A stretch of 64,000 bases of DNA. Origin: Halosimplex halophilum (lineage in GTDB: Archaea > Halobacteriota > Halobacteria > Halobacteriales > Haloarculaceae). Under the pieces are notes generated by a model. The model saw nothing but the letters and a program-made list of their open reading frames with translations. It was not told the origin of the DNA and made no database searches. Location of the stretch: assembly GCF_004698125.1 (NCBI RefSeq), contig NZ_SRHV01000005.1, positions 248,001 to 312,000 on the forward strand. The letters are read 5' to 3'. How positions within the stretch are numbered: position 1 is the stretch's first letter; each line of letters begins with the position of its first letter. Position numbers and translations under genes: made by a program. Shown piece by piece: positions 1 through 64,000 of this stretch.

Positions 1-825
1 GAGGAGGACACCTGCGACGTGGTCGAGGACGTGCTCGTCGACCTGTTCGGCGACCGGGAGGCCTACGAGCGCTGGCAGTCCGGCGGCGAGGTCTCCCCCG
101 CCGAGCGCGTCCGCCTCCAGGGCTACGACCCCTGCAACGTCACCCTGGAGAGCGAGTACTACGCCGAGGTCGAGGGGATGGACGAGGGGGAGTTCGAGCG
201 CACGAAGTACCTCCAGTGGCTCTGGCGCCAGTTCGACGCCACGCCGATGGCCGACAACGTCGAGTTCGCGCTGCGGTTCAGGCGGATGCTCGCCGACCAC
301 CTCTTCGCCGACGTGGGCGAGGACTGCCGCTTCTTCAAGGGGATCACCTTCACCTACGGCCACAACATCTCCGTCGGCGACAACGTCGTCGTCCACGACG
401 ACGTGCACCTCGACGACCGCGGCATGCTCACCATCGGCGACCGCGTGTCCATCTCCGACGACGCCCACGTCTACAGCCACGACCACGACATCGTCGACCA
501 GACCGCCGTCGACAACTACCACACCGTCATCGAGGACGACGCCCGGATCACCTACGACTCGATGGTCCGCGCGGGCGTCCGGATGGGGGAAAACTCCGTG
601 CTCGCCGCCAAGTCCATCGCCGGCAAGGACGTGCCAGCCCACCACATCGCCGCGGGCACGCCTGCCAAGAGCATCGCAGTCAAGGACGGCTGGGAGCCGG
701 TCGCCGAGGACCTCGAAGACGCGAACGTCGACCGCCGCGAGTCCCGGAAGATCGACTACGACCTCCCGGAGAACCTCGACGTCTTCGACGAGTTCGGCCG
801 CGACCGGCAGCCGCCGGGCGAGTAG
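1..825 (+). CDS. Hexapeptide-repeat acyltransferase, 5' end outside window
   Basis: The frame is already open at base 1, so the true start probably lies upstream; a GTG at 19 is the first possible internal start and gives 268 residues. The centre (about residues 105-220 from that GTG) alternates hydrophobic and Gly/Asp positions in the hexapeptide pattern of left-handed beta-helix acetyltransferases, including ITFTYGHNISVGDNVVVHDD and HHIAAGTPAKSIAVKDG near its end, as in the maltose/galactoside O-acetyltransferase family. The N-terminal 100 residues are helical and not diagnostic. The acceptor substrate cannot be told. The very acidic C-terminal tail is normal for a haloarchaeal cytoplasmic protein. 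The gene is followed convergently, 16 bp downstream, by the DUF4097 lipoprotein gene. Confidence 0.8.
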   Translation, partial: EEDTCDVVEDVLVDLFGDREAYERWQSGGEVSPAERVRLQGYDPCNVTLESEYYAEVEGMDEGEFERTKYLQWLWRQFDATPMADNVEFALRFRRMLADHLFADVGEDCRFFKGITFTYGHNISVGDNVVVHDDVHLDDRGMLTIGDRVSISDDAHVYSHDHDIVDQTAVDNYHTVIEDDARITYDSMVRAGVRMGENSVLAAKSIAGKDVPAHHIAAGTPAKSIAVKDGWEPVAEDLEDANVDRRESRKIDYDLPENLDVFDEFGRDRQPPGE

Positions 826-841
826 CGCCCGCCGGCCCCGT

Positions 842-1720
842 TCAGAGCCCGCGGAGCGTCACGTCGCCGTTGGTCGAACGGAGCGTGAGCGTGTGTTCCG
901 GCTCGCCCTCGCCGAGTCGCCCCTCGATGCGGCGCTCGCCCGAGCTATCGACGGTCGCCGGGACGCCGTCGATGTCGGCGTCGCCGTTGCTCGTCACCAG
1001 GCGCAGGGCCGCCGACAGGTCTTCGGGCACGGCCACGGCCACGTCGCCGTTGGTCGACCGACAGACCGCGTCCGCCGTCATCGCGTGGATCTCGATGTCG
1101 ATGTCACCGTTGGTCGTCTGGGCGCCGCCGACGCCGCCGCCGGTGGCTGACACGTCGCCGTTCGTCGAGCGGAGGTCGGCGCTTCCGTCGATACCCTCGA
1201 CGTCGACGTCGCCGTTCTCGGTCCGGAGCCGCCCCTCGCAGGGCAGGTCGGTCACCGACACGTCGCCGTTGTCCGTCGTCACCTCCAGGACCGTCAGGCC
1301 CGACGGGACCGCCAGGTCCAGGTCGACGGTGACCGCGGCGCCCTCGGGGATCCGCGGCGCGACGATCACGCGGTCGGCCTCGAAGCTCGCCTCGACGGTC
1401 ACGTCGTCGAGGGCGTCCTCGCCGGAGCTGGACTCCTTGCGAACGGTGCCCGAGAGGGTGTCCCCGTCGCCGGCCGAGAGCGTCACGTCGCCGCTTTCGT
1501 TCCTGACGACCAGTTTCCGGGCGTCCTCGGGGTCGAACGAGCGCTCGACCGTCTCGGAGTACGGCGACACCGAGAGCACGCACCCGGCGAGGCCGACGGC
1601 GCCGACGAGGCCGCCGCCCGCGCGGAGGAACGCGCGACGCGAGCGATCCCGTGATCCGCGGCGAGAGCGGTCGGACGACGGGTCGGCCGATCGGTCGGAG
1701 GGGGGGACTGGCGGGGACAT
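842..1720 (-). CDS. Tat-exported DUF4097-family lipoprotein
   Basis: The protein has 292 residues. The start at 1720 was chosen because it places a Tat signal at the N-terminus: SRRAFLRAG followed by a hydrophobic stretch and a lipobox LAGC, so export folded and lipid anchoring outside the membrane are likely. The mature part is built of repeated beta-hairpins with a recurring S/T-N-G-D-V turn (at least seven copies, for example ESGDVTL, DNGDVSV, ENGDVDV, STNGDVSA), the hallmark of the DUF4097 beta-helix or adhesin-like domain. Function in this family is unknown; surface scaffold or adhesin roles are suggested. The reading frame remains open well upstream, but that part is antisense to the zinc-ribbon genes. 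Confidence 0.85.
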   Translation of the reverse strand: MSPPVPPSDRSADPSSDRSRRGSRDRSRRAFLRAGGGLVGAVGLAGCVLSVSPYSETVERSFDPEDARKLVVRNESGDVTLSAGDGDTLSGTVRKESSSGEDALDDVTVEASFEADRVIVAPRIPEGAAVTVDLDLAVPSGLTVLEVTTDNGDVSVTDLPCEGRLRTENGDVDVEGIDGSADLRSTNGDVSATGGGVGGAQTTNGDIDIEIHAMTADAVCRSTNGDVAVAVPEDLSAALRLVTSNGDADIDGVPATVDSSGERRIEGRLGEGEPEHTLTLRSTNGDVTLRGL

Positions 1721-1915
1721 CTTCGTCCGGGGGCGACACGTCTGGCCGGCAAAAGCGTGGCGGTCACAGCGCCGATCTCCGCGTCTCGACGGTCGATGCG
1801 GTCGATCCGCGCCCGGCGTCGCTGCCCGGGAACGGGACGGCGAACACGGCGACGCGGAGGACCGCTTTCGCCTCCCGACCAAACAACCAAGTGTCGTGGC
1901 AACGTACCACACGGT

Positions 1916-2209
1916 ATGGAACCGTGGGGCTGGATCCTCGTCTACCTGGCCGGGTTCACCCTCTTCCAGCTGCTGCTGGTCCGGTACTTCTCGGAGGACC
2001 GGTCGCTCGGGGGCGTCTCGCTGGAGTCCAACGAGGCCTCGCCGCCCCAGTCGGGGGAACGGGGGCGGTCGGTCGGGGAGCGCGACGGCCGCTCCCGCGA
2101 GGCGGCCGACGAGGGGGCCGAGGGCGTCCGCTGTCACCAGTGCGGGACCGAGAACGCCGACGAACAGCCCTACACCTACTGCCGCGAGTGCCTGGCACAG
2201 CTCCGGTGA
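1916..2209 (+). CDS. Small membrane-anchored zinc-ribbon protein (copy 1)
   Basis: The product has 97 residues, with one N-terminal transmembrane helix (about residues 3-22, WGWILVYLAGFTLFQLLLV), a charged low-complexity linker and a C-terminal zinc ribbon with two knuckles, CHQCG and CREC. The ATG at 1916 starts exactly at the membrane helix. It is paralogous to the next gene: both share the order TM helix, FxRYF, linker, CxxCGxxNAD, CRxCLxxLR. Such haloarchaeal proteins have no known function; tethering of a protein or nucleic-acid-binding zinc ribbon to the membrane is an inference. Confidence 0.75.
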   Translation: MEPWGWILVYLAGFTLFQLLLVRYFSEDRSLGGVSLESNEASPPQSGERGRSVGERDGRSREAADEGAEGVRCHQCGTENADEQPYTYCRECLAQLR

Positions 2210-2278
2210 GGCGAATCCGTTATCAGGAACGATACCGGGGGCCGAACCCTCAAGGGACAGCCGCCGGAAGCCCCGCGC

Positions 2279-2563
2279 ATGGAGGGCTGGGCGTTCGCCG
2301 CCGTCGCGCTCGGGGTCGTGCTCGGCTTCGAGCTCGTCCTGTTCCGCTATTTCACCCCCGAACGGTCGGCAGCCGCGAGTCCCGACGACGCGAGCGAGCA
2401 GTCCGGGACACGCGGGGCCGGCGGGAGCGTGCGAGCGGGCGGGCACACCGCGGGGACCGGCCGCGACGAGGCGGGGAGCGTCGTCTGCGAGGCCTGCGGG
2501 ACGGCCAACGCGGACGCCCCGGCCGTCGTCTTCTGCCGGCAGTGCCTGGGCCGACTCCGCTGA
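2279..2563 (+). CDS. Small membrane-anchored zinc-ribbon protein (copy 2)
   Basis: The product has 94 residues and repeats the architecture of the gene 69 bp upstream: an N-terminal transmembrane helix (residues 4-24), RYF immediately after it, a Gly/Ala-rich linker, and a C-terminal zinc ribbon CEACGTANAD...CRQCLGRLR. The pair looks like a tandem duplication that has diverged in the linker while keeping the anchor and metal site. No catalytic motif is present and function is unknown. Confidence 0.75.
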   Translation: MEGWAFAAVALGVVLGFELVLFRYFTPERSAAASPDDASEQSGTRGAGGSVRAGGHTAGTGRDEAGSVVCEACGTANADAPAVVFCRQCLGRLR

Positions 2564-2710
2564 GCGGGCCGACTGTCCTGAGCCCGGCCGGTGTGCGTCC
2601 GGGTCGACCGCCTCGACACCCCGACAGGCCCGACGCCACCGCGGCCGTTCGCGACCCCGGCGGCGGTAACGCCGCCGCTCAGTTATCAGCCGTGAAAAGC
2701 GAGGGGCAAA

Positions 2711-2720
2711 GGTCTATAGC
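2711..2720 (+). promoter_or_regulatory. TATA-like element of KaiC-like gene
   Basis: GGTCTATAGC lies 21-30 bases before the ATG at 2741 in otherwise GC-rich DNA, the distance expected for a haloarchaeal promoter with a short or absent leader. Confidence 0.4.
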
Positions 2721-2740
2721 GGGGTCGTCGATCCGACAGT

Positions 2741-3427
2741 ATGCGCGTCTCAAGCGGCGTCCCTGGGTTCGACGAACTCGTCCAGGGCGGCCTCCTGAAA
2801 GACAGGCTCTACGTGGTGAGTGGTCCCCCGGGGAGCGGGAAGACGACCTTCTCCTCGCAGTTCATCACGCAGGGCGCCAAGGCGGGGGAGAACTGCCTCT
2901 ACGTGACGATGCACGAGACCAAAGAGGAGCTGATGCAGGACATGTCGGGCTACGACTTCGGCTTCGACCAAGTGATGGCCTCCGGGAAGGTCCAGTTCCT
3001 CAACCTCATGACCGACGGGGGCAAGCGGACAATCACCCAGTTCGGCACGGAGGGCGGGCTCACCAACCGCATCGTCGCCTTCCTCGAACAGCAGGACATC
3101 GACCGCGCGGTCATCGACTCGACGATGCTCCTGCAGCACTTCTTCAACGACGTGTCCGACGAGATCACGGGCTTTCTCTCCGCGCTGAAACAGACCGACA
3201 CGACCACCGTCCTGATCTCCGAGATGACCGACCCCTCGTCGTACGCCGACGAGCACTACCTCGCCCACGGCGTGATCTTCTTCCACAACTACCTCGAACA
3301 GGGCGGGATGACCCGCGGGGTCCAGGTGATCAAGATGCGCGGCACCGCCATCGACTGCGACATCCGCGCGATCGACTTCTCCGACAGGGGACTGCGGGTG
3401 CGGCCGGACAAGAAAGTCGAGGCCTGA
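2741..3427 (+). CDS. KaiC/RecA-superfamily ATPase (HTR-like)
   Basis: The protein has 228 residues and one RecA-type domain. It shows the KaiC-family opening (GVPGFDELVQGGL), Walker A GPPGSGKTT at residues 28-36, and a Walker B-like strand ending in AVIDSTMLL. It has a single ATPase domain rather than the two of cyanobacterial KaiC. Single-domain KaiC-like proteins are abundant in haloarchaea and are thought to act in signal transduction; their partners are mostly unknown. The next gene starts 3 bp after the stop, so the two are almost certainly co-transcribed and may form a complex. Confidence 0.85.
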   Translation: MRVSSGVPGFDELVQGGLLKDRLYVVSGPPGSGKTTFSSQFITQGAKAGENCLYVTMHETKEELMQDMSGYDFGFDQVMASGKVQFLNLMTDGGKRTITQFGTEGGLTNRIVAFLEQQDIDRAVIDSTMLLQHFFNDVSDEITGFLSALKQTDTTTVLISEMTDPSSYADEHYLAHGVIFFHNYLEQGGMTRGVQVIKMRGTAIDCDIRAIDFSDRGLRVRPDKKVEA

Positions 3428-3430
3428 CCC

Positions 3431-3841
3431 ATGGGACTGTACGAACAGAAGTACGGCACGTCGTGGGCGACGCTGGACCGTGACGAGGCGACCGAACGGG
3501 CCTACGCGCTCGGTGTCGCCGAGTCGCTCGGCGAGTACAACCGCGAGGAGTTCGAGGCCGTCCACGACGAGATGGACACCGCCTACACCAAGAGCATCGT
3601 CGAACTCGCGTTCCGCGAGGGGAAAAACGAGGGCCGCGAGGCCGCCCCCGCGGGCGACGCCGACGACGAGCAGGTGTGGGACGAACTCGTCGAGGGCGAG
3701 ACGGTCACCGTCGACGAGGACGAACTGCCGACCGGCGGCCGCGACGGGCTCCCCGAGGCCGTCGAGAAGTTCGAGGCCATCGAGAAGCCCGACCCCGAGG
3801 AGATCGACGCGACCGACCGCCCCGACTTCCTCGACAAGTAG
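3431..3841 (+). CDS. Uncharacterised acidic protein downstream of KaiC-like ATPase
   Basis: The product has 136 residues, is highly acidic and has no membrane segments or signal. The first 60 residues look helical (MGLYEQKYGTSWATL, then a region rich in Glu, Ala and Arg), followed by a flexible Glu/Asp/Pro-rich tail. I recognise no catalytic motif. Its start lies 3 bp after the KaiC-like gene, so co-expression and a role as that ATPase's partner are the only contextual clues. Confidence 0.7.
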   Translation: MGLYEQKYGTSWATLDRDEATERAYALGVAESLGEYNREEFEAVHDEMDTAYTKSIVELAFREGKNEGREAAPAGDADDEQVWDELVEGETVTVDEDELPTGGRDGLPEAVEKFEAIEKPDPEEIDATDRPDFLDK

Positions 3842-4001
3842 CCCGCCGAGCGGTCGGCGGGTTGGCCCCGGGGTGAGGATCGCCGCGGACCGGCCTCGGC
3901 GCGACCGCCGCGACGGGCCGGCTCCGAGGCGAGGGCCGCCGCGGGTCCGCCGGGTTTGCGTCGACCGCAACCGGCTTGGGGGTTCGGTGTGACTGACAGC
4001 T

Positions 4002-4814
4002 ATGGTCGCCGCGGATCTCCACGTCCACACAGACAACTCCGACGGAACCTTCCGTCTCCCAGAGGTCGCGCCCGCGGCGCGAGCGGCCGGGCTCGACGCC
4101 GTCGCAATCACCGACCACGACCGCGTCCACCCCGGCCTGGACGCGCCGGTCGTCGAGCGCGACGGCGTCGCACTGGTCCACGGGATCGAACTCCGCGTCG
4201 AGGCGAGCGACCAGCGGGTCGACGTACTGGGCTACGGGGTGCGACCGACCGACGCGCTGCTCGCCGAGATCGACCGGCTCCAGCGCGACCGCGTCGAGCG
4301 CGGCCGCGCCATCCTCGACTGTCTGGAGGACCGCCTGGGCGTCTCGCTCCCGGTCGACCCCGAACCCGGCCTCGGCCGGCCGGACATCGCCCGCGCCGTC
4401 GTCGCCAGCGACGCCGACTACGAGTCGGTCGGCGCCGTCTTCGACGACCTCATCGGCGAGGGCGAACCCTGCTACGTCGCCCGCGACGTCCCCTCCTTCG
4501 AGCGCGGCCGGGACCTCCTGGCGGAGGCCTGCGCCGTCGTCTCCCTCGCCCACCCGCTCCGGTATCCGGACCCGCAGGCGGCGCTGGAGCTTACGCCGCG
4601 GCTCGACGCCGTCGAGGTGGCCTACCCCTACGGCGCCCGCGGCCACACCGGCGCCAACGGGGAGCTGTCCGTCGACGACGTGGCCGCGGTCGCCGAGCGC
4701 CACGACCTGCTCGTCACCGGCGGGAGCGACGCCCACGAGCGCGACCTCGGCGAGACCGGCCTGTCGACCGAGCGATACCGGCTGTTCCGCGACGCGCTCG
4801 ACGCCGGGCTGTGA
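4002..4814 (+). CDS. PHP-domain phosphoesterase
   Basis: The protein has 270 residues and the metal-binding signatures of the PHP family: DLHVHTDNSDG (H7, H9, D14), ITDHD (38-40), GIELRVE, SLAHPLRYP and the terminal GGSDAHERD. The length and order match stand-alone PHP phosphoesterases related to the 3',5'-nucleoside bisphosphate phosphatase/RNase AM group (YciV) rather than DNA polymerase X or histidinol phosphatase. A trinuclear metal site hydrolysing phosphomonoesters in the cytoplasm is expected. The precise substrate is not determined by the sequence. Confidence 0.85.
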   Translation: MVAADLHVHTDNSDGTFRLPEVAPAARAAGLDAVAITDHDRVHPGLDAPVVERDGVALVHGIELRVEASDQRVDVLGYGVRPTDALLAEIDRLQRDRVERGRAILDCLEDRLGVSLPVDPEPGLGRPDIARAVVASDADYESVGAVFDDLIGEGEPCYVARDVPSFERGRDLLAEACAVVSLAHPLRYPDPQAALELTPRLDAVEVAYPYGARGHTGANGELSVDDVAAVAERHDLLVTGGSDAHERDLGETGLSTERYRLFRDALDAGL

Positions 4815-4932
4815 TCGACACGCGTCGGGGGCGATTCCTTCGAAGGTACGGCGCGCGAGCGGGGCGGAGGGCCGCGGTGGCCACAGTCGCCGCGGCCGCA
4901 GGGTTCAATGCCCCGCGGACCCAAGCGGGGGT

Positions 4933-5097
4933 ATGCAGTGTCACTACTGCGACCGCGAGGCCGAGATCGCGGTCGAGAAGGACGGCGTCAAGGTCGGGGT
5001 CTGCAAGACGCACTTCCGCGAGCAGATGGAGGAGATCGCGGACTCCGACTGGCTCGACGGTATCGAGGAGGACCTCGACATCGACCGCGCCGAGTGA
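4933..5097 (+). CDS. Small zinc-binding protein, 54 aa
   Basis: An ATG at 4933 opens a 54-residue frame: an N-terminal CHYC knuckle (C3, C6), a CKTHF motif (C24, H27) that completes a plausible Cys3His zinc site, then an acidic helical tail (WLDGIEEDLDIDRAE). It resembles the short conserved haloarchaeal proteins I know as DUF6757, although that label is from memory. Codon use matches its neighbours and the frame ends in TGA before a long GC-rich spacer. Function is unknown. Confidence 0.7.
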   Translation: MQCHYCDREAEIAVEKDGVKVGVCKTHFREQMEEIADSDWLDGIEEDLDIDRAE

Positions 5098-5316
5098 CCG
5101 CCGCCGACCCCCACTCGTCGCTCCCGTAGCCGCCCCGCCGTCGACCCGCCGGCCGCTCGCGCCCGCCCGCTCCGGTCCCCGCGTCCGCCCCGCCGGTTCG
5201 CTCGCCCGCCGGTCCGCCCCGCAGATCGACTCGCCGGTTCGTCGCCCGCGGACCCGTCCACCGGTTCGCCAGCCACCCCCGCGAGACTTTACTGACTCGC
5301 CGTCGTAGCCGCCGGT

Positions 5317-5784
5317 ATGAAGCGCATCGCTCGCGAGGCGGTCGACCGGCGGATGGGCCCCGCCGCCGACAAGCGCGCGCTCGGCGCCGCCCTCGACACG
5401 GAGGAACTGGCCGTCAACTACTACGAGCTCGCTCCCGGCGACAGCTTCGGGTTCGGCTACCACCGCCACCCCGAGCAGGAGGAGGTCTTCTACGTCCTCG
5501 AGGGGACGGCCACCTTCGAGACGGAGGACGGCGAGGTGGCCGTCTCGGCGGGCGAGGCGGTCCGGTTCGCCCCCGGCGAGTGGCAACTGGGCCGCAACGC
5601 CGGCGACGAGCGGTGCGTCGCGCTCGCGATGGGCGCCCCGAAGGACGACCGGCGGACCGAGATGCTCCGGGACTGCCCCGACTGCGGCGGCCGCACCGAA
5701 CAGACGGTCGAGATGGCCGACGACCGCGAGTCGCTCGTGACGCGCTGTACCGACTGCGGCACGGAGACCGGCCGGTTCGACTGA
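5317..5784 (+). CDS. Cupin-domain protein with C-terminal zinc ribbon
   Basis: The protein has 155 residues. The cupin barrel spans about residues 35-105, with motif 1 GYHRHPEQEEVFYVLEG supplying H49, H51 and E55 as likely metal ligands and motif 2 around VRFAPGEWQ; the usual motif-2 histidine is absent. Residues 118-150 form a zinc ribbon with CPDCGG (C120, C123) and CTDCG (C144, C147). The cupin plus zinc-ribbon fusion recurs in haloarchaea. Substrate and reaction are unknown, and a small-molecule sensor or binding role is as likely as catalysis. Confidence 0.8.
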   Translation: MKRIAREAVDRRMGPAADKRALGAALDTEELAVNYYELAPGDSFGFGYHRHPEQEEVFYVLEGTATFETEDGEVAVSAGEAVRFAPGEWQLGRNAGDERCVALAMGAPKDDRRTEMLRDCPDCGGRTEQTVEMADDRESLVTRCTDCGTETGRFD

Positions 5785-5794
5785 ACGGCCCCGC

Positions 5795-6319
5795 TCAGGC
5801 GACCCGCTCGACGGCGTTGTACAGCGCCAGCCCGGCCACCGCGGGCCCGAGCGTGACGACGAGGGCGAGCGTCAGCCAGGCGACGGTCGCGGCCAGCCCC
5901 TCCAGGAAGAGGACGTTATAGCGCCCGAACCCGCCGGGCGCGACGAAGAGAACGGCGCTCGCAACCATCGCAACCGGCCAGCCGAGCGTCGCGTACTCCA
6001 GCGCCTCGTCGGCGTCCAGCAGCGTCCACCGACCCAGTAGCTGCCGGCCGATCACCACCGGGAAGACCGCCAGCACCAGCGCCGCGCCGACGGCGACGCC
6101 GGCGAACGTCAGTCCCGCGCCGGGGTCGACGAACAGCGCCAGTCCGACCGCGCCGGCGGCGGCCAGCCCCACCGCCACTGCGACGACCGAGCCGAGGGCG
6201 TCTCCGAAGTAGTCGGTCCGCGTCGAGAGCGCCCACGTCCCGAGCGCGAGGACCGGCGAGGTCGCGACCAGTCCGAAGTAGACCACGAGCGCGACCGCCC
6301 CGACGAAGCCGTTTGCCAT
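5795..6319 (-). CDS. Multi-pass membrane protein, unknown function
   Basis: The 174-residue product from the ATG at 6319 (MANGFVGAVALV) has five or so hydrophobic segments and almost no charged residues outside loops. An in-frame ATG at 6346 would add nine polar residues and cannot be excluded. No transporter or enzyme motif is visible. It converges on the cupin gene with a 10-bp gap. Confidence 0.65.
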   Translation of the reverse strand: MANGFVGAVALVVYFGLVATSPVLALGTWALSTRTDYFGDALGSVVAVAVGLAAAGAVGLALFVDPGAGLTFAGVAVGAALVLAVFPVVIGRQLLGRWTLLDADEALEYATLGWPVAMVASAVLFVAPGGFGRYNVLFLEGLAATVAWLTLALVVTLGPAVAGLALYNAVERVA

Positions 6320-6416
6320 CGCCGAGTGGTTGGCGCGATTTCGCATAAGTCCCGGGGCCGTCTACCGGCGATTTCGGCCGGAACTCGCCCCGACGGCGTC
6401 GAACTGTCGCGTGGCG

Positions 6417-6441
6417 TCACTCGAAGGCCGGAATGCCGGTC
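6417..6441 (-). repeat. Copy of the 3' end of the acyl-CoA dehydrogenase gene
   Basis: These 25 bases repeat, with about four mismatches, bases 6476-6500, the last codons and stop of the adjacent acyl-CoA dehydrogenase gene. Read on the minus strand both end in TGI-x-AFE and a TGA stop (TGIPAFE here, TGISAFE in the gene). It may be a remnant of a lost tandem paralogue or a slippage duplication. Confidence 0.55.
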
Positions 6442-6475
6442 GCTGCCCGCCGTTCCACCGACTCGGACACGGGCG

Positions 6476-7642
6476 TCACTCGAAGGCCGAGATACCGGTG
6501 AGGTCCTCCCCGACGATCAGCGTGTGGATGTCGTGGGTGCCCTCGTAGGTGTAGACGGTCTCGACGTTCGCGAGGTGGCGCATCGGGGAGTAGTCGGTCG
6601 TGATGCCGTTGCCGCCGAGCATCTCGCGGGCGGTGCGGGCCACCTCGCGCCAGGCCGCGACGTTGTTGCGCTTGGCCATCGACACCTGCTGGGGGCGCAG
6701 CTCCCCCCGCTCCTTGAGGTCGGCGAGCCGGTGGGCCAGCAGCTGGGCGGTCGTGATGGCGGTGGCCATCTCCGCGAGCTTCTCCTGCTGGAGCTGGAAG
6801 CGGGCGATCGGGCCGCCGAACTGCTCGCGGTCGGCGGCGTACCCGCGGGCGGTCTCGAAACAGTCCCGCGCCGCCCCGACGGCGCCCCACGCGATGCCGA
6901 AGCGGGCCTGCGTGAGACACGACAGCGGCCCCTTCATCCCCGACACCTCGGGGAGGACGGCCTCGTCGGGGACGTAGCAGTCGTTCAGCCCGATCTCGCC
7001 CGTGACCGAGGCCCGCATCGAGAGCTTGCCGTCGATGTGGTTCGTGGTGATCCCCTCGCGGTCGGTCTCGACGAGGAACCCACGGACCGGGTTCCCCTCC
7101 GCGGAGCGGTCTTTCGCCCACACGAGCGCCACGTCGGCGATGGGCGCGTTCGTGATCCACGTCTTCGACCCGTTCAGGACGTATCCATCGTCGTCGGCGC
7201 GCTCGGCGCGCGTCTCCATCGCGTTCGGGTTCGACCCGTGGTCGGGCTCCGTCAGGCCGAAGCAGCCGACGGCGGACCCGTCGGCCAGGTCGGGCAGCCA
7301 CCGCTCGCGCTGGGCCGCCGAGCCGAAGGCGTGGATGGGGTACATCACCAGCGCCCCCTGGACCGACGCCATCGAGCGGACGCCCGAGTCGCCCGCTTCG
7401 AGCTCCTGCATCACGAGCCCGTAGGCCCGCTCGCCGAGGTTCGCCGTCGCCTCGTGGTCGAGGTTGGGGGCGTAGAAGCCAAGCTCGCCCATCTCCTCGA
7501 TCAGCTCCGTCGGGAACGTCCCCTCTTCGAAGTGCTCGCCGATGTCCGGCCGGACCCGCTCGTCGACGAACTCCCGCGCCGTGTCGCGGACGAGCCGCTC
7601 CTCCTCCGAGAGGTCGGCCTCCATATCCACGTAGTCGAGCAT
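6476..7642 (-). CDS. Acyl-CoA dehydrogenase, glutaryl-CoA dehydrogenase type
   Basis: The protein has 388 residues from the ATG at 7642 (MLDYVDMEADLS); the frame is open further upstream but this start matches the family. Signatures include GCFGLTEPDHGSNP, GYVLNGSKTWITNAP and the C-terminal VYTYEGTHDIHTLI, whose Glu (about residue 367) is the expected catalytic base. The pattern is closest to glutaryl-CoA dehydrogenases among the FAD-dependent acyl-CoA dehydrogenases: oxidation of an acyl-CoA with electrons passed to ETF, and in the glutaryl case decarboxylation to crotonyl-CoA. Substrate assignment is an inference from sequence resemblance. No beta-oxidation genes are adjacent. Confidence 0.85.
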   Translation of the reverse strand: MLDYVDMEADLSEEERLVRDTAREFVDERVRPDIGEHFEEGTFPTELIEEMGELGFYAPNLDHEATANLGERAYGLVMQELEAGDSGVRSMASVQGALVMYPIHAFGSAAQRERWLPDLADGSAVGCFGLTEPDHGSNPNAMETRAERADDDGYVLNGSKTWITNAPIADVALVWAKDRSAEGNPVRGFLVETDREGITTNHIDGKLSMRASVTGEIGLNDCYVPDEAVLPEVSGMKGPLSCLTQARFGIAWGAVGAARDCFETARGYAADREQFGGPIARFQLQQEKLAEMATAITTAQLLAHRLADLKERGELRPQQVSMAKRNNVAAWREVARTAREMLGGNGITTDYSPMRHLANVETVYTYEGTHDIHTLIVGEDLTGISAFE

Positions 7643-7745
7643 GGCTATCCTTGGCGGGCTGTCGTGAAAAACACTCGCGGCGACGCGCCGTCGGAACAGA
7701 CGGCGGACCACGCCCCTCAAGTTCGTCCGCCCCTACTCCCGAGTG

Positions 7746-9809
7746 ATGAGCGACACCGAGGGTCCCCTGTCGCCGGACAGGCCGGACGCCGAGAGCGAGT
7801 TCCGGGTCGACGCGCCGTTCGAGCCGGCGGGCGACCAGCCGGAGGCCATCGAGCAACTCGCCGACGGCTTCCGGCAGGGCATGGACAAGCAGACGCTGCT
7901 GGGTGTCACGGGGTCGGGCAAGACCAACACCGTCTCCTGGGTCGTCGAGGAGATCCAGAAGCCGACGCTGGTCATCGCCCACAACAAGACGCTGGCCGCC
8001 CAGCTCTACGAGGAGTTCCGCGAGCTCTTTCCCGACAACGCCGTCGAGTACTTCGTCTCCTACTACGACTACTACCAGCCCGAGGCCTACGTCGAACAGA
8101 CCGACAAGTACATCGAGAAAGACGCCTCCATCAACGACGAGATCGACCGCCTGCGCCACTCCGCGACCCGCTCGCTTTTGACCCGCGACGACGTGATCGT
8201 GGTCGCCTCGGTCTCCGCGATCTACGGGCTGGGCGACCCGCAGAACTACGTCGACATGAGCCTCGAACTGGAGGTGGGTCAGGAGATCGACCGCGACGAG
8301 GTGCTCTCGCGGCTGGTCGACCTCAACTACGAGCGCAACGACGTGGACTTCACCCAGGGCACCTTCCGCGTCCGCGGCGACACGCTCGAGATCTACCCGA
8401 TGTACGGACGCTACGCCGTCCGCGTGGAGTTCTGGGGCGAGGAGATCGACCGGATGCTGAAGGTCGACCCGCTGGAGGGCGAGGTGAAATCGACCGAGCC
8501 CGCCGTGCTGATCCACCCGGCGGAACACTACTCCATCCCCGAGCAACGGCTCCAGCGCGCCATCGCGGAGATCGAGGACCTCAAGGAGGAGCGGGTGCGG
8601 TACTTCGAGCGCCAGGGCGACCACGTCGCCGCCCAGCGCATCGACGAGCGGACCACCTTCGACCTGGAGATGATGCGCGAGACGGGCTACTGCTCGGGCA
8701 TCGAGAACTACTCCGTCCACCTCTCCGAGCGCGACTCCGGCGACCCGCCCTACACGCTGATCGACTACTTCCCCGACGACTTCCTCACCGTCATCGACGA
8801 GTCCCACCAGACGATCCCCCAGATCAAGGGGCAGTTCGAGGGCGACCGCTCACGGAAGGAGTCGCTGATCGACAACGGATTCCGGCTCCCGACCGCCTAC
8901 GACAACCGCCCGCTCACCTTCGAGGAGTTCGAGGAGAAGACCGACAAGACGCTGTACGTGAGCGCGACGCCCGCCGACTACGAGCGGGAGGTCAGCGACC
9001 AGGTCGTCGAGCAGATCGTCCGCCCGACCCACCTGGTCGACCCCGCGGTCGAGGTCTCGCCGGCGGAGGGCCAGATCGACGACCTGCTGGACCGGATCGA
9101 CGACCGCGTCGAGCGCGACGAGCGGGTCCTGGTCACGACGCTCACCAAGCGGATGGCCGAGGACCTCACCGAGTACCTCGAAGAGGCGGGCGTCGCCGTC
9201 GAGTACATGCACGACGAGACCGACACCCTCGAACGCCACGAACTCATCCGGTCGCTGCGGCTGGGCGACATCGACGTGCTCGTCGGGATCAACCTCCTCC
9301 GGGAGGGGCTGGACATCCCCGAAGTGTCGCTCGTGGCCATCCTCGACGCCGACCAGGAGGGGTTCCTGCGCTCGGAGACCACCCTGGTCCAGACGATGGG
9401 GCGCGCCGCACGGAACGTCAACGGCGAAGTCGTCCTCTACGCCGACGACCCCAGCGACGCCATGGAGGCGGCAATCGAGGAGACCAACCGCCGCCGGGAG
9501 ATCCAGGAGGCGTACAACGAGGAACACGGCTTCGAACCCACCACGATCGACAAGGAGATCGGGGAGTCCTCGCTGCCGGGGTCGAAGACCGACACCGACG
9601 GCGCCGCCTCGATGGACCCCGACGACGACGAGGAGGCCGCCCGCGCTATCGAACGCCTCGAAGCGCGCATGGAGGAGGCCGCCGACAACCTGGAGTTCGA
9701 ACTCGCCGCCGACATCCGCGACCGCATCCACGAGCTCCGCGAGGAGTACGACCTCGCCGGCGGCGACGACGAGGAGGGCGTCGTCCCCGAACCCGTCGAC
9801 GAGTTCTAG
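7746..9809 (+). CDS. uvrB: UvrABC system protein B
   Basis: The protein has 687 residues from the ATG at 7746; a GTG directly before it at 7743 is an alternative. Walker A GVTGSGKT lies at residues 53-60, and the beta-hairpin region carries [11 protein letters not shown], followed by helicase motifs [33 protein letters not shown] and QTMGRAARN. The C-terminus carries a UVR coiled coil for UvrC contact (about 630-670, [20 protein letters not shown]). UvrB verifies DNA damage after UvrA loading and recruits UvrC for dual incision. Haloarchaea carry this bacterial-type nucleotide excision repair set. uvrC lies about 15 kb away on the other strand; uvrA is not in the window. Confidence 0.98.
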
Positions 9810-10164
9810 CAGCCACTTTTTGCGGCGGAGGATCCCCGCAGCGCGCCGAAGGCGCGCGGATGCTACCCTCGCTCAAACGGTCCGACGGAAACGTGATACC
9901 GTCTCACACACCCACCGAACACTTTTTTCGAACCCCACCGGATCGCCGCCCATGAACTCCGACTGCTGACCGGACCGGTGACGGCGCGACGCCGCTCGAA
10001 TCCCCGATAGTCGCCCGTTCGCCGCTCCGGTCGCCGCCGGCCGCCCGTTCGATAGCCGCGCCGGCGGCGTTCTCCCATTCTCCGACCCGACAGCCGTCAG
10101 TCCGTCCGCCGTCGGTGCGGACGGACGCGCCCGCAGACCGACCCAGCAGTCACACAACACGACG
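9810..10164 (+). other. Intergenic region between uvrB and kinase gene
   Basis: This 355-bp stretch holds no convincing gene. A short T5 run at about 9817-9821 just after the uvrB stop could help termination. A perfect hairpin GCGCGCC-GAA-GGCGCGC occupies 9841-9857. At 9952-9969 there is a six-codon minimal ORF (ATG to TGA, MNSDC). Reverse-strand open frames here have no recognisable protein character. Confidence 0.5.
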
Positions 10165-11232
10165 ATGACCGATCGAACGATCCCGCACGCACAGATCACC
10201 GAACTGCTCGCTCGCATCCGGCCGACCTGGACCGTCGAGTCAGCGACGCCGGCCAGCGACGGCTCCCACGTCGTCTACTTCCTCGACGTGGCGACCCCCA
10301 ACGGGCCCCGGGAGTGCGTCCTCAAGGCGACGCGTCCAGACCAGAGCCCCGTCTGCGACGACGAGGCGCGGGTCCTCGCCGTCCTCGGCGCCCACACCGA
10401 CCTCCCCGTCCCGGCGGTGTTCGGCGCCGTCGACGACGACCCCGACCTGCCGACGCCGGCGTTCCTCGCGTCGGTGCTCCCGGGCGCCAACCACAGCCGG
10501 ACGGCGTTCCCGGAGTTTTCGCCCGAAGCGATCCGCGAACTCGGCCGCTCGACCGGCCGGCTCCTCGCCGAGCTCCACCGGTTCGACGCGGTGGACGCCT
10601 ACGGGTTCGTCGGCGTCGACCACGACGGGTCGCTCGACGGCGGCCGCCCGAGCGCCGATCCCGCGTCGATCACCGTCCACGACCCCGCGGACGACTGGAC
10701 CGGCTACCTCCGCGGGGAGATTGAACGACTGGACGACGCCCTCGCGGACGCCCGGTTCGCCGACCTGCGGGGGGAAGTCCTGCCAGCGCTCGACGCGGCG
10801 GTCGACGACCTCGCCGGCGAGTTCCGACCGGCGCTCTGTCGGATCGACCAGTCGCTGGACAACTCGCTGGTCGACCCCGAGAGCGGCGCCGTCACGGGCC
10901 TGCTCGACTGGGAGTTCGCCGTCGCCGCGACGCCGGCATACGACCTGGCGTTCGTCGAACACACCCTCGCCGGCGGCCACTGGCCGCTGCTGCCCGACCA
11001 GCCCGACTACGGCGAACGGGTCCGCGAGGGGCTCCTCGCCGGCTACCGCGAGGCCGGCCCGAACCGCGTCGTCGAGCAGTTCCGCCGAGATCGCGAGTGC
11101 TACGCGCTGCTCGTCGAGGTCCACTCGATGCTGAACTTCGACTCGTGGTTCGACCTCCGGGGGGTCGACTCCGGCGGGCGCCGCGAGGCCGCCGCCGACG
11201 CGCTCCGCGACCGCGCGCGCCGCTACTGCTGA
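10165..11232 (+). CDS. APH-fold phosphotransferase/kinase
   Basis: The protein has 355 residues and the layout of the aminoglycoside-phosphotransferase (APH, PF01636) fold: N-lobe with a lysine in [21 protein letters not shown] for the conserved Glu, hinge, then the catalytic loop CRIDQSLDN (D228, N233) and the metal-binding GLLDWEF (D248). In the usual HGDxxxxN loop the first two residues are replaced here by Arg-Ile, while the Asp and Asn are kept. Substrate is unknown; these family members phosphorylate small molecules such as amino sugars, choline or homoserine. It should not be read as antibiotic resistance. Confidence 0.8.
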
Positions 11233-11389
11233 GGGGGAGCCCCCCGAACCGGCCGGGTCCCGTCGTCAGTACTGTTCCAACGGAAAGTTATTTCCCGCGA
11301 GTCGACAGTTACAGCGGTATGCGACGGGCACAGGGTCGCTTCGGGCGGACGGGCGGACGAACGGGCGTTCGGACGACGGAGGGCGGCGC

Positions 11390-13021
11390 ATGACCGGCGA
11401 CGGGCGGAGCCGGCGGCGCTTCCTCGCGGGGGTCGCCGGCGCGGTCCCGGCGACGGCCGCGCTCGCCGCCGGCAGCGGCGGGGCGAGCGGGTCGACCGCG
11501 GGCGACGCCGAGCGGGCCGACCGCGACGGCCTGGAGACGCGCGACGACTGGCCGATGTTCGGCAACAACCTGCGCAACTCGGCGCGGACGCTCGCTACCG
11601 GGCCGGAGGAGGGCGTCCGGATCGGCTGGGAGGCCGACGTGGCGGCGACGACCCAGCCGGCGGTCGTCGGGGTGCGCCTGTTCGTCGGGACCGAGGACGG
11701 CGTCGTCGCGTACAACGTCGAGTCGGGCGAGCGGATCTGGCGGGCCGAGACGCCCTCGCGAGTGGTCACCTGTCCGGCCGTCGTCGACGACATCGTCTTC
11801 GTCGGGACCGCCGAGGGCACCGTCTACGCCTTCAGCGCGACCGAGGGCGAGGAGGACTGGACCTACGAGGTCGGCGACACGGTGGCCTCGCCGGTGGCGG
11901 TCGACGCCGACGAGAGCCACGCCTACGTCGCCAGCGAGGACACCGTCTACCAGCTCGACGCGCGGGCGGGCTTTCTCAACTGGGACAGCGAGCGCGAGGA
12001 GGCGGTCTCGGGCGCCGTCGCGGTGGCGCCGGACAAGGAGACGGTGTACGTCCCGACCGCCGCGGGCCGGATCGTCGGCCTGGACTACTCGACCGGCCAG
12101 GCCAACCGGCTGACCTACGGGCCGACGAGCGGCGAGATGGGGCCGCCGGCCATCGACCGCCGGTACGCCTACTTCGCCGACCGCGCGGGCGGGCTCTACG
12201 AGGTCGACTCCCGGAACGGCAACACCCGGCTCCAGCGGTCGCTCAGCGGCGGCGTCAGGGGCGGCGTCACCTACCGCTACGACACGGTCTACGCCGCGAC
12301 GGACCGCGGCCACGTCCACGCGTTCGACACGGCCAGCGGCGAGACCGACGAGGCGACCGAGCGGTGGCACGTGGAGCTGGCGGAGGGGATCACCGCCCCG
12401 CCGGTCCTGACCGAGGGCGGCGAGACGCTGTATCTCGGCGGGGAGGCGGGGACCGTCTACGCGCTGGCGATGTCCGACGGGACGCGCCGCTGGTCGGCCG
12501 AGGTGGCCGACGGCCCCGTCGAGCTCACCGTGGCCGCCGACGCCGTCTGGGTGACCGGCGACGGGCTGGTCGCGCTCGAACCCGGCGACCAGACGGAGCT
12601 CACGGGGGCGACGCCGACCCCGACGGCGACGCCCACGCCGACCGAGACGCCGACGCCCTCTCCCACGCCGACCGAGACGCCCACGGCCACGCCGACAGCG
12701 ACGCCCTCGCCCACGCCGACGGCGACGCGGACGCCGACGGACACGCCCGCGTCGACCCCGACGGCCACACCGTCACCGACGGCCGCGGAGACGGCGACGC
12801 CGACCGAGGCGGTCGCGTCGACCCCGACGGCCACGCCGTCCCCGGCGCCGGCCGGCGGCGACGGCGGGGACGGCGACAGCGGCAACGGCGCGGCGACGAC
12901 GACAAGCGGCGACGGCTCGCTGCCGGCGTGGGCGGCGCTGGCCGGGATCGGCGGGCTGACGGCGCTGGGGCTCCGGCGGGCCGCCGGACCGACCGGCGGC
13001 GACGGACCGGACGACGACTGA
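11390..13021 (+). CDS. Secreted PQQ-type beta-propeller protein with Thr/Pro stalk (shorter)
   Basis: The protein has 543 residues. It opens with a Tat signal ([11 protein letters not shown], residues 7-17). Residues about 45-400 contain PQQ-like propeller blades, each with a signature such as [20 protein letters not shown] and [17 protein letters not shown] ending in a W-x pair. Residues about 405-485 are almost pure Thr-Pro-Thr-Ala/Glu repeats, followed by a Gly/Asp-rich spacer and a C-terminal membrane helix ([18 protein letters not shown]) ending in a charged tail. A surface-anchored extracellular propeller on a probably O-glycosylated stalk is inferred. The next gene encodes a longer relative. 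Confidence 0.85.
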
Positions 13022-13100
13022 CGGGGACTGGCGAGGCAGTGGACAGCGGCGTCCGACGGGTGACGACGGGTCGGGTTCGACCCCGCGACTGCGGTCGGTC

Positions 13101-13116
13101 GCTTGCGCTCGCAAGC
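13101..13116 (+). other. Perfect hairpin between the two PQQ-propeller genes
   Basis: GCTTGCG-CT-CGCAAGC forms a 7-bp stem with a 2-base loop in the 151-bp gap. No T-run follows, so a terminator role is uncertain; it may mark an operator or RNA structure. Confidence 0.4.
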
Positions 13117-13172
13117 GGCGTGCGACAAGATATTTGACGGGGCCGGACGACTCCCCGCCAGAGGCCCGTTGG

Positions 13173-15866
13173 ATGGACGACACGACCCCGCACTCAGATT
13201 CGACACGCCCCGCACCGACGCGGCGGCGCTTCCTCGCCGGCCTGACCGCGGCCGGCGTCGCCGGTTCGACCCTCTCGGCCGTCGCCGGCGGACAGCCCCC
13301 CGCCGCCGACCGCGCGCCCAGCGGCGCCGCGTCCCGCAGCTGGCCGATGTACGCCTACGACGCGGCGAACACGGGATACAGCACCGCGAGCGCGCCCAAA
13401 GACGGGATCGCGGTCCGCTGGGACCGGGCGATCGACGCGACCGCGGAGCCGACGTTCGACGACGTCAACGCCTACGTCCGGAGCGCGGACGGCAGCCTGT
13501 ACGCGCTGGACCGCGGCTCGGGCGAGACCCGGTGGCGCTACCGGACCGACGGCGAGAGCCCCTCGCCGACCGCCGCGGCCGTCTCCGGCGGTACCGCGTT
13601 CATGGACGACGGCGCCGCGGTGCTGGCCGTCCGGACCGGTTCCCAGCGGCAGTACTGGCGCACCGAGGTCGACGGCGTCGTCTCGGCGCCGGTCACGGTG
13701 ACCGACTCGCGGGTCCTCGCGGGGACCGACGCGGGGACGCTATACTCGCTGAGCCGCGACGGCGGCGCCAACAGGTGGTCGTTCGACGCCGGCGACTCGA
13801 TCGCGGCCGCGCCGGCCCGCGGCGGCGACCGCGTCTTCGTCGCCGCCGCCGACGGGACGGTCTCCGCCCGCGACGCGACCGGCGGAAACGGCCGCTGGCA
13901 GTTCGAGGCCGACGCCCGCACGGGGGCGGTGCCGCCGGTCGTCAGCGGCGACCGGGTGTACGTCGGCGACAGCGGCGGGACGGTGTACGCGCTGGACCGG
14001 ACGGACGGCCGTGTCCGCTGGCGGGTCGACCTGGACAGCGCCGTCGTCGGCGGGCCGACCGTCGCCCGCAACACCGTCTTCGTCCCGACGACCGACGGAC
14101 GGCTCCACGCGCTCAACACGAGCGGCGGGAGCGAGCGCTGGTCGGTCGACCTGGGGTCGGCCGCGAGCCGCAAGCCGGTCGTCACCGACGACGCCGTCTA
14201 CGTCGCGACCGCCGAGGACACCGTCTACGCCTACTCCCGGACCGAGGGCGCCGAGAACTGGCGCGCGGACCTGCCGGTCAACGACCCCGCGATCTCGGTG
14301 GTGAACGACATGGTCGCCGTCGTCGGCGGGCTCTACGTCGCGCTCGGGAGCGGTTCGGCGACCGCGATCGACCGCGGGTCGTTCGACGCGGTGACGACGC
14401 GGTGGACCTACGAGACCGGGGGCACGGCGACGGGGTCGCCCGCGCTCACCGACGACGCGCTGTACACGGCCGACGACGAGGGGGTCTGCTACGCCCTCGA
14501 CCCGACGGAGGGCGGCGAGCTGTGGCGCTCCGAGGCCGACGCGGACCTGACCGGCCCGGTGGCCGACGGCGACGGCGTCTACCTCGGGGCCGCGGACGGG
14601 ACCGTCCGCGCGCTGGCGGCCGACGACGGGAGCGAGCGGTGGACCGTCGAGACCGACAACCCGGTCCCGGCCGCGCCCGTCCGCTGGTCGGACCTCGTCG
14701 TCGCGATGGACTCCCAGGGCCGACTCTACGGGATCGACCGCGCGGAGGGCGACCAGCGGTGGACCGGTCGCGTCGACAGCGGCGGGACGAGCCCCGCCGC
14801 GGGCGGCGACCGGATCTACGCGAGTTCGCCCAGCGGCGTCGTCTCCGCGTTCGACGCCGCGACCGGCGAGGAGCTGTGGGGCTTCCGCGCCAGCACCACC
14901 GTCGGCGCCCCCGCGGCCAGCGCCGACACCGTCTACGTCGGCGACCGGAACGGTCGGTTCTACGCCGTCGACGCCACGGGCAAAGAGCCCGCCGAGCGGT
15001 GGTCGACGGAGCTGGACGGGGCCGTCAGGGCGGCGCCGACGGTCGCCGGCGACACCGTCTACGTCGGCACCGACGCGGGGACGCTGTACGCCTTCGACCT
15101 GGAGGGCGACCGCCGCTGGGAGGCCGAGGCCGGCGAGTCGATCCGCTCGAAACCCGGCGTCGCCGGCGACCTCGTGACGGTCGGCAGCGAGAACGAGAGC
15201 GTCTACGCCTTCGACGCGGCCGACGGGAGCCGGCGGTGGGCCTACGACACCGCCGCGCCGCTGCGGACGACCGCCGCCTTCGGCAACGACACCGTCTACG
15301 TCGCGAGCGCCGAGATCGCCGCGCTCGACCCGCCCAACGCCGTCCAGACGCCGACCCCGACGGCGACGGCCACGCCGACGGAGACGCCGACGCCCACGGC
15401 GACTCCGACGGACGGTGCCACGCCGACCGACACGCCGACGCCCACCGACACGCCGACGACGACGCCGACCGACACGCCGACCGACACGACGGGGACGATG
15501 CCGACCGACACGCCCACAGCGACCGACGCGTACGCCGGTGGGACCGCCACCCCGACCGGGAGACCGACGACGACGGCATCCGGCGGGGCGGGCGGACCGA
15601 CGGCGACGCCGACCGACGCTCCGACGCCGCCGGCGACGACGACCACCGGCAGCGGGGCCGGCGGCGGAGGCGGTGGTGGCGGCCCGCTCGACGGGTTCGA
15701 CGTCGAACCGGACTGGCTTCCCTACGCCGGCGCGGGCGCGGTCGCCGCCGTCGCCGCGCTCGGGGCGGCGGTCAAACGCTTCGGCGGTGGCGGTAGCGGC
15801 GGCACCGGCGGCAACCAGGCCGACGCCCTGAACTGGGGCGGCGGGCTCGACGACGACGACAACTGA
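13173..15866 (+). CDS. Secreted PQQ-type beta-propeller protein with Thr/Pro stalk (longer)
   Basis: The protein has 897 residues from the ATG at 13173; a TTG 39 bases upstream is less likely. It opens with a Tat signal (TRRRFLAGLTAAG). About residues 55-720 carry roughly twice as many PQQ blades as the preceding protein, each with a variant of VYVGDSGGTVYALDRTDG followed by R-W, enough for two propellers. Residues about 730-830 form a Thr/Pro/Asp-rich stalk, then a Gly-rich stretch, a hydrophobic helix (WLPYAGAGAVAAVAALGAAV) and a Gly/Asn-rich tail. No PQQ-enzyme catalytic residues are evident, so a binding or assembly scaffold on the cell surface is more likely than a dehydrogenase. Confidence 0.85.
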   Translation: MDDTTPHSDSTRPAPTRRRFLAGLTAAGVAGSTLSAVAGGQPPAADRAPSGAASRSWPMYAYDAANTGYSTASAPKDGIAVRWDRAIDATAEPTFDDVNAYVRSADGSLYALDRGSGETRWRYRTDGESPSPTAAAVSGGTAFMDDGAAVLAVRTGSQRQYWRTEVDGVVSAPVTVTDSRVLAGTDAGTLYSLSRDGGANRWSFDAGDSIAAAPARGGDRVFVAAADGTVSARDATGGNGRWQFEADARTGAVPPVVSGDRVYVGDSGGTVYALDRTDGRVRWRVDLDSAVVGGPTVARNTVFVPTTDGRLHALNTSGGSERWSVDLGSAASRKPVVTDDAVYVATAEDTVYAYSRTEGAENWRADLPVNDPAISVVNDMVAVVGGLYVALGSGSATAIDRGSFDAVTTRWTYETGGTATGSPALTDDALYTADDEGVCYALDPTEGGELWRSEADADLTGPVADGDGVYLGAADGTVRALAADDGSERWTVETDNPVPAAPVRWSDLVVAMDSQGRLYGIDRAEGDQRWTGRVDSGGTSPAAGGDRIYASSPSGVVSAFDAATGEELWGFRASTTVGAPAASADTVYVGDRNGRFYAVDATGKEPAERWSTELDGAVRAAPTVAGDTVYVGTDAGTLYAFDLEGDRRWEAEAGESIRSKPGVAGDLVTVGSENESVYAFDAADGSRRWAYDTAAPLRTTAAFGNDTVYVASAEIAALDPPNAVQTPTPTATATPTETPTPTATPTDGATPTDTPTPTDTPTTTPTDTPTDTTGTMPTDTPTATDAYAGGTATPTGRPTTTASGGAGGPTATPTDAPTPPATTTTGSGAGGGGGGGGPLDGFDVEPDWLPYAGAGAVAAVAALGAAVKRFGGGGSGGTGGNQADALNWGGGLDDDDN

Positions 15867-15934
15867 CTCGACCGCCGCTCCCCTCGGGATTCGACGACCC
15901 CTAGCCGCTTCTATCCCACTCGGTGGCGGGTTCT

Positions 15935-15958
15935 GTATCGCGATATGCGATTTATTAC
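15935..15958 (+). repeat. 24-bp inverted repeat, left copy
   Basis: GTATCGCGATATGCGATTTA and the following TTAC match, in inverted orientation and with two mismatches, bases 18606-18629. It contains the perfect palindrome TATCGCGATA followed by an AT-rich TATA-like GATTTATTA. Confidence 0.7.
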
Positions 15959-16051
15959 GGTGGGCGAGGGCCTGGTCGGTCGCAGGTGGCGGACCCGCGG
16001 CGTCGAGCGGATCGAACGGCTCAGCGGCGGTCGCGGGCGCTCCCGGTGTGG

Positions 16052-16696
16052 TCAGGAATCCCCGACGAACGCCGTCAGGACCGCCGATTCCGCCCGCCGC
16101 AGGAGCTCCCCCGCCGTACTGCGGGCGCAGTCCAGTTCCCCGGCCACGTCGGCGACCGATCCGGACCGCTCGATGTCGTAGTAGCCGACCGCGACGGCCG
16201 CCTCCAGCGCCTCCCGCTGGCGGTCGGTCAGCCGCGCGGGCTCGGGCCAGCGGCGGAACTCCCGGACGCGTACGACGTCGGTGTCGACGACTGCGTCCAG
16301 TTCCCCGTAGAACTCGGAGAGGGCCTCGGACTCCCCGACGGCCTCGAACCGGGCCGTCCCCGAGGCCCGGAAGGTCACCGGCGGCACGAAGGCCACCCGC
16401 GAGTCGGCGACCACGTCAAGCACGGCGTCGGGCAGTTCGTAGGTCGACTGCCGGACGAAGGCGTAGGTTCCACTGTCGGCCGCGACGAGCTGTACCTCCG
16501 TCGTCGAGTCGACCGCGTCGAGGACTTCCCGGACGGCCGCCGGACCCGCGTCGAACCAGGTCAGCGTCGTCACGTCGGCCGTCGGCCCCCAGATCAGGAG
16601 GTCCGCCCGGGTCACCGGCCCGTCGGCCGCCAGCCGCCGGTGCAGCGGATGGGCGGCGTCCGGCGGGTAGGTCGCCTCGAAGGTGACCTGTCGCAT
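16052..16696 (-). CDS. Bat-type HTH-10 transcriptional regulator
   Basis: The protein has 214 residues. The first about 150 residues form a beta-rich sensory region of the kind found upstream of the HTH in bacterioopsin-activator (Bat)-like regulators. Residues about 155-212 (LTDRQREALEAAVAVGYYD, then SVADVAGELDCARSTAGELL) are the conserved HTH_10 domain. Members regulate nearby genes in response to unknown signals. It is transcribed divergently from the first alpha/beta hydrolase (83 bp between starts), which makes that hydrolase a likely target. No GAF or PAS domain is recognisable. Confidence 0.85.
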   Translation of the reverse strand: MRQVTFEATYPPDAAHPLHRRLAADGPVTRADLLIWGPTADVTTLTWFDAGPAAVREVLDAVDSTTEVQLVAADSGTYAFVRQSTYELPDAVLDVVADSRVAFVPPVTFRASGTARFEAVGESEALSEFYGELDAVVDTDVVRVREFRRWPEPARLTDRQREALEAAVAVGYYDIERSGSVADVAGELDCARSTAGELLRRAESAVLTAFVGDS

Positions 16697-16715
16697 CGGC
16701 TACGCCGTCGGCACA

Positions 16716-16725
16716 CGTATAAAAG
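16716..16725 (-). promoter_or_regulatory. TATA-like element of Bat-type regulator
   Basis: On the minus strand CTTTTATACG lies about 20-29 bases before the ATG at 16696, in a short divergent intergenic region. Position and composition fit an archaeal TATA box with a near-leaderless transcript. Confidence 0.5.
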
Positions 16726-16778
16726 ACCGTATCGATCCGGGGAAACGACCGAGGCAGCGGCTCGACTACGGTCGAGTG

Positions 16779-17663
16779 ATGCGGCACTCGACGCTCGCCG
16801 GCGAGCGCGCCGACGGGGCGGACGTTCCACGGACGGTAGCGTACGGACGAACGGGGCGTCGGCTGGCCTGGGACGAGTACGGGGTGGCCGAGGGCGACCC
16901 GGTCGTCTTCCTCCACGGGACGCCGGGGTCGCGGCGCCTGGGCGCGCTCGTCGACGACGCGGCCCGCGAGGCCGAGGTTCGCGTGCTCGCGCCGGATCGG
17001 CCGGGGTTCGGCCGGTCGGCGGACTGGCCGGGGCGCCGACCGACCGACGCGGGTGACTGGTTCGGGCCGCTGCTGGCCGACGCCGGCGTCGAACGGGCGC
17101 GCGTGGTCGGCTTCTCCGGCGGGGCGGCCGACGCGCTCGCGCTCGGGGAGCGGCGGCCGGACCTGGTCGACCGGGTCGACCTCGTCTCCGGGGCCGTGCC
17201 GCCGTCGGTCGCCGCGGCGACGCCGCGGCTCCAGCGCGTCCTGGGCCGGCTGGCCGCCGGGACGCCCCGCTTGCTCGGGGCGGCCCTCCGCGGGCAGACC
17301 TGGCTGGCGGCGCGCGGCGACCCCTCGGCGGTGGTCGGGCAGTACACCGACGACCCCGACGGGATCCCGCCCGAGGCGGCCGAAATCGTGTACGAGGACT
17401 TCCTCGAAGGCGTCGGCCGCTCGCGCGACGGCGTCGTCACGGAACTCGCCTGGATCGCGGAGGGGTGGGGCGTCACGCCCGCCGACGTGACGGTTCCGGT
17501 CCGTCTCTGGCACGGGAACGCCGACGCGAACGTCCCCCTTGCCGACGCCGAGCGCCTGCGCGACCGGTTGCCCGACGCCGACCTGACCGCCCTCGACGGC
17601 GACCACCTGAGGACGCTGCTGGCCGCCCGGTCGCGCGCGTTCGCTATCGCGCCCCGGGATTGA
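16779..17663 (+). CDS. Alpha/beta hydrolase (first of two)
   Basis: The protein has 294 residues from the ATG at 16779. It has the oxyanion-hole motif VVFLHGTPGS, the strand LAPDRPGFGRS, and the nucleophile elbow VVGFSGGAAD (GxSxG with Ser as nucleophile). LWHGNADANVP near residue 245 is the acid-containing strand and DGDHL supplies the catalytic His. Substrate unknown; the HGTPGSR motif is common in esterase/peptidase-like members. The second hydrolase starts 25 bp downstream, so they may be co-transcribed. Confidence 0.85.
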   Translation: MRHSTLAGERADGADVPRTVAYGRTGRRLAWDEYGVAEGDPVVFLHGTPGSRRLGALVDDAAREAEVRVLAPDRPGFGRSADWPGRRPTDAGDWFGPLLADAGVERARVVGFSGGAADALALGERRPDLVDRVDLVSGAVPPSVAAATPRLQRVLGRLAAGTPRLLGAALRGQTWLAARGDPSAVVGQYTDDPDGIPPEAAEIVYEDFLEGVGRSRDGVVTELAWIAEGWGVTPADVTVPVRLWHGNADANVPLADAERLRDRLPDADLTALDGDHLRTLLAARSRAFAIAPRD

Positions 17664-17688
17664 TTGTCCCGGCGGCCGACCCGCCGGT

Positions 17689-18540
17689 ATGGTCGAGCGG
17701 CGCCACGAGACGGCCGTCGTCGACGGCCACCGGATCCACTTCCTGACTGCCGGCGACCCGGCGGACCCGCCGCTGGTGTTGCTGCACGGTGGGATCATCG
17801 ACGCCGCGGGGGTGAGCTGGGGCGCCGTCGTCGAACCGCTCGCCCGCGAGTACCGGGTGGTGGCGCCGGATCTGCTGGGCTACGGCCGCAGCGCCAAGCC
17901 CGACGTGACCTACTCGCTTTCCACCCACGTCGACGTGGTCGCGGCGTTCGTCGAGACGGTCGGCCTCGACGACCCCGCGGTCGCCGGCATCTCGATGGGC
18001 GGCGGCGCGGCGCTGGGAGTCGCGCTCCGCGCGCCCGAACGGGTCGACCGGCTCGTCCTGCTCGACAGCTACGGGCTCGGCCGGGAACTCGCCAACGGCC
18101 ACCTGACTCGCCTGCTCGCGAAACAGGGGCTGACGAACAAGCTCGCGATCGCACTCATGCGGCGCAGTCGCGGGTTCACGGAGGCCAGCCTCGGGAACAT
18201 CGTCCACGACACGGACGACCTCTCGGCCGACGCGGTCGACGCCGTCTGGGAAGAGGTCAAGCGCCCGGGCGTCGGGAAGGCCTTCCGGAGTTTTCGCGCG
18301 GCGGAGGTGGGACCCGACGGCTACCGCACGGACTTCTCCGACCGGCTGGGCGGCCTCGGGGTCCCGACGCTGCTGCTCCACGGCGAACACGACGAGGTGT
18401 TCCCCCACCGCTGGAGCGAGCGCGCGGCCGCCCGCATCCCCGAGGGGGAGTTCCGACTGCTGGACGACTGCGCCCACTGGGCGCCCCGCGAACGTCCGGG
18501 CGCCGTGGTGGACCTGATTTCGGGATTTGTCTCACCGTAG
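17689..18540 (+). CDS. Alpha/beta hydrolase (second of two)
   Basis: The protein has 283 residues. LVLLHGGIIDAAG is the oxyanion loop, VVAPDLLGYGRSAKP follows, AGISMGGGAALG holds the nucleophile Ser in GxSMG, and LLLHGEHDEVFPHRW and DDCAHWAPRERPG supply the acid and His. This pattern is typical of 2-hydroxymuconate-semialdehyde-hydrolase/haloperoxidase-like enzymes, but no substrate can be assigned. It is only moderately similar to the previous hydrolase, so the pair is not a recent duplication. Confidence 0.85.
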   Translation: MVERRHETAVVDGHRIHFLTAGDPADPPLVLLHGGIIDAAGVSWGAVVEPLAREYRVVAPDLLGYGRSAKPDVTYSLSTHVDVVAAFVETVGLDDPAVAGISMGGGAALGVALRAPERVDRLVLLDSYGLGRELANGHLTRLLAKQGLTNKLAIALMRRSRGFTEASLGNIVHDTDDLSADAVDAVWEEVKRPGVGKAFRSFRAAEVGPDGYRTDFSDRLGGLGVPTLLLHGEHDEVFPHRWSERAAARIPEGEFRLLDDCAHWAPRERPGAVVDLISGFVSP

Positions 18541-18605
18541 CCGTTCCTCGAGATCGGCCCTCTCGCTCGCACTGCTACAGTTTCCGGCACGTTCGCGGGC
18601 AACCA

Positions 18606-18629
18606 GGAATAAATCACATATCGCGATAC
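18606..18629 (-). repeat. 24-bp inverted repeat, right copy
   Basis: Reverse complement of the repeat at 15935-15958 with two mismatches. Both copies point inward, enclosing the Bat-type regulator and both hydrolases (2.7 kb). Confidence 0.7.
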
Positions 18630-18732
18630 GGATTGATGGTGAGTCGGCGATACGCGGTCGACGCCCGGCTGTCGTCTGTCTTTTGGGTTGCCGAACGCTT
18701 CAAATGTGACCGCTCGAAAACAGTCTGTATCC

Positions 18733-19908
18733 GTGCCACGACCGGAGACCATCGAACGGATACGGGAAGCGGAGACCGAAGCGGAGCGAATCCTTGAGGA
18801 CGCCGAGGCCGACCGCGAGGAGATGCTCGAAGCGGCCTCGGATCGGGCGGACAGAATCCGGGCGGAGATCCGCCAGCGGGCCGAACGCCGGAGCGAGGAG
18901 CGACTCGCCGAGGCCCGCACGGAGATCGAGGCCAAACGGGAAGCTATCCTCGAAGCGGGTCGGGCGGAGCGGAGAACGCTCGAAGAGCGAGCGACGGCGC
19001 GACGGGAGGATGTCGTCGGGTTCGTCGTCGATCAGGTGGCGGCCGCGATACGAGACGATGCCGACTACAGTCGCGGAGATATTCTCAGCGGGATGGACCT
19101 GTCAAATCGAACGTTCGATGATGTGAGATGGTTCTACACGGACTGTTCGGGTGCCGATCTCACGGACGCGACACTCTCGGGAAGCGCCCTGGGCTGTGAC
19201 TTCGGGACGACGACGCTCACCGGGAGCGATCTCTCCGGGGCCAATTTTCGTTCGTGTGACTTCTCCGGAGCCGATCTCAGCGAGAGCGACCTGTCGGACG
19301 CGGTCCTGTCTTGGGCCTCCTTCGAAGACGCCTCGGCACCGGATGTCGACTTGAGGGGAGCGACGCTCACGGGCGCGGCGGGCGTTCGGGCCGACTTCAG
19401 CGGCGCGACGGCTGAACGGACCGTGGCCAAGCGAGCCGACTTCCGGGATGCCATTCTCGCAGATGGCGATTGGTCGCGGGCGTATCTGCCGAAATCGAAC
19501 TTATCGGGTGTCGATGCGGCCGATGTCGACTTCCACGACTCCGCCCTCCGCGGTGCGGACCTGTCCGGTGCCGACCTGTCCGGGGTCGACCTCTCGGGGG
19601 CGACACTACAGGGGGCGGACCTCGCTGGCGCGACGCTGACTGGTGCCGATCTTACCCACGCATCGCTCATCGAGGCCGACCTGACCGGGGCGAACCTCCG
19701 GGGGGCGGACTGTACGAGTACGCTCCTTCGGCGCGCGACGCTCCGCGAAGCGACGCTCGCCGACGTGACGTTCGCCGCCGGATACGACAGCCAGGGGACG
19801 AAGCGGCGTCCGTCGCTCCGGGGCGCCGACCTGACGGATGCAACACTCGACGGCACGGATCTATCGGCGGTCGAGACGGCTGACGCGACGTTCTCCGAAA
19901 CGCGGTGA
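18733..19908 (+). CDS. AhaH-like peripheral-stalk coiled coil fused to pentapeptide-repeat domain
   Basis: The protein has 391 residues from the GTG at 18733, chosen because it yields PRPETIERIREAE, the characteristic beginning of haloarchaeal A-type ATP synthase subunit H. Residues 1 to about 108 are an uninterrupted Glu/Arg/Ala-rich right-length coiled coil ending in VVGFVVDQVAAAIRD, closely resembling whole AhaH (about 105-110 residues). Residues about 118-388 then switch to pentapeptide repeats of the A-D/N-L-x-x type (for example GADLSGADLSGVDLSGATL), which fold as a right-handed quadrilateral beta-helix. I know of no such fusion. No other ATP synthase gene is near. The FtsZ-like reading frame follows 100 bp downstream on the same strand. 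Confidence 0.8.
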   Translation: MPRPETIERIREAETEAERILEDAEADREEMLEAASDRADRIRAEIRQRAERRSEERLAEARTEIEAKREAILEAGRAERRTLEERATARREDVVGFVVDQVAAAIRDDADYSRGDILSGMDLSNRTFDDVRWFYTDCSGADLTDATLSGSALGCDFGTTTLTGSDLSGANFRSCDFSGADLSESDLSDAVLSWASFEDASAPDVDLRGATLTGAAGVRADFSGATAERTVAKRADFRDAILADGDWSRAYLPKSNLSGVDAADVDFHDSALRGADLSGADLSGVDLSGATLQGADLAGATLTGADLTHASLIEADLTGANLRGADCTSTLLRRATLREATLADVTFAAGYDSQGTKRRPSLRGADLTDATLDGTDLSAVETADATFSETR

Positions 19909-20008
19909 GCCCTCGGGGGTGTCGAAGGTCACGGGGCGTTCCCTCGACAGACCGCCGCGGACCTGCTGACAACGGTACCTTGATGATCCGACTCCGCCAC
20001 GTGTCCCT

Positions 20009-21382
20009 ATGCCGAACGGACGCAGGCCCCATCATCAAGTGGCCTCTCTCACGGCCGTGGGTGTCGGCGAACGGGGTGTACGCGCCCTGGAGCGGTTCGC
20101 CGAGGAGTCGAGCGATGACGACCAGGTCACGGCTCGGTTCATCTGCGTGGACACGGCGGAAACGGCCGACTCGAGGACGGACCATTTCCAGTTCTGCCGG
20201 CTCGATGCTCCGGACTCCGGAGGGTCCGAGGCCGACTCCACGCCGCCGTACGCGGACTCGGTGAAGGCGACGGCGACGGACGGCCCGGGTCCGGCGCCGC
20301 TCGTCCGTCGCCGTCTCGACTCCCGCGCGAACTTCCTCCCGCTGTTCGAGCGTATCGAGTCGACGATGACGGACGGCGCGACACCGGACGCCGAGTGGAC
20401 GCGCTCTCCGGGCCACCTCAATCTGCTCGTCGGCGACCTGTCGGATCCGGCCGTGCGCGGCGTGGTGCCACTCGTCGCGAAGATGCTCGACGACGGGGCC
20501 GACGCCCTGTCGATGCCGACGCTCACGGGGGGGATGTTGCTCGCTCCGGTGGGCGCGGTCGCCGACGGCGAATCGATAGCTCCGTGATACCGCCGGACGT
20601 ACGTGGGCCTCCGGGAGGCGACGGCGCTCCTGACCGACCACGAGCCGAACGCCGAGCGCTCGCTGTCGGTCCGGCCCGGTGTCGTTCCGAACGATCGGAC
20701 GGAACTCGACCTCACGGAGCGACTGTTCGACCTGTTCGGGCTCGTCGGATACGATCCCGACCGCGAGTCTTCGACCGAGGTGTCGGCCTCGGTCGCGTCC
20801 GCTCTACGGGTGTTCGTGGACCTGCGGTTGACGATCACGAACGGCGGCGTCGAGGGATTCCCGGGGTCCGGAACGCCGGCGTCGACGACGAGAGGTGGCA
20901 GGGCGGCCGAGCGCGCGGATCCCGGAATGACATTCGTCTCGTGGATCGAGAGCCACCGGCGGGAGTCGCCGTCGCCGGACGACAGCGAGCGTCAGCTACC
21001 GGTCAAGTACGGACGTGCGCTCGCACCCGTCCCTGAAGATACTGCAGGCCACTGTGCCATCGGCGTATATCGTCTGGAAGAGGACCAAGCGGACAACAGG
21101 GGGTGGTCCGCCACGCGCGGAGACGAGCTGTCGGTCGAGACGCCCGGTCACTCGCTCGTCGAGGGAGACGAAGGGGTCGAACTGTGGCCGGCTTCATTCG
21201 CGTCTCGCGAAGAGCGTCACGTCTTCGTCCACCCCGACGTGGGCGCGTTCGACGTTTCGCCGTACGCCCGACTGCACGACCGATACGCTGACGACCTCCG
21301 CTCGCTCCTCGTCGGACTGGATATGTCGCCGCTTGCGTATCCCGAACTGGTTTCGATGGACGGAGACACGACAGCGCCGTGA
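20009..21382 (+). pseudogene. Divergent FtsZ/tubulin-like gene split by an in-frame TGA
   Basis: A single frame of 458 codons is interrupted only by TGA at 20585-20587 (codon 193). The first part (192 residues, ATG at 20009) and the second (a GTG at 20603 would give 259 residues) lie in the same phase, 15 bp apart, and the second has no convincing start. The first part resembles the N-terminal GTPase half of FtsZ: SLTAVGVGERGVRALERF aligns with the GxGGAGxN region, ARFICVDTAE with the FIAxNTD strand, and VVPLVAKMLDDGADALSMPT with the helix and strand after the T4 loop. The glycine-rich T4 loop itself (GGGTGTG) is replaced by DLSDPAVRG, so GTP binding is doubtful. Either a nonsense-inactivated gene or two separate polypeptides; family assignment is tentative. 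Confidence 0.5.
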
Positions 21383-21436
21383 CCGGAGAGGACACCCCGG
21401 ACCGGCCAATACCGTCGCGAGCGCGCAGCGGACTAG

Positions 21437-22780
21437 TCACAGCACGTCGAGAAACGCGTCGATAGCGCCGCTCTCGGGGTGGCAGTGGCAGTAGGTGCCG
21501 AGCGTCCGGTACTCGGTGAGGCCGTCGCGGCCGTCGGCGATGCCGTCTCCCCGTTTCACGTCGAACGCGAACCGGGCGTCCCCCGCGGGGTCGGCCGAGG
21601 AGTAGTGGAACTCGTGGCCGCGCCGGTGCTCGCCCGCCCCGGCGGTGAGCGTGTCCTCGCGGGCGCGCAGTTCCACGTGGTCGAGCGCCTGATACCGGTC
21701 GTGCATCGTCACGTCGGCCGGGAGGACGCCGGCCATCTCGTACGTCTCCCCGTCGATCGTCGTCAGCGACTCGGAGAGGGCCATCAGCCCGCCGCACTCG
21801 CCGAAGGCCGGGAGGCCGTCGGCGGCGCGGTCGGCCAGCGTGTCCAGGGCCGGCCCCGCCGCCAGGTCGGCGGCGTGGTTCTCGGGGTAGCCGCCGGGGA
21901 GGTAGACGCCGTCGCACGCCGGCAGGTCCTCGCCGTCGGCGGGCGCGAACGGGACGAGTTCCCCCCGGTCGCGGATCCGTTCGAGCGTCGCCGGGTAGAC
22001 GAACCGGAAGGCGTCGTCGCGCGCGACGGCGACGCGGGGGCGGTCGCCGTCGTCCGCCGTCGACTCCGCCTGCGCCGCCGCGCCGGTCGGCCGGTCGACC
22101 GCGGCCCCGGATTCGGGTTCGGTCGGTTCCCGGGCCACCTCGCGCAGGCGGTCGACGCGGAGGTGGTCCGCGGCGGCGTCCAGCGCCCTGTCGTCGAGCG
22201 GCGACTCCTCGCCCATGTGGAGGCCGAGGTGCCGCTCCGGAATTTCGAGGTCGTCGTCGGGCGCGATCCGCCCGAAGTAGTCGAGTTCGTCGGGCAGCGC
22301 CTCGCGGATCCCCTCGGCGTGGCGGCCGCCGTGGGCGCGCTGGGCGACCACGCCCGCCACGTCGATGTCGCGGCCGGCGCGGGCGGCGTACTCCCGGAAG
22401 CCCAGCGCCGTGGCCGCGACGCTCTCCATGCCGGCCTTCGCGTCGACGACGAGGACGACCGGGAGGTCGAGCGTCTCGGCGACCATCGCCGTCGATGACG
22501 CGTCGCCGTCGTAGAGGCCCATGACGCCCTCGACGACGCAGAGGTCCCCCTCGCCGCGGCGGTAGTTGCGCCGGAGGCCCGCTTCGCCCTGGAGCCAGCG
22601 GTCGAGCGTCCGCGAGGGGCGACCGGCGACCCGCTCGTGGTGGCTCGGGTCGATGAAGTCCGGGCCGGCCTTGGCGGATTGCACGTCGAGGCCCTCGCGC
22701 TCCAGCGCGTGGATCGTCGCGAGCGTCGCGACCGTCTTCCCGACGCCGGAGCTCGTCCCGGCGAGGACGAATCCATTCAC
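21437..22780 (-). CDS. cbiA: Cobyrinate a,c-diamide synthase
   Basis: The protein has 447 residues. It has an N-terminal P-loop (GTSSGVGKTV, residues 8-17) of the dethiobiotin-synthetase/CobB fold and a C-terminal class I glutamine amidotransferase domain with the catalytic Cys in PAFGECGGLMALSES and PGGYPEN as part of the oxyanion region. It amidates side chains a and c of cobyrinate using glutamine and ATP in cobalamin synthesis. An acidic linker of about 40 residues separates the domains. Its start overlaps the cbiE stop by 4 bp (ATGA), indicating translational coupling. Confidence 0.95.
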   Translation of the reverse strand: MNGFVLAGTSSGVGKTVATLATIHALEREGLDVQSAKAGPDFIDPSHHERVAGRPSRTLDRWLQGEAGLRRNYRRGEGDLCVVEGVMGLYDGDASSTAMVAETLDLPVVLVVDAKAGMESVAATALGFREYAARAGRDIDVAGVVAQRAHGGRHAEGIREALPDELDYFGRIAPDDDLEIPERHLGLHMGEESPLDDRALDAAADHLRVDRLREVAREPTEPESGAAVDRPTGAAAQAESTADDGDRPRVAVARDDAFRFVYPATLERIRDRGELVPFAPADGEDLPACDGVYLPGGYPENHAADLAAGPALDTLADRAADGLPAFGECGGLMALSESLTTIDGETYEMAGVLPADVTMHDRYQALDHVELRAREDTLTAGAGEHRRGHEFHYSSADPAGDARFAFDVKRGDGIADGRDGLTEYRTLGTYCHCHPESGAIDAFLDVL

Positions 22781-23586
22781 GGCCTCGCCCCCCGGGTATC
22801 GGCCCGCACGACCAGCACCGACAGGTCCGAAAAGGGCGTCCCGTCGGGGCCGTCCCCGCCGGCGTGGGTCGCCAGCTCGCCGAGCGTGGTCCGGGTCGTC
22901 ACCTCGTCGTCGTGGGTGAGCCGCTCGTAGACCAGCGCGGTCAGCGACTCGCTCGCGCCAGCGTCGAGCAGGTCGGCGGCGATGTCGCCCGGCATCAGGT
23001 CGTACGGTCGCGGGAGGACGAGCAGGTGGCGGTCGCCGGCGTCGGCCCGCAGGCGCTCGCGGTCGGCGGTCAGCTCGCCCCGCTTGTGCAGCGTGACGAA
23101 CGTCGACCTCTCCATCGGCGTCCGGGCGCGACTCGCCGCCAGCTGGAGCGAGGAGATGCCCGGGATCACCCGGACCGGACGGCCGACGGCCCGCTCGACG
23201 CGGCCGAGGAACTGATAGCCCGAGAAGTTCGGGTCGCCCATGAGCACCGCGGTCCCCGCGGCGCCGTCGGCGACCCGGTCGCCGAAGGCCGCCAGGGTCT
23301 CGCCCTGGTCGTCGTACCCGCAGGCGAGGACTTCCCCGTCGATCCGGTCGCGGACGTGGTCGACGACCGTCTCGAAGCCGACCACTGCGTCGGCCTCGCG
23401 GATCGCCCGCTCGCCGCGCGGGGTGAGGTACTCGGGGTTCCCGGGCCCGATCCCGACGGCGTAGACGGGGTCGGCGGTGTCCGCTGAGTCGGCGTCGGCG
23501 ACGGGTCGTTCGGGCGCCGCGGCGGCGACGGCCTCCGGCGGGCGGTCGTCGTCGGAAGGTGCGTCGGTCACGATGTCGGGTCCCAC
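22777..23586 (-). CDS. cbiE: Cobalt-precorrin-7 (C5)-methyltransferase
   Basis: The protein has 269 residues. After an Ala/Asp-rich N-terminal extension of about 40 residues, it shows the tetrapyrrole methylase fold: YAVGIGPGNPEYLTPRG, AVLMGDPNFSGYQ and VIPGISSLQLAASR. These are the CbiE/CobL-N signatures rather than those of CbiF, CbiH or CbiL. It transfers a methyl group from SAM to C5 of cobalt-precorrin-7. It is the upstream partner of cbiA in a two-gene operon. A later ATG could trim the extension, but none is well supported. Confidence 0.88.
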   Translation of the reverse strand: MGPDIVTDAPSDDDRPPEAVAAAAPERPVADADSADTADPVYAVGIGPGNPEYLTPRGERAIREADAVVGFETVVDHVRDRIDGEVLACGYDDQGETLAAFGDRVADGAAGTAVLMGDPNFSGYQFLGRVERAVGRPVRVIPGISSLQLAASRARTPMERSTFVTLHKRGELTADRERLRADAGDRHLLVLPRPYDLMPGDIAADLLDAGASESLTALVYERLTHDDEVTTRTTLGELATHAGGDGPDGTPFSDLSVLVVRADTRGARP

Positions 23587-23650
23587 GGGGGGCGGCCCGT
23601 TGACTGTTCCGGACGCGCCCGGCGGCGCGCCGGTTGGTCCGCCGGAGCGG

Positions 23651-23800
23651 TCAGTAGATCCGCCGCGTCACGAAGACCAGGACCCCGAGAACGAGCAGGC
23701 CGATCCCCCAGTAGACGGACGGGTACGGGAGGTATTCGAGCAGGAGCGTGACGACGCCGGACGTGATGAGCGACCACCCGATGGTCGTTCGGTACGCCAT
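23651..23800 (-). CDS. Small membrane protein, 49 aa
   Basis: The ATG at 23800 opens a 49-residue product with two hydrophobic stretches (IGWSLITSGVVTLLLEYL and VYWGIGLLVLGVLVFVTRRI) around a short YPS turn. Composition and codon use are protein-like and the frame stops at TGA. Function unknown; too short for any family call. Confidence 0.55.
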   Translation of the reverse strand: MAYRTTIGWSLITSGVVTLLLEYLPYPSVYWGIGLLVLGVLVFVTRRIY

Positions 23801-23934
23801 GGGCGGTCGCTCGCCACCCGCGCCGATAGTTACCCGCTGGTTTCGAGGATAGCGCGAGCTTACCGGCCGATACGGGCCGCCGCAGCGGGCGCGGCTACCA
23901 CGGACGCGTTCGGCCGCCGGACGCCATCTCCGGA

Positions 23935-24393
23935 TCAGCCGCTCGCCGCGACCGCCCGTTCCTGTCCGGTCTTCCTGCAGAGCCAGGCGCCGACGAGGCC
24001 CCCGAAGAGACCCGGGATCGCCGCAGCACCGAGGACGACGGCGCTGAAGACGACGAACAGCAGCGCTTTCGCGGGCGGGGACGACCACGCGTCGGCGAAG
24101 CTGCTCGCGCTGGCCAGTATGGTCGGGGCGATCCAGACGTAGCCGGCGAGGCCGCCGATCACGCCGGCCCTGAGACTCGCGGCGCTCACGTCGGCCGAGT
24201 ACCGGCGGGCGAGGAAGCCGGCGATCAGGCCGCCGACGACGACCATGTTGAACGAGAAGTGGTCGTTCGCCCCGGAACTCCAGTAGGCGGCGAGCGTGAG
24301 CGGCATCGACACCGCGCCGCCGACGAGGGCGTACTGCCAGGCCCGCGGGATCGAACCGGGGAGGGGACCTGAACCGGGACCAGCTCGGGACAT
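23935..24393 (-). CDS. DUF5518-like membrane protein
   Basis: The product has 152 residues from the ATG at 24393 (MSRAGPGSG). After a polar N-terminus it has four hydrophobic helices rich in Gly and Ala, with a FNMVVVGGLIAGFLARRYS segment typical of small haloarchaeal proteins I know as DUF5518. The frame is open to 24435, but a promoter-like element lies there, which supports the shorter form. Function is unknown. Confidence 0.7.
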   Translation of the reverse strand: MSRAGPGSGPLPGSIPRAWQYALVGGAVSMPLTLAAYWSSGANDHFSFNMVVVGGLIAGFLARRYSADVSAASLRAGVIGGLAGYVWIAPTILASASSFADAWSSPPAKALLFVVFSAVVLGAAAIPGLFGGLVGAWLCRKTGQERAVAASG

Positions 24394-24423
24394 CGTCGTT
24401 CGATTGACAGTACCGCTCGGGGC

Positions 24424-24435
24424 GTAATAAATCAC
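24424..24435 (-). promoter_or_regulatory. TATA-like element of DUF5518-like gene
   Basis: The minus strand reads GTGATTTATTAC, 31-42 bases before the ATG at 24393. The same 12-base core occurs, with one or two differences, inside both 24-bp inverted repeats at 15935 and 18606. Confidence 0.5.
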
Positions 24436-24477
24436 GCGTCGCCCGGCGGGACCGGACCGGATCCCCCCGGTCGACGG

Positions 24478-26367
24478 TCACAGCCGCTCGGCGAGCGTCG
24501 CGGCGGTCCTGGCGCCCACGCCGTCGACGGTCTCCAGCTCCTCGCGGGAGGCCGACCGGACGTTCTCGACGCTGCCGAACCGCCGGAGGAGTCGCTTGCG
24601 CGTCTCGGGGCCGATCCCGTCGATGTCGTCGAGCACCGTCGACACGTCGTCCCGCAGGGTCTGGTGGTACTGGACGGCGAAGCGGTGGGCCTCGTCGCGG
24701 GCGCGCTGGAGGAGGTGCAGGTGGCCGGCGTCGTCGGGCCAGTCGTAGACGCCCGTCGGCGTCACCACGAGCTCCTCGTCCTTCGCGAGCGCGACCGCGG
24801 GCACGTCCCAGCCGGCGGCGTCGAGGGCGTCCCGCGCGGCGCCGAGTTGCCCCTCGCCGCCGTCGATCAGCAGCAGGTCGGGGTCGGGCCGCTCGTCGCG
24901 GCCGGAGACGGCGCGGTCCGCGCGCCACCGCACCAGCGACCGCATGTTCGCGTAGTCGTCGTTCTCGTCGTCGAGTTTCTTCCGGCGGTAGTCGGACTTC
25001 TCGGGCTCGCCGTCGACGAAGGTCACGTCGCTGCCCACCGCCGACTTCCCCTGGGCGTGGCTCACGTCGAACCCCTCGATCCGTTCGACCCGCGAGTCGA
25101 GGCCGAGCGCGTCGGCCAGCGCCCGACCCTCGTCGTCGCGGCGGTCGCGCCGTCGGGCGTTTTTCAGCGCCAGGTCGACCAGCGTCGCCTCGCGGCCGGC
25201 GCCCGGCACCCGCAGCGCGACGCCCTCCCGTTCGAGCCACGTCTCCAGGTCGGCGTCGTCCGGGTGGTCCGAGCAGAGGACGGCGTCGGGCAGCTCGCGC
25301 TCGGCGTAGAACTGCGCGATGAAGGCGGCCAGCACCGCGCCCGCCCGCTCGCCCTCGGGCGCGTCGAGGGTGTGGCGCTCGCGGTCGACCAGCTTGCCGT
25401 CCTCGCTGTGGAGCCGCGCGACGGTCGCCCGCTCGCCCTCGACGGCGACGCCGAGCACGTCGACCGCCCGCTCGCGCTCGGCGTCCTCGTGGCGGCCCTC
25501 GCTGGCGACGGCGTCGCCGGCCTCACCGTGGATCGCCTCGACGGCGTCCAGCCGGTCCCGGAGGTTCGCCGCCCGCTCGAAGTGCTGGTCGCCCGCCGCC
25601 GCTTCCATCTCCCGGCGGATCGGGTCCGCGAGCGCCCCCGTCTCGCCCTCGAAGAACCGCTCGACCGCCTCCGCGTCGCCCACGTAGGCCTCGCGGTCCA
25701 CGTCCGTCTCGGGGACGCAGGGCGCCGAACAGAGGCCGATGTCGTGGTCGAGACAGGGACGGTCGCGGTTTTCGAACTTGTGGTCCGAACATCCACGCAG
25801 GCCGTAGGTCTCGCGGACGGCCTTGACGACCGTCTCCAGGCGGCCCTTGTCGGTGAACGGGCCGAAGACGGTCGCGCCGGGGTCGGGGTCGCGTGTGATC
25901 TCGACCCGGGGGAACTCGTGGTCGGTCAGCTGGACCAGCGGGTAGGACTTGTCGTCTTTCAGCCGGACGTTGTACCGGGGCCGGTGGCGCTTGATGAGGT
26001 TCGCCTCCAGCAGCAGGGCCTGGGTCTCCGTGTCGGTGACCGCCACCTCGACGGACTCGGCCTCGGCGACCATCCGCCGGATGCGCTCGCTGCGCGGGTC
26101 GGCGTACGAGCGCACCCGGTCGCGCAGGTCGACGGCCTTCCCGACGTAGAGCACTCGCTCGTAGGAGTCTGTCTCGGCGAGGTCGGTGTCGCCCTCGACG
26201 GGTCCGGTTCCCGTCGGGACGGCGCCCGCCGAGCCGTCGCCGGAGTCACCGCTACCGGCGTCGCCGCCGCTCGCGCTCCGGCCGCGGGACTCCCGGGCGA
26301 GGAACTGGTAGACGCCCGGCTCGGCCGGCAGGTCGCCGGCCCGGTCCCGGACCGCGTCGGGATCCAT
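24478..26367 (-). CDS. uvrC: UvrABC system protein C
   Basis: The protein has 629 residues. The N-terminal GIY-YIG nuclease domain (GVYQFL at about 17-22, [17 protein letters not shown] at about 75-95) makes the 3' incision. It is followed by a Cys-containing region ([20 protein letters not shown]), a UVR motif ([19 protein letters not shown]), the RNase-H-like 5' nuclease ([25 protein letters not shown]) and a C-terminal helix-hairpin-helix pair ([18 protein letters not shown]). An unusual Gly/Ser/Asp-rich insert of about 45 residues lies inside the GIY-YIG domain. It works with UvrB, encoded at 7746-9809. Confidence 0.97.
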
Positions 26368-26445
26368 CGCCAGTCGGTAGCGACTCGGCGGATTTGAACC
26401 CTGCGTCCGCGGGTCGGTCGCCGGCCGCCGTCGCCCCGGGACCGG

Positions 26446-27297
26446 TCACTCGGTCGGTTCGTCGTCGCCGGTCCCCATCACCTCGTCGACCGCCTCGGAG
26501 CGGTCGGTCTGGCCCGTCTCGCCGACGGCGCGGTCGACTTCGGCGTCGGCGTCCGGAGCCGGGGATCCGGCGTCGCCGGCGAGCGGACCCGCGCCGTCGG
26601 CCAGCGGATCCCCATCGCCGGGGGGCGCCTCCCGGACGCCGGCGTCCTCCGCGGCGCCGACCCCGGACGCTCCGGCGCCGAACAGGACGGCCTCCAGGTC
26701 GGCGACCGCGCCGTCGAGCGCGTCGTCGTCGGCCGGCACGCGGATCGGGTCGCCGTCGCCGGCGACGGCGACCTCCAGCACGCGGTCGCGGGTGAGCAGG
26801 TAGACGCCGGCGACGAAGACGGCGAACAGCACGAGGGCGGAGCCGACCAGTCGGGCGAACTCGTCGGCGTCCGCGAGCAGCGAGAGGAACCGCTGGAGGG
26901 TCGCGAGCAGCCCGCCCATCCCGAGCCGGCCGGCGCCCGCGCCGGCGAAGGCGTCGGTCGGGACGAACGATCCGAAGTCGACGAACACCCCGACCGCCAG
27001 CAGGACGGCGCCGTAGGCGCCGAGCCGGACGCCCAGCCCGACGAGGGCGGCGTCCCCCTCGTGGCCGGCGCGCACGTCCGCGACGTTCGGTAACTCGACC
27101 GCGCGGTAGTTCTCCCCGTCGCCGTCGGGTGTGAACGCGAGCAAGCGGTGGGTGGTGACGACGACGCGGTTGCCGTCGGCGAGGTCGACTCGCTCGCGGA
27201 CCGTCTCCCCGTCGTACAGCAGGTCCTCGGCCGACCCGGCCCACCGGCGGCCACCCGTCCCCCCGAGGCCGCCGAGTAACCCGCGGAGTCGGGACAT
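26446..27297 (-). CDS. Membrane protein with PH-like N-terminal domain
   Basis: The protein has 283 residues from the ATG at 27297. Residues about 20-85 (EDLLYDGETVRERVDL, then VVVTTHRLLAF) resemble the bacterial pleckstrin-homology-like domain that precedes membrane helices in haloarchaeal proteins. Two or three hydrophobic segments follow (about 95-115, 150-175), then a soluble beta segment with VLEVAVAGDGDPIRVP and a long disordered Asp/Gly/Ala-rich tail. Function is unknown. Confidence 0.7.
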   Translation of the reverse strand: MSRLRGLLGGLGGTGGRRWAGSAEDLLYDGETVRERVDLADGNRVVVTTHRLLAFTPDGDGENYRAVELPNVADVRAGHEGDAALVGLGVRLGAYGAVLLAVGVFVDFGSFVPTDAFAGAGAGRLGMGGLLATLQRFLSLLADADEFARLVGSALVLFAVFVAGVYLLTRDRVLEVAVAGDGDPIRVPADDDALDGAVADLEAVLFGAGASGVGAAEDAGVREAPPGDGDPLADGAGPLAGDAGSPAPDADAEVDRAVGETGQTDRSEAVDEVMGTGDDEPTE

Positions 27298-27417
27298 ACC
27301 TCCCCGTGTCGCCCGCTCGGTCTTGAAACTGTGGCCCGGAGTATCTCGGCTGATAAGCGCGGGTTTCCGACCGACAGGCACGGCATTACTACGTGCGAGA
27401 CCGCGCGAGCGCGACGC

Positions 27418-28092
27418 ATGTTCGACGCCCTCCGCTCCGGTCCGGTGGCGGCGGCCTGTCGATGGGCGCTGGTCGCCGGCGTCACCGCCGTCGAGGCGGC
27501 CGCGCTGTCGGTGTGGCTGGCGCTGCTCGCCGGTGCGAGCCCCTGGTCGCGCGAGGCGGCCGTCGGCGTCGTCGCGCTCGCCGCCGCGCTGCTCGTCGGT
27601 CACTTCCTGGTCGACCTGACGGTCAACGGGCCCGCGGTCGGGTTCCCGCTCGGGCGGACGCTCGCGGTCAGCCTCAGCGAGGCGGCGCTCTGGACGGGCT
27701 GGCTGGCCGTCGTCGCCGCGCTCGGCGGCGCGCGCGGCCTGTTCGTCGGCGGCGTCGCCTTCGCCGTCGCGCTCGCCGTACAGCACACCGCCGAGGTCGA
27801 CGCGCTGCGCGGGGCGCCGCTGGGATCGCGGCTGTTCGACGTGCGGACCGTCGGCTACAGCCTCGTCACCGCCGGCGGGGCGACCGCCTGGCTCGCCCTG
27901 GAGACGGGGCTCGCGAGCGCCGGCCCGCTCGCCGACATCGCCGCGGGCGTCGGGGTCGCGCCCGGGACGGCCGGGTTCGCCGTGCTGGTCGCCGCGCTGC
28001 TGGTCGAGCACGCCGTCGGCGTGGCGATCGCGCGCCGCGAGCGCGCCGAGCGGACGACGCCGGCCTGGTATCGTCGGCGCTCGTGGACCTGA
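27418..28092 (+). CDS. Multi-pass membrane protein, unknown function
   Basis: The protein has 224 residues and about six transmembrane segments, very rich in Ala, Val, Gly and Leu, with a basic C-terminus (RRERAERTTPAWYRRRS). No transporter signature or catalytic motif is visible. It is divergent from the PH-like gene, with 120 bp between starts. Confidence 0.65.
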   Translation: MFDALRSGPVAAACRWALVAGVTAVEAAALSVWLALLAGASPWSREAAVGVVALAAALLVGHFLVDLTVNGPAVGFPLGRTLAVSLSEAALWTGWLAVVAALGGARGLFVGGVAFAVALAVQHTAEVDALRGAPLGSRLFDVRTVGYSLVTAGGATAWLALETGLASAGPLADIAAGVGVAPGTAGFAVLVAALLVEHAVGVAIARRERAERTTPAWYRRRSWT

Positions 28093-28230
28093 CGCCGCGG
28101 CGGACATCGAGTGTGTCGGCCGGCCACCGTGGCGGACGCCGGGGGAGTCGACCGGGCTGACCGGGATGTGGCGGTCGCGTCCACTGCCCGATCCGCTGGG
28201 TACAAACCCGCGCGCGCTCCAGTGGGGGAC

Positions 28231-28497
28231 ATGAGCGACGACACGGTCAGGTGCTGGCTGGTCGACCGGATCTCCCGCGACGAGAACCTCGTTACGCTGG
28301 TGTACGCGACGCCGGACGGGCAGCGCCAGCTCACCAAGCAGCTGTCCTTCCAGCTGCTGTCGCGCAAGCCGACGACGGCGGCGGTCGACGTCGACCCCGA
28401 GAAGCTCGAACCGACGCCCGATCCCGACGAGCGGGAGCGCTACGCGACCCAGGCCCAGTCGATGGCCGAGAAACACGACCCCGACGACGAGGTCTGA
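28231..28497 (+). CDS. Conserved-looking small cytoplasmic protein, 88 aa
   Basis: The product has 88 residues: a beta-rich N-terminal part (VRCWLVDRISRDENLVTLVY and QRQLTKQLSFQLLS) and an acidic tail. No motif identifies a function. Clean start (a GGGGGAC context before the ATG) and haloarchaeal composition support a real gene. Confidence 0.65.
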   Translation: MSDDTVRCWLVDRISRDENLVTLVYATPDGQRQLTKQLSFQLLSRKPTTAAVDVDPEKLEPTPDPDERERYATQAQSMAEKHDPDDEV

Positions 28498-28620
28498 CCC
28501 GGCCGCGGGGGACGGCGCGGTCGCCGCCGCTGGCCGGGCCGCGCGAGCCGGCTCGCGGGCGGCCGCGAGCCCGAGGAGCGTGTATGAAAACCTAAATCGG
28601 AGGGGGAGGAAGGCCCGGCC

Positions 28621-29613
28621 ATGCCAGCCATCGAACTCGACGGCGTGACCAAGCGGTTCGACGACGTCACCGCCTTGCGGGGGGTCGACATGACCGTCGA
28701 GGACGGGGAAGTCTTCGGGTTCCTGGGGCCCAACGGCGCCGGCAAGACGACGACGATCGACATCCTCCTCGATTTCGTCCGACCGACCGCCGGCTCGGCC
28801 GAGGTCCTCGGCCTCGACGCCCGCGAGGAGTCGGAGGCCGTCCGGGAGCGACTGGGGGTGCTCCCGGAGGGCTACGACCTCTACGACCGGCTGACCGGGC
28901 GCCACCACATCGAGTTCGTCGCCGAGGCCAAACGGGCCGACCCCGACCCCGAGGCCATCGCCGAGCGGGTCGGTCTCGACAGCGAGGACCTGGACCGCAA
29001 GGTCGAGGGCTACTCCCGGGGGATGGCCCAGCGGCTCGCACTCGGGATGGCGCTGGTGGGCCAGCCGGACCTGCTGATCCTCGACGAGCCCTCCAGCGGT
29101 CTGGACCCCAACGGCGCGCGCCTGATGCGCCAGATCGTCCGCGAGGAGAACGAGCGCGGCGCGACCGTCTTCTTCTCCAGCCACATCCTCGGGCAGGTCG
29201 AGTCGGTCTGCGACCGCGTCGCCATCCTGCAGGACGGCGCGGTGGTCGCCGTCGACACCGTCGAGGGGCTGCGCGAGGCGACCGACACCGGGACGCGGCT
29301 GGTCGTCAGCGTCGACCCCGCGGACCTGGAGGCCGCCGCCGACGCCGCCCGCGGGGTCGACGCGGTCGAGGGCGCGACCGTCGAGGGCGACGACCTCGTC
29401 GTGTCCGTCGACAGCGACGCGAAGATGGCGGTCCTGACGGCTATCGAGGACGCCGGCGTCGCGGTCGACGACTTCGAGACCGAGGAGGCGTCGCTAGAGG
29501 ACCTCTTCGCCGCCTACACCGACGAGGGGCCCGCACCCGAGGCGACCGCCGACGGGAGCGACGACGGTGCGGCGGACGGCGACGCCGCGGCGGACGGGGG
29601 TGACGGGCGATGA
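28621..29613 (+). CDS. ABC-2-type transporter ATP-binding protein
   Basis: The protein has 330 residues: Walker A GPNGAGKTT (residues 38-46), signature YSRGMAQRLALG, Walker B LLILDEPSSGLD and the H-loop SSHILGQVE. The C-terminal about 90 residues form the accessory domain common to the NosF/CcmA/drug-exporter group. A Gly/Asp-rich tail closes the protein. The stop overlaps the permease start (ATGA at 29610-29613), so the two subunits are translationally coupled. Substrate is unknown. Confidence 0.93.
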   Translation: MPAIELDGVTKRFDDVTALRGVDMTVEDGEVFGFLGPNGAGKTTTIDILLDFVRPTAGSAEVLGLDAREESEAVRERLGVLPEGYDLYDRLTGRHHIEFVAEAKRADPDPEAIAERVGLDSEDLDRKVEGYSRGMAQRLALGMALVGQPDLLILDEPSSGLDPNGARLMRQIVREENERGATVFFSSHILGQVESVCDRVAILQDGAVVAVDTVEGLREATDTGTRLVVSVDPADLEAAADAARGVDAVEGATVEGDDLVVSVDSDAKMAVLTAIEDAGVAVDDFETEEASLEDLFAAYTDEGPAPEATADGSDDGAADGDAAADGGDGR

Positions 29614-30644
29614 GCACCGACACCGCGTCCGGCGACGCGGGCGGGAGCGGCCTCGACGGCGCGCTCCGGGACGCCTTCGACTGGTACCCCGTCGCGAAGA
29701 AGGAGTTCCGCGACGCCATCCGCTCGAAGGGGCTGTGGGTCCTCTCCTTCCTCTTCACCGCCCTCTTCCTGATCCCCGGCGCGCAGGTGCTGCTGTTCAA
29801 CGAGGACATCAGCCCGGGCGCACAGGACATCGGGATGCAGTACTTCATCTCCTCGTCGTACCTGAACATCGTCACGCTGCTGGTCCCGATCGTCGTCATC
29901 TTCGCGGGCTACGCGGCGGTCTCCGACGAACGCACCAGCGGGTCGCTGAAGGTGCTCCTGTCGCTGCCGTTCTCCCGCCGGGACGTGATCGTCGGGAAGG
30001 TCGTCGGCCGGAGCGCCGTCGTCGGCGTCCCGCTGCTGGCGGCGCTCGGACTCACCGGCCTCTTCTTCGCGCTCTCGCAGTTTACCTTCAAGTTCGACGT
30101 GTTCGCGTGGTTCGTCCTGTTCACCGTCGCGTTCACCCTGGTCTTCACCGCGTTCGTCGTCTCCATCTCGGGGGCGATGTCGACGAACCTCCGGTCGCTG
30201 GCCGGCGCCGGGATCGTCTACTTCTACCTCTCGTTCGGCTGGAACGCGCTCGCGAACTCGCTGGGCGACGTGCTCGCCGACTACGCCGGCATCGAGGGAG
30301 CGCTGCGCTGGCAGATCGTCCTGTTCGTCAAGCTGCTGAGTCCGACCCAGGCGTACAAGACGCTCACGAACTCGATGCTGGGCGAGGGCGCGGGCGCCGC
30401 GATGACCGCCCGCTACAACATGTTCCAGCAGGGCCAGGAGACCATGGCGACCATCTGCGGCGACGTGCTGAACGGGAACCCCTCGGTCCGCCAGAGCATG
30501 TTCGGCAACCAGACCGTCTGCGAGGCGGGCGGCTCCGGCGTCCCCCTGTACTTCTCGGACCCCGCCGTCTTCGCGAGCTTCCTCGTCTGGATCGGGCTGG
30601 CCGCCGCGATCAGCTACTACACCTTCGACCGCGTGGACCTCTGA
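29610..30644 (+). CDS. ABC-2-type transporter permease
   Basis: The protein has 344 residues with six hydrophobic segments, a large external loop between the first two, and the family segment SDERTSGSLKVLLSLPFSRR that couples to the ATPase. It resembles NosY-like permeases of haloarchaea. A Cys-containing external loop (ATICGDVLNGN, QTVCEAGGSG) near residues 285-310 is notable and could carry a disulfide. It pairs with the ATPase gene directly upstream. Substrate unknown. Confidence 0.9.
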   Translation: MSTDTASGDAGGSGLDGALRDAFDWYPVAKKEFRDAIRSKGLWVLSFLFTALFLIPGAQVLLFNEDISPGAQDIGMQYFISSSYLNIVTLLVPIVVIFAGYAAVSDERTSGSLKVLLSLPFSRRDVIVGKVVGRSAVVGVPLLAALGLTGLFFALSQFTFKFDVFAWFVLFTVAFTLVFTAFVVSISGAMSTNLRSLAGAGIVYFYLSFGWNALANSLGDVLADYAGIEGALRWQIVLFVKLLSPTQAYKTLTNSMLGEGAGAAMTARYNMFQQGQETMATICGDVLNGNPSVRQSMFGNQTVCEAGGSGVPLYFSDPAVFASFLVWIGLAAAISYYTFDRVDL

Positions 30645-30754
30645 GGCGTTCCCCGTTCGGATCCAGTTTTCGTTCGGACCCGCCCGGGCAGCTCTCCCGT
30701 ACGACGAGAAACCGATAGGCTCCCGCCCGGGGTGAGACTCCGGATACGGGCGTG

Positions 30755-31069
30755 CTACAGCGTCACGCCGAAGATCCCCAGGACGATCTCCAGGAGGACG
30801 TACCCGACGGAGAGCGCGAGAACGGCGACTATCGCGAGGATGGCGACCGTCTGGAGGACCGAGTCGCCGGAATCCGCCCCGGTACTGCCGCCCCCGCCCA
30901 CTTCGCTTTCGCCGTCGATGTAGCCCATCGACCGCAGGGTCCCGGTCGCGGCGTCCTCGTCGGGGTCTCCCCCCGCACCAATGTCGATGTTTCCGTCCGC
31001 ACCCCCTGTCTCGAAGCTGTTCATCTCCCCCCTGCCGCGGTTCGGGCCGTCGTCGCCGTCTCCGTCCAT
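30755..31069 (-). CDS. Single-span membrane protein, 104 aa
   Basis: The product has 104 residues: a long acidic Gly/Asp/Ser-rich N-terminal part without structure, then one strong hydrophobic helix (TVAILAIVAVLALSVGYVLL) near the C-terminus. This is the layout of a tail-anchored protein. The frame starts 22 bases from a good TATA-like element. Function unknown. Confidence 0.6.
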   Translation of the reverse strand: MDGDGDDGPNRGRGEMNSFETGGADGNIDIGAGGDPDEDAATGTLRSMGYIDGESEVGGGGSTGADSGDSVLQTVAILAIVAVLALSVGYVLLEIVLGIFGVTL

Positions 31070-31090
31070 GCTCTTTCACACCTACCGACA

Positions 31091-31100
31091 CGTATAAGCT
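31091..31100 (-). promoter_or_regulatory. TATA-like element of tail-anchored protein gene
   Basis: The minus strand reads AGCTTATACG, 22-31 bases before the ATG at 31069, the expected distance for a haloarchaeal promoter with a leaderless transcript. Confidence 0.5.
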
Positions 31101-31142
31101 TTCTCCGGCGGTCGGTCCGCGATCCCGATCGCGACGCCGGCG

Positions 31143-33573
<2,431 letters not shown>

Positions 33574-33655
33574 GGCCGGGCGGACGGCGCGCAGGCACAT
33601 CGTTATGCGCCGTATTCCGGCCGAAAACGGGGCGTTCGCGGGCGACCGTGACCGG

Positions 33656-34393
33656 TCAGTCGCCGCCGGCCGCGTCCGGCCGGTCGGGGTCGATCTCCGG
33701 TCGCACGGCGTCGAGCAGTTCGTCGCCGGCGTCGTCGACGTCGATCGCGTCGACGTTGGCGAACAGGAAGCCGGCGAACCCGACGCGGATCAGCGCGCCG
33801 ACGTACTCCCCGAGGACGCCGGAGACGTAGGTGTCGAAGACGCCCGCGACGCCGAGGACCGCGTAGGCGATCAGCATCCCGATCAGGAACAGGAGGAGGT
33901 TCCGGGCCTTCCAGTGGAGGAGCCGCTGGCGGTCGGGGAGTCGCCCGGCGCGCTCCCAGACCGGGCCGAACAGCAGGTACGCCAGCAGGAGGTGGCCGGC
34001 GACGACGGTCGCGATCCCGACGAGGCCGACGACGCCGCCGAGGACCGAGGCGGCGTTGAACGCGACGACCTGGACCACGGGGACGGCCACGAAGACCCCG
34101 ACCGTCCGGCGCGACTCGTTGGCGAGCAGCGCCGCGACCCCCCACAGCAGCGGGTAGGCGATCAGGTCGTCCAGCACGCTCGGGAGGTCGAGCGAGCCCC
34201 CGCCGACGGCGACGACGCCGACGCCGACCAGCGACAGCGCGGTCGTCACCGCCGAGACGCCGACGGCGGCCACCGCGGGGTAACAGTACGTCCGGCGCCG
34301 CTCGGGGATCCGGGTCAACCAGGCGACCAGGCCGACCGCGGCCAGGGCGTAGACGGCCGCGGCGACCGCGTAGACCGTCGACAGCTCAATCAT
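33656..34393 (-). CDS. Rhodopsin-fold 7-TM protein lacking the retinal lysine
   Basis: The protein has 245 residues and seven transmembrane helices (about 3-27, 38-62, 71-91, 97-119, 121-143, 162-184, 187-213), laid out like sensory rhodopsin II (SRII). Compared from memory with Natronomonas SRII, helix C keeps the Asp (D75 in [11 protein letters not shown]) and helix F keeps ARNL. Helix G reads [16 protein letters not shown], so the Schiff-base Lys is Arg203. The aromatic retinal-pocket residues of helix F are also gone (I171, L174, I175, A178). Tyr197 matches SRII Tyr199, which contacts the transducer. The start overlaps the transducer gene by 8 bp, the arrangement of htrII-sopII. It cannot hold retinal by the usual bond; its stimulus is unknown. 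Confidence 0.75.
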
Positions 34394-35987
34394 CGTCGCC
34401 CCCCGCGACCGGCCGCGCGGCCGGGGCCGGCCCGTCGCCGGCCGGGTCGTCCCCCCGCGTCTCGAACTCGGCGAGGCGGTCGAGCAGCGCGTCCGTCCGG
34501 GCGGTGAGGTCGTCGGCGCGCTCGCGCACGTCGGCCATCGTCCCCGCCGTCTCGGCGGCGGTGTCGGCCAGCTCGTGCGAGCGGTCCGCGACGCGGCGGG
34601 CGACCTCGCCGACGGAGTCGACGGTCGCGGCCACCTCCTCGGTCGCGGCGGCGCCGTCGTCGGTGGCGCGGGCGATCTCGCCCATCGCGGCGTCGACGTC
34701 GTCGACGGTGTCGGTCAGCGAGTCGAGCGTCTCGCCGACGCCGGTGACCGTGTCGACGCTCGCGCCGATCCGGTCGCGCGTCCGGTCCATCTCGTCGGTC
34801 ACGTCGTCGACGTCGGCCCGCGCGCCCTCGACGATGGCCTCGATCTCGTCGATGGCGTCCTGGGTCTCCTCGGCGAGCTGTTTCACCTCGTCGGCGACGA
34901 CGGCGAACCCGTCGCCGCCCGCGTCGGCGTGGGAGGCCTCGATGTTGGCGTTCAGCGCGAGGATGTTCGTCTGCTCGGCGATGTCGTCGATGATCCCCGT
35001 CGTCGCCGCCACCTCGTCCATCCGGTCGTCGAGCTCGGTGACCAGCCGGTCGAGCTCGTCGACCGTCGTCTCGACGGTCCGGATCGCCTCGATGGCCTCG
35101 TCGGCGCGGTCGGCCCCGGTCGCGCCCACCTCGGAGGCCTCGGTGGCCTGGTCGGCGATCTCGTCGGTCGTGGCCGCGACCTCCTCGATGGTCGCGGAGA
35201 GGTCGTCGACCTCCGCGACAGCGCTCTCCAGCTGCTCGGCCTGCTCCTCCAGGTCGGTCGCCAGCTCGCGGATGTCCTCGGCGAGCCGCTCGTTGAGCCG
35301 CTGGACCTCCGCGGCCTCCTCGGCGACGGCGCCGCTCGATTCCTCGACGCGCTCGGCGAACGTCCGGATCTCCTCGACGGTGCCGGAGAGGCCGGCGGCC
35401 ATCTCGTCGTAGGCGACGGCGATCCGGTCGACGGCGTCGACCTCGGTGTCCGTCGCGAGGTCGCGCGTGAAGTCGCCCTCGGCGGCCGCGGTCATCGCGT
35501 CGCCGATCCGCTCGGCGTGGTCGAGCAGCTCCTCGTTGAACGCCTCGGCCTGCTCGGTCGCGGCTTCGGCCTCCTCCCGGGCCTGTTCGGCCTCGCGGCG
35601 GGCCCGCTCGGACTCGTCGAACGCCTCGTCGAGCGACCGGCGCATGCTGTCGAAGGCGTCGGCCAGCCGGCCGAACTCGTCGGCGCGGTCGACGTCGGCC
35701 GAGGCGTCGAGGTCCCCCGCCTCGACGGCCGCCGCGGCGCCGTTCAGCCGCCGGAGCGCGACCGCCGCGTTCCCGCCCAGCACGATCGCCAGCAGTCCGA
35801 GGTTCAACACGACGACGAACAGCGTCCCCGCGATGCCGGCCAGCCCCGCGCCGCCCTCGGGCGCGGCGTCGACGTACACCGCAAAGAGCGCCCCGAGTCC
35901 GACCGTCGCCGCCGCCGTCAGCGCCACCGACGCGGCGATGCGCCGGCTGTAGTGTTCGAAGACCGCCTTTCCTGTCGCGATAGCCAT
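34386..35987 (-). CDS. HtrII-like methyl-accepting transducer
   Basis: The protein has 533 residues from the ATG at 35987 ([13 protein letters not shown]). Two transmembrane helices (about 16-40 and 51-71) are separated by only about ten residues, so there is no extracellular ligand domain; this is how HtrII is built. A HAMP domain follows ([18 protein letters not shown]), then a long coiled coil, and the CheA/CheW-binding hairpin tip at about 332-375 ([20 protein letters not shown]). TM2 contains [14 protein letters not shown] with Asn62 at the place of HtrII Asn74, which hydrogen-bonds the rhodopsin Tyr. The gene overlaps the rhodopsin-fold gene by 8 bp, so a receptor-transducer complex feeding the chemotaxis kinase is inferred. 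Confidence 0.88.
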
Positions 35988-36174
35988 CACTGCCGTCGGA
36001 TTTCTCGACGGCCGTCTTATCGGTGATCCTCCGAGAACAGAATTTGATAACAAATGAACGAACGATCCGGATGTTCTGAGGCCTGTCTGCGGGGAAACCC
36101 CTCTCGGTATCACCGTCGAGTTCGAGAGGGCTGCGGACCGGTCCCCCGGTGGTGGCCGGCGGCGTCCCCGGGGT

Positions 36175-38463
36175 TCAGTCGTCGCCCAGCACGCCCTCGG
36201 CGACGGCCATGTCGTCGACGCTGGGGTCGTCCTCGGTCCCGCGGAGGACGAACCGCTTGCGCACCAGGTCGGCGGCGTACAGCGCCGTCCCGGCGATGAT
36301 CATGGTGTCGCCGGGCAGCCGCGCCCAGAACAGCGTCTGGACGATCGGCCGCTCGTAGAACGCGAGGCTGCGGCCGGCGTCGTAGCTGGCGGTGAAGATG
36401 GCCTCCAGCTGGAGGAACCCGACGGGCAGGACGGAGACGAACACCATCAGCGCGAGGCCGACGTTCCACAGCCAGAACGCGCCGCGCAGCCAGGAGCCGT
36501 CCCAGCGCTCGGGCCGGATGGCGATCCGGAGCATGTAGGTGACCATCCCCAGCGCGAGGAAGCCGAAGGCGCCGAACATCGCGGCGTGGGCGTGGCCGAC
36601 GGTGAGGTAGGTGCCGTGCTCGTAGTAGTTGATCAGCGGGAGGTTGATGAAGAAGCCGAGCACGCCGGCGCCGACGAAGTTCCAGAACCCGCTGGCGACG
36701 ATGAACATGAAGGGGAGCCGGTAGGGGAACGGGTCGCTCCCGGAGTGCATCGCGCGGTACTGGCCGATAGCCTCGTAGAGGATGAAGACGAGCGGGAGCA
36801 GCTCCAGCGTGGAGAAGACGCTCCCGATGGGCACCCACAGGTCGGGCATGCCGATCCACCAGTAGTGATGCGAGACGCCGATGACGCCGGTCGACATCAC
36901 CAAAAGCGCCTGGAGCATGACCGCCTTCTCGGCGCTGCGCCGTTTGAGGAGGTTCATCGACACCAGGGTCAGGCCGACGATGGCGACGATGAAGAACTCG
37001 AAGGCGCCCTCGACCCACATGTGGACGACCCACCAGCGCCAGAACTCCGTGACGGCGATGTTGGTCTCGGGGGTGAACAGGAACCCGGCGGTAAAGAGCA
37101 GGGCGATGGAGCCGCCGGCGTAGAGGATCATGTGCGCGAGCCCGTAGACCGGTTCGCTGTCGAGCATGGGCTTGAGCCCGCGAACGGAGAGGACGGCCCA
37201 GGCGAGGAACCCGGCGAGCAGCCCCGCCTGCCAGACCTTCCCCACTTCGAGGTACTCCAGACCCTCGTTGCCGATCAGCCACCACAGCGCGCCGTCGAGG
37301 TAGCCCTGCGCGCCGAGCCAGATGCCCGCCATGCCGCCGACGGTGACGACGACGACCGCGCCGAGCAGACCGTTGACGAACGTCGACTGGCGCTTCGGCT
37401 CGTGGCCGGTCAGCAGCGGCGGGAGGAACAGGCCGGCGCCCAGCCACGTCGCGGCGATCCAGAGGACCCCCAGGTCGATGTGCCAGGTCTTGGCGAGGGC
37501 GAAGGGGAGCAACTGGAGGATGTGGACGCCGAATATCTCCTCGATCCCGAAGAAGCCGGCGCGCTCGATGTAGAAGTGCGCGAGCAGGCCCCCGAGCATG
37601 ACCTGCGCCAGAAAGAGCCCGGCGGCGACCGGGATGAATCGCAGCGCGGCCCGCTGGCTCGGGAAGACGCTCACGTCGCCGGGTTCGGGGACGGAGATGC
37701 CCTCGGCGGAGGGCTCGGGGAGCCGGACCGACTTGTAGAGCCAGATGCCGGCGCCGGCGGCGCCGACCAGGAGGACCATGGCGATGACGCTCCAGGTCAT
37801 CGCGGCGGCGGTGGCGTCGTTGCCGGCGGCGGGCTGGTAGGGCCAGTCGTTCGTGTAGGAGTGGTCGCCCGCCGGCCGGTCGGTGTGGGAGAACCAGGCC
37901 GTCCACAGCGCGAAGTCCGCGAACTGCCGGGCCTCGGTCTCGTCGTCGATCATGTCGACGGGGACCCCGCGCTCGTGGTCGCCCTCGTGGTAGCGCTCGA
38001 CGTACTCCTCGCGGACCTGCTCGTGGGCGTACACCTCGGCGGCGGAGTACTCGATGGCGCCGCCCCCGTAGGACTCGTCGAGGTCCTGCTCGACGTCGTC
38101 GCCGACGGCGGCCTGTTCGGCGGAGTCGAGTTCGCCGTACTCGGCGCCGTAGCGCTCGCGGGCGTAGTACTCGCGCATGTGCTCGACCTTCAGGTCGAGC
38201 GTGTCCGCGGTGTAGTCGGCGCCGTAGTAGGCGCCGTTGCCGAGTATCGACCCGTGGTTCATCAGCCCGTCGCGCTGGAAGGCCTTCTTGCCCTCGCGGA
38301 TGTCCGTCCCGGTCATCACCGTCTCGCCGTCGGGCCCGACGACCTCCTCGGGGATCGGCGGCGCCTCCTGGTAGGCCAGCCAGGCGCCGCCGGCCATCAC
38401 CACCAGGTTGAACACGAAGACCGCTGCCAGTATCTTCGCGATCGTCGCGCGCTTGACTTCCAT
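36175..38463 (-). CDS. norB: Quinol-dependent nitric oxide reductase
   Basis: The protein has 762 residues from the ATG at 38463 ([10 protein letters not shown]). It has the fused qNOR layout: an N-terminal helix and a large extracytoplasmic domain (about 30-220) replacing the NorC subunit, followed by about 12 to 13 transmembrane helices with heme and non-heme-iron ligands in [38 protein letters not shown] and [19 protein letters not shown]. It reduces NO to N2O with electrons from quinol. The soluble domain lacks a CxxCH heme-c site, as expected for qNOR. It lies 187 bp upstream of, and on the same strand as, the HtrII-like transducer. Confidence 0.92.
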
Positions 38464-38622
38464 GTGCGGGCCTCTGTCGCCCGCACTTACCAAACCCCGC
38501 CCCGCTCCCGGTGACCGGAACGCCATGCGAACATCTTCGCCCGACCCGGGTCGCTATCGTCCGTCGATCCGGACGCAATCGTGCGAAAAGCGGTGTTGGT
38601 TCCCCGTCGTCCGGCGGCCGTT

Positions 38623-38764
38623 TCAGAGGTCGGCCACGTCCTCGATGGCGTCGGTGAGCGCCCGGATGCTCTCCAGGTCGTGCTCACCCATGTGGCCGAT
38701 GCGGAATGTTTTCTCGCCGAGCTGGGAGCCGTAGCCGTTCGAGAACACGAAGTCGTACTCCTCG
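38623..38764 (-). pseudogene. Duplicated 3' fragment of the class V aminotransferase gene
   Basis: These 142 bases repeat bases 39477-39618, the 3' end of the aminotransferase gene including its stop, with two mismatches. The frame still encodes the last 47 residues (EEYDFVFSNGYGSQLG to AIEDVADL). Upstream (38765 on) similarity ends abruptly. It has no start and is not a functional gene. Together with the intact copy it flanks the vapBC remnant. Confidence 0.9.
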
Positions 38765-38830
38765 AAGACGGCACCGGCCCGGAGTCGAACCGCCGGCAGG
38801 TTTTTGCGAACGGCAGTGTAACCGATACAC

Positions 38831-38983
38831 ATGAGCCTCACTACGGAAGACCTCGCGGAGTTCGTGGCGACGGACCCGGAGGACGACGAGAGCGTTCCGC
38901 TGGGCGACGCGCTGGAGGAGCTGGCCGTCGACGTCGAAGTCGATGCTGTCGAGGCGGTTCGCGACGCCCGCGAACGGCTATGA
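38831..38983 (+). CDS. Antitoxin, VapB-like, 50 aa
   Basis: The product has 50 residues: acidic, with a short helical N-terminus (MSLTTEDLAEFVATD) and a second helix (VDAVEAVRDARERL) that would wrap a PIN toxin. It overlaps the toxin frame by 4 bp (ATGA, 38980-38983), the usual coupling in such pairs. The antitoxin family is inferred chiefly from position and size, since the DNA-binding part is minimal. Confidence 0.65.
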   Translation: MSLTTEDLAEFVATDPEDDESVPLGDALEELAVDVEVDAVEAVRDARERL

Positions 38984-39369
38984 AACTGCTTCTCGATACG
39001 AACGTCCTCGTCGCAGCGGTCACGACCGATACGGAGCGGTCGGACCTGGCACGAGAACTTCTCAACGAGGCCGACGACCCGCACGTCTCGGTACTCAACC
39101 TGATGGAGCTCAGGAGCGTCCTCTCGAAGAAAAAGCAGTTCGAGCGCGACCGGATCGAACAGATCGAAAACCGGGTCACGTCCCGAACGACGGTCACGTT
39201 CATCGATGCTTCGGACGGGATGGCTGCCAACTGACTCCAGTCCGAAACACTCCTCTATCCGATGGACGCCCTCGTTCTCGCCGCGGCCGAGGCGATCGAC
39301 GCGACGCTCGTCTCGTTCGACGGCGAACTGGTCGAACACGGAGCAGTGCTCCCGGAAGACGCGGTCTGA
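38980..39369 (+). pseudogene. VapC-type PIN-domain toxin interrupted by in-frame TGA
   Basis: The frame from the ATG at 38980 reads MKLLLDTNVLVAAV (D6) and LMELRSVLS (E43), the first two PIN acidic residues. It then meets TGA at 39232-39234 (codon 85). The same frame continues for 44 codons with the missing second half of the domain, YPMDALVLAAAEAIDATLV and SFD, carrying the other acidic residues (D96, D114), and stops at 39369. The shortened 84-residue product lacks half the active site, so RNase activity should be lost. An intact VapC would be about 129 residues. A single-base nonsense change is the simplest explanation. Confidence 0.75.
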
Positions 39370-39476
39370 ATACGCAGGAAACCGGATCGCCGGTCACTTC
39401 GCCACGCGGCCGCCCGTTCGACGACTTACCCCGGTCGGGCCGCGAATCGCGCTCCCCCGGCGCAATCAGGCTCCGC

Positions 39477-40598
39477 TCAGAGGTCGGCCACGTCCTCGAT
39501 GGCGTCAGTGAGCGCCCGGATGCTTTCCAGGTCGTGCTCACCCATGTGGCCGATGCGGAATGTTTTCTCGCCGAGCTGGGAGCCGTAGCCGTTCGAGAAC
39601 ACGAAGTCGTACTCCTCGGACACCTGTTCGATGGTCGCGGCCACGTCGATGCCCTGGGTGTTCTCGATGCAGGAGACGGTCTGGGAACGGTAGCCTTCCT
39701 CGGCGAAGAGATCGAAGTGTTCGCGGGCCCAGTCGTGGACGTACTCGGTCATCTCCTGGTGGCGCTGGTCGCGGGCGCGGTGGCCCTCCTCCAGCATGTG
39801 TTTCATCTGCTTGCGGTAGGCGAGCATGACCGGGATGGCGGGGGTGGAGTGGGTCTGACCCTTCCGGTCGTAGTAGTCCAGCGTGCGCTGGAAGCCGCCG
39901 TACCACGACGCCGAGTCCTTGTCGAGTTCCCGCTCGTAGGCCTCGTCGCTGACGACGCAGACTGCGAGGCCGGGGGGCATCGCGAACGCCTTCTGCGTCG
40001 AGGCGAAGATCACGTCGATGTCGTGTTCGTCGATGTCGACGTAGTCGCCGCCCAGCGCGGAGACGGCGTCGACGACGAAGTAGGTGTCCGGGTACTCGGC
40101 GACCACGTCGCCGATCTCCTCGATGGGGTTGCGGACGCCCGTCGAGGACTCGTTCATCACCGTGGCGACCACGTCGTAGTGTTTGTCGCTCTCCTCCAGT
40201 TCCGCGCGGATGTCCTCGGGCTTGATGGCCTCGCCCCAGTCGTACTCCAGGCGGTCGACGTCCTTGCCGAGGCGCTCGGCGACGTTGGCGTGGCGCTCGC
40301 TGAAGCTCCCGCAGGTGGGGACGAGGATGTTCTCGTCGACGAGGTTCAGCGTCGAGGCCTCCCAGAACTCGGTGCCGGAGGCGGTGAGGATGACGACCTC
40401 GTTGTCGGTGCCGAGGAACTCCTTGGTGTCCTCGACGATGGTCGTGTAGAGGTCGGTCATCCGGTCCATCCGGTGGCCGAACATCGGCTGGGCCATCTCG
40501 TCGATGACGTCCTCGCGCACTTCGGTCGGGCCGGGGATGTACAGCGTCTTGTCGTCGTAGTCGCCTGTGTATTCCTGTTTCTTGGGCACGGAAACCAC
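39477..40598 (-). CDS. Class V aminotransferase (alanine-glyoxylate/serine-pyruvate type)
   Basis: The protein has 373 residues. It is a fold-type I PLP enzyme of the alanine-glyoxylate/serine-pyruvate aminotransferase family: LYIPGPTEV at the start, LTASGTEFWEAS, FVVDAVSALGGD with the PLP-nitrogen Asp, and FASTQKAFAMPPG with the Schiff-base lysine. The start is GTG (40598), and a second GTG at 40589 would give the more usual PKKQEY beginning. It likely transfers amino groups to glyoxylate or pyruvate; the exact pair is not resolved. Its last 142 bp are duplicated at 38623-38764 beyond the vapBC remnant. Confidence 0.9.
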   Translation of the reverse strand: MVSVPKKQEYTGDYDDKTLYIPGPTEVREDVIDEMAQPMFGHRMDRMTDLYTTIVEDTKEFLGTDNEVVILTASGTEFWEASTLNLVDENILVPTCGSFSERHANVAERLGKDVDRLEYDWGEAIKPEDIRAELEESDKHYDVVATVMNESSTGVRNPIEEIGDVVAEYPDTYFVVDAVSALGGDYVDIDEHDIDVIFASTQKAFAMPPGLAVCVVSDEAYERELDKDSASWYGGFQRTLDYYDRKGQTHSTPAIPVMLAYRKQMKHMLEEGHRARDQRHQEMTEYVHDWAREHFDLFAEEGYRSQTVSCIENTQGIDVAATIEQVSEEYDFVFSNGYGSQLGEKTFRIGHMGEHDLESIRALTDAIEDVADL

Positions 40599-40712
40599 CG
40601 TCTGTTACCGGAACGGTCGGAGCGAGGCGGTATGGTAGTTTTGATGCCGGGGCGACACGGTCGACGCAGTCGACACAGTCGGCGTCGTCACCCCCCGCGA
40701 ATCGGTAGTTCG

Positions 40713-41111
40713 TCACTCGCCCCGCCACGGCGCCGAGAGGTGGACGTGGAACAGCTTCTCGCACTCCTCGTCGCCACAGACCGGACACTCGTCGGTGCCG
40801 GCGGCGTTCGCGTCCGATCCGGCGGTGTCGACGGTTGGAGCGTCGGTGTCGTCCGCCTCGCCCGTCGCCGCGATCACGCGACTGCCGGCGTGTCCGAGTT
40901 CGTAGCCGTCGGCCGTCTCGCGGACGAAGTACTCGCACAGGCGCCGCAGGTGGTAGCTGAACCGGCCGGAGTCGGCCACGCCGGCGCGCTCGCGCAGGCG
41001 GGTGAACGCCAGCGGCTCGTCGGCCTCGGCCAGCGCCCGCAGGATCGACAGTCGCGTTTCGTCGCCCAGCAGTTCGAACGCCTCGGCCGGGTCGTCGACC
41101 GGACCGGTCAT
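40713..41111 (-). CDS. ArsR-type winged-helix regulator with zinc knuckle tail
   Basis: The protein has 132 residues. Residues about 5-75 are an ArsR-like winged helix (FELLGDETRLSILRALAEAD, then RERAGVADSGRFSYHL). A flexible Asp/Ala-rich linker leads to a CPVCGDEECEKLF zinc knuckle near the C-terminus. This domain order is frequent in haloarchaeal regulators. It may control its own neighbourhood; target and ligand are unknown. Confidence 0.85.
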   Translation of the reverse strand: MTGPVDDPAEAFELLGDETRLSILRALAEADEPLAFTRLRERAGVADSGRFSYHLRRLCEYFVRETADGYELGHAGSRVIAATGEADDTDAPTVDTAGSDANAAGTDECPVCGDEECEKLFHVHLSAPWRGE

Positions 41112-41261
41112 CGGCGGGAGTGCGGCCGGCCGGTTCCTGTATTTTGTGGCGGGTGCGGGACCGACGAACTGCCGGCCGTCGAGGGCGAGCCGGGGGCTCG
41201 GGACGTGTGGTGGGAAGCGAGCGACTACCGCCGCGGTGGCGGCGGGGACGACCGGAACCGC

Positions 41262-41657
41262 TCAGGACAGGTCGATGTTCGCGGAGTCGTCGGCGCGGTC
41301 GAAGGTCACTTCGAGGATGCCGTTGTTGTACGACGCCGCGGCGGAGTGTTCGTCGACGCGAGCGGGCAGGCGGACCCGCTCGTGGTACTCGCGGGCGTCG
41401 CCGGCCGCGTCGAGGGTGAGCACTTCGCCGTCACAGCGCAGGTCGATGTCGCGCTTGTCGACGCCGGGGATGTCCGCGACCACCCGCAGGGAGTCGTCCT
41501 CCTCGTACACGTCGAGGTGGACGTCCGCGCCCGACGGCTCCGAGGCGCCGGGGTCGGCGCCCCCGCGGGTGCGGGCGTCGTCCATCACGTCGTTCATCAT
41601 CCGCTCTATCTCCCGGAAGAACTCGTCGAAGGGGTCGTCGCGGTCGTCGCGTCGCAT
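41262..41657 (-). CDS. Hsp20/alpha-crystallin small heat-shock protein
   Basis: The protein has 131 residues from the ATG at 41657. The alpha-crystallin domain covers about residues 43-126: DVHLDVYEEDDSLRVVADIP, then GVDKRDIDLRCDGEVLTLD and YHERVRLPARVDE, and NNGILEVTF near its end. The N-terminal arm (FDEFFREIERMMNDVMDD) is typical of archaeal Hsp20. It is an ATP-independent holdase that keeps unfolding proteins soluble. The tail is short and lacks a clear IxI motif. Confidence 0.92.
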   Translation of the reverse strand: MRRDDRDDPFDEFFREIERMMNDVMDDARTRGGADPGASEPSGADVHLDVYEEDDSLRVVADIPGVDKRDIDLRCDGEVLTLDAAGDAREYHERVRLPARVDEHSAAASYNNGILEVTFDRADDSANIDLS

Positions 41658-41801
41658 GCAACGTGCTATGTGGATCGGCGGCAAAAGCTTTCGGCTCGCG
41701 GATCCGTCCGGGCGTGACGGCGTGTGAGTCGAGTCGGTGTTTCGAGTCGCCCCCTCGTGAAGGGGATCGGGCCGATCGCGACCGCACTCGACGACAGGCG
41801 A

Positions 41802-42246
41802 TGAAAGCCCTCGGCGCGCTCGCGGTCGCTGTCGCCGGAAATCGAAGATTTCCAAGATGACGAGAGCGCTTCGCTCTCTCGAACCAAGCGACATATCCGC
41901 GCTCTCCGCACCGCCCGCTCACGGCACAGCCGTTCGCTTCGAGGCGCTGCGCGCCTCGCACCGCGCGGACAGGGGTCGCTCAGACGACTACATAAACGCG
42001 AGCACGCCTCGCCCGTTCAGTCCGCCGGGAGAGCAAGCTCTCCCGAGCCCGCGCTCACACGTTCGCGCGGACGCCAGGGACCGCGCCGCACCGCGACCGC
42101 AACCGCCCCGCACAGCACCGCAGACGGCCACGAACCTCCCCAGCCGATTCGCTCCGTCACTCCGTTCCTCCGCTCATCCCTCGCGCGGTTTCCGTCGCGC
42201 GCACGAGAGCGCGCTCCAGCGCGTGCCGACCGCACCGCGACCGCTA
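41802..42246 (+). repeat. Dispersed intergenic repeat, copy 1
   Basis: The 687-bp gap 41658-42344 has no convincing gene. From 41802 it carries a patchwork shared with 54046-54542: TGAAAGCCCTCGGCGCGCTC, GCGACATATCCGCGCTCTCC followed by GCACCGCCCGC, and further stretches up to GTCGCGCGCACGAGAGCGCG. Its last part (42177-42243) also matches the inverted copy at 63908-64000. An extra segment of about 55 bp (41831-41886), holding GAAATCGAAGATTTC, interrupts this copy. Confidence 0.7.
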
Positions 42247-42344
42247 CCTGACCCCTGTACCGCGGAGCAACCCGCCGGTCGACCGCGAAGCGCGGCGGGG
42301 TTCGATCCCGAGCGTATTTCACCGTCCTGCACGTTCGGTGGCAC

Positions 42345-43628
42345 GTGCGTCTCGTCCAGATCACGATCCCGACGGGCAAGCGCGAGACAGTCACGCGGGC
42401 GCTCGACGAGGAGGACATCGACTACATCGTCACGGACGAGACCAGCGGCCGGGAGTACGCCGCGGTGGCGTACGTCCCGCTGCCGACCAACGCCGTCGAG
42501 CCGGTGCTGGACACGCTCCGGGGCGCCGGCATCGACGAGAGCACCTACACGGTCGTCCTCGACGCGGAGACGGTCGTCTCCGACGAGTTCGAACAGCTGG
42601 AGGAGCGCTACGCCGAGGAGGAGAACGGCGACCGCATCGCCCGGGAGGAGCTGGTCGCGGCGGCCAAGGACCTGCTGCTGTCGACGCCGGCGTACCTCGT
42701 GATGACGGTCGTCAGCGCGGTCATCGCGACCGCCGGCCTCCTGCTGAACTCCCCGGCGGTCATCGTCGGGTCGATGGTGATCGCGCCGCTGATCGGCCCG
42801 GCGATGGCCGCCAGCGTCGGGACGGTCGTCGTCGACGACGACCTGTTCGCACGCGGCGTCAAGCTGCAGGCGGTCGGCCTCGCCGTCTCGATCGCGAGCG
42901 CCGCCGCCTTCGCGTGGCTGGTCAAGACCGTCCACCTGATCCCGCCGTTTACCGACGTGACGGCCATCCCGCAGGTCCGCAGCCGGCTGTACCCCGACTT
43001 CCTCTCGCTGGTGGTCGCACTCGGCGCGGGCGTCGCCGGCGCGATCTCGCTGACGGCGGGGATCTCCTCTGCGATCGTCGGCGTGATGATCGCCGTCGCG
43101 CTCATCCCGCCGGCGGCCACCGTCGGCATCGGTATCGCGTGGGGCAAACCCGTCGTCTCGCTGGGTTCGAGCGTGCTCGTGCTGGTGAACCTGCTGTCGA
43201 TCAACCTCGCCGCGCTGGTCGTCCTCCGCTACAGCGGCTACCGGCCGACCAACTGGTTCCAGCTGGAGGAGGCCCGCGGCGCGACCGTCCGCCGGATCGG
43301 CATCCTCGTCGTCGCCATCGTCGCGCTGTCGGTGTTCCTCGGCGGCGTCACCTACGACTCCTTCCAGGGGGCGACGACCGAGGAGCGGATCCAGGAGGCG
43401 ACAAACGCCGCGCTCGCCGAGACGGAGGGCTCCCCGGAGGTGCTCTCGATGGAGGTCAACCGCAGCGGCGGTCCGCTCTTTCGCCACCCCGTCGGGATCA
43501 CGGTGACCGTCGGCGTCGACGACCACGACCACCCGGCGCTGGCCGAACGGATCGACCGCCGCGTCGAGCGGGCCATCGACCGGGAGGTCGAGACACAGGT
43601 CCGGTACGTCGTCACCGACTCGGCCTGA
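42345..43628 (+). CDS. DUF389/TIGR00341 family membrane protein
   Basis: The protein has 427 residues from the GTG at 42345. A soluble N-terminal domain (about 1-110) is followed by six or seven helices with the family motifs LLNSPAVIVGSMVIAPLIGP and SSAIVGVMIAVALIPPAAT, and a soluble C-terminal domain from about 330. DUF389 proteins occur in bacteria and archaea; transport has been suggested but is unproven. The leader contains GTATTT about 30 bases before the start, a weak TATA candidate. Confidence 0.88.
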   Translation: MRLVQITIPTGKRETVTRALDEEDIDYIVTDETSGREYAAVAYVPLPTNAVEPVLDTLRGAGIDESTYTVVLDAETVVSDEFEQLEERYAEEENGDRIAREELVAAAKDLLLSTPAYLVMTVVSAVIATAGLLLNSPAVIVGSMVIAPLIGPAMAASVGTVVVDDDLFARGVKLQAVGLAVSIASAAAFAWLVKTVHLIPPFTDVTAIPQVRSRLYPDFLSLVVALGAGVAGAISLTAGISSAIVGVMIAVALIPPAATVGIGIAWGKPVVSLGSSVLVLVNLLSINLAALVVLRYSGYRPTNWFQLEEARGATVRRIGILVVAIVALSVFLGGVTYDSFQGATTEERIQEATNAALAETEGSPEVLSMEVNRSGGPLFRHPVGITVTVGVDDHDHPALAERIDRRVERAIDREVETQVRYVVTDSA

Positions 43629-43737
43629 CAGCCGGCTGTCACCCGCGGCGGGCCGGTCCCGGTCCGGTGTGTCCCGTCAGACGCCCGTCAGACGGTGATT
43701 TCGGACCTTCAAAGAGGCGTTTGAGTTAACGTGGTTG

Positions 43738-43747
43738 CTATTTGATA
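43738..43747 (+). promoter_or_regulatory. TATA-like element of SIMPL gene
   Basis: CTATTTGATA lies 22-31 bases before the ATG at 43769 in an AT-rich patch that also holds GAGTTAACG. Confidence 0.4.
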
Positions 43748-43768
43748 GGGGGTCGTCCGACCGAGTGC

Positions 43769-44524
43769 ATGAACTCACGACTCACACTCGCCGGCGTGGC
43801 CGTCGTCGCCGCGCTGCTGGCGACGGCGGGCGTCGGCGCCGCGTTCGCGGCCGGCGGCTCGCCGGTCGAGGCACAGCAGTCCGCCCAGGCGGACGCGAGC
43901 GACACGATCACCGTCGGCGCCTCCGGGCAGGTCCAGGCCGAGGCCGACCGCGCGGTCGTCCGCGTCGGCGTCGTCGCCACGGGTGACGACATCGAGACGG
44001 TCCGGTCGCACCTCTCGGAGAACGCCAGTTCGATGCGTTCGGCGCTCGAAGAGATGGGCATCGAGAGCGGTCAGATCCGGACGGCCTACTACGACATCTC
44101 GACGAACCGCCGCTACGGCGGCGGCCAGAGCGAGGAGCCGGCCTACCGCGCCATCCACACGTTCGCCATCACGACCGACGACCCCGACAGCGTCGGCCAG
44201 GTCGTCGACACCGCCGTCACCAACGGCGCCGACGAGGTCGACGGCATCGAGTTCACCCTCTCGGCGGACAAGCGCGAGGAGCTCCGCCAGGAGGCCCTGA
44301 CCGAGGCGATGAACACCGCGCGCGGCGAGGCCGGCACCATCGCCGCCGCCGAGGACCTGAGCGTCACCGGCGTCGACCGCGTCTCCACCACGGAGTACAG
44401 CGCCCGGCCCTACGCCGTCGAGACGGCCGCGCTCTCCGCCGGCGGCGACGCTGGCACCTCCATCGACAGCGGCCCGGTCAGCGTCAGCGCCTCCGTCACC
44501 GTCGTCTACGAGACCGACGGCTGA
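43769..44524 (+). CDS. SIMPL-domain (DUF541) secreted protein
   Basis: The protein has 251 residues from the ATG at 43769. It starts with a Sec-type signal (LTLAGVAVVAALLATAGVGA, cleavage likely near AFA). The mature protein is a SIMPL/DUF541 domain: ITVGASGQVQAEADRAVVRV, then IRTAYYDISTNRRY, TDDPDSVGQVVDTAV and the closing PVSVSASVTVVYE. Family members are periplasmic or surface proteins of poorly known role, some linked to oxidative stress. It stands alone between a DUF389 gene and a GTPase gene. Confidence 0.88.
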   Translation: MNSRLTLAGVAVVAALLATAGVGAAFAAGGSPVEAQQSAQADASDTITVGASGQVQAEADRAVVRVGVVATGDDIETVRSHLSENASSMRSALEEMGIESGQIRTAYYDISTNRRYGGGQSEEPAYRAIHTFAITTDDPDSVGQVVDTAVTNGADEVDGIEFTLSADKREELRQEALTEAMNTARGEAGTIAAAEDLSVTGVDRVSTTEYSARPYAVETAALSAGGDAGTSIDSGPVSVSASVTVVYETDG

Positions 44525-44729
44525 CGCCGACTGCCGCTCGTCCCACGACCGGTTGCCATCCGCCACCCACCGCCCGGCGCCCCGTACCGGTCCCGCGGCG
44601 TCGGGCACTCCCCACCCGCTGACGGTTCCGTTCTCCCGTCACCGGTTCCCCCGGTGACGCTTCGCTCGCCTCGACAGCCGCGGCTCGCGGTTCTGCGGGC
44701 CGCCGAAAAACAGCGGTCCGGTCCCGCCG

Positions 44730-45737
44730 TCAGGACCCGTCGTAGGGCAGTTCCGGCTCGTAGTCGACCGCCTCGACCGCGGCGTCGAGGACGCCCTGGA
44801 CGTTCTCGTCCTCGGTGACGCTCATGTACAGGTCCGCGTCCACGTCGCGCGAGCGGTCGGCCTTGTTGCAGACGGTGAGCACGGGCACGTCGAAGCGCGC
44901 TTCGAGGTCGTCGCGCAGGGCGAGCTGCGTGTCCAGCGGGTAGCCACACTCCCCGCTGGCGTCGACGAGCACGAGCACCCCGTCGGCGAGGTGTTCGAGC
45001 GCGCTGACGGCCTGCGATTCCACGTCGTTGCGCTCCTCGGGCGCCCGGTCGAGGAGACCCGGGGTGTCGACGATCTGGTAGCGGATGTGTCCGTCGTCGA
45101 AGTGCCCGACGCGGATCTCGGTCGTCGTGAACGGGTAGGAGGCGGTCTCGTTTTCGGCGTTGGTGACGGCGTTGACGAACGTGGACTTGCCGACGTTGGG
45201 GTAGCCGGCGACGACGATGGTCGGCTCGTCGGGACGGATGTCCGGCAGCGTCTTCAGGTCGTCGCGGGCGGCGCCGACCGCCGCGAGGTCGTCCTCGACC
45301 TCCTCGACCACGTCGGCGATGCGGGCAAAGGCCTGCTTGCGGAGCTCCCGGGCGGTGTCGATGTCGCCGGTGGCAATCCGGCCCTGGTACTCGTCGCGGA
45401 TCTCGGCGGTCTTCTGACTCGCCCAGTTGATCTCCGAGAGGTGCTGTCGGACGGCGTCGATACCGCCAATCGCCGGCGCGTCGTCGCCGGTGGTGTTGGA
45501 GGCGATGACGGCGTCGGCCAGTTCCTCGTAGAACGGGTCCAGGTCGTCGAAGTCCGGCCAGTCGGTGACGACGTTCTCCAGGTTGTCGGAGGCGATATTG
45601 GAGGCGGTCTGTAGCATCGAGAGTGGGGCGTCGTGGCCGCTCTTGGCCCGCCCCGCGCGCGCGGCCCGCGAGAACGCCTTGTCCACCAGCTCCTCGGCGG
45701 TCGGCGTCGTCGGCAGGTCCTCGAACGGTTGGCTCAT
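44730..45737 (-). CDS. Nog1-like GTPase
   Basis: The protein has 335 residues: a helical NOG1 N-terminal domain (about 1-165, MSQPFEDLPTTPTAEELV and HLSEINWASQKTAEIRDEY), followed by a TrmE-Era-Obg-type G domain with G1 GYPNVGKST, G2 within ASYPFTTT, G3 DTPG and G4 NKAD. Nog1 acts in large-subunit ribosome assembly in eukaryotes; the archaeal protein is presumed to do likewise. The family is nearly universal in archaea. Length is as expected for archaeal forms, which lack the eukaryotic C-terminal extension. Confidence 0.93.
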   Translation of the reverse strand: MSQPFEDLPTTPTAEELVDKAFSRAARAGRAKSGHDAPLSMLQTASNIASDNLENVVTDWPDFDDLDPFYEELADAVIASNTTGDDAPAIGGIDAVRQHLSEINWASQKTAEIRDEYQGRIATGDIDTARELRKQAFARIADVVEEVEDDLAAVGAARDDLKTLPDIRPDEPTIVVAGYPNVGKSTFVNAVTNAENETASYPFTTTEIRVGHFDDGHIRYQIVDTPGLLDRAPEERNDVESQAVSALEHLADGVLVLVDASGECGYPLDTQLALRDDLEARFDVPVLTVCNKADRSRDVDADLYMSVTEDENVQGVLDAAVEAVDYEPELPYDGS

Positions 45738-45907
45738 TGGGCCCCCGTAGACGGCCGGCGCGTAAAAGGCCGTTTACTCGCCGACGGCCGTGTCAGCCCG
45801 CCGCAGCCCGCGAGCCGGCGCCTGTTCCCCGACCCGCCACCCGCCCCGCCCACCGGGCCTGCGAACCACGGCGGATCGCCTATGGGTCCCGGCGCCCTAC
45901 AGAGGGT

Positions 45908-46273
45908 ATGACAGACTGGAGCGCGGTCGTCTGGGGGTTCGTCGCCGGTATCGTCGCGGGACTCGCCGCCTTCCTCGTCCCGGTGGTCGGCCACGTCGGC
46001 GCCGGGCTGATCGCGGGGTTCGTCGCCGGCTACCTCGCCGGCGGCGGCCTCGGGAACGGCCTCTGGCACGGGCTGCTCGCCGGCGCCTTCGGCGGGCTGG
46101 TGCTCGTCGTCGTCACTGCCCCCATCGCCGGCCTCCTGGGCGGCGCCCTCGGCGGCCCCATCGGCGGGCTGCTCGGCGGCGTCAGCGTCGTCGTCGTCGG
46201 CCTCGTCATCGCGTTCGTCTTCGCCCTCGACAGCGCCGTCGGCGGCGCCATCGGCGCGGTCCTCGCGGACTGA
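45908..46273 (+). CDS. DUF5518-like membrane protein
   Basis: The product has 121 residues with four hydrophobic helices of extreme Gly/Ala/Val content. GAGLIAGFVAGYLAGGGLGN is characteristic of the small membrane proteins I know as DUF5518, and the same family probably includes 23935-24393. The ATG at 45908 is well placed. Function unknown. Confidence 0.75.
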   Translation: MTDWSAVVWGFVAGIVAGLAAFLVPVVGHVGAGLIAGFVAGYLAGGGLGNGLWHGLLAGAFGGLVLVVVTAPIAGLLGGALGGPIGGLLGGVSVVVVGLVIAFVFALDSAVGGAIGAVLAD

Positions 46274-46338
46274 CCCGGAGCGTCGGGAACTGACCCGCCG
46301 GAGTCACCCTTTTGCCGGTCCCGTCCTGACGCTCGCAC

Positions 46339-46653
46339 ATGACCGAGATCGACGCCGGCGAACTCCTGCCGAACGAGCACGTCCAGCGGATGGCCGCGGC
46401 CGGGGAGGTCACACAGCTACACCGCGGGCACAGATACGCCGACGAGGGCGACACCTTCGAGGTCGACGGGACGACCTTCGAGGTGACCGACGTGACCCGC
46501 CGCACGCTCGGCGACCTGACCGACGAGGACGCCCAGCGTGAGGGATCCGAGGACCTGGCGGCCTACCGCGAGCGGCTGAAGCGCGTCCACGACTCCTTCG
46601 AGTGGGACGACGACAGCGAGGTCGTCCGTCACCGGTTCGAGCCGCGGGAGTAG
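46339..46653 (+). CDS. ASCH-domain protein
   Basis: The protein has 104 residues. The sequence fits the ASCH fold (a PUA-like beta-barrel): HRYADEGDTFEVDGTTFEVT, then LGDLTDEDAQREGSEDLAAY, where LTDEDAxxEG is the family's conserved loop. ASCH domains are thought to bind RNA or modified nucleosides, and some are amidohydrolases acting on N4-acetylcytidine; the specific role here is open. Confidence 0.82.
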   Translation: MTEIDAGELLPNEHVQRMAAAGEVTQLHRGHRYADEGDTFEVDGTTFEVTDVTRRTLGDLTDEDAQREGSEDLAAYRERLKRVHDSFEWDDDSEVVRHRFEPRE

Positions 46654-46712
46654 CTTCCGAACCCGTCCGAGGAGGACTACTGCCACGGCTACGGAAACCG
46701 GGACCGCAAGTA

Positions 46713-46873
46713 GTGTGAAAGACCCCACCCGCGTAGACTGCTCGTTCAGGAGAAACGGGTGGGAATGAAAGGGGCGACCGTCTGCACGAACCCCGGCGAC
46801 GCAAGCACTGGACCGAGCGAAGCGAGGGAAGCGCGCAGCGAGCCGCGGGAGTGCAGACGGTCGGGGCTTTCAC
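46713..46873 (+). ncRNA. Candidate structured RNA with three nested stems
   Basis: In the 288-bp gap between the ASCH and hisE genes three inverted repeats nest without crossing. GTGAAAG at 46715-46721 pairs with CTTTCAC at 46867-46873. CCCACCCG at 46724-46731 pairs with CGGGTGGG at 46756-46763. CGACCGTCTGCAC at 46775-46787 pairs with GTGCAGACGGTCG at 46851-46863. That gives a closed three-way-junction shape of about 160 nt. I do not recognise it as RNase P RNA, SRP RNA, a tRNA or a known riboswitch. Strand is not decided by pairing; the plus strand is listed by convention. Confidence 0.4.
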
Positions 46874-46941
46874 GCTGTTCGCAGTGCCGATCGAGTCCGC
46901 GGTCGCCGTGAGAGCGGTCGCGGTGACGACTGCGTTCGTCT

Positions 46942-47229
46942 CTACCGCCGCTCAGCCAACTCGTCGCGCAGGTCCGCCAGGTCCATGTCCTTCATCGCCA
47001 GCAGGACGAGCAGGTGGTAGACGATGTCGGCGGACTCGTGGGCGACCTCCTCGCGGTCGTCGTCCTTGGCGGCCAGCAGCAGCTCGGTCGTCTCCTCGCC
47101 GAGCTTCTCCAGGACGGCGTTCTCGCCCTTCTCGTGGGTGAACAGCGAGGCGGTGTAGGAATCCTCGGGGAGTTCGGCCTTGCGGTCCTCGATGACGGCG
47201 AACAGTTCGTCTAGCACGTCGTCAGTCAT
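46942..47229 (-). CDS. hisE: Phosphoribosyl-ATP diphosphatase
   Basis: The protein has 95 residues and the all-alpha MazG-like HisE fold: LDELFAVIEDRKAELPEDSY, ENAVLEKLGEETTELLLAAK, and HESADIVYHLLVLLAMKDMD with the metal-binding ExxE...ExxD pattern. It hydrolyses phosphoribosyl-ATP to phosphoribosyl-AMP in histidine synthesis. It stands apart from other his genes here and is not fused to HisI. Confidence 0.93.
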   Translation of the reverse strand: MTDDVLDELFAVIEDRKAELPEDSYTASLFTHEKGENAVLEKLGEETTELLLAAKDDDREEVAHESADIVYHLLVLLAMKDMDLADLRDELAERR

Positions 47230-47296
47230 TACACGGGCTGTCGGCGCGCTCCGGTAAGTCCCCTCGGGTTCGCGCTCGCGGCGACCGAGCGGGGAC

Positions 47297-47602
47297 TCAC
47301 AGTCGGTCGCGCTCGCTGAGCCGGATCCGGCGCTCCTCGAAGGCCTCGTCGTCGATCTCGCCGCGGGCGTACCGGCGTTCGAGCGTCGTCATCGGGTCCG
47401 CCGCCTCGCGGGCGCCGCTGTCCCCCAGCCGGTCGGCGAGCAGATACGCTGCGGCGAAAAGCAGGGCGACCGAGAGGAGCACCCACAGCAGTCCCCAGGG
47501 GAGTCCGAACCCCATCCAGCCGCCCCCACCGGCGGCTCCCATCGCTCCCCCCTGGGGTCCGTGGTGCGGTCCGTGCTGAAGCAGTATCGCTGTGTCGAGC
47601 AT
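47297..47602 (-). CDS. SHOCT-domain membrane protein
   Basis: The product has 101 residues from the ATG at 47602; an ATG at 47617 would add five. One transmembrane helix (about 32-55, LPWGLLWVLLSVALLFAAAY) follows a Gly/His/Met-rich N-terminus (QHGPHHGPQGGAMGAAG) that could bind metal. The C-terminus carries a SHOCT motif (MTTLERRYARGEIDDEAFEE), a short helical module often found in haloarchaeal membrane proteins. Function unknown. Confidence 0.8.
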   Translation of the reverse strand: MLDTAILLQHGPHHGPQGGAMGAAGGGGWMGFGLPWGLLWVLLSVALLFAAAYLLADRLGDSGAREAADPMTTLERRYARGEIDDEAFEERRIRLSERDRL

Positions 47603-47699
47603 GGAATCACTCCTCACTCGAACGGACGCACCGCGGAGATAAACCGCTGGTCGGGATTGTCACGACCTGAGAACGGGGTCGACCGGCCGCGACCGGACG

Positions 47700-48326
47700 C
47701 TACGCTTCGGGCTCGCTTCCACGGTCGTTCGCCGCGCTCGCGGCTTCGCCCTCGAAGAAGGCCAGGTCGTGGATCCGGGCGTCGTCGGTCAGCTCGGGGT
47801 GGAAGGAGGTGGCGACGACGGGTCCGTCGCGGACCGCGACGGCGCGGCCGTCCCACTCGGCGAGGACCTCCACGTCGCCGACCGAGTCGATGACCGGCGC
47901 GCGGATGAACACGGCGGGGAAGGGTTCGTCGAGGCCAGCCACGTCCAGCGGCGCCTCGAAGCTGTCGGCCTGGCGGCCGAAGGCGTTGCGCTCGACGCTC
48001 ACGTCGACCAGCCCCAGCGAGTCGACGCGGTCGTCGTTCGGGTCGGCCGCGGCGACGATGAGGCCCGCGCAGGTCGCCAGGACGGGCTTGCCGTCGGCGA
48101 CGTGGGCCTCGATCTCGGGGGCGATGCCCTCGCGGTGGAGGTGCCGGGAGATGGCCGTCGACTCGCCGCCGGGCATGAGGAGGATGTCGCAGTCGGGGAC
48201 GACGCCCGACTGGCGGATCTCGACGACCTCGGCCTCGGCGCCGCGGCCGGCGGCGGCTCGTCGGATGGCGTCGGCGTGTTCGCTCACGTCGCCCTGGACG
48301 GCGACGACGCCCGCCCTGATGGTCAT
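47700..48326 (-). CDS. pdxT: PLP synthase glutaminase subunit
   Basis: The protein has 208 residues from the ATG at 48326. It is a class I glutamine amidotransferase with RAGVVAVQGDVSEHADAI, the PdxT-specific LMPGGESTAISRHL, the nucleophile Cys in PVLATCAGLIVAA and the catalytic His/Glu in SFHPEL. It supplies ammonia from glutamine to PdxS for pyridoxal 5'-phosphate synthesis. pdxS is not in the window. Confidence 0.95.
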   Translation of the reverse strand: MTIRAGVVAVQGDVSEHADAIRRAAAGRGAEAEVVEIRQSGVVPDCDILLMPGGESTAISRHLHREGIAPEIEAHVADGKPVLATCAGLIVAAADPNDDRVDSLGLVDVSVERNAFGRQADSFEAPLDVAGLDEPFPAVFIRAPVIDSVGDVEVLAEWDGRAVAVRDGPVVATSFHPELTDDARIHDLAFFEGEAASAANDRGSEPEA

Positions 48327-48418
48327 ACCACTCCTATCGAACCTGTGGCGAAAAAGCTCTCGCTCCCCGCAGGCGTTGCGCGCTACTGGTCTCCCCGATG
48401 CAACCTCCGGCGACCCGC

Positions 48419-48517
48419 TCAGTCGTCGGCCGATTCCTCGGCCGTCGGCTCCTCGTCGGCGTCCTCGCCCGGCGGGGTCGAGTAGAGCATCCCGCGGCTG
48501 GAACTGACTCGTGTCAT
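48419..48517 (-). CDS. Possible small protein, 32 aa
   Basis: A 33-codon frame from the ATG at 48517 to TGA reads MTRVSSSRGMLYSTPPGEDA followed by an acidic Glu/Asp tail. It sits 92 bp upstream of pdxT on the same strand, with its own AT-rich promoter-like patch (GTTTAACAC on the minus strand near 48570). The acidic tail fits a haloarchaeal protein, but the length is too short for certainty. It could instead be a leader peptide. Confidence 0.4.
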   Translation of the reverse strand: MTRVSSSRGMLYSTPPGEDADEEPTAEESADD

Positions 48518-48650
48518 CGGGCGTCACTCCCGGGTTCGCACGCATAACCGTACCCCTCAATGGGATATGGTGTGTTAAACTACCTCTAGCACGTATAAGG
48601 TCGGGCCGGCAGGGCCAAACTGTTAGGGGTTGTGGGCCGACAGTGGATCC

Positions 48651-49664
48651 ATGTCAGACAGTCGGGATCCGGTCGAGGCGCGCGCCGACAGCGGGCGCGA
48701 CCTCTACGAGGTGTCGACGTGGGAGCCGCGGTCGCTGCTGGACAGCCTGTCCGTGTTCGTCTACTCGGCGGGGGTGTCGGGGCTGCGGCTGCTCGTCGTG
48801 GTGCTGGCGCTGGCGATCCTCGCGTCGCAGTTCGTCCTCGGCGGGCTCGGGGCGGTCACGGACCCGATCGTCGGCACCTTCACGCTGCTGTCGGCGGTGC
48901 CGGCGCTGGGGCTGGCGGCGTACGTCTGGTACGCCGACGTGACCAGCTCCGAGCCGCTGGAGCTGCTCGTGGGGACGTTCGCGCTCGGCGTGCTGTTCGC
49001 CGGGTTCGCCGGCGTCGTGAATACCGTCGTCAGCGTCTCGCTGGAGAGCCTGGGACTGATGTTCTGGGGCACCCAGATCCTCTATTTCTTCCTCGTCGTC
49101 GGCCCGGTCGAGGAGACGGTGAAGCTGCTGGCGGTCCGACTCTACGCCTACCGCACCTCGAAGTTCGACGCGGTCGTCGACGGCGCGGTCTACGGCGCGA
49201 TGGCCGGCCTGGGCTTCGCGACCATCGAGAACGCCATCTACATCGCGGGCCAGACGCAGGGCATCGCGGACACGTTCAACCTCGTCCTCGCCGGCAGCGG
49301 CATCACCGCAGTCCGCGCGCTCGCGGGGCCGGGCCACGTCATCTACTCGGCGTTCGCCGGCTACTACCTCGGCCTGGCGAAGTTCAACCCCGACCGCGCC
49401 GGCCCCATCGTCGTCAAGGGACTCATCATCGCGACGGTGGTCCACGCGCTGTACAACACGCTGTCGGGGTACCTGCCGGGCGTCGTCGCCGACATCACGG
49501 GGATCCCCTGGTTCGTCGCCTTCTTCGGGTTCATCCTCGTCTACGACGGGGTCTTCGGCCTCCTGCTGATCCGGAAGATCTCCCGGTACAGGCGGGCCTA
49601 CCGCGAGGCGACCGACGAGGCGCCCGACGACGAGCCCGCGGAGCTCACCGAGTTCGACGGCTGA
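48651..49664 (+). CDS. PrsW-family intramembrane metalloprotease
   Basis: The protein has 337 residues from the ATG at 48651 (MSDSRDPVEA). Eight or nine transmembrane helices carry the family motifs VGPVEETVKLLAVR (the Glu-Glu pair), GLGFATIENAIY, GPGHVIYSAFAGYYLG and VVHALYNTLSG. These supply the conserved Glu and His residues of the CPBP/PrsW-type active site within the membrane. PrsW cleaves an anti-sigma factor in Bacillus; haloarchaea lack that partner, so the substrate here is unknown. Confidence 0.88.
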   Translation: MSDSRDPVEARADSGRDLYEVSTWEPRSLLDSLSVFVYSAGVSGLRLLVVVLALAILASQFVLGGLGAVTDPIVGTFTLLSAVPALGLAAYVWYADVTSSEPLELLVGTFALGVLFAGFAGVVNTVVSVSLESLGLMFWGTQILYFFLVVGPVEETVKLLAVRLYAYRTSKFDAVVDGAVYGAMAGLGFATIENAIYIAGQTQGIADTFNLVLAGSGITAVRALAGPGHVIYSAFAGYYLGLAKFNPDRAGPIVVKGLIIATVVHALYNTLSGYLPGVVADITGIPWFVAFFGFILVYDGVFGLLLIRKISRYRRAYREATDEAPDDEPAELTEFDG

Positions 49665-49671
49665 ACGCCGG

Positions 49672-50328
49672 CTACCGGTACTCGCCGAGGGCCTCGCGGA
49701 CGGCGGCGGCGTCCGCGAGGCCCTCGGCGTCGCGGTCGGCCATCCCGAGCATCCGCTCGACGTACTTGGCGAACACGTCCACCTCGACGTGGACGGGGTC
49801 GCCGACTTCCTTCGCCGAGAGCGTCGTCTCGTGGTAGGTCGTCGGGATGATCGCCACGGAGAACGTCCCGCCGGCGTCGTCGAGCGCGGCGACGGTCAGG
49901 CTGATCCCGTCGAGCGCGACCGACCCCTTCTCGACGACGTACTGTTCGAGTCCGGCGGGGAGCTCGAAGGTGTACGCCCAGTCCTCCCCCACCCGTTCGA
50001 TGTCGACGATCTCGGTGGTGCCGTCGACGTGGCCCTGGACGACGTGGCCGTCGAACCGCTCGTCGGCCGAAAGCGCCCGCTCCAGGTTGACCGCCTGGCC
50101 CTCGCTGGCCGCGTCGAAGGTCGTCCGCTCCAGCGTCTCGGCGGCCAGGAACACCGAGAACCACTCGCCGTCGGCGTGTTCCTCGACCGTGAGACACGCC
50201 CCGTCGACGCTGATGCTCTGGCCGCCCTCGAGGTCCGCGAACGTCGTCGCGATCCGGAGCCGGCGGCCGGCGTCGCTGTCCTCGATCTCGACGATCTCGC
50301 CCGTCTCCTCGACGATCCCGGTGAACAT
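49672..50328 (-). CDS. ribE: Riboflavin synthase, alpha-type
   Basis: The protein has 218 residues from the ATG at 50328: the duplicated lumazine-binding barrels start at MFTGIVEETGEI and FDGHVVQGHVDGTTEI, with SVDGACLTV and LDGISLTVAAL as paired motifs. It dismutates two 6,7-dimethyl-8-ribityllumazine molecules to riboflavin. Most archaea use an unrelated riboflavin synthase, so this bacterial-type enzyme fits the haloarchaeal habit of bacterial acquisitions. It converges on the PrsW gene with a 7-bp gap. Confidence 0.95.
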   Translation of the reverse strand: MFTGIVEETGEIVEIEDSDAGRRLRIATTFADLEGGQSISVDGACLTVEEHADGEWFSVFLAAETLERTTFDAASEGQAVNLERALSADERFDGHVVQGHVDGTTEIVDIERVGEDWAYTFELPAGLEQYVVEKGSVALDGISLTVAALDDAGGTFSVAIIPTTYHETTLSAKEVGDPVHVEVDVFAKYVERMLGMADRDAEGLADAAAVREALGEYR

Positions 50329-50464
50329 ACCCGACGCTTGGGAGGATCGTCGCAAAAGGGTTACCGTTCCCGGATCTGGAACGGGAGTGTCGCTACCGGG
50401 GCGGAGCGGTCCGACCCCGGACGGGAGGCGGGGAGCTTTTGCCCGTCGGCGGGGAACCGGGGGT

Positions 50465-50713
50465 ATGGCGCGGAGCATCCTCGGGATGGTCGGGCTGGGG
50501 ACGACGCTGGTGTTCGCGATCCCGGTCGCGCTGCTGGGGCTGGAGTTCCTGCTGGCGCGGGGCCGGCCGACCGTCGGCGCGGGGCTGCTCGTCGTCGCCG
50601 TGCTGATGGTCGCCATCGAGGAGTACGTCACGACGGCCGAGGACCTGGCCGGCGAGGCCGTCGACAGGACGGTCGGCGCGGTCGCGAAGTCGCCCGACGA
50701 GGACGAGGAGTGA
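50465..50713 (+). CDS. Small two-helix membrane protein, 82 aa
   Basis: The product has 82 residues with two hydrophobic helices (about 5-28 and 38-55) and the conserved-looking IEEYVTTAEDLAGEAVD segment before an acidic tail. It resembles a short haloarchaeal membrane family of unknown function that I recall as DUF7533, a label I am unsure of. It precedes the Agl23-like gene by 49 bp on the same strand. Confidence 0.65.
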   Translation: MARSILGMVGLGTTLVFAIPVALLGLEFLLARGRPTVGAGLLVVAVLMVAIEEYVTTAEDLAGEAVDRTVGAVAKSPDEDEE

Positions 50714-50762
50714 CCCGCTGGAGATCCAAGCGTTGAAATCGTGAGGGGGCGACACGGCGGAC

Positions 50763-52694
50763 ATGAGCCGCTCCGACTCCGAGTCAGACGCCGCCGACGG
50801 CGGGGCCGAGGGCGTTGCCGGGCCCGAGGCCGCCGATAGCGACGCGGACGGTGACTCGGCCGCAGCGGGCGATTCGGCCCGTGAGTCCCCGGCGAACGAC
50901 CGCTCCTCCCGGGACCCGGACGACGGGCTCGCCGGCCGGTTCGACCGCGTCGACCGGACGACCCGCTGGGTCCTCGGGATCGTCGCCGCCGGCCTGCTCG
51001 CCCGCCTCGCCCTCCTCGGCCATCGCGTCGCCCACTACGACGAGGGCCGGGTCGCCTGGTGGTCGACGTACTTCCTCGACTCCGGCGAGTTCCACTACCG
51101 GTACATCATCCACGGGCCGCTCGTCCAGCACGTCAACAAGTTCCTCTTCGACGCGCTGGGCGCCAACGACTTCACGATGCGGCTGTTCGTCGCGCTGGTC
51201 GGCGCCGCCCTCCCGCTCGCCGCCCTCCTCTTCCGCGAGCACCTCGACGGCGACGAGATCGTCGGGACCGCTTTCTTCCTCGCGTTCAGCCCCCTCCTGC
51301 TGTACTACTCGCGGTTCTTCCGGAGCACGCTGCTGGCCGCGGCGTTCGCGTTCGTCGCCTTCGGCCTGCTCGTGCGGGCCTACGACGAGCGGTCGGTGTG
51401 GTACGTCTACGGCGCGGTCGTCCTCGTCGCGCTCGCCTTTACCGCCAAGGAGAACGCCGCCGTCTATCTGCTGGTGTGGGTCGGCGCCACCGCCCTGTTG
51501 CTCGACCAGACGCTGTTCCGCACCGGCGGCGACCGCTCGGGGTTCGAGTGGGCGCGCGAGCGCTTCGACGACCTGCGGGGGCGGCGCCCGCTCGCCGACT
51601 ACGTCGCCGACTTCGTCTGGCACGGGACGGTCGCGCTCTTCCTCTTCCTCGCGGTCACGCTGTACTTCTACGCGCCGCGCTCGCCCGACACCGCCGCCGT
51701 CGGCTTCTGGCAGGCGGTCGTCAACCCGACGCTGTTCCCGGATCTGTTCGACCGGACGCTCGACGACGTGGTCAGGGGCTACAGCTACTGGTTCGGCGGG
51801 ACGACCGACGCCGGCTGCCGGAAGGACAACATCATCGACGCCTACCTCTGTTTCCTCGGCCAGGAGGTCCACGCGATGGCCCAGTCGGCGCTCGCGCTGA
51901 CGCTGATGGCCGTCGTCGGCTTCCTCGCCGAGCGGTGGGGCCGCGTCCGCTCGCGGGGCGTCGTCCTCTTCTGCGCCTACTGGGGGTTCGTCTCCGTCGT
52001 CGGCTACCCGCTCGGGACCGACATCGCCAACGCCTGGATCGCCGTCAACGCCTTGGTGCCGCTGGCGGTCCCCGCCGGCGTCGGCATCGCGCTGGTCGCC
52101 GACAGGGCCCGGGACGCCCTCCACACGGACTCGGTCCGGTTCGGCATCACCGCGTTCGCCCTCGTGTTGATCGCCGGCTACATGGCCGGCTCCGCGGGGT
52201 GGTACGTCTACATGAACGACACCACCGACGACAACGAACTCGTCCAGTACGCCCAGCCGGCCGACGACTTCCGCCCCTCGATGGCGGTGCTGGAGGACCA
52301 CGCCGCCGACCACGAGGGGGTCGACGTGCTCTTCGTCGGGAACAGCTACGTCCGCGACAACCCGCGGGACGCCGGGATCGAACCGACGTGTACGAGCATC
52401 GGCAACACGCTCCCCTTGCAGTGGTACGTCGAGGCGTACGGCGCCGAGGGCGACTGCATCCAGGACGCCGAGACCGCCGCCCAGCAACTCCAGGACGGCG
52501 ACGTCGACCCGCTGGTCGTCATCGCGCCGAACGAACTGGAGACGGATCTCGCGCCCGCGCTGGAGGGGTACGACGCCGACGAACACCGCCTGCGCCACTA
52601 CGGCAGCGAGGCCGTCTTCTTCAGCGACCGGTCGCCCGACGAGTCGAGCGACGCGAGCGCCGTCGAACCGCGCGCGCTCGCCGTCCGCGACTGA
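50763..52694 (+). CDS. Agl23/TIGR03663-like membrane protein
   Basis: The protein has 643 residues. A 60-residue acidic disordered N-terminus leads into about twelve transmembrane helices of GT-C-like layout, with HRVAHYDEGRVAWWSTYFLD right after the first helix. HYDEG in this external loop is the family signature (TIGR03663), and PLLLYYSRFFRSTLLAAAFA and AKENAAVYLLVW follow. A soluble C-terminal domain of about 170 residues contains VLFVGNSYVRDNP. Relatives are described as flippase-associated proteins in archaeal N-glycosylation (Agl23); that role is inferred here. Confidence 0.82.
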   Translation: MSRSDSESDAADGGAEGVAGPEAADSDADGDSAAAGDSARESPANDRSSRDPDDGLAGRFDRVDRTTRWVLGIVAAGLLARLALLGHRVAHYDEGRVAWWSTYFLDSGEFHYRYIIHGPLVQHVNKFLFDALGANDFTMRLFVALVGAALPLAALLFREHLDGDEIVGTAFFLAFSPLLLYYSRFFRSTLLAAAFAFVAFGLLVRAYDERSVWYVYGAVVLVALAFTAKENAAVYLLVWVGATALLLDQTLFRTGGDRSGFEWARERFDDLRGRRPLADYVADFVWHGTVALFLFLAVTLYFYAPRSPDTAAVGFWQAVVNPTLFPDLFDRTLDDVVRGYSYWFGGTTDAGCRKDNIIDAYLCFLGQEVHAMAQSALALTLMAVVGFLAERWGRVRSRGVVLFCAYWGFVSVVGYPLGTDIANAWIAVNALVPLAVPAGVGIALVADRARDALHTDSVRFGITAFALVLIAGYMAGSAGWYVYMNDTTDDNELVQYAQPADDFRPSMAVLEDHAADHEGVDVLFVGNSYVRDNPRDAGIEPTCTSIGNTLPLQWYVEAYGAEGDCIQDAETAAQQLQDGDVDPLVVIAPNELETDLAPALEGYDADEHRLRHYGSEAVFFSDRSPDESSDASAVEPRALAVRD

Positions 52695-52706
52695 CTGGCC
52701 TCCGAG

Positions 52707-53612
52707 TCACGTTTCGCCCTCCGGCCGCAACCCGCGCTCGCGCTCCCAGCCACGGACCAGCGCCGCCAGCGTCTCGTTGACCGGCACCGCTCCCTCGGCC
52801 CGGTCGACGACCGCGCCGTTGATCGCGTCGATCTCGGTCCGCTCGCCGCCGTCCACGTCCTGCAGCATCGACGACCGGTTGGCGCTCGTCGCCGCCGCCA
52901 CCCGTTCGACCGCCTCGACGGCCGTCGACTCGGGCAGGTCGACCCCCCGCTCGCGCGCGACCCGCGCGGCCTCCCTCGCGGCGCGGCGGGCCGGCCCGCC
53001 CGCCGGCCCGTCGACGACGGCGCCGTTCTCGACCCGCGCCAGCGCGGTCACGGCGTTGATACCGGCGTTGACCGCCAGCTTCTCCCACAGTCGCCGGGGC
53101 ATGTCGGCCGCCACGGTCGTCTCGACCCCGGCCGCCCGCAGGGCCGCGCCGACCGACTCGGCGACCGGCGACTCGCCGCCGTCGGGCGGCCCCAGCGCCA
53201 CCTCGCCGCGGCCGGTGCACTCGACGACCCCCGGCTCGGTCAGGCGCGCGCCGTACGTGCAGGTGCCCGCGAGCACCGCGGCGTCGAGCGCGCCCGCCAG
53301 CGTCGCCTCGTTGCCCAGCCCGTTCTGGATCGAGAGGACGGCGTCGACCCTCGCGGTGGCGAGCGCCTCGGCGGCCGCCGGCGTGTCGAAGGCCTTCACG
53401 GCGACGACGGCCAGGTCGAAGCGCTCGTCGGGGACCGCCGTCGCGGCCGCCGGTTCGACGCGCTCTGCACACTCGCCGGTTATCCGGAGGCCCTCGCTCC
53501 GGACCCGCTCGACGTGGGGGTCGCGGCCGACCAGCGTCACGTCGTGGGCGCGCGCGAGCAGGCCGCCGAGGAGGCTGCCGAGGCTGCCGGCGCCGAAGAC
53601 GAGGACGCGCAC
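52707..53612 (-). CDS. panE: 2-dehydropantoate 2-reductase
   Basis: The protein has 301 residues from the GTG at 53612. The N-terminal Rossmann domain (LVFGAGSLGSLLGGLLAR) binds NADPH, and the helical C-terminal domain has the catalytic lysine in RRLWEKLAVNAGINAVTAL. It reduces ketopantoate to pantoate. PanE-like paralogues are frequent, so the substrate is not certain. It converges with the Agl23-like gene with a 12-bp gap. Confidence 0.88.
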   Translation of the reverse strand: MRVLVFGAGSLGSLLGGLLARAHDVTLVGRDPHVERVRSEGLRITGECAERVEPAAATAVPDERFDLAVVAVKAFDTPAAAEALATARVDAVLSIQNGLGNEATLAGALDAAVLAGTCTYGARLTEPGVVECTGRGEVALGPPDGGESPVAESVGAALRAAGVETTVAADMPRRLWEKLAVNAGINAVTALARVENGAVVDGPAGGPARRAAREAARVARERGVDLPESTAVEAVERVAAATSANRSSMLQDVDGGERTEIDAINGAVVDRAEGAVPVNETLAALVRGWERERGLRPEGET

Positions 53613-53621
53613 GGCCGGGCG

Positions 53622-53915
53622 TCAGTCCTCGGTCCAGTAGTAGATGCTCTCCCGTTCGGCGCCGCAGGCCGGGCACGTGTCGGGGATCTCCTCGATGTCG
53701 CCCATCTCGCCGCACTCCCAGCAGCGCCACATCAGCTCGGCCTCGCCGGAGTCGGCGGTCGTCGAGAGGTGTTGGCCCATCGCGGCGATTCCCTCCTCGG
53801 TCGTCACGTAGAAGCCGTGCTCGTCGAACCCGCGGATGGTCCCCAGCCGGTTCCCCTCGTCGTCGAACACGGCCTGTCCGAACCCCAGGTCGATCTCCTC
53901 GTCTCCTTCGCTCAT
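53622..53915 (-). CDS. Rubredoxin-like zinc-ribbon protein (DUF7130-like)
   Basis: The protein has 97 residues. The N-terminal half has a PRC-barrel-like pattern (GQAVFDDEGNRLGTIRGFDE). The C-terminus is a rubredoxin-type ribbon with CWECG and CPACG pairs. It resembles the haloarchaeal rubredoxin-like group I remember as DUF7130. Electron transfer or zinc-structural roles are both possible. It lies 9 bp downstream of the panE start on the same strand, so they may share a transcript. Confidence 0.75.
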   Translation of the reverse strand: MSEGDEEIDLGFGQAVFDDEGNRLGTIRGFDEHGFYVTTEEGIAAMGQHLSTTADSGEAELMWRCWECGEMGDIEEIPDTCPACGAERESIYYWTED

Positions 53916-54045
53916 ACGTGAATCGACGCCTGACTGACGCTTAAATGTAGGTGCCGAACCCCGTGATCGTGTACCGCGTGGTGGGTTCGAACCGGGTCCT
54001 CGGAAGTCAAACGGGGACGAACGTGTCGTCGGGGGCCGCGCGTGT

Positions 54046-54542
54046 TGAAGGCCCTCGATGCGTCGCTAGCTGACGTGTCTACTGCAGGAGACAGCAGGCG
54101 ACGAAAGCTCTCGACGCGCTCGCTAGCAGTCGACTCGACCGTCCGAGACAGTAGGCACTGAAAGCCCTCGGCGCGCTCGCGGTCGCTGAGCGACATATCC
54201 GCGCTCTCCGCACCGCCCGCGCGGATAGGGGCCGCTCAGACGACTGAACTGGACGCGAGCGCGCCTCGCCCTTTCAGTCCGCCAGGACCGCAACCGCACC
54301 GCTCCGCAACCGCCTCGCACAGCACCACAGACCGCCTCACACCTCCCAGCCTCTTGCGCTGTCTGCGGGCGACCCGAGCGTCGCCCGCATGGCCCGAGGG
54401 ACCGCCGGTCGCTCGCTGCTCGCAGGCTGCGCTTCTCATCCACCGTCAGAGCAAGCGCTGACGAGCCTTCGCTCGCAAGCTCGCGAAGGCCTCGCCCGGT
54501 TACGGTCGCGCGCACGAGAGCGCGCGACAGCGCGCGCCGGGT
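54046..54542 (+). repeat. Dispersed intergenic repeat, copy 2, with 57-bp tandem units
   Basis: The 711-bp gap 53916-54626 lacks a convincing gene. It begins with three degenerate tandem units starting at 54046, 54102 and 54159 (spacing 56 and 57 bp), each opening like TGAAAGCCCTCGGCGCGCTC. The third runs straight into GCGACATATCCGCGCTCTCC, as in copy 1 but without copy 1's 55-bp insert. The similarity continues in blocks to GTCGCGCGCACGAGAGCGCG near 54510-54530. A long imperfect hairpin (GCTTCGCGAGCTTGCGAGC-like) occurs near 54467-54495. Confidence 0.7.
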
Positions 54543-54626
54543 GTCCGACTCCCGGGCTCGAAACGCCGTGGGACGGTCACGCAGGGCGACACAAGACCTA
54601 TCGGAGCCGGCCGAAACAGACGGGGT

Positions 54627-55361
54627 ATGACCGAGGAAGTGAGGGAGTGGTGGGAGCTGACGGCCCGCTGGTTCCAGGACGACATCGACCTCGACGTGGG
54701 GGTCAACTGGACCGGCGTGGGCGTCGACGACGACCTGCGGCTCCTGCTGGACGTGGCCGGCAAGGACGTGCTGGAACTCGGCTGCGGGGGCGGACAGTGC
54801 TCGGTCGCGCTGGCCGAACGCGGCGCGAACGTGACCGGTATCGACCTCTCGGCGGAACAGCTGGATTTCGCCCGCGAGCTGGCCGCCGAGTGCGACGCCG
54901 ACGTGGCGTTCCTCCAGGGCGACGTGACCGGCCTCCCGCTCGCCGACGATTCGTTCGACGTGGCGTTCAACGCCTACGTCTTCCAGTGGGTCGACGACCT
55001 CGCCGCCTGCTTCCGGGAGACCCACCGCGTGCTCCGCGAGGGGGGTCGGTTCGTCTTCTCGATGCCCCACCCCGTCTACGAGTTGGCCGACCCCGAGAGC
55101 CACGAGGTCGAGGAGAGCTACTTCGATACGGGGCGGCAGGTCACGCCCCAGGACGACCTGGGGACCGACATGGTGACCTACCGCCACCGGGTCGGCGACG
55201 TGCACAACGCGCTCGTGGGCGCGGGGTTTCGGGTCGAACGGCTGCTCGAACCCGGCTCTCCCGACCCCGACGACTACGAGGAGGGGCCGTGGGGCGAACG
55301 CAAACCCGAGTTACTTGCGAAACTGCCGTCGACGCTGCTATTCGAGGCGCGGGCGGCGTGA
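54627..55361 (+). CDS. Class I SAM-dependent methyltransferase
   Basis: The protein has 244 residues. The SAM-binding motif VLELGCGGGQCSVALAERGA lies at about residues 48-67, followed by VTGIDLSAEQLDFAR (acidic ribose contact), LQGDVTGLPLADDSFDVAF and RETHRVLREGGRFVFSMPHP. The methyl acceptor is unknown; the pattern is UbiE/Methyltransf_11-like. A sulfatase gene follows 73 bp downstream. Confidence 0.9.
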   Translation: MTEEVREWWELTARWFQDDIDLDVGVNWTGVGVDDDLRLLLDVAGKDVLELGCGGGQCSVALAERGANVTGIDLSAEQLDFARELAAECDADVAFLQGDVTGLPLADDSFDVAFNAYVFQWVDDLAACFRETHRVLREGGRFVFSMPHPVYELADPESHEVEESYFDTGRQVTPQDDLGTDMVTYRHRVGDVHNALVGAGFRVERLLEPGSPDPDDYEEGPWGERKPELLAKLPSTLLFEARAA

Positions 55362-55434
55362 CCGGCCGACCGGCAGCTGGCCCGTCGGTCGACCCGGGCG
55401 TAGCTTTTTCTCCCGGGGGCGAAACTGCCGAGTC

Positions 55435-56697
55435 GTGCCACCGGACACCACGGACCCGCCGAACGTCGTGGTCGTCTTCGCGGACGACCAGGGGTTCGGC
55501 GACATCGGCTGTTTCGGCTCGCCGTACATCGAGACGCCGCACCTCGACGGGATGGCGAGCGAGGGCGCGAAGTTCACGAGCTTCTACGCGGGCGCGCCCA
55601 TCTGCACGCCGTCGCGCGCGTCGCTGCTGACCGGCTGCTACCCCGCCCGGGTGGGGCTGGAGGAGTGGGTGCTGTTCCCCGGCGACGACGAGGGACTGCA
55701 CCCCGACGAGACGACGATCCCGGAGGTGCTCGGCGAGGCCGGGTACGCCTCGACCTGCATCGGCAAGTGGCACCTCGGCGACCGCGAGCCGTTCCTGCCG
55801 ACGAACCACGGGTTCGACGGGTACTTCGGCGTGCCCTACTCCAACGACATGGGCGCCGCCCACACCGAGGGGAAGTACCGCGACCTGCCGCTGATGCGGG
55901 ACACGGAGGTGGTCGAGGCGCCCGTCGACCAGTCGACGCTCACCCGCCGGTACACCGAGGAGGCCGTCGAGTTCATCGAGGACAACCGCGACGGCCCCTT
56001 CTTCTGCTATCTCGCCCACACCATGCCCCACGTCCCGCTGCACGCCTCCGAGGGGTTCGACGGCGCCTCCAGGCGCGGCGACTACGGGGACGCAATCGAG
56101 GAGATCGACTGGAGCGTCGGGCGGATCCTGGCGACGCTCGACCGGCTGGGCATCGACGACGAGACGCTCGTGATCTACACCTCGGACAACGGGCCCTGGC
56201 TGGAGGAGGGGGTCGACGGCGGGAGCCCCGGCCACCTCTCGGGCGGCAAGTTCTCCGTCGCGGAGGGCGGCCCGCGCGTCCCCGCTATCGCGCGCTGGCC
56301 GGGGACGGTCCCCGCCGGGAGCGTCTGCAGCGAACTCGTGACGACGATGGACCTCCTGCCGACGCTGGCGAACCTGGCCGGCGTCGACCCGCCCGCCGAC
56401 CGGGCCCTCGACGGCGAGGACGCGACCGACCTCCTGACCGACCCCGAGTCGGCGGACTCGCCCCGCGACAGCTACCTCTACCAGACCGGCGGCGGCGACT
56501 TCGACGCGGTCCGCGACGCCGACGGCTGGAAGCTCCGCCTCGACTCCGGGGACCTCTATCACCTCCACAGCGACGTGGAGGAGCGGTTCGACGTGGCCGA
56601 CGAGAACCCGGGTGTCGCCGACCGACTCCGCGAGACCGCGAGGGACCTGGCGACGGACCTGAGCGAGAACGCCCGACCGGTCGGCCGCGTCGACTGA
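55435..56697 (+). CDS. Sulfatase (arylsulfatase family)
   Basis: The protein has 420 residues from the GTG at 55435; an upstream extension in frame overlaps the methyltransferase gene and is unlikely. Calcium ligands are in FADDQGFGD (D17, D18), and the formylglycine Cys is C57 in ICTPSRASLLTG, the C-x-P-S-R signature. KWHLGD, HTMPHVPLH and YTSDNGPWLE complete the active site. No signal peptide is visible, unlike many secreted sulfatases, so it may act in the cytoplasm or use another route. The sulfate ester is unknown. No formylglycine-generating enzyme gene is seen nearby. Confidence 0.92.
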   Translation: MPPDTTDPPNVVVVFADDQGFGDIGCFGSPYIETPHLDGMASEGAKFTSFYAGAPICTPSRASLLTGCYPARVGLEEWVLFPGDDEGLHPDETTIPEVLGEAGYASTCIGKWHLGDREPFLPTNHGFDGYFGVPYSNDMGAAHTEGKYRDLPLMRDTEVVEAPVDQSTLTRRYTEEAVEFIEDNRDGPFFCYLAHTMPHVPLHASEGFDGASRRGDYGDAIEEIDWSVGRILATLDRLGIDDETLVIYTSDNGPWLEEGVDGGSPGHLSGGKFSVAEGGPRVPAIARWPGTVPAGSVCSELVTTMDLLPTLANLAGVDPPADRALDGEDATDLLTDPESADSPRDSYLYQTGGGDFDAVRDADGWKLRLDSGDLYHLHSDVEERFDVADENPGVADRLRETARDLATDLSENARPVGRVD

Positions 56698-56740
56698 GCG
56701 GCGGTCGGCGGCGGTGACCTCGCGGCCGCCGGACCGACGC

Positions 56741-58159
56741 TCACGCCCACTCGTCGGGCCAGATGTCGGCGGCGCGCATCCCCTCGTCGGCGCCGTACTC
56801 TTCGAGCGCGTCGCGGACGGCCGCGGGGTCGAGCCGCGGCAGGTCGCTGGCGGCGACCGCGCGGACGAACAGGGCGACCAGCATCGCGTGCTCGCGGAGC
56901 GTCCGCCGGTCGGCCTTGTCGCGGGTGTCGGCGCGGGTGTGGGTCCACCCGCGGTCCCACGTCCCCTCGGCGTCGGGGCTCTTGCTGTGCAACTGCAGCG
57001 CCGGGACGCCCGCCCGGAGGAACGGCCAGTGGTCGCTGTAGGGGTGTGGCCGCTCCTGCACGTCGACGGGGTGGCCGACCGCGTCGGCGACGCCCTCGGC
57101 GAGGTCGCCCATCGCGTCGGAGGCGTGAACGAGGGCGCTCAGGTCGCGGTACCGGCCGGCGCCGTCGACGTTGACCACGGCGTGGACGCCGTCGAGGTCG
57201 AGGCGGTCGGCGAGCGCCTCGCTGCCCACCAGCCCGAGCTCCTCGCAGCTGACGCCCGCGAGCCGGACGGGGCGGTCGAGGTCCATCGCACTCAGGATCC
57301 GGGCCGCGCCGGCAAGGGTCGCGATCCCGCAGCCGTTGTCCAGCGCCCCCTCGCCCACGTCGTGGGCGTCGAAGTGCGCCACGACGACCACCTCGCCGTC
57401 GGGCGCCGCCCGCTCGCCGCGGTCGTCTGGGTCCGGCTCCGGTTCCGTCCCCGGCCCGACCCGGCCGACGACGTTGCGGCTCGTGCCGGGCTCGGTCTCG
57501 GCGTCGACGCGCAGGTGCGCCCGGGCGCCCTCGCTCGCGTACTCGCGGAGCCACTCGCCGGTCTCCCTGCTCACGCCGAGCCCGGGGATCGCGGCCTCGG
57601 CGTCGAACCGGAGCGAGCCGGTCGGCGGGAGCTGTCCGGGGACGTGGTTGGTGAAGACGAACGCCTCGGCGCCCGCCGCGGCGGCGTGCCCGACCTTCTC
57701 GGCGCGGTGGTACGGTCGCCCGAAGTCGGGCGGCGTCGCGGTGCGCGTGACGGCGACGGCGCCGGCCACCTCGGCCTCGTCCAGTTCCGCGGGCGTGCCG
57801 TAGCCCACGTCCACGAGCGGCGCCTCGCACTCGTGGGCCGGCGAGTACGGGAGCGCGACGGCCTCGAACGACCGCTCGACCCCGCGGTCTGGAACCGCGA
57901 CGGCGAGGTCGGTCGTCCCGCGGGTCCAGCGGTTCACGTCGAACGGCCGTTCGCGGACCGCGCGGACGCCCGCCGACTCGAAGGCGTCGGCGACGAGTTC
58001 GGCCGCGCGGCGGTCGCCGGGGTGGCCGCCCAGCCGGTCGTCGAGTTCGGTCAGCCGCGTCAGCAGCTCCCACGAGTCGTCGGCGAGCCAGGCGCGCCCC
58101 AGCGCCGCGGCCGCCGGGTCGTCGCCGGCGAGCGACCCGCCGGCGTCGGATCCGTCCAT
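56741..58159 (-). CDS. M28-family zinc peptidase
   Basis: The protein has 472 residues from the ATG at 58159. It has an M28 aminopeptidase fold with a PA-domain-like insert (about 115-200). Metal ligands appear in VVAHFDAHDVGEGALDNGCG, LAGVSCEELGLVGSEAL (catalytic Glu pair), VNVDGAGR and GWTHTRADTRDK. Charged disordered N-terminus, no signal peptide. Likely a cytoplasmic aminopeptidase; specificity is not inferable. It converges on the sulfatase gene with a 43-bp gap. Confidence 0.88.
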   Translation of the reverse strand: MDGSDAGGSLAGDDPAAAALGRAWLADDSWELLTRLTELDDRLGGHPGDRRAAELVADAFESAGVRAVRERPFDVNRWTRGTTDLAVAVPDRGVERSFEAVALPYSPAHECEAPLVDVGYGTPAELDEAEVAGAVAVTRTATPPDFGRPYHRAEKVGHAAAAGAEAFVFTNHVPGQLPPTGSLRFDAEAAIPGLGVSRETGEWLREYASEGARAHLRVDAETEPGTSRNVVGRVGPGTEPEPDPDDRGERAAPDGEVVVVAHFDAHDVGEGALDNGCGIATLAGAARILSAMDLDRPVRLAGVSCEELGLVGSEALADRLDLDGVHAVVNVDGAGRYRDLSALVHASDAMGDLAEGVADAVGHPVDVQERPHPYSDHWPFLRAGVPALQLHSKSPDAEGTWDRGWTHTRADTRDKADRRTLREHAMLVALFVRAVAASDLPRLDPAAVRDALEEYGADEGMRAADIWPDEWA

Positions 58160-58301
58160 ACCGCCCCTGGCGTCGCCGGCGACAAAAGCGCGCCGTCCGG
58201 CGGCCGGGCCGACCCGGGCTTCGCGACTCCGCGGGGTAGCCGTCGGGCCCACCCCTTCCGGCATCGAACGGCTTACGGCGCGACGGCGCCAACTCCGTGC
58301 C

Positions 58302-60092
58302 ATGAGTTCCGTGCCCGAGCGCAGCGACATCGACGAGGAGTACAAGTGGGAGCTCGAATCCCTCTACGCCGACGACGACGAGTGGGAGGCCGCCTTCGAG
58401 TCCGTTCAGGAGCGACTGGACGACCTCCGGGCCTTCGAGGGCCGGGCGACCGACGACCCCGAGACCCTGCAGGACTGCCTAGAGACCTACGAATCGGTCA
58501 TGCGCGAGGTGGCGAACGTCTCCGCCTACGCCCGGATGCGCAGCGACGAGGACACCGCCGACAGCCACTACCAGGCGCTGTCCTCGCGGGCCCAGTCGCT
58601 CTCCTCTGAGGCTTCCTCGGCCGCCAGCTTCCTCGAACCCGAGATCCAGAGCCTCGACCGGGAGACGGTCGAGCAGTACATCGAAGAGAACCCCGATCTG
58701 GAAGTCTACGAGCACTACTTCGACGACGTGTTGCGGATGAAACCGCACACCCGCTCGGCCGAGGTCGAGAACCTGCTCGCGGATCTGGGCGAGGTGCTGG
58801 GCTCGACCGGCGAGGTGTACAACATGCTCGTCAACGCCGACGTGGAGTTCCCCAGCGTCGAGGACCCAGACGGCGAGCCCCGGCGGATCACCCTCAACAA
58901 CTTCACGACGCTGCAGGAGAACCCCGACCGCGACTTTCGCCGCGACGTGTACGAGACCTTCTACGACGAGTGGGAGGAGTACCGCAACTCTATCGCCGCC
59001 GCCTACAGGAACAGCGTCAAGACCGACGTGAAACTGGCCCGCGCCCGCGACTACGACACCGCCCGCGAGGCCGCCCTGGACGGCCCCAACGTCCCCGTCG
59101 AGGTGTACGACACGCTCGTCGACACCGTCGACGAGAACCTCGACGTGCTGCAGCGCCACGCCGACCTCAAGCGTCGCTCCATCGGCGCGGACGAACTCAA
59201 GATGTGGGACCTGTACGTCCCGATGGTCGAGGGCGAGAGCCCCGACGTGGAGTACGACCAGGCCCGCGAGTGGGTCACCGGCGCCGTCGAACCGCTCGGC
59301 GAGGAGTACCAGGAGTGGCTCGCCGAGGGGCTCGAATCGCGATGGGTCGACGTCTACGAGACCGAGAACAAGCAGTCGGGCGCCTACTCGGGCGGGACCT
59401 ACGACTCCCAGCCGTTCATCCTGATGAACTACCAGGACGACGTGGCCTCGATGTACACGCTCGCTCACGAGCTGGGCCACTCGCTGCACTCCGAGTACAC
59501 CAGCGAACACCAGCCGTACGTCTACAGTTCCTACGAGATCTTCGTCGCCGAGGTGGCGAGCACGGTCAACGAGACCCTCCTCACCCACCATCTGCTCGAT
59601 GTGGTCGACGACGAGCGTCTGCGCCGGCACGTCCTCAACCAGTACCTCGAACGATTCAGGTCGACGCTGTTCCGACAGACGATGTTCGCGGAGTTCGAGC
59701 ACGAGACCCACCGACTCGAAGAGGACGGCGAGGCGCTGACCGCCGACCGGCTGGACGAACTGTACGGCGACCTCAAGGGGAAGTACTACGCCGACGCGGA
59801 CGTGGACGACCGCATCGCCCGCGAGTGGATGCGCATCCCGCACTTCTACCGGGCGTTCTACGTCTACCAGTACGCGACGGGCATCTCCGCCGCCGTCGCG
59901 CTCGCGCAGGGCATCCTGGAGGAGGGCGAACCGGCCGCCGAGCGCTACCGGGAGTTCCTCGCCAGCGGCTCGCGGGAGTACCCGCTCGAACTGCTGGAGG
60001 CCGCCGGCGTCGACATGACGAGTTCCGACCCGATCCAGTCGGCCATCGACACCTACGACGAGTTCTTGGACGAGTTCGAAGGGCTGATCTGA
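58302..60092 (+). CDS. pepF: Oligoendopeptidase F (M3B family)
   Basis: The protein has 596 residues, nearly all helical, with the zinc motif HELGH at about 389-393 (in YTLAHELGHSLHSEY) and the third ligand Glu in YSSYEIFVAEVASTVNE. The C-terminal part matches the PepF family. It cleaves short peptides in the cytoplasm. It is divergent from the M28 peptidase gene (142 bp between starts), so the two peptidase genes sit back to back. Confidence 0.95.
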   Translation: MSSVPERSDIDEEYKWELESLYADDDEWEAAFESVQERLDDLRAFEGRATDDPETLQDCLETYESVMREVANVSAYARMRSDEDTADSHYQALSSRAQSLSSEASSAASFLEPEIQSLDRETVEQYIEENPDLEVYEHYFDDVLRMKPHTRSAEVENLLADLGEVLGSTGEVYNMLVNADVEFPSVEDPDGEPRRITLNNFTTLQENPDRDFRRDVYETFYDEWEEYRNSIAAAYRNSVKTDVKLARARDYDTAREAALDGPNVPVEVYDTLVDTVDENLDVLQRHADLKRRSIGADELKMWDLYVPMVEGESPDVEYDQAREWVTGAVEPLGEEYQEWLAEGLESRWVDVYETENKQSGAYSGGTYDSQPFILMNYQDDVASMYTLAHELGHSLHSEYTSEHQPYVYSSYEIFVAEVASTVNETLLTHHLLDVVDDERLRRHVLNQYLERFRSTLFRQTMFAEFEHETHRLEEDGEALTADRLDELYGDLKGKYYADADVDDRIAREWMRIPHFYRAFYVYQYATGISAAVALAQGILEEGEPAAERYREFLASGSREYPLELLEAAGVDMTSSDPIQSAIDTYDEFLDEFEGLI

Positions 60093-60185
60093 GTCGCACC
60101 CTCGTCTCAGCCCTCGATCCCCCCGTTTCGACTCGAACCGACGACCGACGGAACCCCTTTCCGCGTCACGACCCAACACCGACCG

Positions 60186-60524
60186 ATGAGCACAGACCAG
60201 CGACAATCAGGGGACGACGCGGCGACGAAGGTGGTGCTGTCCTACCCGTCGGACCTCAGCACGTGGGGGCGGGACAAACTCGACGGGTCGCCGTTCCGCG
60301 CGTACCTGCGGAAGACGCTCGGGCGCGTCGAGGCGGGGGAGACCACCGAGCAGTTCGCCGGCGTCGGCTGCTGTGGCGACACGCTGGACGTACCGCTACG
60401 GGTCGAATCCGTCGAGGGCGGCGATGCCGTCGGCGAGTCGACGGCCATCGAGTACGAGGTCCGCGACGCCTGCGAGGTCGAGGGCGGCTGGCGCGTCCAG
60501 AGCGCGGGCGGCCCGACGGAGTAG
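60186..60524 (+). CDS. Uncharacterised protein, 112 aa
   Basis: The product has 112 residues, acidic, no membrane segment. A short Cys pair (VGCCGDTLDVPLRV) and a beta-rich C-terminal half are the only features. It looks like a conserved haloarchaeal protein but I cannot name a family. It converges with the MazF-like gene with a 3-bp gap. Confidence 0.65.
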   Translation: MSTDQRQSGDDAATKVVLSYPSDLSTWGRDKLDGSPFRAYLRKTLGRVEAGETTEQFAGVGCCGDTLDVPLRVESVEGGDAVGESTAIEYEVRDACEVEGGWRVQSAGGPTE

Positions 60525-60527
60525 CCC

Positions 60528-60854
60528 TCAGCGGAGATACGTCGTCAGCGCCTCGACGGCGTCGTCGACGGTCGACGACCGGAGCCGACCGAACCGCTCG
60601 CCGATATCGCTCTCACCGGGCGACGCGACTCCCCACGGGACGACGAAACTGTCGTCCGGAACCCCGCCCTCGACGAAATCACCGTCGGAGAGCGGGATCG
60701 TCCCGTCGAACCAGGTGCGGGTCGTGAGCGTCAGCGCGACGTACTGCTCGCCGTGAAACGGGTGGTCGTCGGTGTTGACCACCACGAACGGACGAGCCTC
60801 GTTGTCGTCGAACGGGTCGCTCACCGCGACTACGTCGCCGCGTTCGAGCGTCAT
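60528..60854 (-). CDS. PemK/MazF-like toxin
   Basis: The protein has 108 residues from the ATG at 60854. The opening LERGDVVAVSDPFDDNEARP with PFVVVNTDDHPFHGEQYVAL is the MazF/PemK beta-barrel pattern, and WFDGTIPLSDGDF and DDSFVVPWGVAS follow. It would be an mRNA-cleaving ribonuclease if active. The start overlaps the upstream HTH gene by 4 bp (ATGA), the usual toxin-antitoxin coupling. Confidence 0.8.
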   Translation of the reverse strand: MTLERGDVVAVSDPFDDNEARPFVVVNTDDHPFHGEQYVALTLTTRTWFDGTIPLSDGDFVEGGVPDDSFVVPWGVASPGESDIGERFGRLRSSTVDDAVEALTTYLR

Positions 60855-61201
60855 TCCCCGTCGTCGCTCCGTTCGGCCGCCTCGCGCCACTCGTCCATGT
60901 CCTCGGTCCCGAGCCGGTCGTTGAGCGCGGCCAGCGAGTCGCTCGTCGCGCTCGCCTCGCGGAGCCGTTCCGGGTCGCCGACCGCCCAGTAGGGCCGCTT
61001 GTGTCGCACGAGGTCGCGCGTCTTCAGCCGGTGCAACACCGAACTCACGGTATCCGCATCGATGCCGGTCTCGGCGGCGATCTCGCCACGCCGGAATGCC
61101 TTGTCGTCGTTCGCGGCGAGAAACTCCAGGATTCGAGCCGCGTTGGTCTCCTCGCTCCCGAACTCCCCCTCGCGCTCGAACCGCTCGATGTCGATCGGCA
61201 C
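60851..61201 (-). CDS. MarR-like HTH protein, probable antitoxin
   Basis: The protein has 116 residues. AARILEFLAANDDKAFRRGE and IAAETGIDADTVSSVLHRLK form a winged helix, followed by YWAVGDPERLREASA as the wing and a helical C-terminus that could bind the toxin. It precedes the MazF-like gene by a 4-bp overlap. Most MazE antitoxins have an AbrB fold, so a winged-helix partner is unusual, but DNA-binding antitoxins of many folds exist. Likely autoregulator of the pair. Confidence 0.78.
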   Translation of the reverse strand: MPIDIERFEREGEFGSEETNAARILEFLAANDDKAFRRGEIAAETGIDADTVSSVLHRLKTRDLVRHKRPYWAVGDPERLREASATSDSLAALNDRLGTEDMDEWREAAERSDDGE

Positions 61202-61293
61202 GTCTGTCTGTTTGTCTGACTGCCGTTTGAATGTTTGCCCGTTTGTCGCGAGCGGTGGCCGGCCGTGAGGGAGTCGGCTGTAGAAACCCGGAC

Positions 61294-61752
61294 TCAGGGC
61301 AGGTAGCGGACGCTCACCACGCCGGGTTCCGAGCGGATCTCGACGCGTTCGACGCCGAGGCGGGCGGCGCGTTCGACGGTCGCCTCGTCGTCGCGCACGT
61401 CGGCGACGGCACCCTCCGTCGCGTCCTCGGGAACGGTCAGCACGTGGACCTCCCCCGTCCCCGCGCGCTCGTGGGTGGTCACCTCGCCGACGGGCTGGTC
61501 GGCGGCGGTCTCGCGGGCCCGCTGGGTGGGCGGTTCGTCGTGTTCCTCGACGGAGACGGTGAACTGCCGCTCGATCTCCTCGACGGTCCAGACCACGTCC
61601 ATCGGCGGCTCGGGCGCCAGCGTCCCCTCGACGGCGACGCCGGCCTCCAGGTCGGGATTCGAGCCCAGCGTGTGGATCTGCCCGTCGCTCACGTCGCGCA
61701 ACACCGCCGACTCGGGGTCGGCCTCCGTGACGACGAACGTCCCGGTCTTCAT
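61294..61752 (-). CDS. DUF5812 family protein
   Basis: The protein has 152 residues. The sequence opens MKTGTFVVTEADPESAVLRD and continues with QIHTLGSNPDLEAGVAVEGT and PEPPMDVVWTVEEIER, which I know as the haloarchaeal DUF5812 pattern. It is beta-rich and acidic with no membrane helix. Function is unknown. Confidence 0.8.
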   Translation of the reverse strand: MKTGTFVVTEADPESAVLRDVSDGQIHTLGSNPDLEAGVAVEGTLAPEPPMDVVWTVEEIERQFTVSVEEHDEPPTQRARETAADQPVGEVTTHERAGTGEVHVLTVPEDATEGAVADVRDDEATVERAARLGVERVEIRSEPGVVSVRYLP

Positions 61753-61836
61753 GGGCGTCCGTAGCCGGTCGGGGCTTTTCCCCGTTTCGACGGCGACTCG
61801 CGCCGACGGCCCCTCGTCCGCGCGGGGCCGCGCCGG

Positions 61837-62409
61837 TTACCCGAGCTGTCGATGGGTGAGGTAGATCAGCAGCGCCGCGGCCACCGGCGGGACGACCGCC
61901 GCTTCGTTGGGTAGCCCGTAGAGGACTTCGGCGACCGCGCCGAGGGCGCCGTCGGGGTCCTCCCGCAGGTCGGTCGGCGTCGTGATCACGAGGGCGACGT
62001 ACATCGCCAGGAGGAACCCGTAGCCCGTCGCGGCCATCTGCCGGTCGTAGCGGGTGTCCGACCCGGTCCGGCGGTGGCGGCGGGCGACGAACAGCACCGG
62101 CGCCACCAGCGGCGCGACGACCAGCAGCATGAGAAACAGGAAGAAGGCCCGGGAGAAGGTGAACGAGCCGCCGGGCGCCTCGGCGGTCGACCCCAGCAGC
62201 GTCACGACCGCGAAGGTGAACAGCAGGACGATCCCGGCGCCGAACAGCGCGCTGGTGCCCGCGTAGATCCGGAACGCCAGCGAGTCGCTCGCGCGGACGG
62301 CGTAGGGGTAGGCCGTGAGGATCCCCTTGTACGTCTCCGCGGCGCCCCCGTCGCTCGACGCCGACGCGACCTCCCCGTCAGCGCCCACCTCGTCCGTGGC
62401 GTCGCTCAT
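61837..62409 (-). CDS. Four-helix membrane protein, unknown
   Basis: The product has 190 residues from the ATG at 62409, with four transmembrane helices (about 47-71, 88-108, 127-145 and 166-184). It has a polar N-terminal 30 residues and a short C-terminal tail. No known family motif is visible. It is divergent from pgi. Confidence 0.65.
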   Translation of the reverse strand: MSDATDEVGADGEVASASSDGGAAETYKGILTAYPYAVRASDSLAFRIYAGTSALFGAGIVLLFTFAVVTLLGSTAEAPGGSFTFSRAFFLFLMLLVVAPLVAPVLFVARRHRRTGSDTRYDRQMAATGYGFLLAMYVALVITTPTDLREDPDGALGAVAEVLYGLPNEAAVVPPVAAALLIYLTHRQLG

Positions 62410-62548
62410 CCCCGGAGGGTTCGGCGCGGTCAGGAATAAACCACCCGTTCGACGGTCAGGGGCCGTCCGGGAGCCGTCCGGTCGCGCCGTGACGGCCGGC
62501 CGGCGCGACCCGAAAAGGACTATCCCCTCTCCGGGCGACCACCCGGCC

Positions 62549-63844
62549 ATGAAGATCGACATCGGGAACGCGCTGGCGAGCGAGGCCGACCCCGGCATCG
62601 AGCGGGCGGCCCTCGACGACCTCGACGAGCGCGTCGCCGACGCCCACGACCGGATCGCCCGCGGCATGGCCGACGACGAGTTCGGCTACGCCGCACTCAA
62701 CCTGCCCGAACGCGCCGACGCGGCCGAGATCGAGGCCGCCGTCGACGGCTTCGATCCCGAGGCCGTCCTCACCGTCGGCATCGGCGGGTCGGCGCTGGGC
62801 GCGGTGACGATCACCGAGGCGCTGGCCGGCGACTCGCCGGTCGACCACCACGCGCTGGACAACGTCGACCCCGCCCACGTGAACCGGCTGCTCGACGAGT
62901 TGCCGCTCGGCGAGACGGTCGTCCACGTCGTCTCGCGGTCGGGGACCACCGCCGAGACGCTGGCGAACTTCCTCGTCGTCCGCGAGGCGATGGCATCGGC
63001 GGACGTCGACTGGACCGAGCGGACCGTCGTCACGACCGGCGAGTCCGGCCCGCTCCGCGAGCTGGCCGAGCGCGAGGGCCTGCCGGCGCTGGACGTGCCC
63101 GACGGCGTCCCCGGCCGCTTCTCGGCGCTGTCGACGGTCGGGCTGGTGCCCGCCGCGCTGATGGGCGTCGACCTGGAGGGGCTGCTCGCCGGGGGTCGCG
63201 CGGGCGCCGACGCGCTCGCGGGCTCGCTGTACGACTGCCCGGCCTACGCCTACGGCGCGGTCGCCTACGCGCTCGACGAGCGCGGCGCGACGATCAACGC
63301 GATGATGCCCTACGCCGAGGGGCTGGAGTCGTTCGCCGAGTGGTTCGCCCAGCTGTGGGCCGAGAGCCTCGGGAAGGACGGTGGGGGCCAGACGCCCGCT
63401 CGCGCGCTCGGCGCGACAGACCAGCACTCCCAGCTGCAGCTCTACCGGGCGGGACCCCGGGACAAGCTCGTCACCGTCGTCCGCCCGCGCGAGCGCCCGG
63501 ACTGCCGGATTCCGGAGACGGACGTGGAATCCCTCGAATACCTCGGCGGGCAGGACCTGGGGACGCTGCTGGACGCGGAGTTCGAGGCCACCGAGGCGAG
63601 CCTCGCCGCCGCCGAGCGCCCCTCGGTGCGGGTCGAGATCGACGGCGTAGACGCCGAGAGCGTCGGCCGGCTCCTCTTCGACATGGAGGCCGCCTGCGTG
63701 CTGGCGGGCGAACTCTACGGCGTCGAGACGTTCACCCAGCCCGCGGTCGAGTGGGGCAAAAAGGCCGCCCGCGGCCTGCTCGGCGGCGGCGACTTCGAGG
63801 AGGCCGACGCCGTACGCGAGAAGACGGAACTCGTCGTCGAGTAG
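62549..63844 (+). CDS. pgi: Glucose-6-phosphate isomerase
   Basis: The protein has 431 residues from the ATG at 62549. VGIGGSALGAVTITEAL and VVSRSGTTAETLANFLV are the sugar-phosphate-binding loops. KDGGGQTPARALGATDQHSQ holds the catalytic His region and VEWGKKAARGLL the C-terminal Lys/Glu motif. It interconverts glucose- and fructose-6-phosphate in gluconeogenesis. This is the PGI-superfamily enzyme used by halophiles, not the cupin-type archaeal isomerase. Confidence 0.95.
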   Translation: MKIDIGNALASEADPGIERAALDDLDERVADAHDRIARGMADDEFGYAALNLPERADAAEIEAAVDGFDPEAVLTVGIGGSALGAVTITEALAGDSPVDHHALDNVDPAHVNRLLDELPLGETVVHVVSRSGTTAETLANFLVVREAMASADVDWTERTVVTTGESGPLRELAEREGLPALDVPDGVPGRFSALSTVGLVPAALMGVDLEGLLAGGRAGADALAGSLYDCPAYAYGAVAYALDERGATINAMMPYAEGLESFAEWFAQLWAESLGKDGGGQTPARALGATDQHSQLQLYRAGPRDKLVTVVRPRERPDCRIPETDVESLEYLGGQDLGTLLDAEFEATEASLAAAERPSVRVEIDGVDAESVGRLLFDMEAACVLAGELYGVETFTQPAVEWGKKAARGLLGGGDFEEADAVREKTELVVE

Positions 63845-63907
63845 CCGGCGAGCGACAGAGTCCCAACCAGCGTCACTGCTGGCGTACAGGCAGGAGCCGT
63901 TTCGGTA

Positions 63908-64000
63908 AGCGGTCGCGGTGCGGTCGGCGCGCGCTGGAGCGCGCGTTCATGCGCGCGACGGTAGCCGCGCGAGGGATTCGCGACTCGTGTGTCGCGAATC
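63908..64000 (-). repeat. Dispersed intergenic repeat, copy 3, inverted and cut by the window
   Basis: The reverse complement of 63908-63980 matches 42177-42243 in copy 1: GCGGTCGCGGTGCGGTCGGC followed by GCGCTGGAGCGCGC, GCGCGCGACGG and CCGCGCGAGGGAT, with few mismatches. The element runs off the window at 64000. Confidence 0.65.

Follow-up and report, generated by a model that had tools for sequence, protein, structure and literature searches.

The question raised by this locus is whether a subunit of the A-type ATP synthase has been joined to a pentapeptide-repeat rod in a single protein, and what such a protein would bind. The window (64,000 nt of Halosimplex halophilum DNA, contig NZ_SRHV01000005.1, positions 248,001 to 312,000) carries an uninterrupted open reading frame (ORF) from GTG at 18733 to TGA at 19906-19908, which encodes 391 aa. 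The gene and its parts are listed here, with positions counted from the first letter of the window.

18733..19908 (+): fusion gene of 391 aa, from GTG to TGA; continuous ORF with the GTG aligned with AhaH Met1
18733..19056 (+): AhaH-like coiled-coil domain, residues 1-108; AhaH profile 107.5 bits, TIGR02926 3.3e-9, AlphaFold2 (AF2) helix
19057..19074 (+): junction, residues 109-114 (DADYSR); no AhaH or repeat match, low confidence in AF2
19075..19905 (+): pentapeptide-repeat beta-helix, residues 115-391; PF00805 1e-49, about 54 pentads (13-14 coils), Foldseek matches

Coiled coil, junction and rod in one gene

The fusion start VPRPETIERI aligns with MPRPEVLDRV of haloarchaeal AhaH, and the GTG falls opposite Met1. 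An alternative in-frame TTG at 18688, upstream of this GTG, found no support in the AhaH alignment. An AT-rich TTCAAAT is located about 30 bases 5' of the GTG, a position weakly suggestive of a nearly leaderless haloarchaeal transcript. The GC3 values of the coil and rod halves are 0.755 and 0.765 (0.92-0.96 in neighbour genes) and the codon usage values are 0.48 and 0.43 (0.70-0.85 in the neighbours). The same unusual codon usage in both halves indicates that they have shared a gene for some time or that their sources were similar. The earlier note had read coil and rod as one unbroken frame, and this was borne out: a frameshift or false join was ruled out by the continuous frame and by the matching GC3 and codon usage, and none was found when the junction at residues 108-118 was examined. 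The gene encodes an AhaH coil fused to a pentapeptide rod.

Coil residues 1-107 show 49% identity to the AtpH of the same genome (E 2.6e-17), and identity to haloarchaeal AhaH is 42-53%. The NCBIfam model TIGR02926 (AhaH) matched residues 7-89 with E 3.3e-9; the coil by itself scored 36.9 bits and the whole protein 33 bits, both below the equivalog cut-off of 48.5 bits; the Pfam V-ATPase_G models gave weak matches. On a haloarchaeal AhaH profile built from 45 sequences the coil scored 107.5 bits, the genome's own AtpH 152.8 and its own AtpE, also a coiled coil, 10.7. Shuffled coils (2000 of each type) reached at most 6.9 bits when shuffled plainly, 29.5 within mod-11 classes and 28.7 with the hydrophobic pattern kept, so that none of the 6000 exceeded 29.5 bits. 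A match caused by composition only was ruled out by these three shuffle types. Judged by the sequence comparisons, the coil is a true AhaH homologue. The first 108 residues had been described as a complete AhaH; the homology stands beyond composition, but where AhaH has its conserved C-terminal tail, FEEAVHAQT, the fusion has VAAAIRDDA and then the rod.

The hydrophobic periodicity of the coil peaks at 11/3 (hendecad), as in AhaH. Among the AhaH hydrophobic core columns, 27 of 29 are still hydrophobic, and in 21 of 29 the residue is the one found in most AhaH. Polarity is preserved in 43 of 47 polar surface columns, and 26 of the 35 columns with at least 90% conservation are retained. The AhaH-specific invariants R3, P4, E5, R57, L58, G76 and R80 are present. 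The net charge is -8 (AhaH, -16 to -31), with four acid-to-base changes at columns that are normally acidic in AhaH. In the AhaH tree the coil branch measures 1.17 changes per site, far above any AhaH, which suggests relaxed or changed constraint on this sequence. A recent duplication of the genome's own atpH was considered as the origin of the coil: a clade with the AhaH of the genus was not rejected (p-AU 0.16), but the long branch leaves its placement within AhaH loose. The single-sequence AlphaFold2 model predicts one helix at residues 4-108, with pLDDT of at least 90 at residues 11-80, and pLDDT falls below 50 across residues 101-116 in the junction region.

The rod matches PF00805 (Pfam Pentapeptide) with E 1e-49 and 166 bits (cut-off 20.2). 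The pentapeptide part had been put at about 270 residues; the repeats are confirmed and the figures are corrected to a start near residue 115 and a length of about 277 residues. Laid out from residue 115, it contains 54 pentads, 41 of which have a central Leu or Phe. The AF2 model of the rod is confident at residues ~281-350 and 361-380 and has pLDDT below 50 at 187-256 (mean for the whole protein, 68.9). Foldseek ranked pentapeptide proteins and designed beta-solenoids highest, although TM-scores across the full model were low. The fusion did not reach the family cut-offs for Qnr (74.6 bits against 240) or MfpA (43.9 against 360).

An accessory island and an extra AhaH copy

The fusion gene is found in an island of ~2.8 kb between two convergent genes, an alpha/beta hydrolase gene and a cbiA-like gene, together with two downstream ORFs.

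18640..21438 (no strand): accessory island with the fusion and two downstream ORFs; ends approximate; empty site in sisters, lower GC and GC3
20009..20587 (+): ORF1, orphan, 192 aa, possible island partner; no Pfam or NCBIfam match, 7-bit tubulin match
20603..21382 (+): ORF2, orphan, 259 aa; no Pfam match, same frame as ORF1

Island GC is 0.64-0.71 against 0.73-0.79 around it, and GC3 is 0.76-0.85 against 0.92-0.96. The fusion was not found in any of seven sister species. Five of them show an empty site: the hydrolase and cbiA-like matches are ~170-275 bases apart in G002, G003, G006 and G004, and a short gap separates them in G005. The G001 contig matched the downstream flank alone. In G007 the same slot holds a different insert of ~1.3 kb, whose protein, encoded at L080 904-1815 (minus strand), carries a Tat-like signal (SRRSVLKRVGA). 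These differing contents (empty, fusion island, G007 insert) indicate that the slot takes in variable genes, and the hydrolase/cbiA-like intergenic region looks like an insertion hotspot. No convincing direct repeats were found at the island ends.

A 20-base element, ATAAATC(G/A)CATATCGCGATA, is present at 15936-15955 (minus strand) and 18609-18628 (plus strand) in inverted orientation, downstream of an HTH_10 regulator gene and of the hydrolase gene; the pattern has only three sites genome-wide. The intergenic region of the sister species has a conserved, related element, CGCGATA.

ORF1 and ORF2 share a frame and are divided by one in-frame TGA (20585-20587); perhaps they are one broken gene of 457 codons. 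No homologues of either were found in 97 relatives, and the lone genome-contig match to ORF1, a Paracoccus protein, was rejected as a chance match. The ORF1 N-terminus has a weak, short Rossmann/tubulin/FtsZ resemblance (7 bits). Comparison with the genome's own tubulins did not help to decide whether ORF1/ORF2 may be a degenerate tubulin/FtsZ, and the structure model was uninformative (pLDDT 33). Two long frames of the same genome, L091 (C2:94691, 1128 aa) and L106 (C3:204445, 1068 aa), have Tubulin_2 (PF13809) N-termini.

The same two-domain protein was sought in other haloarchaea and beyond. Among 145 relatives every match was AhaH alone or pentapeptide alone. With residues 1-216 as query, no match in 146 family genomes extended beyond the AhaH end into the rod, and 391 class genomes yielded no second fusion. 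Genome contigs scanned by peptide patterns gave none either, in a scan sensitive to close relatives only; a distant second fusion could have escaped such scans. No fusion was found in viral contigs, plasmids or phages. PADLOC returned no defence match for the fusion, and its matches in PHROGs were confined to the repeats. No description of an AhaH-pentapeptide architecture was found in the open-access literature. The earlier note's view that the architecture is unusual holds, with no second case in the genomes searched.

The genuine atpH heads an A-type operon on contig C2, while the fusion lies elsewhere, in its island on C3. The operon order is H, I, a short stretch where small K is expected, E, C, F, A and B (names assigned from order and sequence), and AtpE is present in a single copy in the genome. 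The fusion is an extra, diverged AhaH paralogue alongside a complete atp operon. Across 391 haloarchaeal genomes, almost every one gave just one AhaH match. Four other genomes have two matches: in G321, G391 and G415 the additional one is an AtpE-like match ~3 kb from atpH, and in G361 there are two copies of ordinary length. In three genomes (G093, G108 and G120, the three searched in family f9) no AhaH match was found at E 1e-6, unlike nearly all other haloarchaea; AhaH is probably strongly diverged or lost in these genomes.

Possible partners of the coil

In A-ATPases, subunits E and G (H) pair in a right-handed hendecad coil that is anchored at subunit a and meets the catalytic head via a globular C-terminal part (PMC6131620). 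Our preferred reading, held tentatively, is that the first 108 residues of the fusion would still pair with subunit E in a right-handed coiled coil of the AhaH type, and that this pairing would hold the rod near the A3B3 head. As the genome has a single AtpE, the coil would share this subunit with the ATP synthase itself. This reading is favoured by the AhaH homology beyond composition, with 27 of 29 core and 43 of 47 surface columns and the 11/3 period kept, by the presence of a complete atp operon, atpH included, and of a single AtpE, and by the E/G coil geometry and contacts described in PMC6131620. It is disfavoured by the net charge of -8 with four acid-to-base changes, by the lost tail, which in AhaH adjoins the globular domain of E, and by the branch of 1.17, the position outside the atp operon and the absence from sister species. 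Docking of the fusion on the ATP-synthase stalk is plausible in that it is consistent with the kept AhaH core and the single AtpE. A more specific proposal, which we regard as doubtful, is that the fusion would replace AtpH in one peripheral stalk and add the rod at the catalytic head as an optional brake, tether or organiser.

The main rival is that the coil was co-opted as a handle in a role unrelated to ATP synthase, pairing with itself or with some other coiled-coil protein, with the rod as the working part. The coil would then dimerise or localise the rod, and the rod would bind a protein or mimic DNA, by analogy with MfpA and Qnr on gyrase. The changed surface charge and the lost tail fit this explanation at least as well as they fit AtpE pairing, and the gene is in an accessory island away from the atp genes. 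Of the pentapeptide proteins whose structures are solved, those understood best (MfpA, Qnr and AlbG) act on gyrase, and pentapeptide proteins are among the structural matches. However, the Qnr and MfpA model scores are far under their cut-offs, and the coil keeps the AhaH-specific invariants and the PRPE start, which go beyond the needs of a generic homodimeric coil and speak for AtpE pairing. We consider a co-opted handle possible but not probable.

It is unlikely that the gene is a chance fusion in a variable gene slot, weakly expressed or not expressed at all and with no lasting function. Such an origin would fit the single example across all searches, the long coil branch and the adjacent ORF1/ORF2, apparently broken by an in-frame stop; against it are 391 open codons, the clear hydrophobic core and the regularity of the repeats. 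The core was kept despite ~50% coil divergence, unlike neutral drift. A small island-borne system in which the fusion works together with the product of ORF1/ORF2, which might be a diverged tubulin-like protein, is quite improbable. The fusion and ORF1/ORF2 are on one strand in one island with similar GC3 and codon usage, and ORF1 has a weak Rossmann/tubulin-like start, but the tubulin match is 7 bits, no Pfam match was found, the model is uninformative, an in-frame TGA splits ORF1/ORF2 and ~100 bases separate the fusion from ORF1. Presence in one genome only is what an assembly or sequencing artefact that joined a piece of AhaH with a pentapeptide gene would leave, but such an artefact is scarcely credible here, as the frame is continuous, GC3 and codon usage match in both halves, the AhaH half is not copied from the genome's own atpH (49% identity) and the flanks are syntenic with sister species.

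A free extra AhaH copy on a rigid rod offers a ready test of whether a rotary ATPase can be given new modules by swapping its stator subunits. Should the coil not bind AtpE, the protein would instead exemplify the recruitment of a stator coil as a handle for dimerisation.

Comparison with known systems

The fusion shares with AhaH/AtpH (A-type ATP synthase subunit H, TIGR02926; G in V/A-ATPases) the start motif, the core, the invariants and the hendecad period. It differs from AhaH/AtpH in that its gene is outside the operon, the tail is lost, the coil is much less acidic and a rod of 277 residues is added. Its residues 115-391 are built from the repeat of the PF00805 proteins (e.g., HetL, MfpA, Qnr, AlbG and NP275/276), centred on Leu or Phe and with Ala at i-2. 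The fusion scores well under the cut-offs of the HetL, Qnr and MfpA models, and none of the solved pentapeptide relatives matched has an AhaH coil. The haloarchaeal pentapeptide proteins L007, L023 and L025 are of the same repeat type and lineage as the fusion, but their N-termini are Cys/His-rich (e.g., CGY...CCW...CAWH) and not AhaH, and the end of L023 is hydrophobic. L023 and L025 have in common the Cys/His motif CG(Y/V)...CC(W/Y)...C(A/L)WH, and the C-terminus of L023 consists of apparent membrane segments. Both domains of the fusion are already known; their combination is new and a single case.

Follow-up and report, generated by a model that had tools for sequence, protein, structure and literature searches.

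A degenerate FtsZl1 (Tubulin_2)-like gene in Halosimplex halophilum that lacks the GTP-binding loop and the coil, most likely a young pseudogene

We analysed a 64,000-nucleotide stretch of the Halosimplex halophilum genome (4.47 Mb, 7 contigs), hereafter the window, and find in it a reading frame that is best explained as a shortened, coil-less and GTP-incompetent derivative of the FtsZl1 (Tubulin_2) proteins, which kept its coding character for a while before a TGA recently disabled it; we put the probability of this reading at roughly 0.6. The window copy is most likely a young pseudogene of a little-studied family. Translation now stops at the TGA, within the nucleotide-binding domain, so that the gene is most likely dead and its present product would be a 192-residue N-terminal fragment at most; its value is therefore mainly comparative.

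Table 1. Positions of the features discussed (window numbering, except for the last line)
Feature	Position	Strand	Remarks
Inserted segment	18670..21410 (approximate ends, roughly 2.7 kb)	.	Between alpha/beta-hydrolase gene and cobyrinate-synthase-like gene
Pentapeptide-repeat protein with N-terminal coiled-coil-like segment	18733..19908	+	Pfam Pentapeptide E 2.4e-53; alternative start 18688
Degenerate FtsZl1/Tubulin_2-like frame	20009-21382	+	ATG 20009 to TGA 21380-21382; 458 codons including the final stop
N-terminal part of the frame	20009..20584	+	192 codons
T1-like GVGERG	20060..20077	+	Residues 18-23; three glycines of GxGxxG retained (alignment)
T4 loop position	20435..20461	+	DLSDPAVRG (residues 143-151) aligned with SLGGGTGSG
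Internal TGA	20585-20587	+	Codon 193; sole interruption of the frame
C-terminal part of the same frame	20588..21379	+	264 codons; profile match continues to residue 259
Tail YxxLHxxY...AYPEL	21251..21361	+	Suggestive likeness to the C-terminal ends of FtsZl1 relatives
L160, T4-altered FtsZl1 paralogue	G048:C1:88171-89040		Flanked by L154 and L159; L162 also covers this region

An earlier note on this DNA had described one 458-codon frame broken by a single TGA at codon 193, and this is confirmed: both sides of the stop are coding-like in this frame, with GC by codon position of 0.72/0.54/0.85 in the N-terminal and 0.72/0.51/0.79 in the C-terminal part. The openness of the frame is not relied on, because in this GC-rich DNA it is overlapped by chance frames of more than 250 aa; the argument rests on homology that continues through the stop. 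There is no frameshift in 457 codons, the TGA being the only disabling change, and this, together with a coding signal that is much alike before and after the stop, argues that the stop is either recent or an error; we infer that the gene died recently. The third-position GC lies below the 0.91–0.96 of seven nearby host genes, and that of the pentapeptide-repeat gene upstream is likewise low (0.75). The proposal that codon 193 was ancestrally Trp (TGG) is unconfirmed, the residue aligned with it varying among relatives (mostly Tyr, Phe or His), so that the site says nothing firm about the original codon.

Sequence comparison supports the assignment of the frame to the tubulin superfamily, with FtsZl1 (Pfam Tubulin_2) as its nearest family, not FtsZ or CetZ. 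Comparison of the joined halves with a tubulin-superfamily profile had been set as a check beforehand, and a match was found: a profile made from 16 haloarchaeal relatives with the query left out gives the read-through frame 31.2 bits (E 7.7e-9 within this set), the match covering residues 16–259 and so crossing the TGA, as against 18.3 bits for the N-terminal part alone and 7.4 bits for the C-terminal part alone. The best of 1000 shuffles reached 5.2 bits, and the best of a second set of 1000 reached 2.8 bits. When the read-through was compared by phmmer with all ORFs of 20 fetched loci, a small set, Tubulin_2 proteins took ranks 1–9 (best E 3.2e-6), and Pfam labels all three such relatives tested, the best match included, as Tubulin_2. 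The query keeps 57 of 78 hydrophobic columns in a leave-one-out count (5000 shuffles: mean 28.8, maximum 44), on an alignment that contained the query and so favours matches; the 16 relatives keep 81–99%. The superfamily assignment of the earlier note stands; the family is FtsZl1/Tubulin_2 and not CetZ, which the note had named as an example. Profiles from 30 FtsZ loci and from 10 CetZ-like ones fail to tell the frame from shuffled sequence, scoring −1.9 bits (76 of 1000 shuffles equally good) and 2.2 bits (5 of 1000), respectively; the second-tier PF00091 matches are these CetZ-like loci, which we take to be CetZ.

Single-sequence searches reach less far. With the N-terminal part, 7 of 146 family genomes matched, six besides the query's own and all at E 0.0026–0.0094; two of these six later proved to hold Tubulin_2 genes, namely G131:C83, the best Tubulin_2 gene in a search of the class (E 1.3e-24), and a near-twin in G116. 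Locus L004 held an unrelated long ORF only, and L008 showed unrelated ORFs only because its Tubulin_2 frame extends past the locus. BLAST-like searches found the query alone, both with the C-terminal part (1 of 146 family genomes) and with the read-through (1 of 391 class genomes). Viral contigs gave no match with the C-terminal part or the profile, plasmids none with the C-terminal part, and a wider scan of genome contigs gave a single weak match, in Paracoccus. Scans of the frame with Pfam (E up to 10, the Tubulin_2 (PF13809) and Tubulin models included), NCBIfam and PADLOC returned nothing, and the single match among solved structures, at E 0.38, was taken as chance. AlphaFold models made without an alignment, from the single sequence, have mean pLDDT values of 32.7 and 34.7, too low for either to be used.

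The ancestor of the window protein would have retained the tubulin nucleotide-binding core pattern and lost the glycine loop T4 and most of the RQRPVGRY motif. The GTP-binding loop GGGTG(S/T)G is absent from the window copy, where SDPAVRG aligns, which bears out the earlier claim that DLSDPAVRG stands in its place; it is recognisable in 35 of 36 other non-redundant members, variants such as SGGTAAG or GGGIGGG being allowed. Among strictly conserved columns the query keeps 22 of 43, in an alignment that contains it and favours matches, compared with 63–98% for the relatives, and the losses take in all of G145–S150 as well as most of RQRPVGRY. The central coiled region is likely to have been deleted in the ancestor too: the longest proline-free stretch past residue 260, which is a proxy for a coil and not a coiled-coil predictor, is 36 residues in the window copy and 68–188 in 30 of the 31 relatives measured, the remaining one, L160, having 49. 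It is probable that the ancestor neither bound nor used GTP. A tubulin-like scaffold with a GTP pocket that could not close and with no coil would therefore not have cycled as is presumed for FtsZl1 proteins, and a role as a passive, non-cycling partner or scaffold is plausible. The tail of the window copy (YARLHDRYADD...AYPEL) is suggestive of kinship with the end of FtsZl1 relatives, the C-terminal part scoring 7.7 bits against a C-terminal profile, compared with 7.1 bits for the best of 2000 shuffles and 8.2 bits for one unrelated decoy ORF.

The tubulin-like gene follows the pentapeptide-repeat gene, and the two fill a 2.9 kb gap between the hydrolase gene and the cobyrinate-synthase-like gene, the latter a cobalamin-type gene by eye. 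In five of seven congeners these neighbours lie about 180–270 bp apart and the insert is absent, the hydrolase itself being partly deleted in one of the five (G089); of the other two, G090 carries a different insert and in G095 the contig ends there. On the left, homology to two congeners stops near 18668 and, on the right, homology to three resumes near 21384–21412, and the insert has a GC content of 64–70% compared with 73–76% in its surroundings. The tubulin-like gene probably travelled, or was inserted, with the pentapeptide-repeat/coiled-coil gene between the hydrolase and cobalamin genes. A search for target-site or terminal repeats at the insert ends gave a 9-base match at most, taken as chance. 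By eye, a motif resembling ATAAAYnnnATnYCGCGATAnRAAA lies in the spacer that separates the hydrolase gene from the cobyrinate-synthase-like gene (18605–18640), and seems common, with deviations, to the window and the six congeners in which the gap was read. At the same intergenic spot in G090 (L024:3700-5170), a 303-residue frame was seen by eye, with a twin-arginine-like leader and a possible metal motif of the HALMNP type.

The start of the pentapeptide-repeat gene was picked by coding score, and none of the 145 other family genomes yields a match to the gene at E up to 1e-30. Residues 22–104 of its protein match NCBIfam AhaH with E 5.7e-8, below the cut-off of that model; read from the alternative start (18688–19908), its N-terminus resembles archaeal ATP synthase subunit H or a coiled-coil stalk, an unusual fusion. 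No pentapeptide runs were found near relatives of the tubulin-like gene in the neighbourhoods scanned, a run near the Halobellus limi gene having been set aside as unrelated, by eye, to that of the window.

The main rival explanation, to which we allow a modest chance, is that the TGA stems from an error in sequencing or assembly and that the frame encodes a live, 457-residue, GTP-independent tubulin-like protein, acting as a non-cycling partner or scaffold beside its pentapeptide neighbour. That a single change disables the 457 codons, that the two sides of the stop are about equally coding-like and that the core hydrophobic pattern is retained are all consistent with this, as is L160, which is T4-altered and nearly coil-less and is nevertheless an intact frame beside two normal paralogues. 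However, the losses among strictly conserved residues extend to many positions beyond T4 (21 of 43 in all), and the window copy, which has no supported position in the tree, sits on a very long end branch (4.14 changes per column); these losses and the branch fit relaxed selection. In our preferred reading of a recently killed gene, coding constraint would have held for some time, with no frameshift and the core pattern kept, before the single TGA arose.

There is a slight chance that the TGA is real and that the protein works as two assembling chains, the second from GTG 20603, which is the first start codon past the stop and only five codons downstream. Against this, the relatives are single genes, and homology crosses the stop within the nucleotide-binding domain, which is an unlikely point at which to split the fold. 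The earlier view that the gene was originally one reading frame agrees with the relatives, which are uninterrupted save for the apparently frameshifted L127/L137 and the contig-end fragment L128. Chance resemblance of a GC-rich frame with GxGxxG (for example, a dinucleotide-binding Rossmann protein) lacking tubulin ancestry is very unlikely: the silence of the Pfam and NCBIfam models at E up to 10 and the weak early matches, L004 holding only an unrelated ORF, would fit it, whereas the profile score set against its 1000 shuffles (at most 5.2 bits), the colinearity over 244 residues and the nine leading ranks of Tubulin_2 proteins argue otherwise. Decoding of the TGA as an amino acid, by selenocysteine insertion or programmed readthrough, deserves scarcely any credence, since the frame is open and coding-like past the stop but the genome has no tRNA-Sec above the Rfam gathering score (best 40.6 versus 47 bits), on which ground selenocysteine was rejected, and the relatives have a variable, mostly aromatic or His residue at this site and no catalytic Cys.

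Among 391 class genomes, 22 contain relatives of the frame at E 1e-18 or better, at 31 places altogether, a count that includes the aligned relatives and the window copy, whose matches are built in; at the family level, E 1e-8 is reached in 12 of 146 genomes, and in none of the seven congeners. An orthologue with the same short form was not found. One FtsZl1 gene (L137/L127, G050:C5:13340-14104) seems to carry a frameshift that separates a 377-residue N-terminal part from the coil and tail, which continue in a different frame. Of the 12 neighbourhoods compared, 10 (L087, L088, L089, L090, L091, L092, L093, L094, L096 and L105) have near the Tubulin_2 gene a related protein of ~150–420 residues, in which a signal, a membrane segment and an ectodomain rich in beta structure were seen by eye; Pfam gave nothing above cut-off for the two tested. 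At the window locus, none of the operon partners looked for with FtsZl1 (vWA protein, kinase, GTPase or membrane partner) was found. Makarova and Koonin 2010 (PMC2875224) treat FtsZl1 as a diverged FtsZ-like family, and the group bears the Tubulin_2 domain according to PMC9871819. Degenerate members of the superfamily are not new as such, because Makarova and Koonin (PMC2875224) describe certain archaeal FtsZ paralogues without motifs required for function. Our literature searches found no published report of T4-less or coil-less FtsZl1 proteins, and none of pseudo-GTPase tubulins in archaea.

L160 offers a second case of combined loss. It is the middle member of a three-gene FtsZl1 tandem in which both flanking paralogues have normal loops; its T4 reads DDGLGSG in place of GGGTGSG, its coil segment has 46 residues compared with 263 and 274 in the two neighbours, and it is an intact open frame of 764 residues. 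Among 32 proteins measured (31 relatives and the window copy), the two with an altered T4 are the two without a long coil; the chance of the same two of 32 being picked twice is 1 in 496, an exact count that ignores relatedness. Loss of the GTP loop and the coil together in only these two degenerate members suggests that the two form one working unit. The tree joins L160 to one of its tandem neighbours (99/90) and to the pair of them (100/100), apart from the window copy. Because L160 is placed with its neighbours and no position of the window copy is supported, the losses look to have arisen in two separate degeneration events, the tree being unable to prove the case of the window copy. A broader and doubtful proposal, to which we give a small chance, is that haloarchaeal FtsZl1 repeatedly yields GTP-incompetent, coil-less proteins, of which two cases on different branches were met here, and that these would serve intact paralogues as non-cycling regulators or caps; the window version would stand alone, perhaps with a coil supplied by its pentapeptide/coiled-coil neighbour, and the TGA would be an error or very recent.

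Compared with known systems, the window frame would share its superfamily with the CetZ and FtsZ proteins of haloarchaea by way of FtsZl1. With the FtsZl1/Tubulin_2 (PF13809) proteins of haloarchaea, which carry the NCBI product name 'tubulin-like doman-containing protein' (e.g. Halobellus limi WP_103993216.1), it has in common the colinear nucleotide-binding domain, the T1-like GxGxxG, the pattern around the T4 position and possibly the C-terminal YxxLH...AYPEL tail. It differs from them in having no T4 loop, little of RQRPVGRY and a deleted coil, in its length (457 versus about 760–980 residues), in the internal TGA and in the absence of a membrane-anchored partner gene alongside. L160 resembles the window copy in its altered T4 and reduced coil segment; unlike it, L160 is uninterrupted, still has the GSG portion of T4 as well as its C-terminal domain, and lies within a tandem. 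Together, the two are natural variants with no GTP loop and no coil with which the function of FtsZl1 may be probed.

Follow-up and report, generated by a model that had tools for sequence, protein, structure and literature searches.

The seven-transmembrane (7-TM) protein and the HtrII-like transducer encoded side by side in the Halosimplex halophilum DNA analysed here (a stretch of 64,000 nucleotides, hereafter the window) probably work together as a retinal-independent taxis receptor made of two proteins. The 7-TM member of the pair is a group A opsin-related protein (ORP) of haloarchaea that has lost the retinal-holding residue of sensory rhodopsin II (SRII) and kept its pairing with a dedicated transducer, and it therefore probably senses something other than light. 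Both genes lie on the reverse strand, where orp (33656..34393) encodes the 7-TM protein, an opsin-related protein of 245 aa that lacks the retinal lysine, and the transducer gene (34386..35987) a protein of 533 aa with two TM helices, a HAMP domain (residues 77-120) and an MCP signalling domain (293-462), in the transducer-then-opsin order also seen for SRII-HtrII of Natronomonas pharaonis. The 8-bp overlap between transducer stop and opsin start that the sequence-only reading had described is correctly placed at 34386..34393 of the same strand; it is identical (-8) in 24 of the 56 paired relatives and likely couples the translation of the two genes. The ATG start of the transducer is supported by the equal length of its relatives' N-termini.

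By fold, the 7-TM protein is unambiguously a microbial (type 1) rhodopsin, and by sequence it is SRII-like. Its best matches among solved structures were NpSRII chains (residues 2-217, E 1.5e-6), with rhodopsins making up nine of the 11 matches, and an AlphaFold model made from 23 sequences (mean pLDDT 85.6) compared well with SRII structures 3qap (TM 0.80/0.89) and 1h68 (Z 27.6), though bacteriorhodopsins equal SRII in Z. These matches bear out the rhodopsin fold that had been claimed from the letters alone, at an identity of 22-24% to N. pharaonis SRII (PDB 1h2s, 5jje) in structural alignments. The Bac_rhodopsin HMM search suggested in the sequence-only reading gave a divided result: the 7-TM protein sequence alone matched nothing in Pfam or NCBIfam, including PF01036 (Bac_rhodopsin) at its curated cut-off, while PF01036 was matched by four of 23 relatives, of which L052 and L056 exceed that cut-off.

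SRII holds its chromophore by a Schiff-base lysine in helix G within an aromatic pocket, and both are absent from the window protein. Alignment confirms the proposed replacement of the lysine, with Arg203 (codon at 33785..33787, reverse strand, by computed position) standing at the site of the retinal lysine, SRII Lys205. A displaced retinal lysine in helix G was ruled out because the whole 7-TM protein has a single lysine, K162, located where helix F ends on the cytoplasmic side. The alignment also agrees with the proposed loss of the helix F aromatics, W171, Y174, P175 and W178 of SRII being replaced by Ile, Leu, Ile and Ala, and W76 is replaced by Asp, so that the computed Asp75-Asp76 codons (34166..34171, reverse strand) correspond to the SRII counterion Asp75 and the retinal-pocket Trp76. 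Tyr at SRII position 199 and Asp in column 189 are retained, and the protein carries Gln at 108 and Ile at 127, two sites at which the clade is mixed (at 108, Met in 27 and Gln in 26).

Analysis of the transducer upheld its earlier description as a protein with a ten-residue loop and no ligand domain: about ten residues separate TM1 from TM2, and a ligand-binding domain is absent. The best solved match of its TM-HAMP region is NpHtrII (E 3.9e-14). Asn62 (computed codon 35802..35804, reverse strand) aligns with HtrII Asn74 and is Asn or His in 57/57 group A pairs, and Tyr197 of the opsin (computed codon 33803..33805, reverse strand), the counterpart of the transducer-contacting SRII Tyr199, is invariant in all 60 relatives; both interface residues are thus kept in the window pair. 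A cognate two-TM HAMP/MCP transducer together with the Tyr199 and Asn74 contact residues is thus common to SRII-HtrII and the window pair.

Relatives were searched for in the family (146 genomes) and the class (391 genomes), using whole-genome searches because a DNA-pattern scan of genome contigs yielded two relatives only, and 60 group A relatives were read as DNA. The residue at the lysine site is Arg in 59 of them and Ser in one (L136), and 56 have a transducer gene directly upstream on the same strand, which gives the counts by which the sequence-only reading had proposed to judge the pairing. Among the other four, L101 lies at a contig border, L058 looks like a broken ORP copy with a divergent N-terminal half, and L053 and L056 seem to be true orphan ORPs. 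Invariant or near-invariant positions comprise K162, R164, N165 and L166 in the cytoplasmic part of helix F, Y197, R203 and N213 in helix G, and Tyr80. An acid is found at 75 or 76 in 57/60 relatives, the exceptions being L106, L058 and L136. L136, the sole relative without the Arg, also lacks both acids, a single case of co-loss that is only suggestive, and L106 retains Arg despite Asn-Asn at 75/76. Genome G121 encodes the ORP without adjacent transducer L053 and, about 5 kb from its ORP pair, a second group A-like transducer (L057:945-2753) with no ORP found adjoining. ORP relatives annotated as bacteriorhodopsin are also present on the Halobaculum and Halorussus plasmids NZ_CP081960.1, NZ_CP119990.1 and NZ_CP096660.1.

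Phylogenetic analysis with 12 canonical opsins for comparison placed all proteins without the lysine in a single clade (support 100/99) and, likewise at 100/99, group A in one clade that includes the window protein and the damaged copy L058. The tree has several long branches and its bootstrap is not fully settled; shared signatures suggest that this clade is the published group A. In a FastTree phylogeny of the transducers, the partners of groups A, B, R2 and H and of the canonical opsins each form one group. Opsin and transducer trees thus split alike, and the two genes were most likely inherited together; the correlation of their distances within group A (r 0.95) is partly species history, and the shared division into groups weighs more as evidence. 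Apart from group A, we observed a second Arg-bearing ORP clade (100/99; L139:3259-4020, L142:3324-4088, L143:3420-4181, L151:2691-3476, L152:3142-3903 and L155:3286-4050) in which Arg72, Tyr174, an acid at 75 and an aromatic residue at 171 are retained, position 178 is Gly, and the partners are transducers of 750-800 aa with a long N-terminal region; this clade is absent from the main text of PMC4915679. Three further ORPs carry His at the retinal-lysine site (L061:7738-8523, L063:7998-8846 and L161:1396-2136), and in L061 and L063 a long transducer lies downstream rather than upstream.

The near-complete genomes G008 and G065 encode a group A pair and CheW, and genome searches found neither a Bac_rhodopsin match nor a Brp/BCD retinal enzyme in them; the lack of canonical opsins and Brp-type enzymes alongside CheW supports retinal-independent signalling. 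Previous work listed eight species with ORPs but without crtY and brp, detected transcription of eight of nine tested ORPs, and observed no retinal absorbance for the purified ORPs of Halorubrum distributum and Natrialba magadii (PMC4915679). Together, G008, G065 and these absorbance-free related proteins favour the proposed loss of light sensing, which for the window protein itself is suggested by its residues. The window genome has three canonical opsins and two BCD matches, so other genes there can do light sensing, and retinal is available, which counts against a retinal-free reading. In G122, the only opsins are two group A ORPs (L052 and L056), one of them with a transducer, no BCD is present and no CheW domain was found; not every pair can therefore act through CheA, and the G122 pair may be a relic or use a different signalling route. 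G081 was considered as another genome without other opsins, with no BCD above cut-off, and rejected because its one Bac_rhodopsin match is a separate His-type ORP.

The genomic context names no stimulus. Thirteen relatives share the neighbourhood aminotransferase, transducer, ORP and ligA (DNA ligase), and norB (36175-38526) adjoins the pair only in Halosimplex, with long matches in L036 and L038 and a matched fragment in L037; on these grounds, we rejected the idea that norB ties the pair to nitric oxide or nitrate respiration. Elsewhere in the window, a 147-bp direct repeat (97%) corresponding to the 3' end of a class-V aminotransferase gene (38623-38769 and 39477-39623) flanks a small unit that by eye resembles an antitoxin and PIN-toxin pair. 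The matching space is short in L036, which suggests an insertion in the lineage of the window.

In SRII-HtrII, the transducer is driven by breakage of the contact between Schiff base and Asp75 together with movement of helix F. For the group A pair, we propose that the 7-TM protein would be the sensor and that Arg203 in helix G may form an ion pair with Asp75/Asp76 in helix C that replaces the contact between protonated Schiff base and Asp75, a proposal drawn from conservation and the one co-loss. Such an ion pair would sit in the emptied retinal cavity and hold the transducer off or on; its formation or breakage would be triggered by a non-light stimulus, which could be membrane potential, pH or an ion, or a small molecule in the cavity. 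The change would shift helices F and G and tilt TM2 of the transducer as in SRII/HtrII, and this tilt would alter CheA activity and hence swimming reversals. We found no stimulus, ligand or behaviour reported in the literature for any haloarchaeal ORP.

The evolutionary rates of the two genes bear on what else the 7-TM protein might be. With dN/dS of ca. 0.6 against its nearest relatives, compared to ca. 0.3 for the transducer, the opsin is under weaker constraint than its partner, as expected if it were a structural or tuning subunit that senses nothing and stabilises or biases the transducer in mixed Htr arrays; that the transducer alone retains the HAMP and MCP domains would also fit. We nevertheless consider such a role unlikely, given that Arg203 and Tyr80, whose counterpart positions line the retinal site of SRII, and positions in helices F and G are near-invariant over 60 relatives, which together with the near-constant pairing implies more than a passive anchor, and that the transducer itself lacks a sensor domain. 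The same opsin rate, together with the broken copies L058 (its N-terminal half divergent) and L137 (split), could instead mark a light receptor decaying toward loss, but dN/dS stays below 1 in all pairs tried, the same Arg is found in 59/60 relatives and Tyr199 in all, and the ORP-transducer pair is retained in many genera, so that we regard decay as very unlikely.

It is very unlikely that the ORP still senses light through a chromophore that is bound non-covalently or attached elsewhere, an option left open in PMC4915679 and compatible with the intact fold and the capacity of the window genome to make retinal. The pocket aromatics are replaced, the sole lysine lies at the cytoplasmic end of helix F, G008 and G065 lack Brp-type enzymes and canonical opsins, and related ORPs showed no absorbance (PMC4915679).

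A 2016 study of haloarchaeal ORPs had already described the protein class and its Arg subgroup, group A, together with the losses in the pocket, the linkage to a transducer and the hypothesis of a non-light function (Becker et al. 2016, PMC4915679), and the window protein is an additional well-preserved member of that group. Like the published members, it has Arg at the Schiff-base site, the pocket changes W178 to Ala, Y174 to Leu and W76 to Asp, the conserved Y199 and D189, and an adjacent HAMP/MCP transducer. It differs from them by Gln instead of Met at 108 and from most ORPs by Ile instead of Thr/Ser at 127, residues that are typical of published group A members but not strictly defining. 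The main text of that study does not mention Halosimplex. Rh-noK proteins of algae and bacteria and the ORPs of yeasts and other fungi (PMC7714340, PMC10308929) are likewise lysine-less relatives of microbial rhodopsins, but unlike the window protein they are not described there as paired with an MCP transducer, and fungal lysine-less opsins fall outside the haloarchaeal ORP clade (PMC4915679).

New in our analysis are the larger size of the survey, the agreement between opsin and transducer trees, the co-occurrence of Arg and acid, and two additional ORP subgroups, bearing Arg or His at the lysine site, that are absent from the main text of PMC4915679. The locus is a compact test case in that it combines a single sensor gene with a single transducer lacking a sensor domain and has close relatives in other Halosimplex genomes. 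G008 and G065 contain no canonical opsin or Brp-type enzyme that could confuse an assay, and the conserved pairing of Arg and acid makes a specific prediction for mutants. Beyond the two-protein taxis receptor that we favour for this locus, we raise more tentatively the possibility that group A ORPs at large are GPCR-like archaeal receptors for non-light stimuli in which a buried Arg-Asp pair replaces the switch between Schiff base and counterion, which would let a single seven-helix scaffold with a single transducer interface serve different stimuli.
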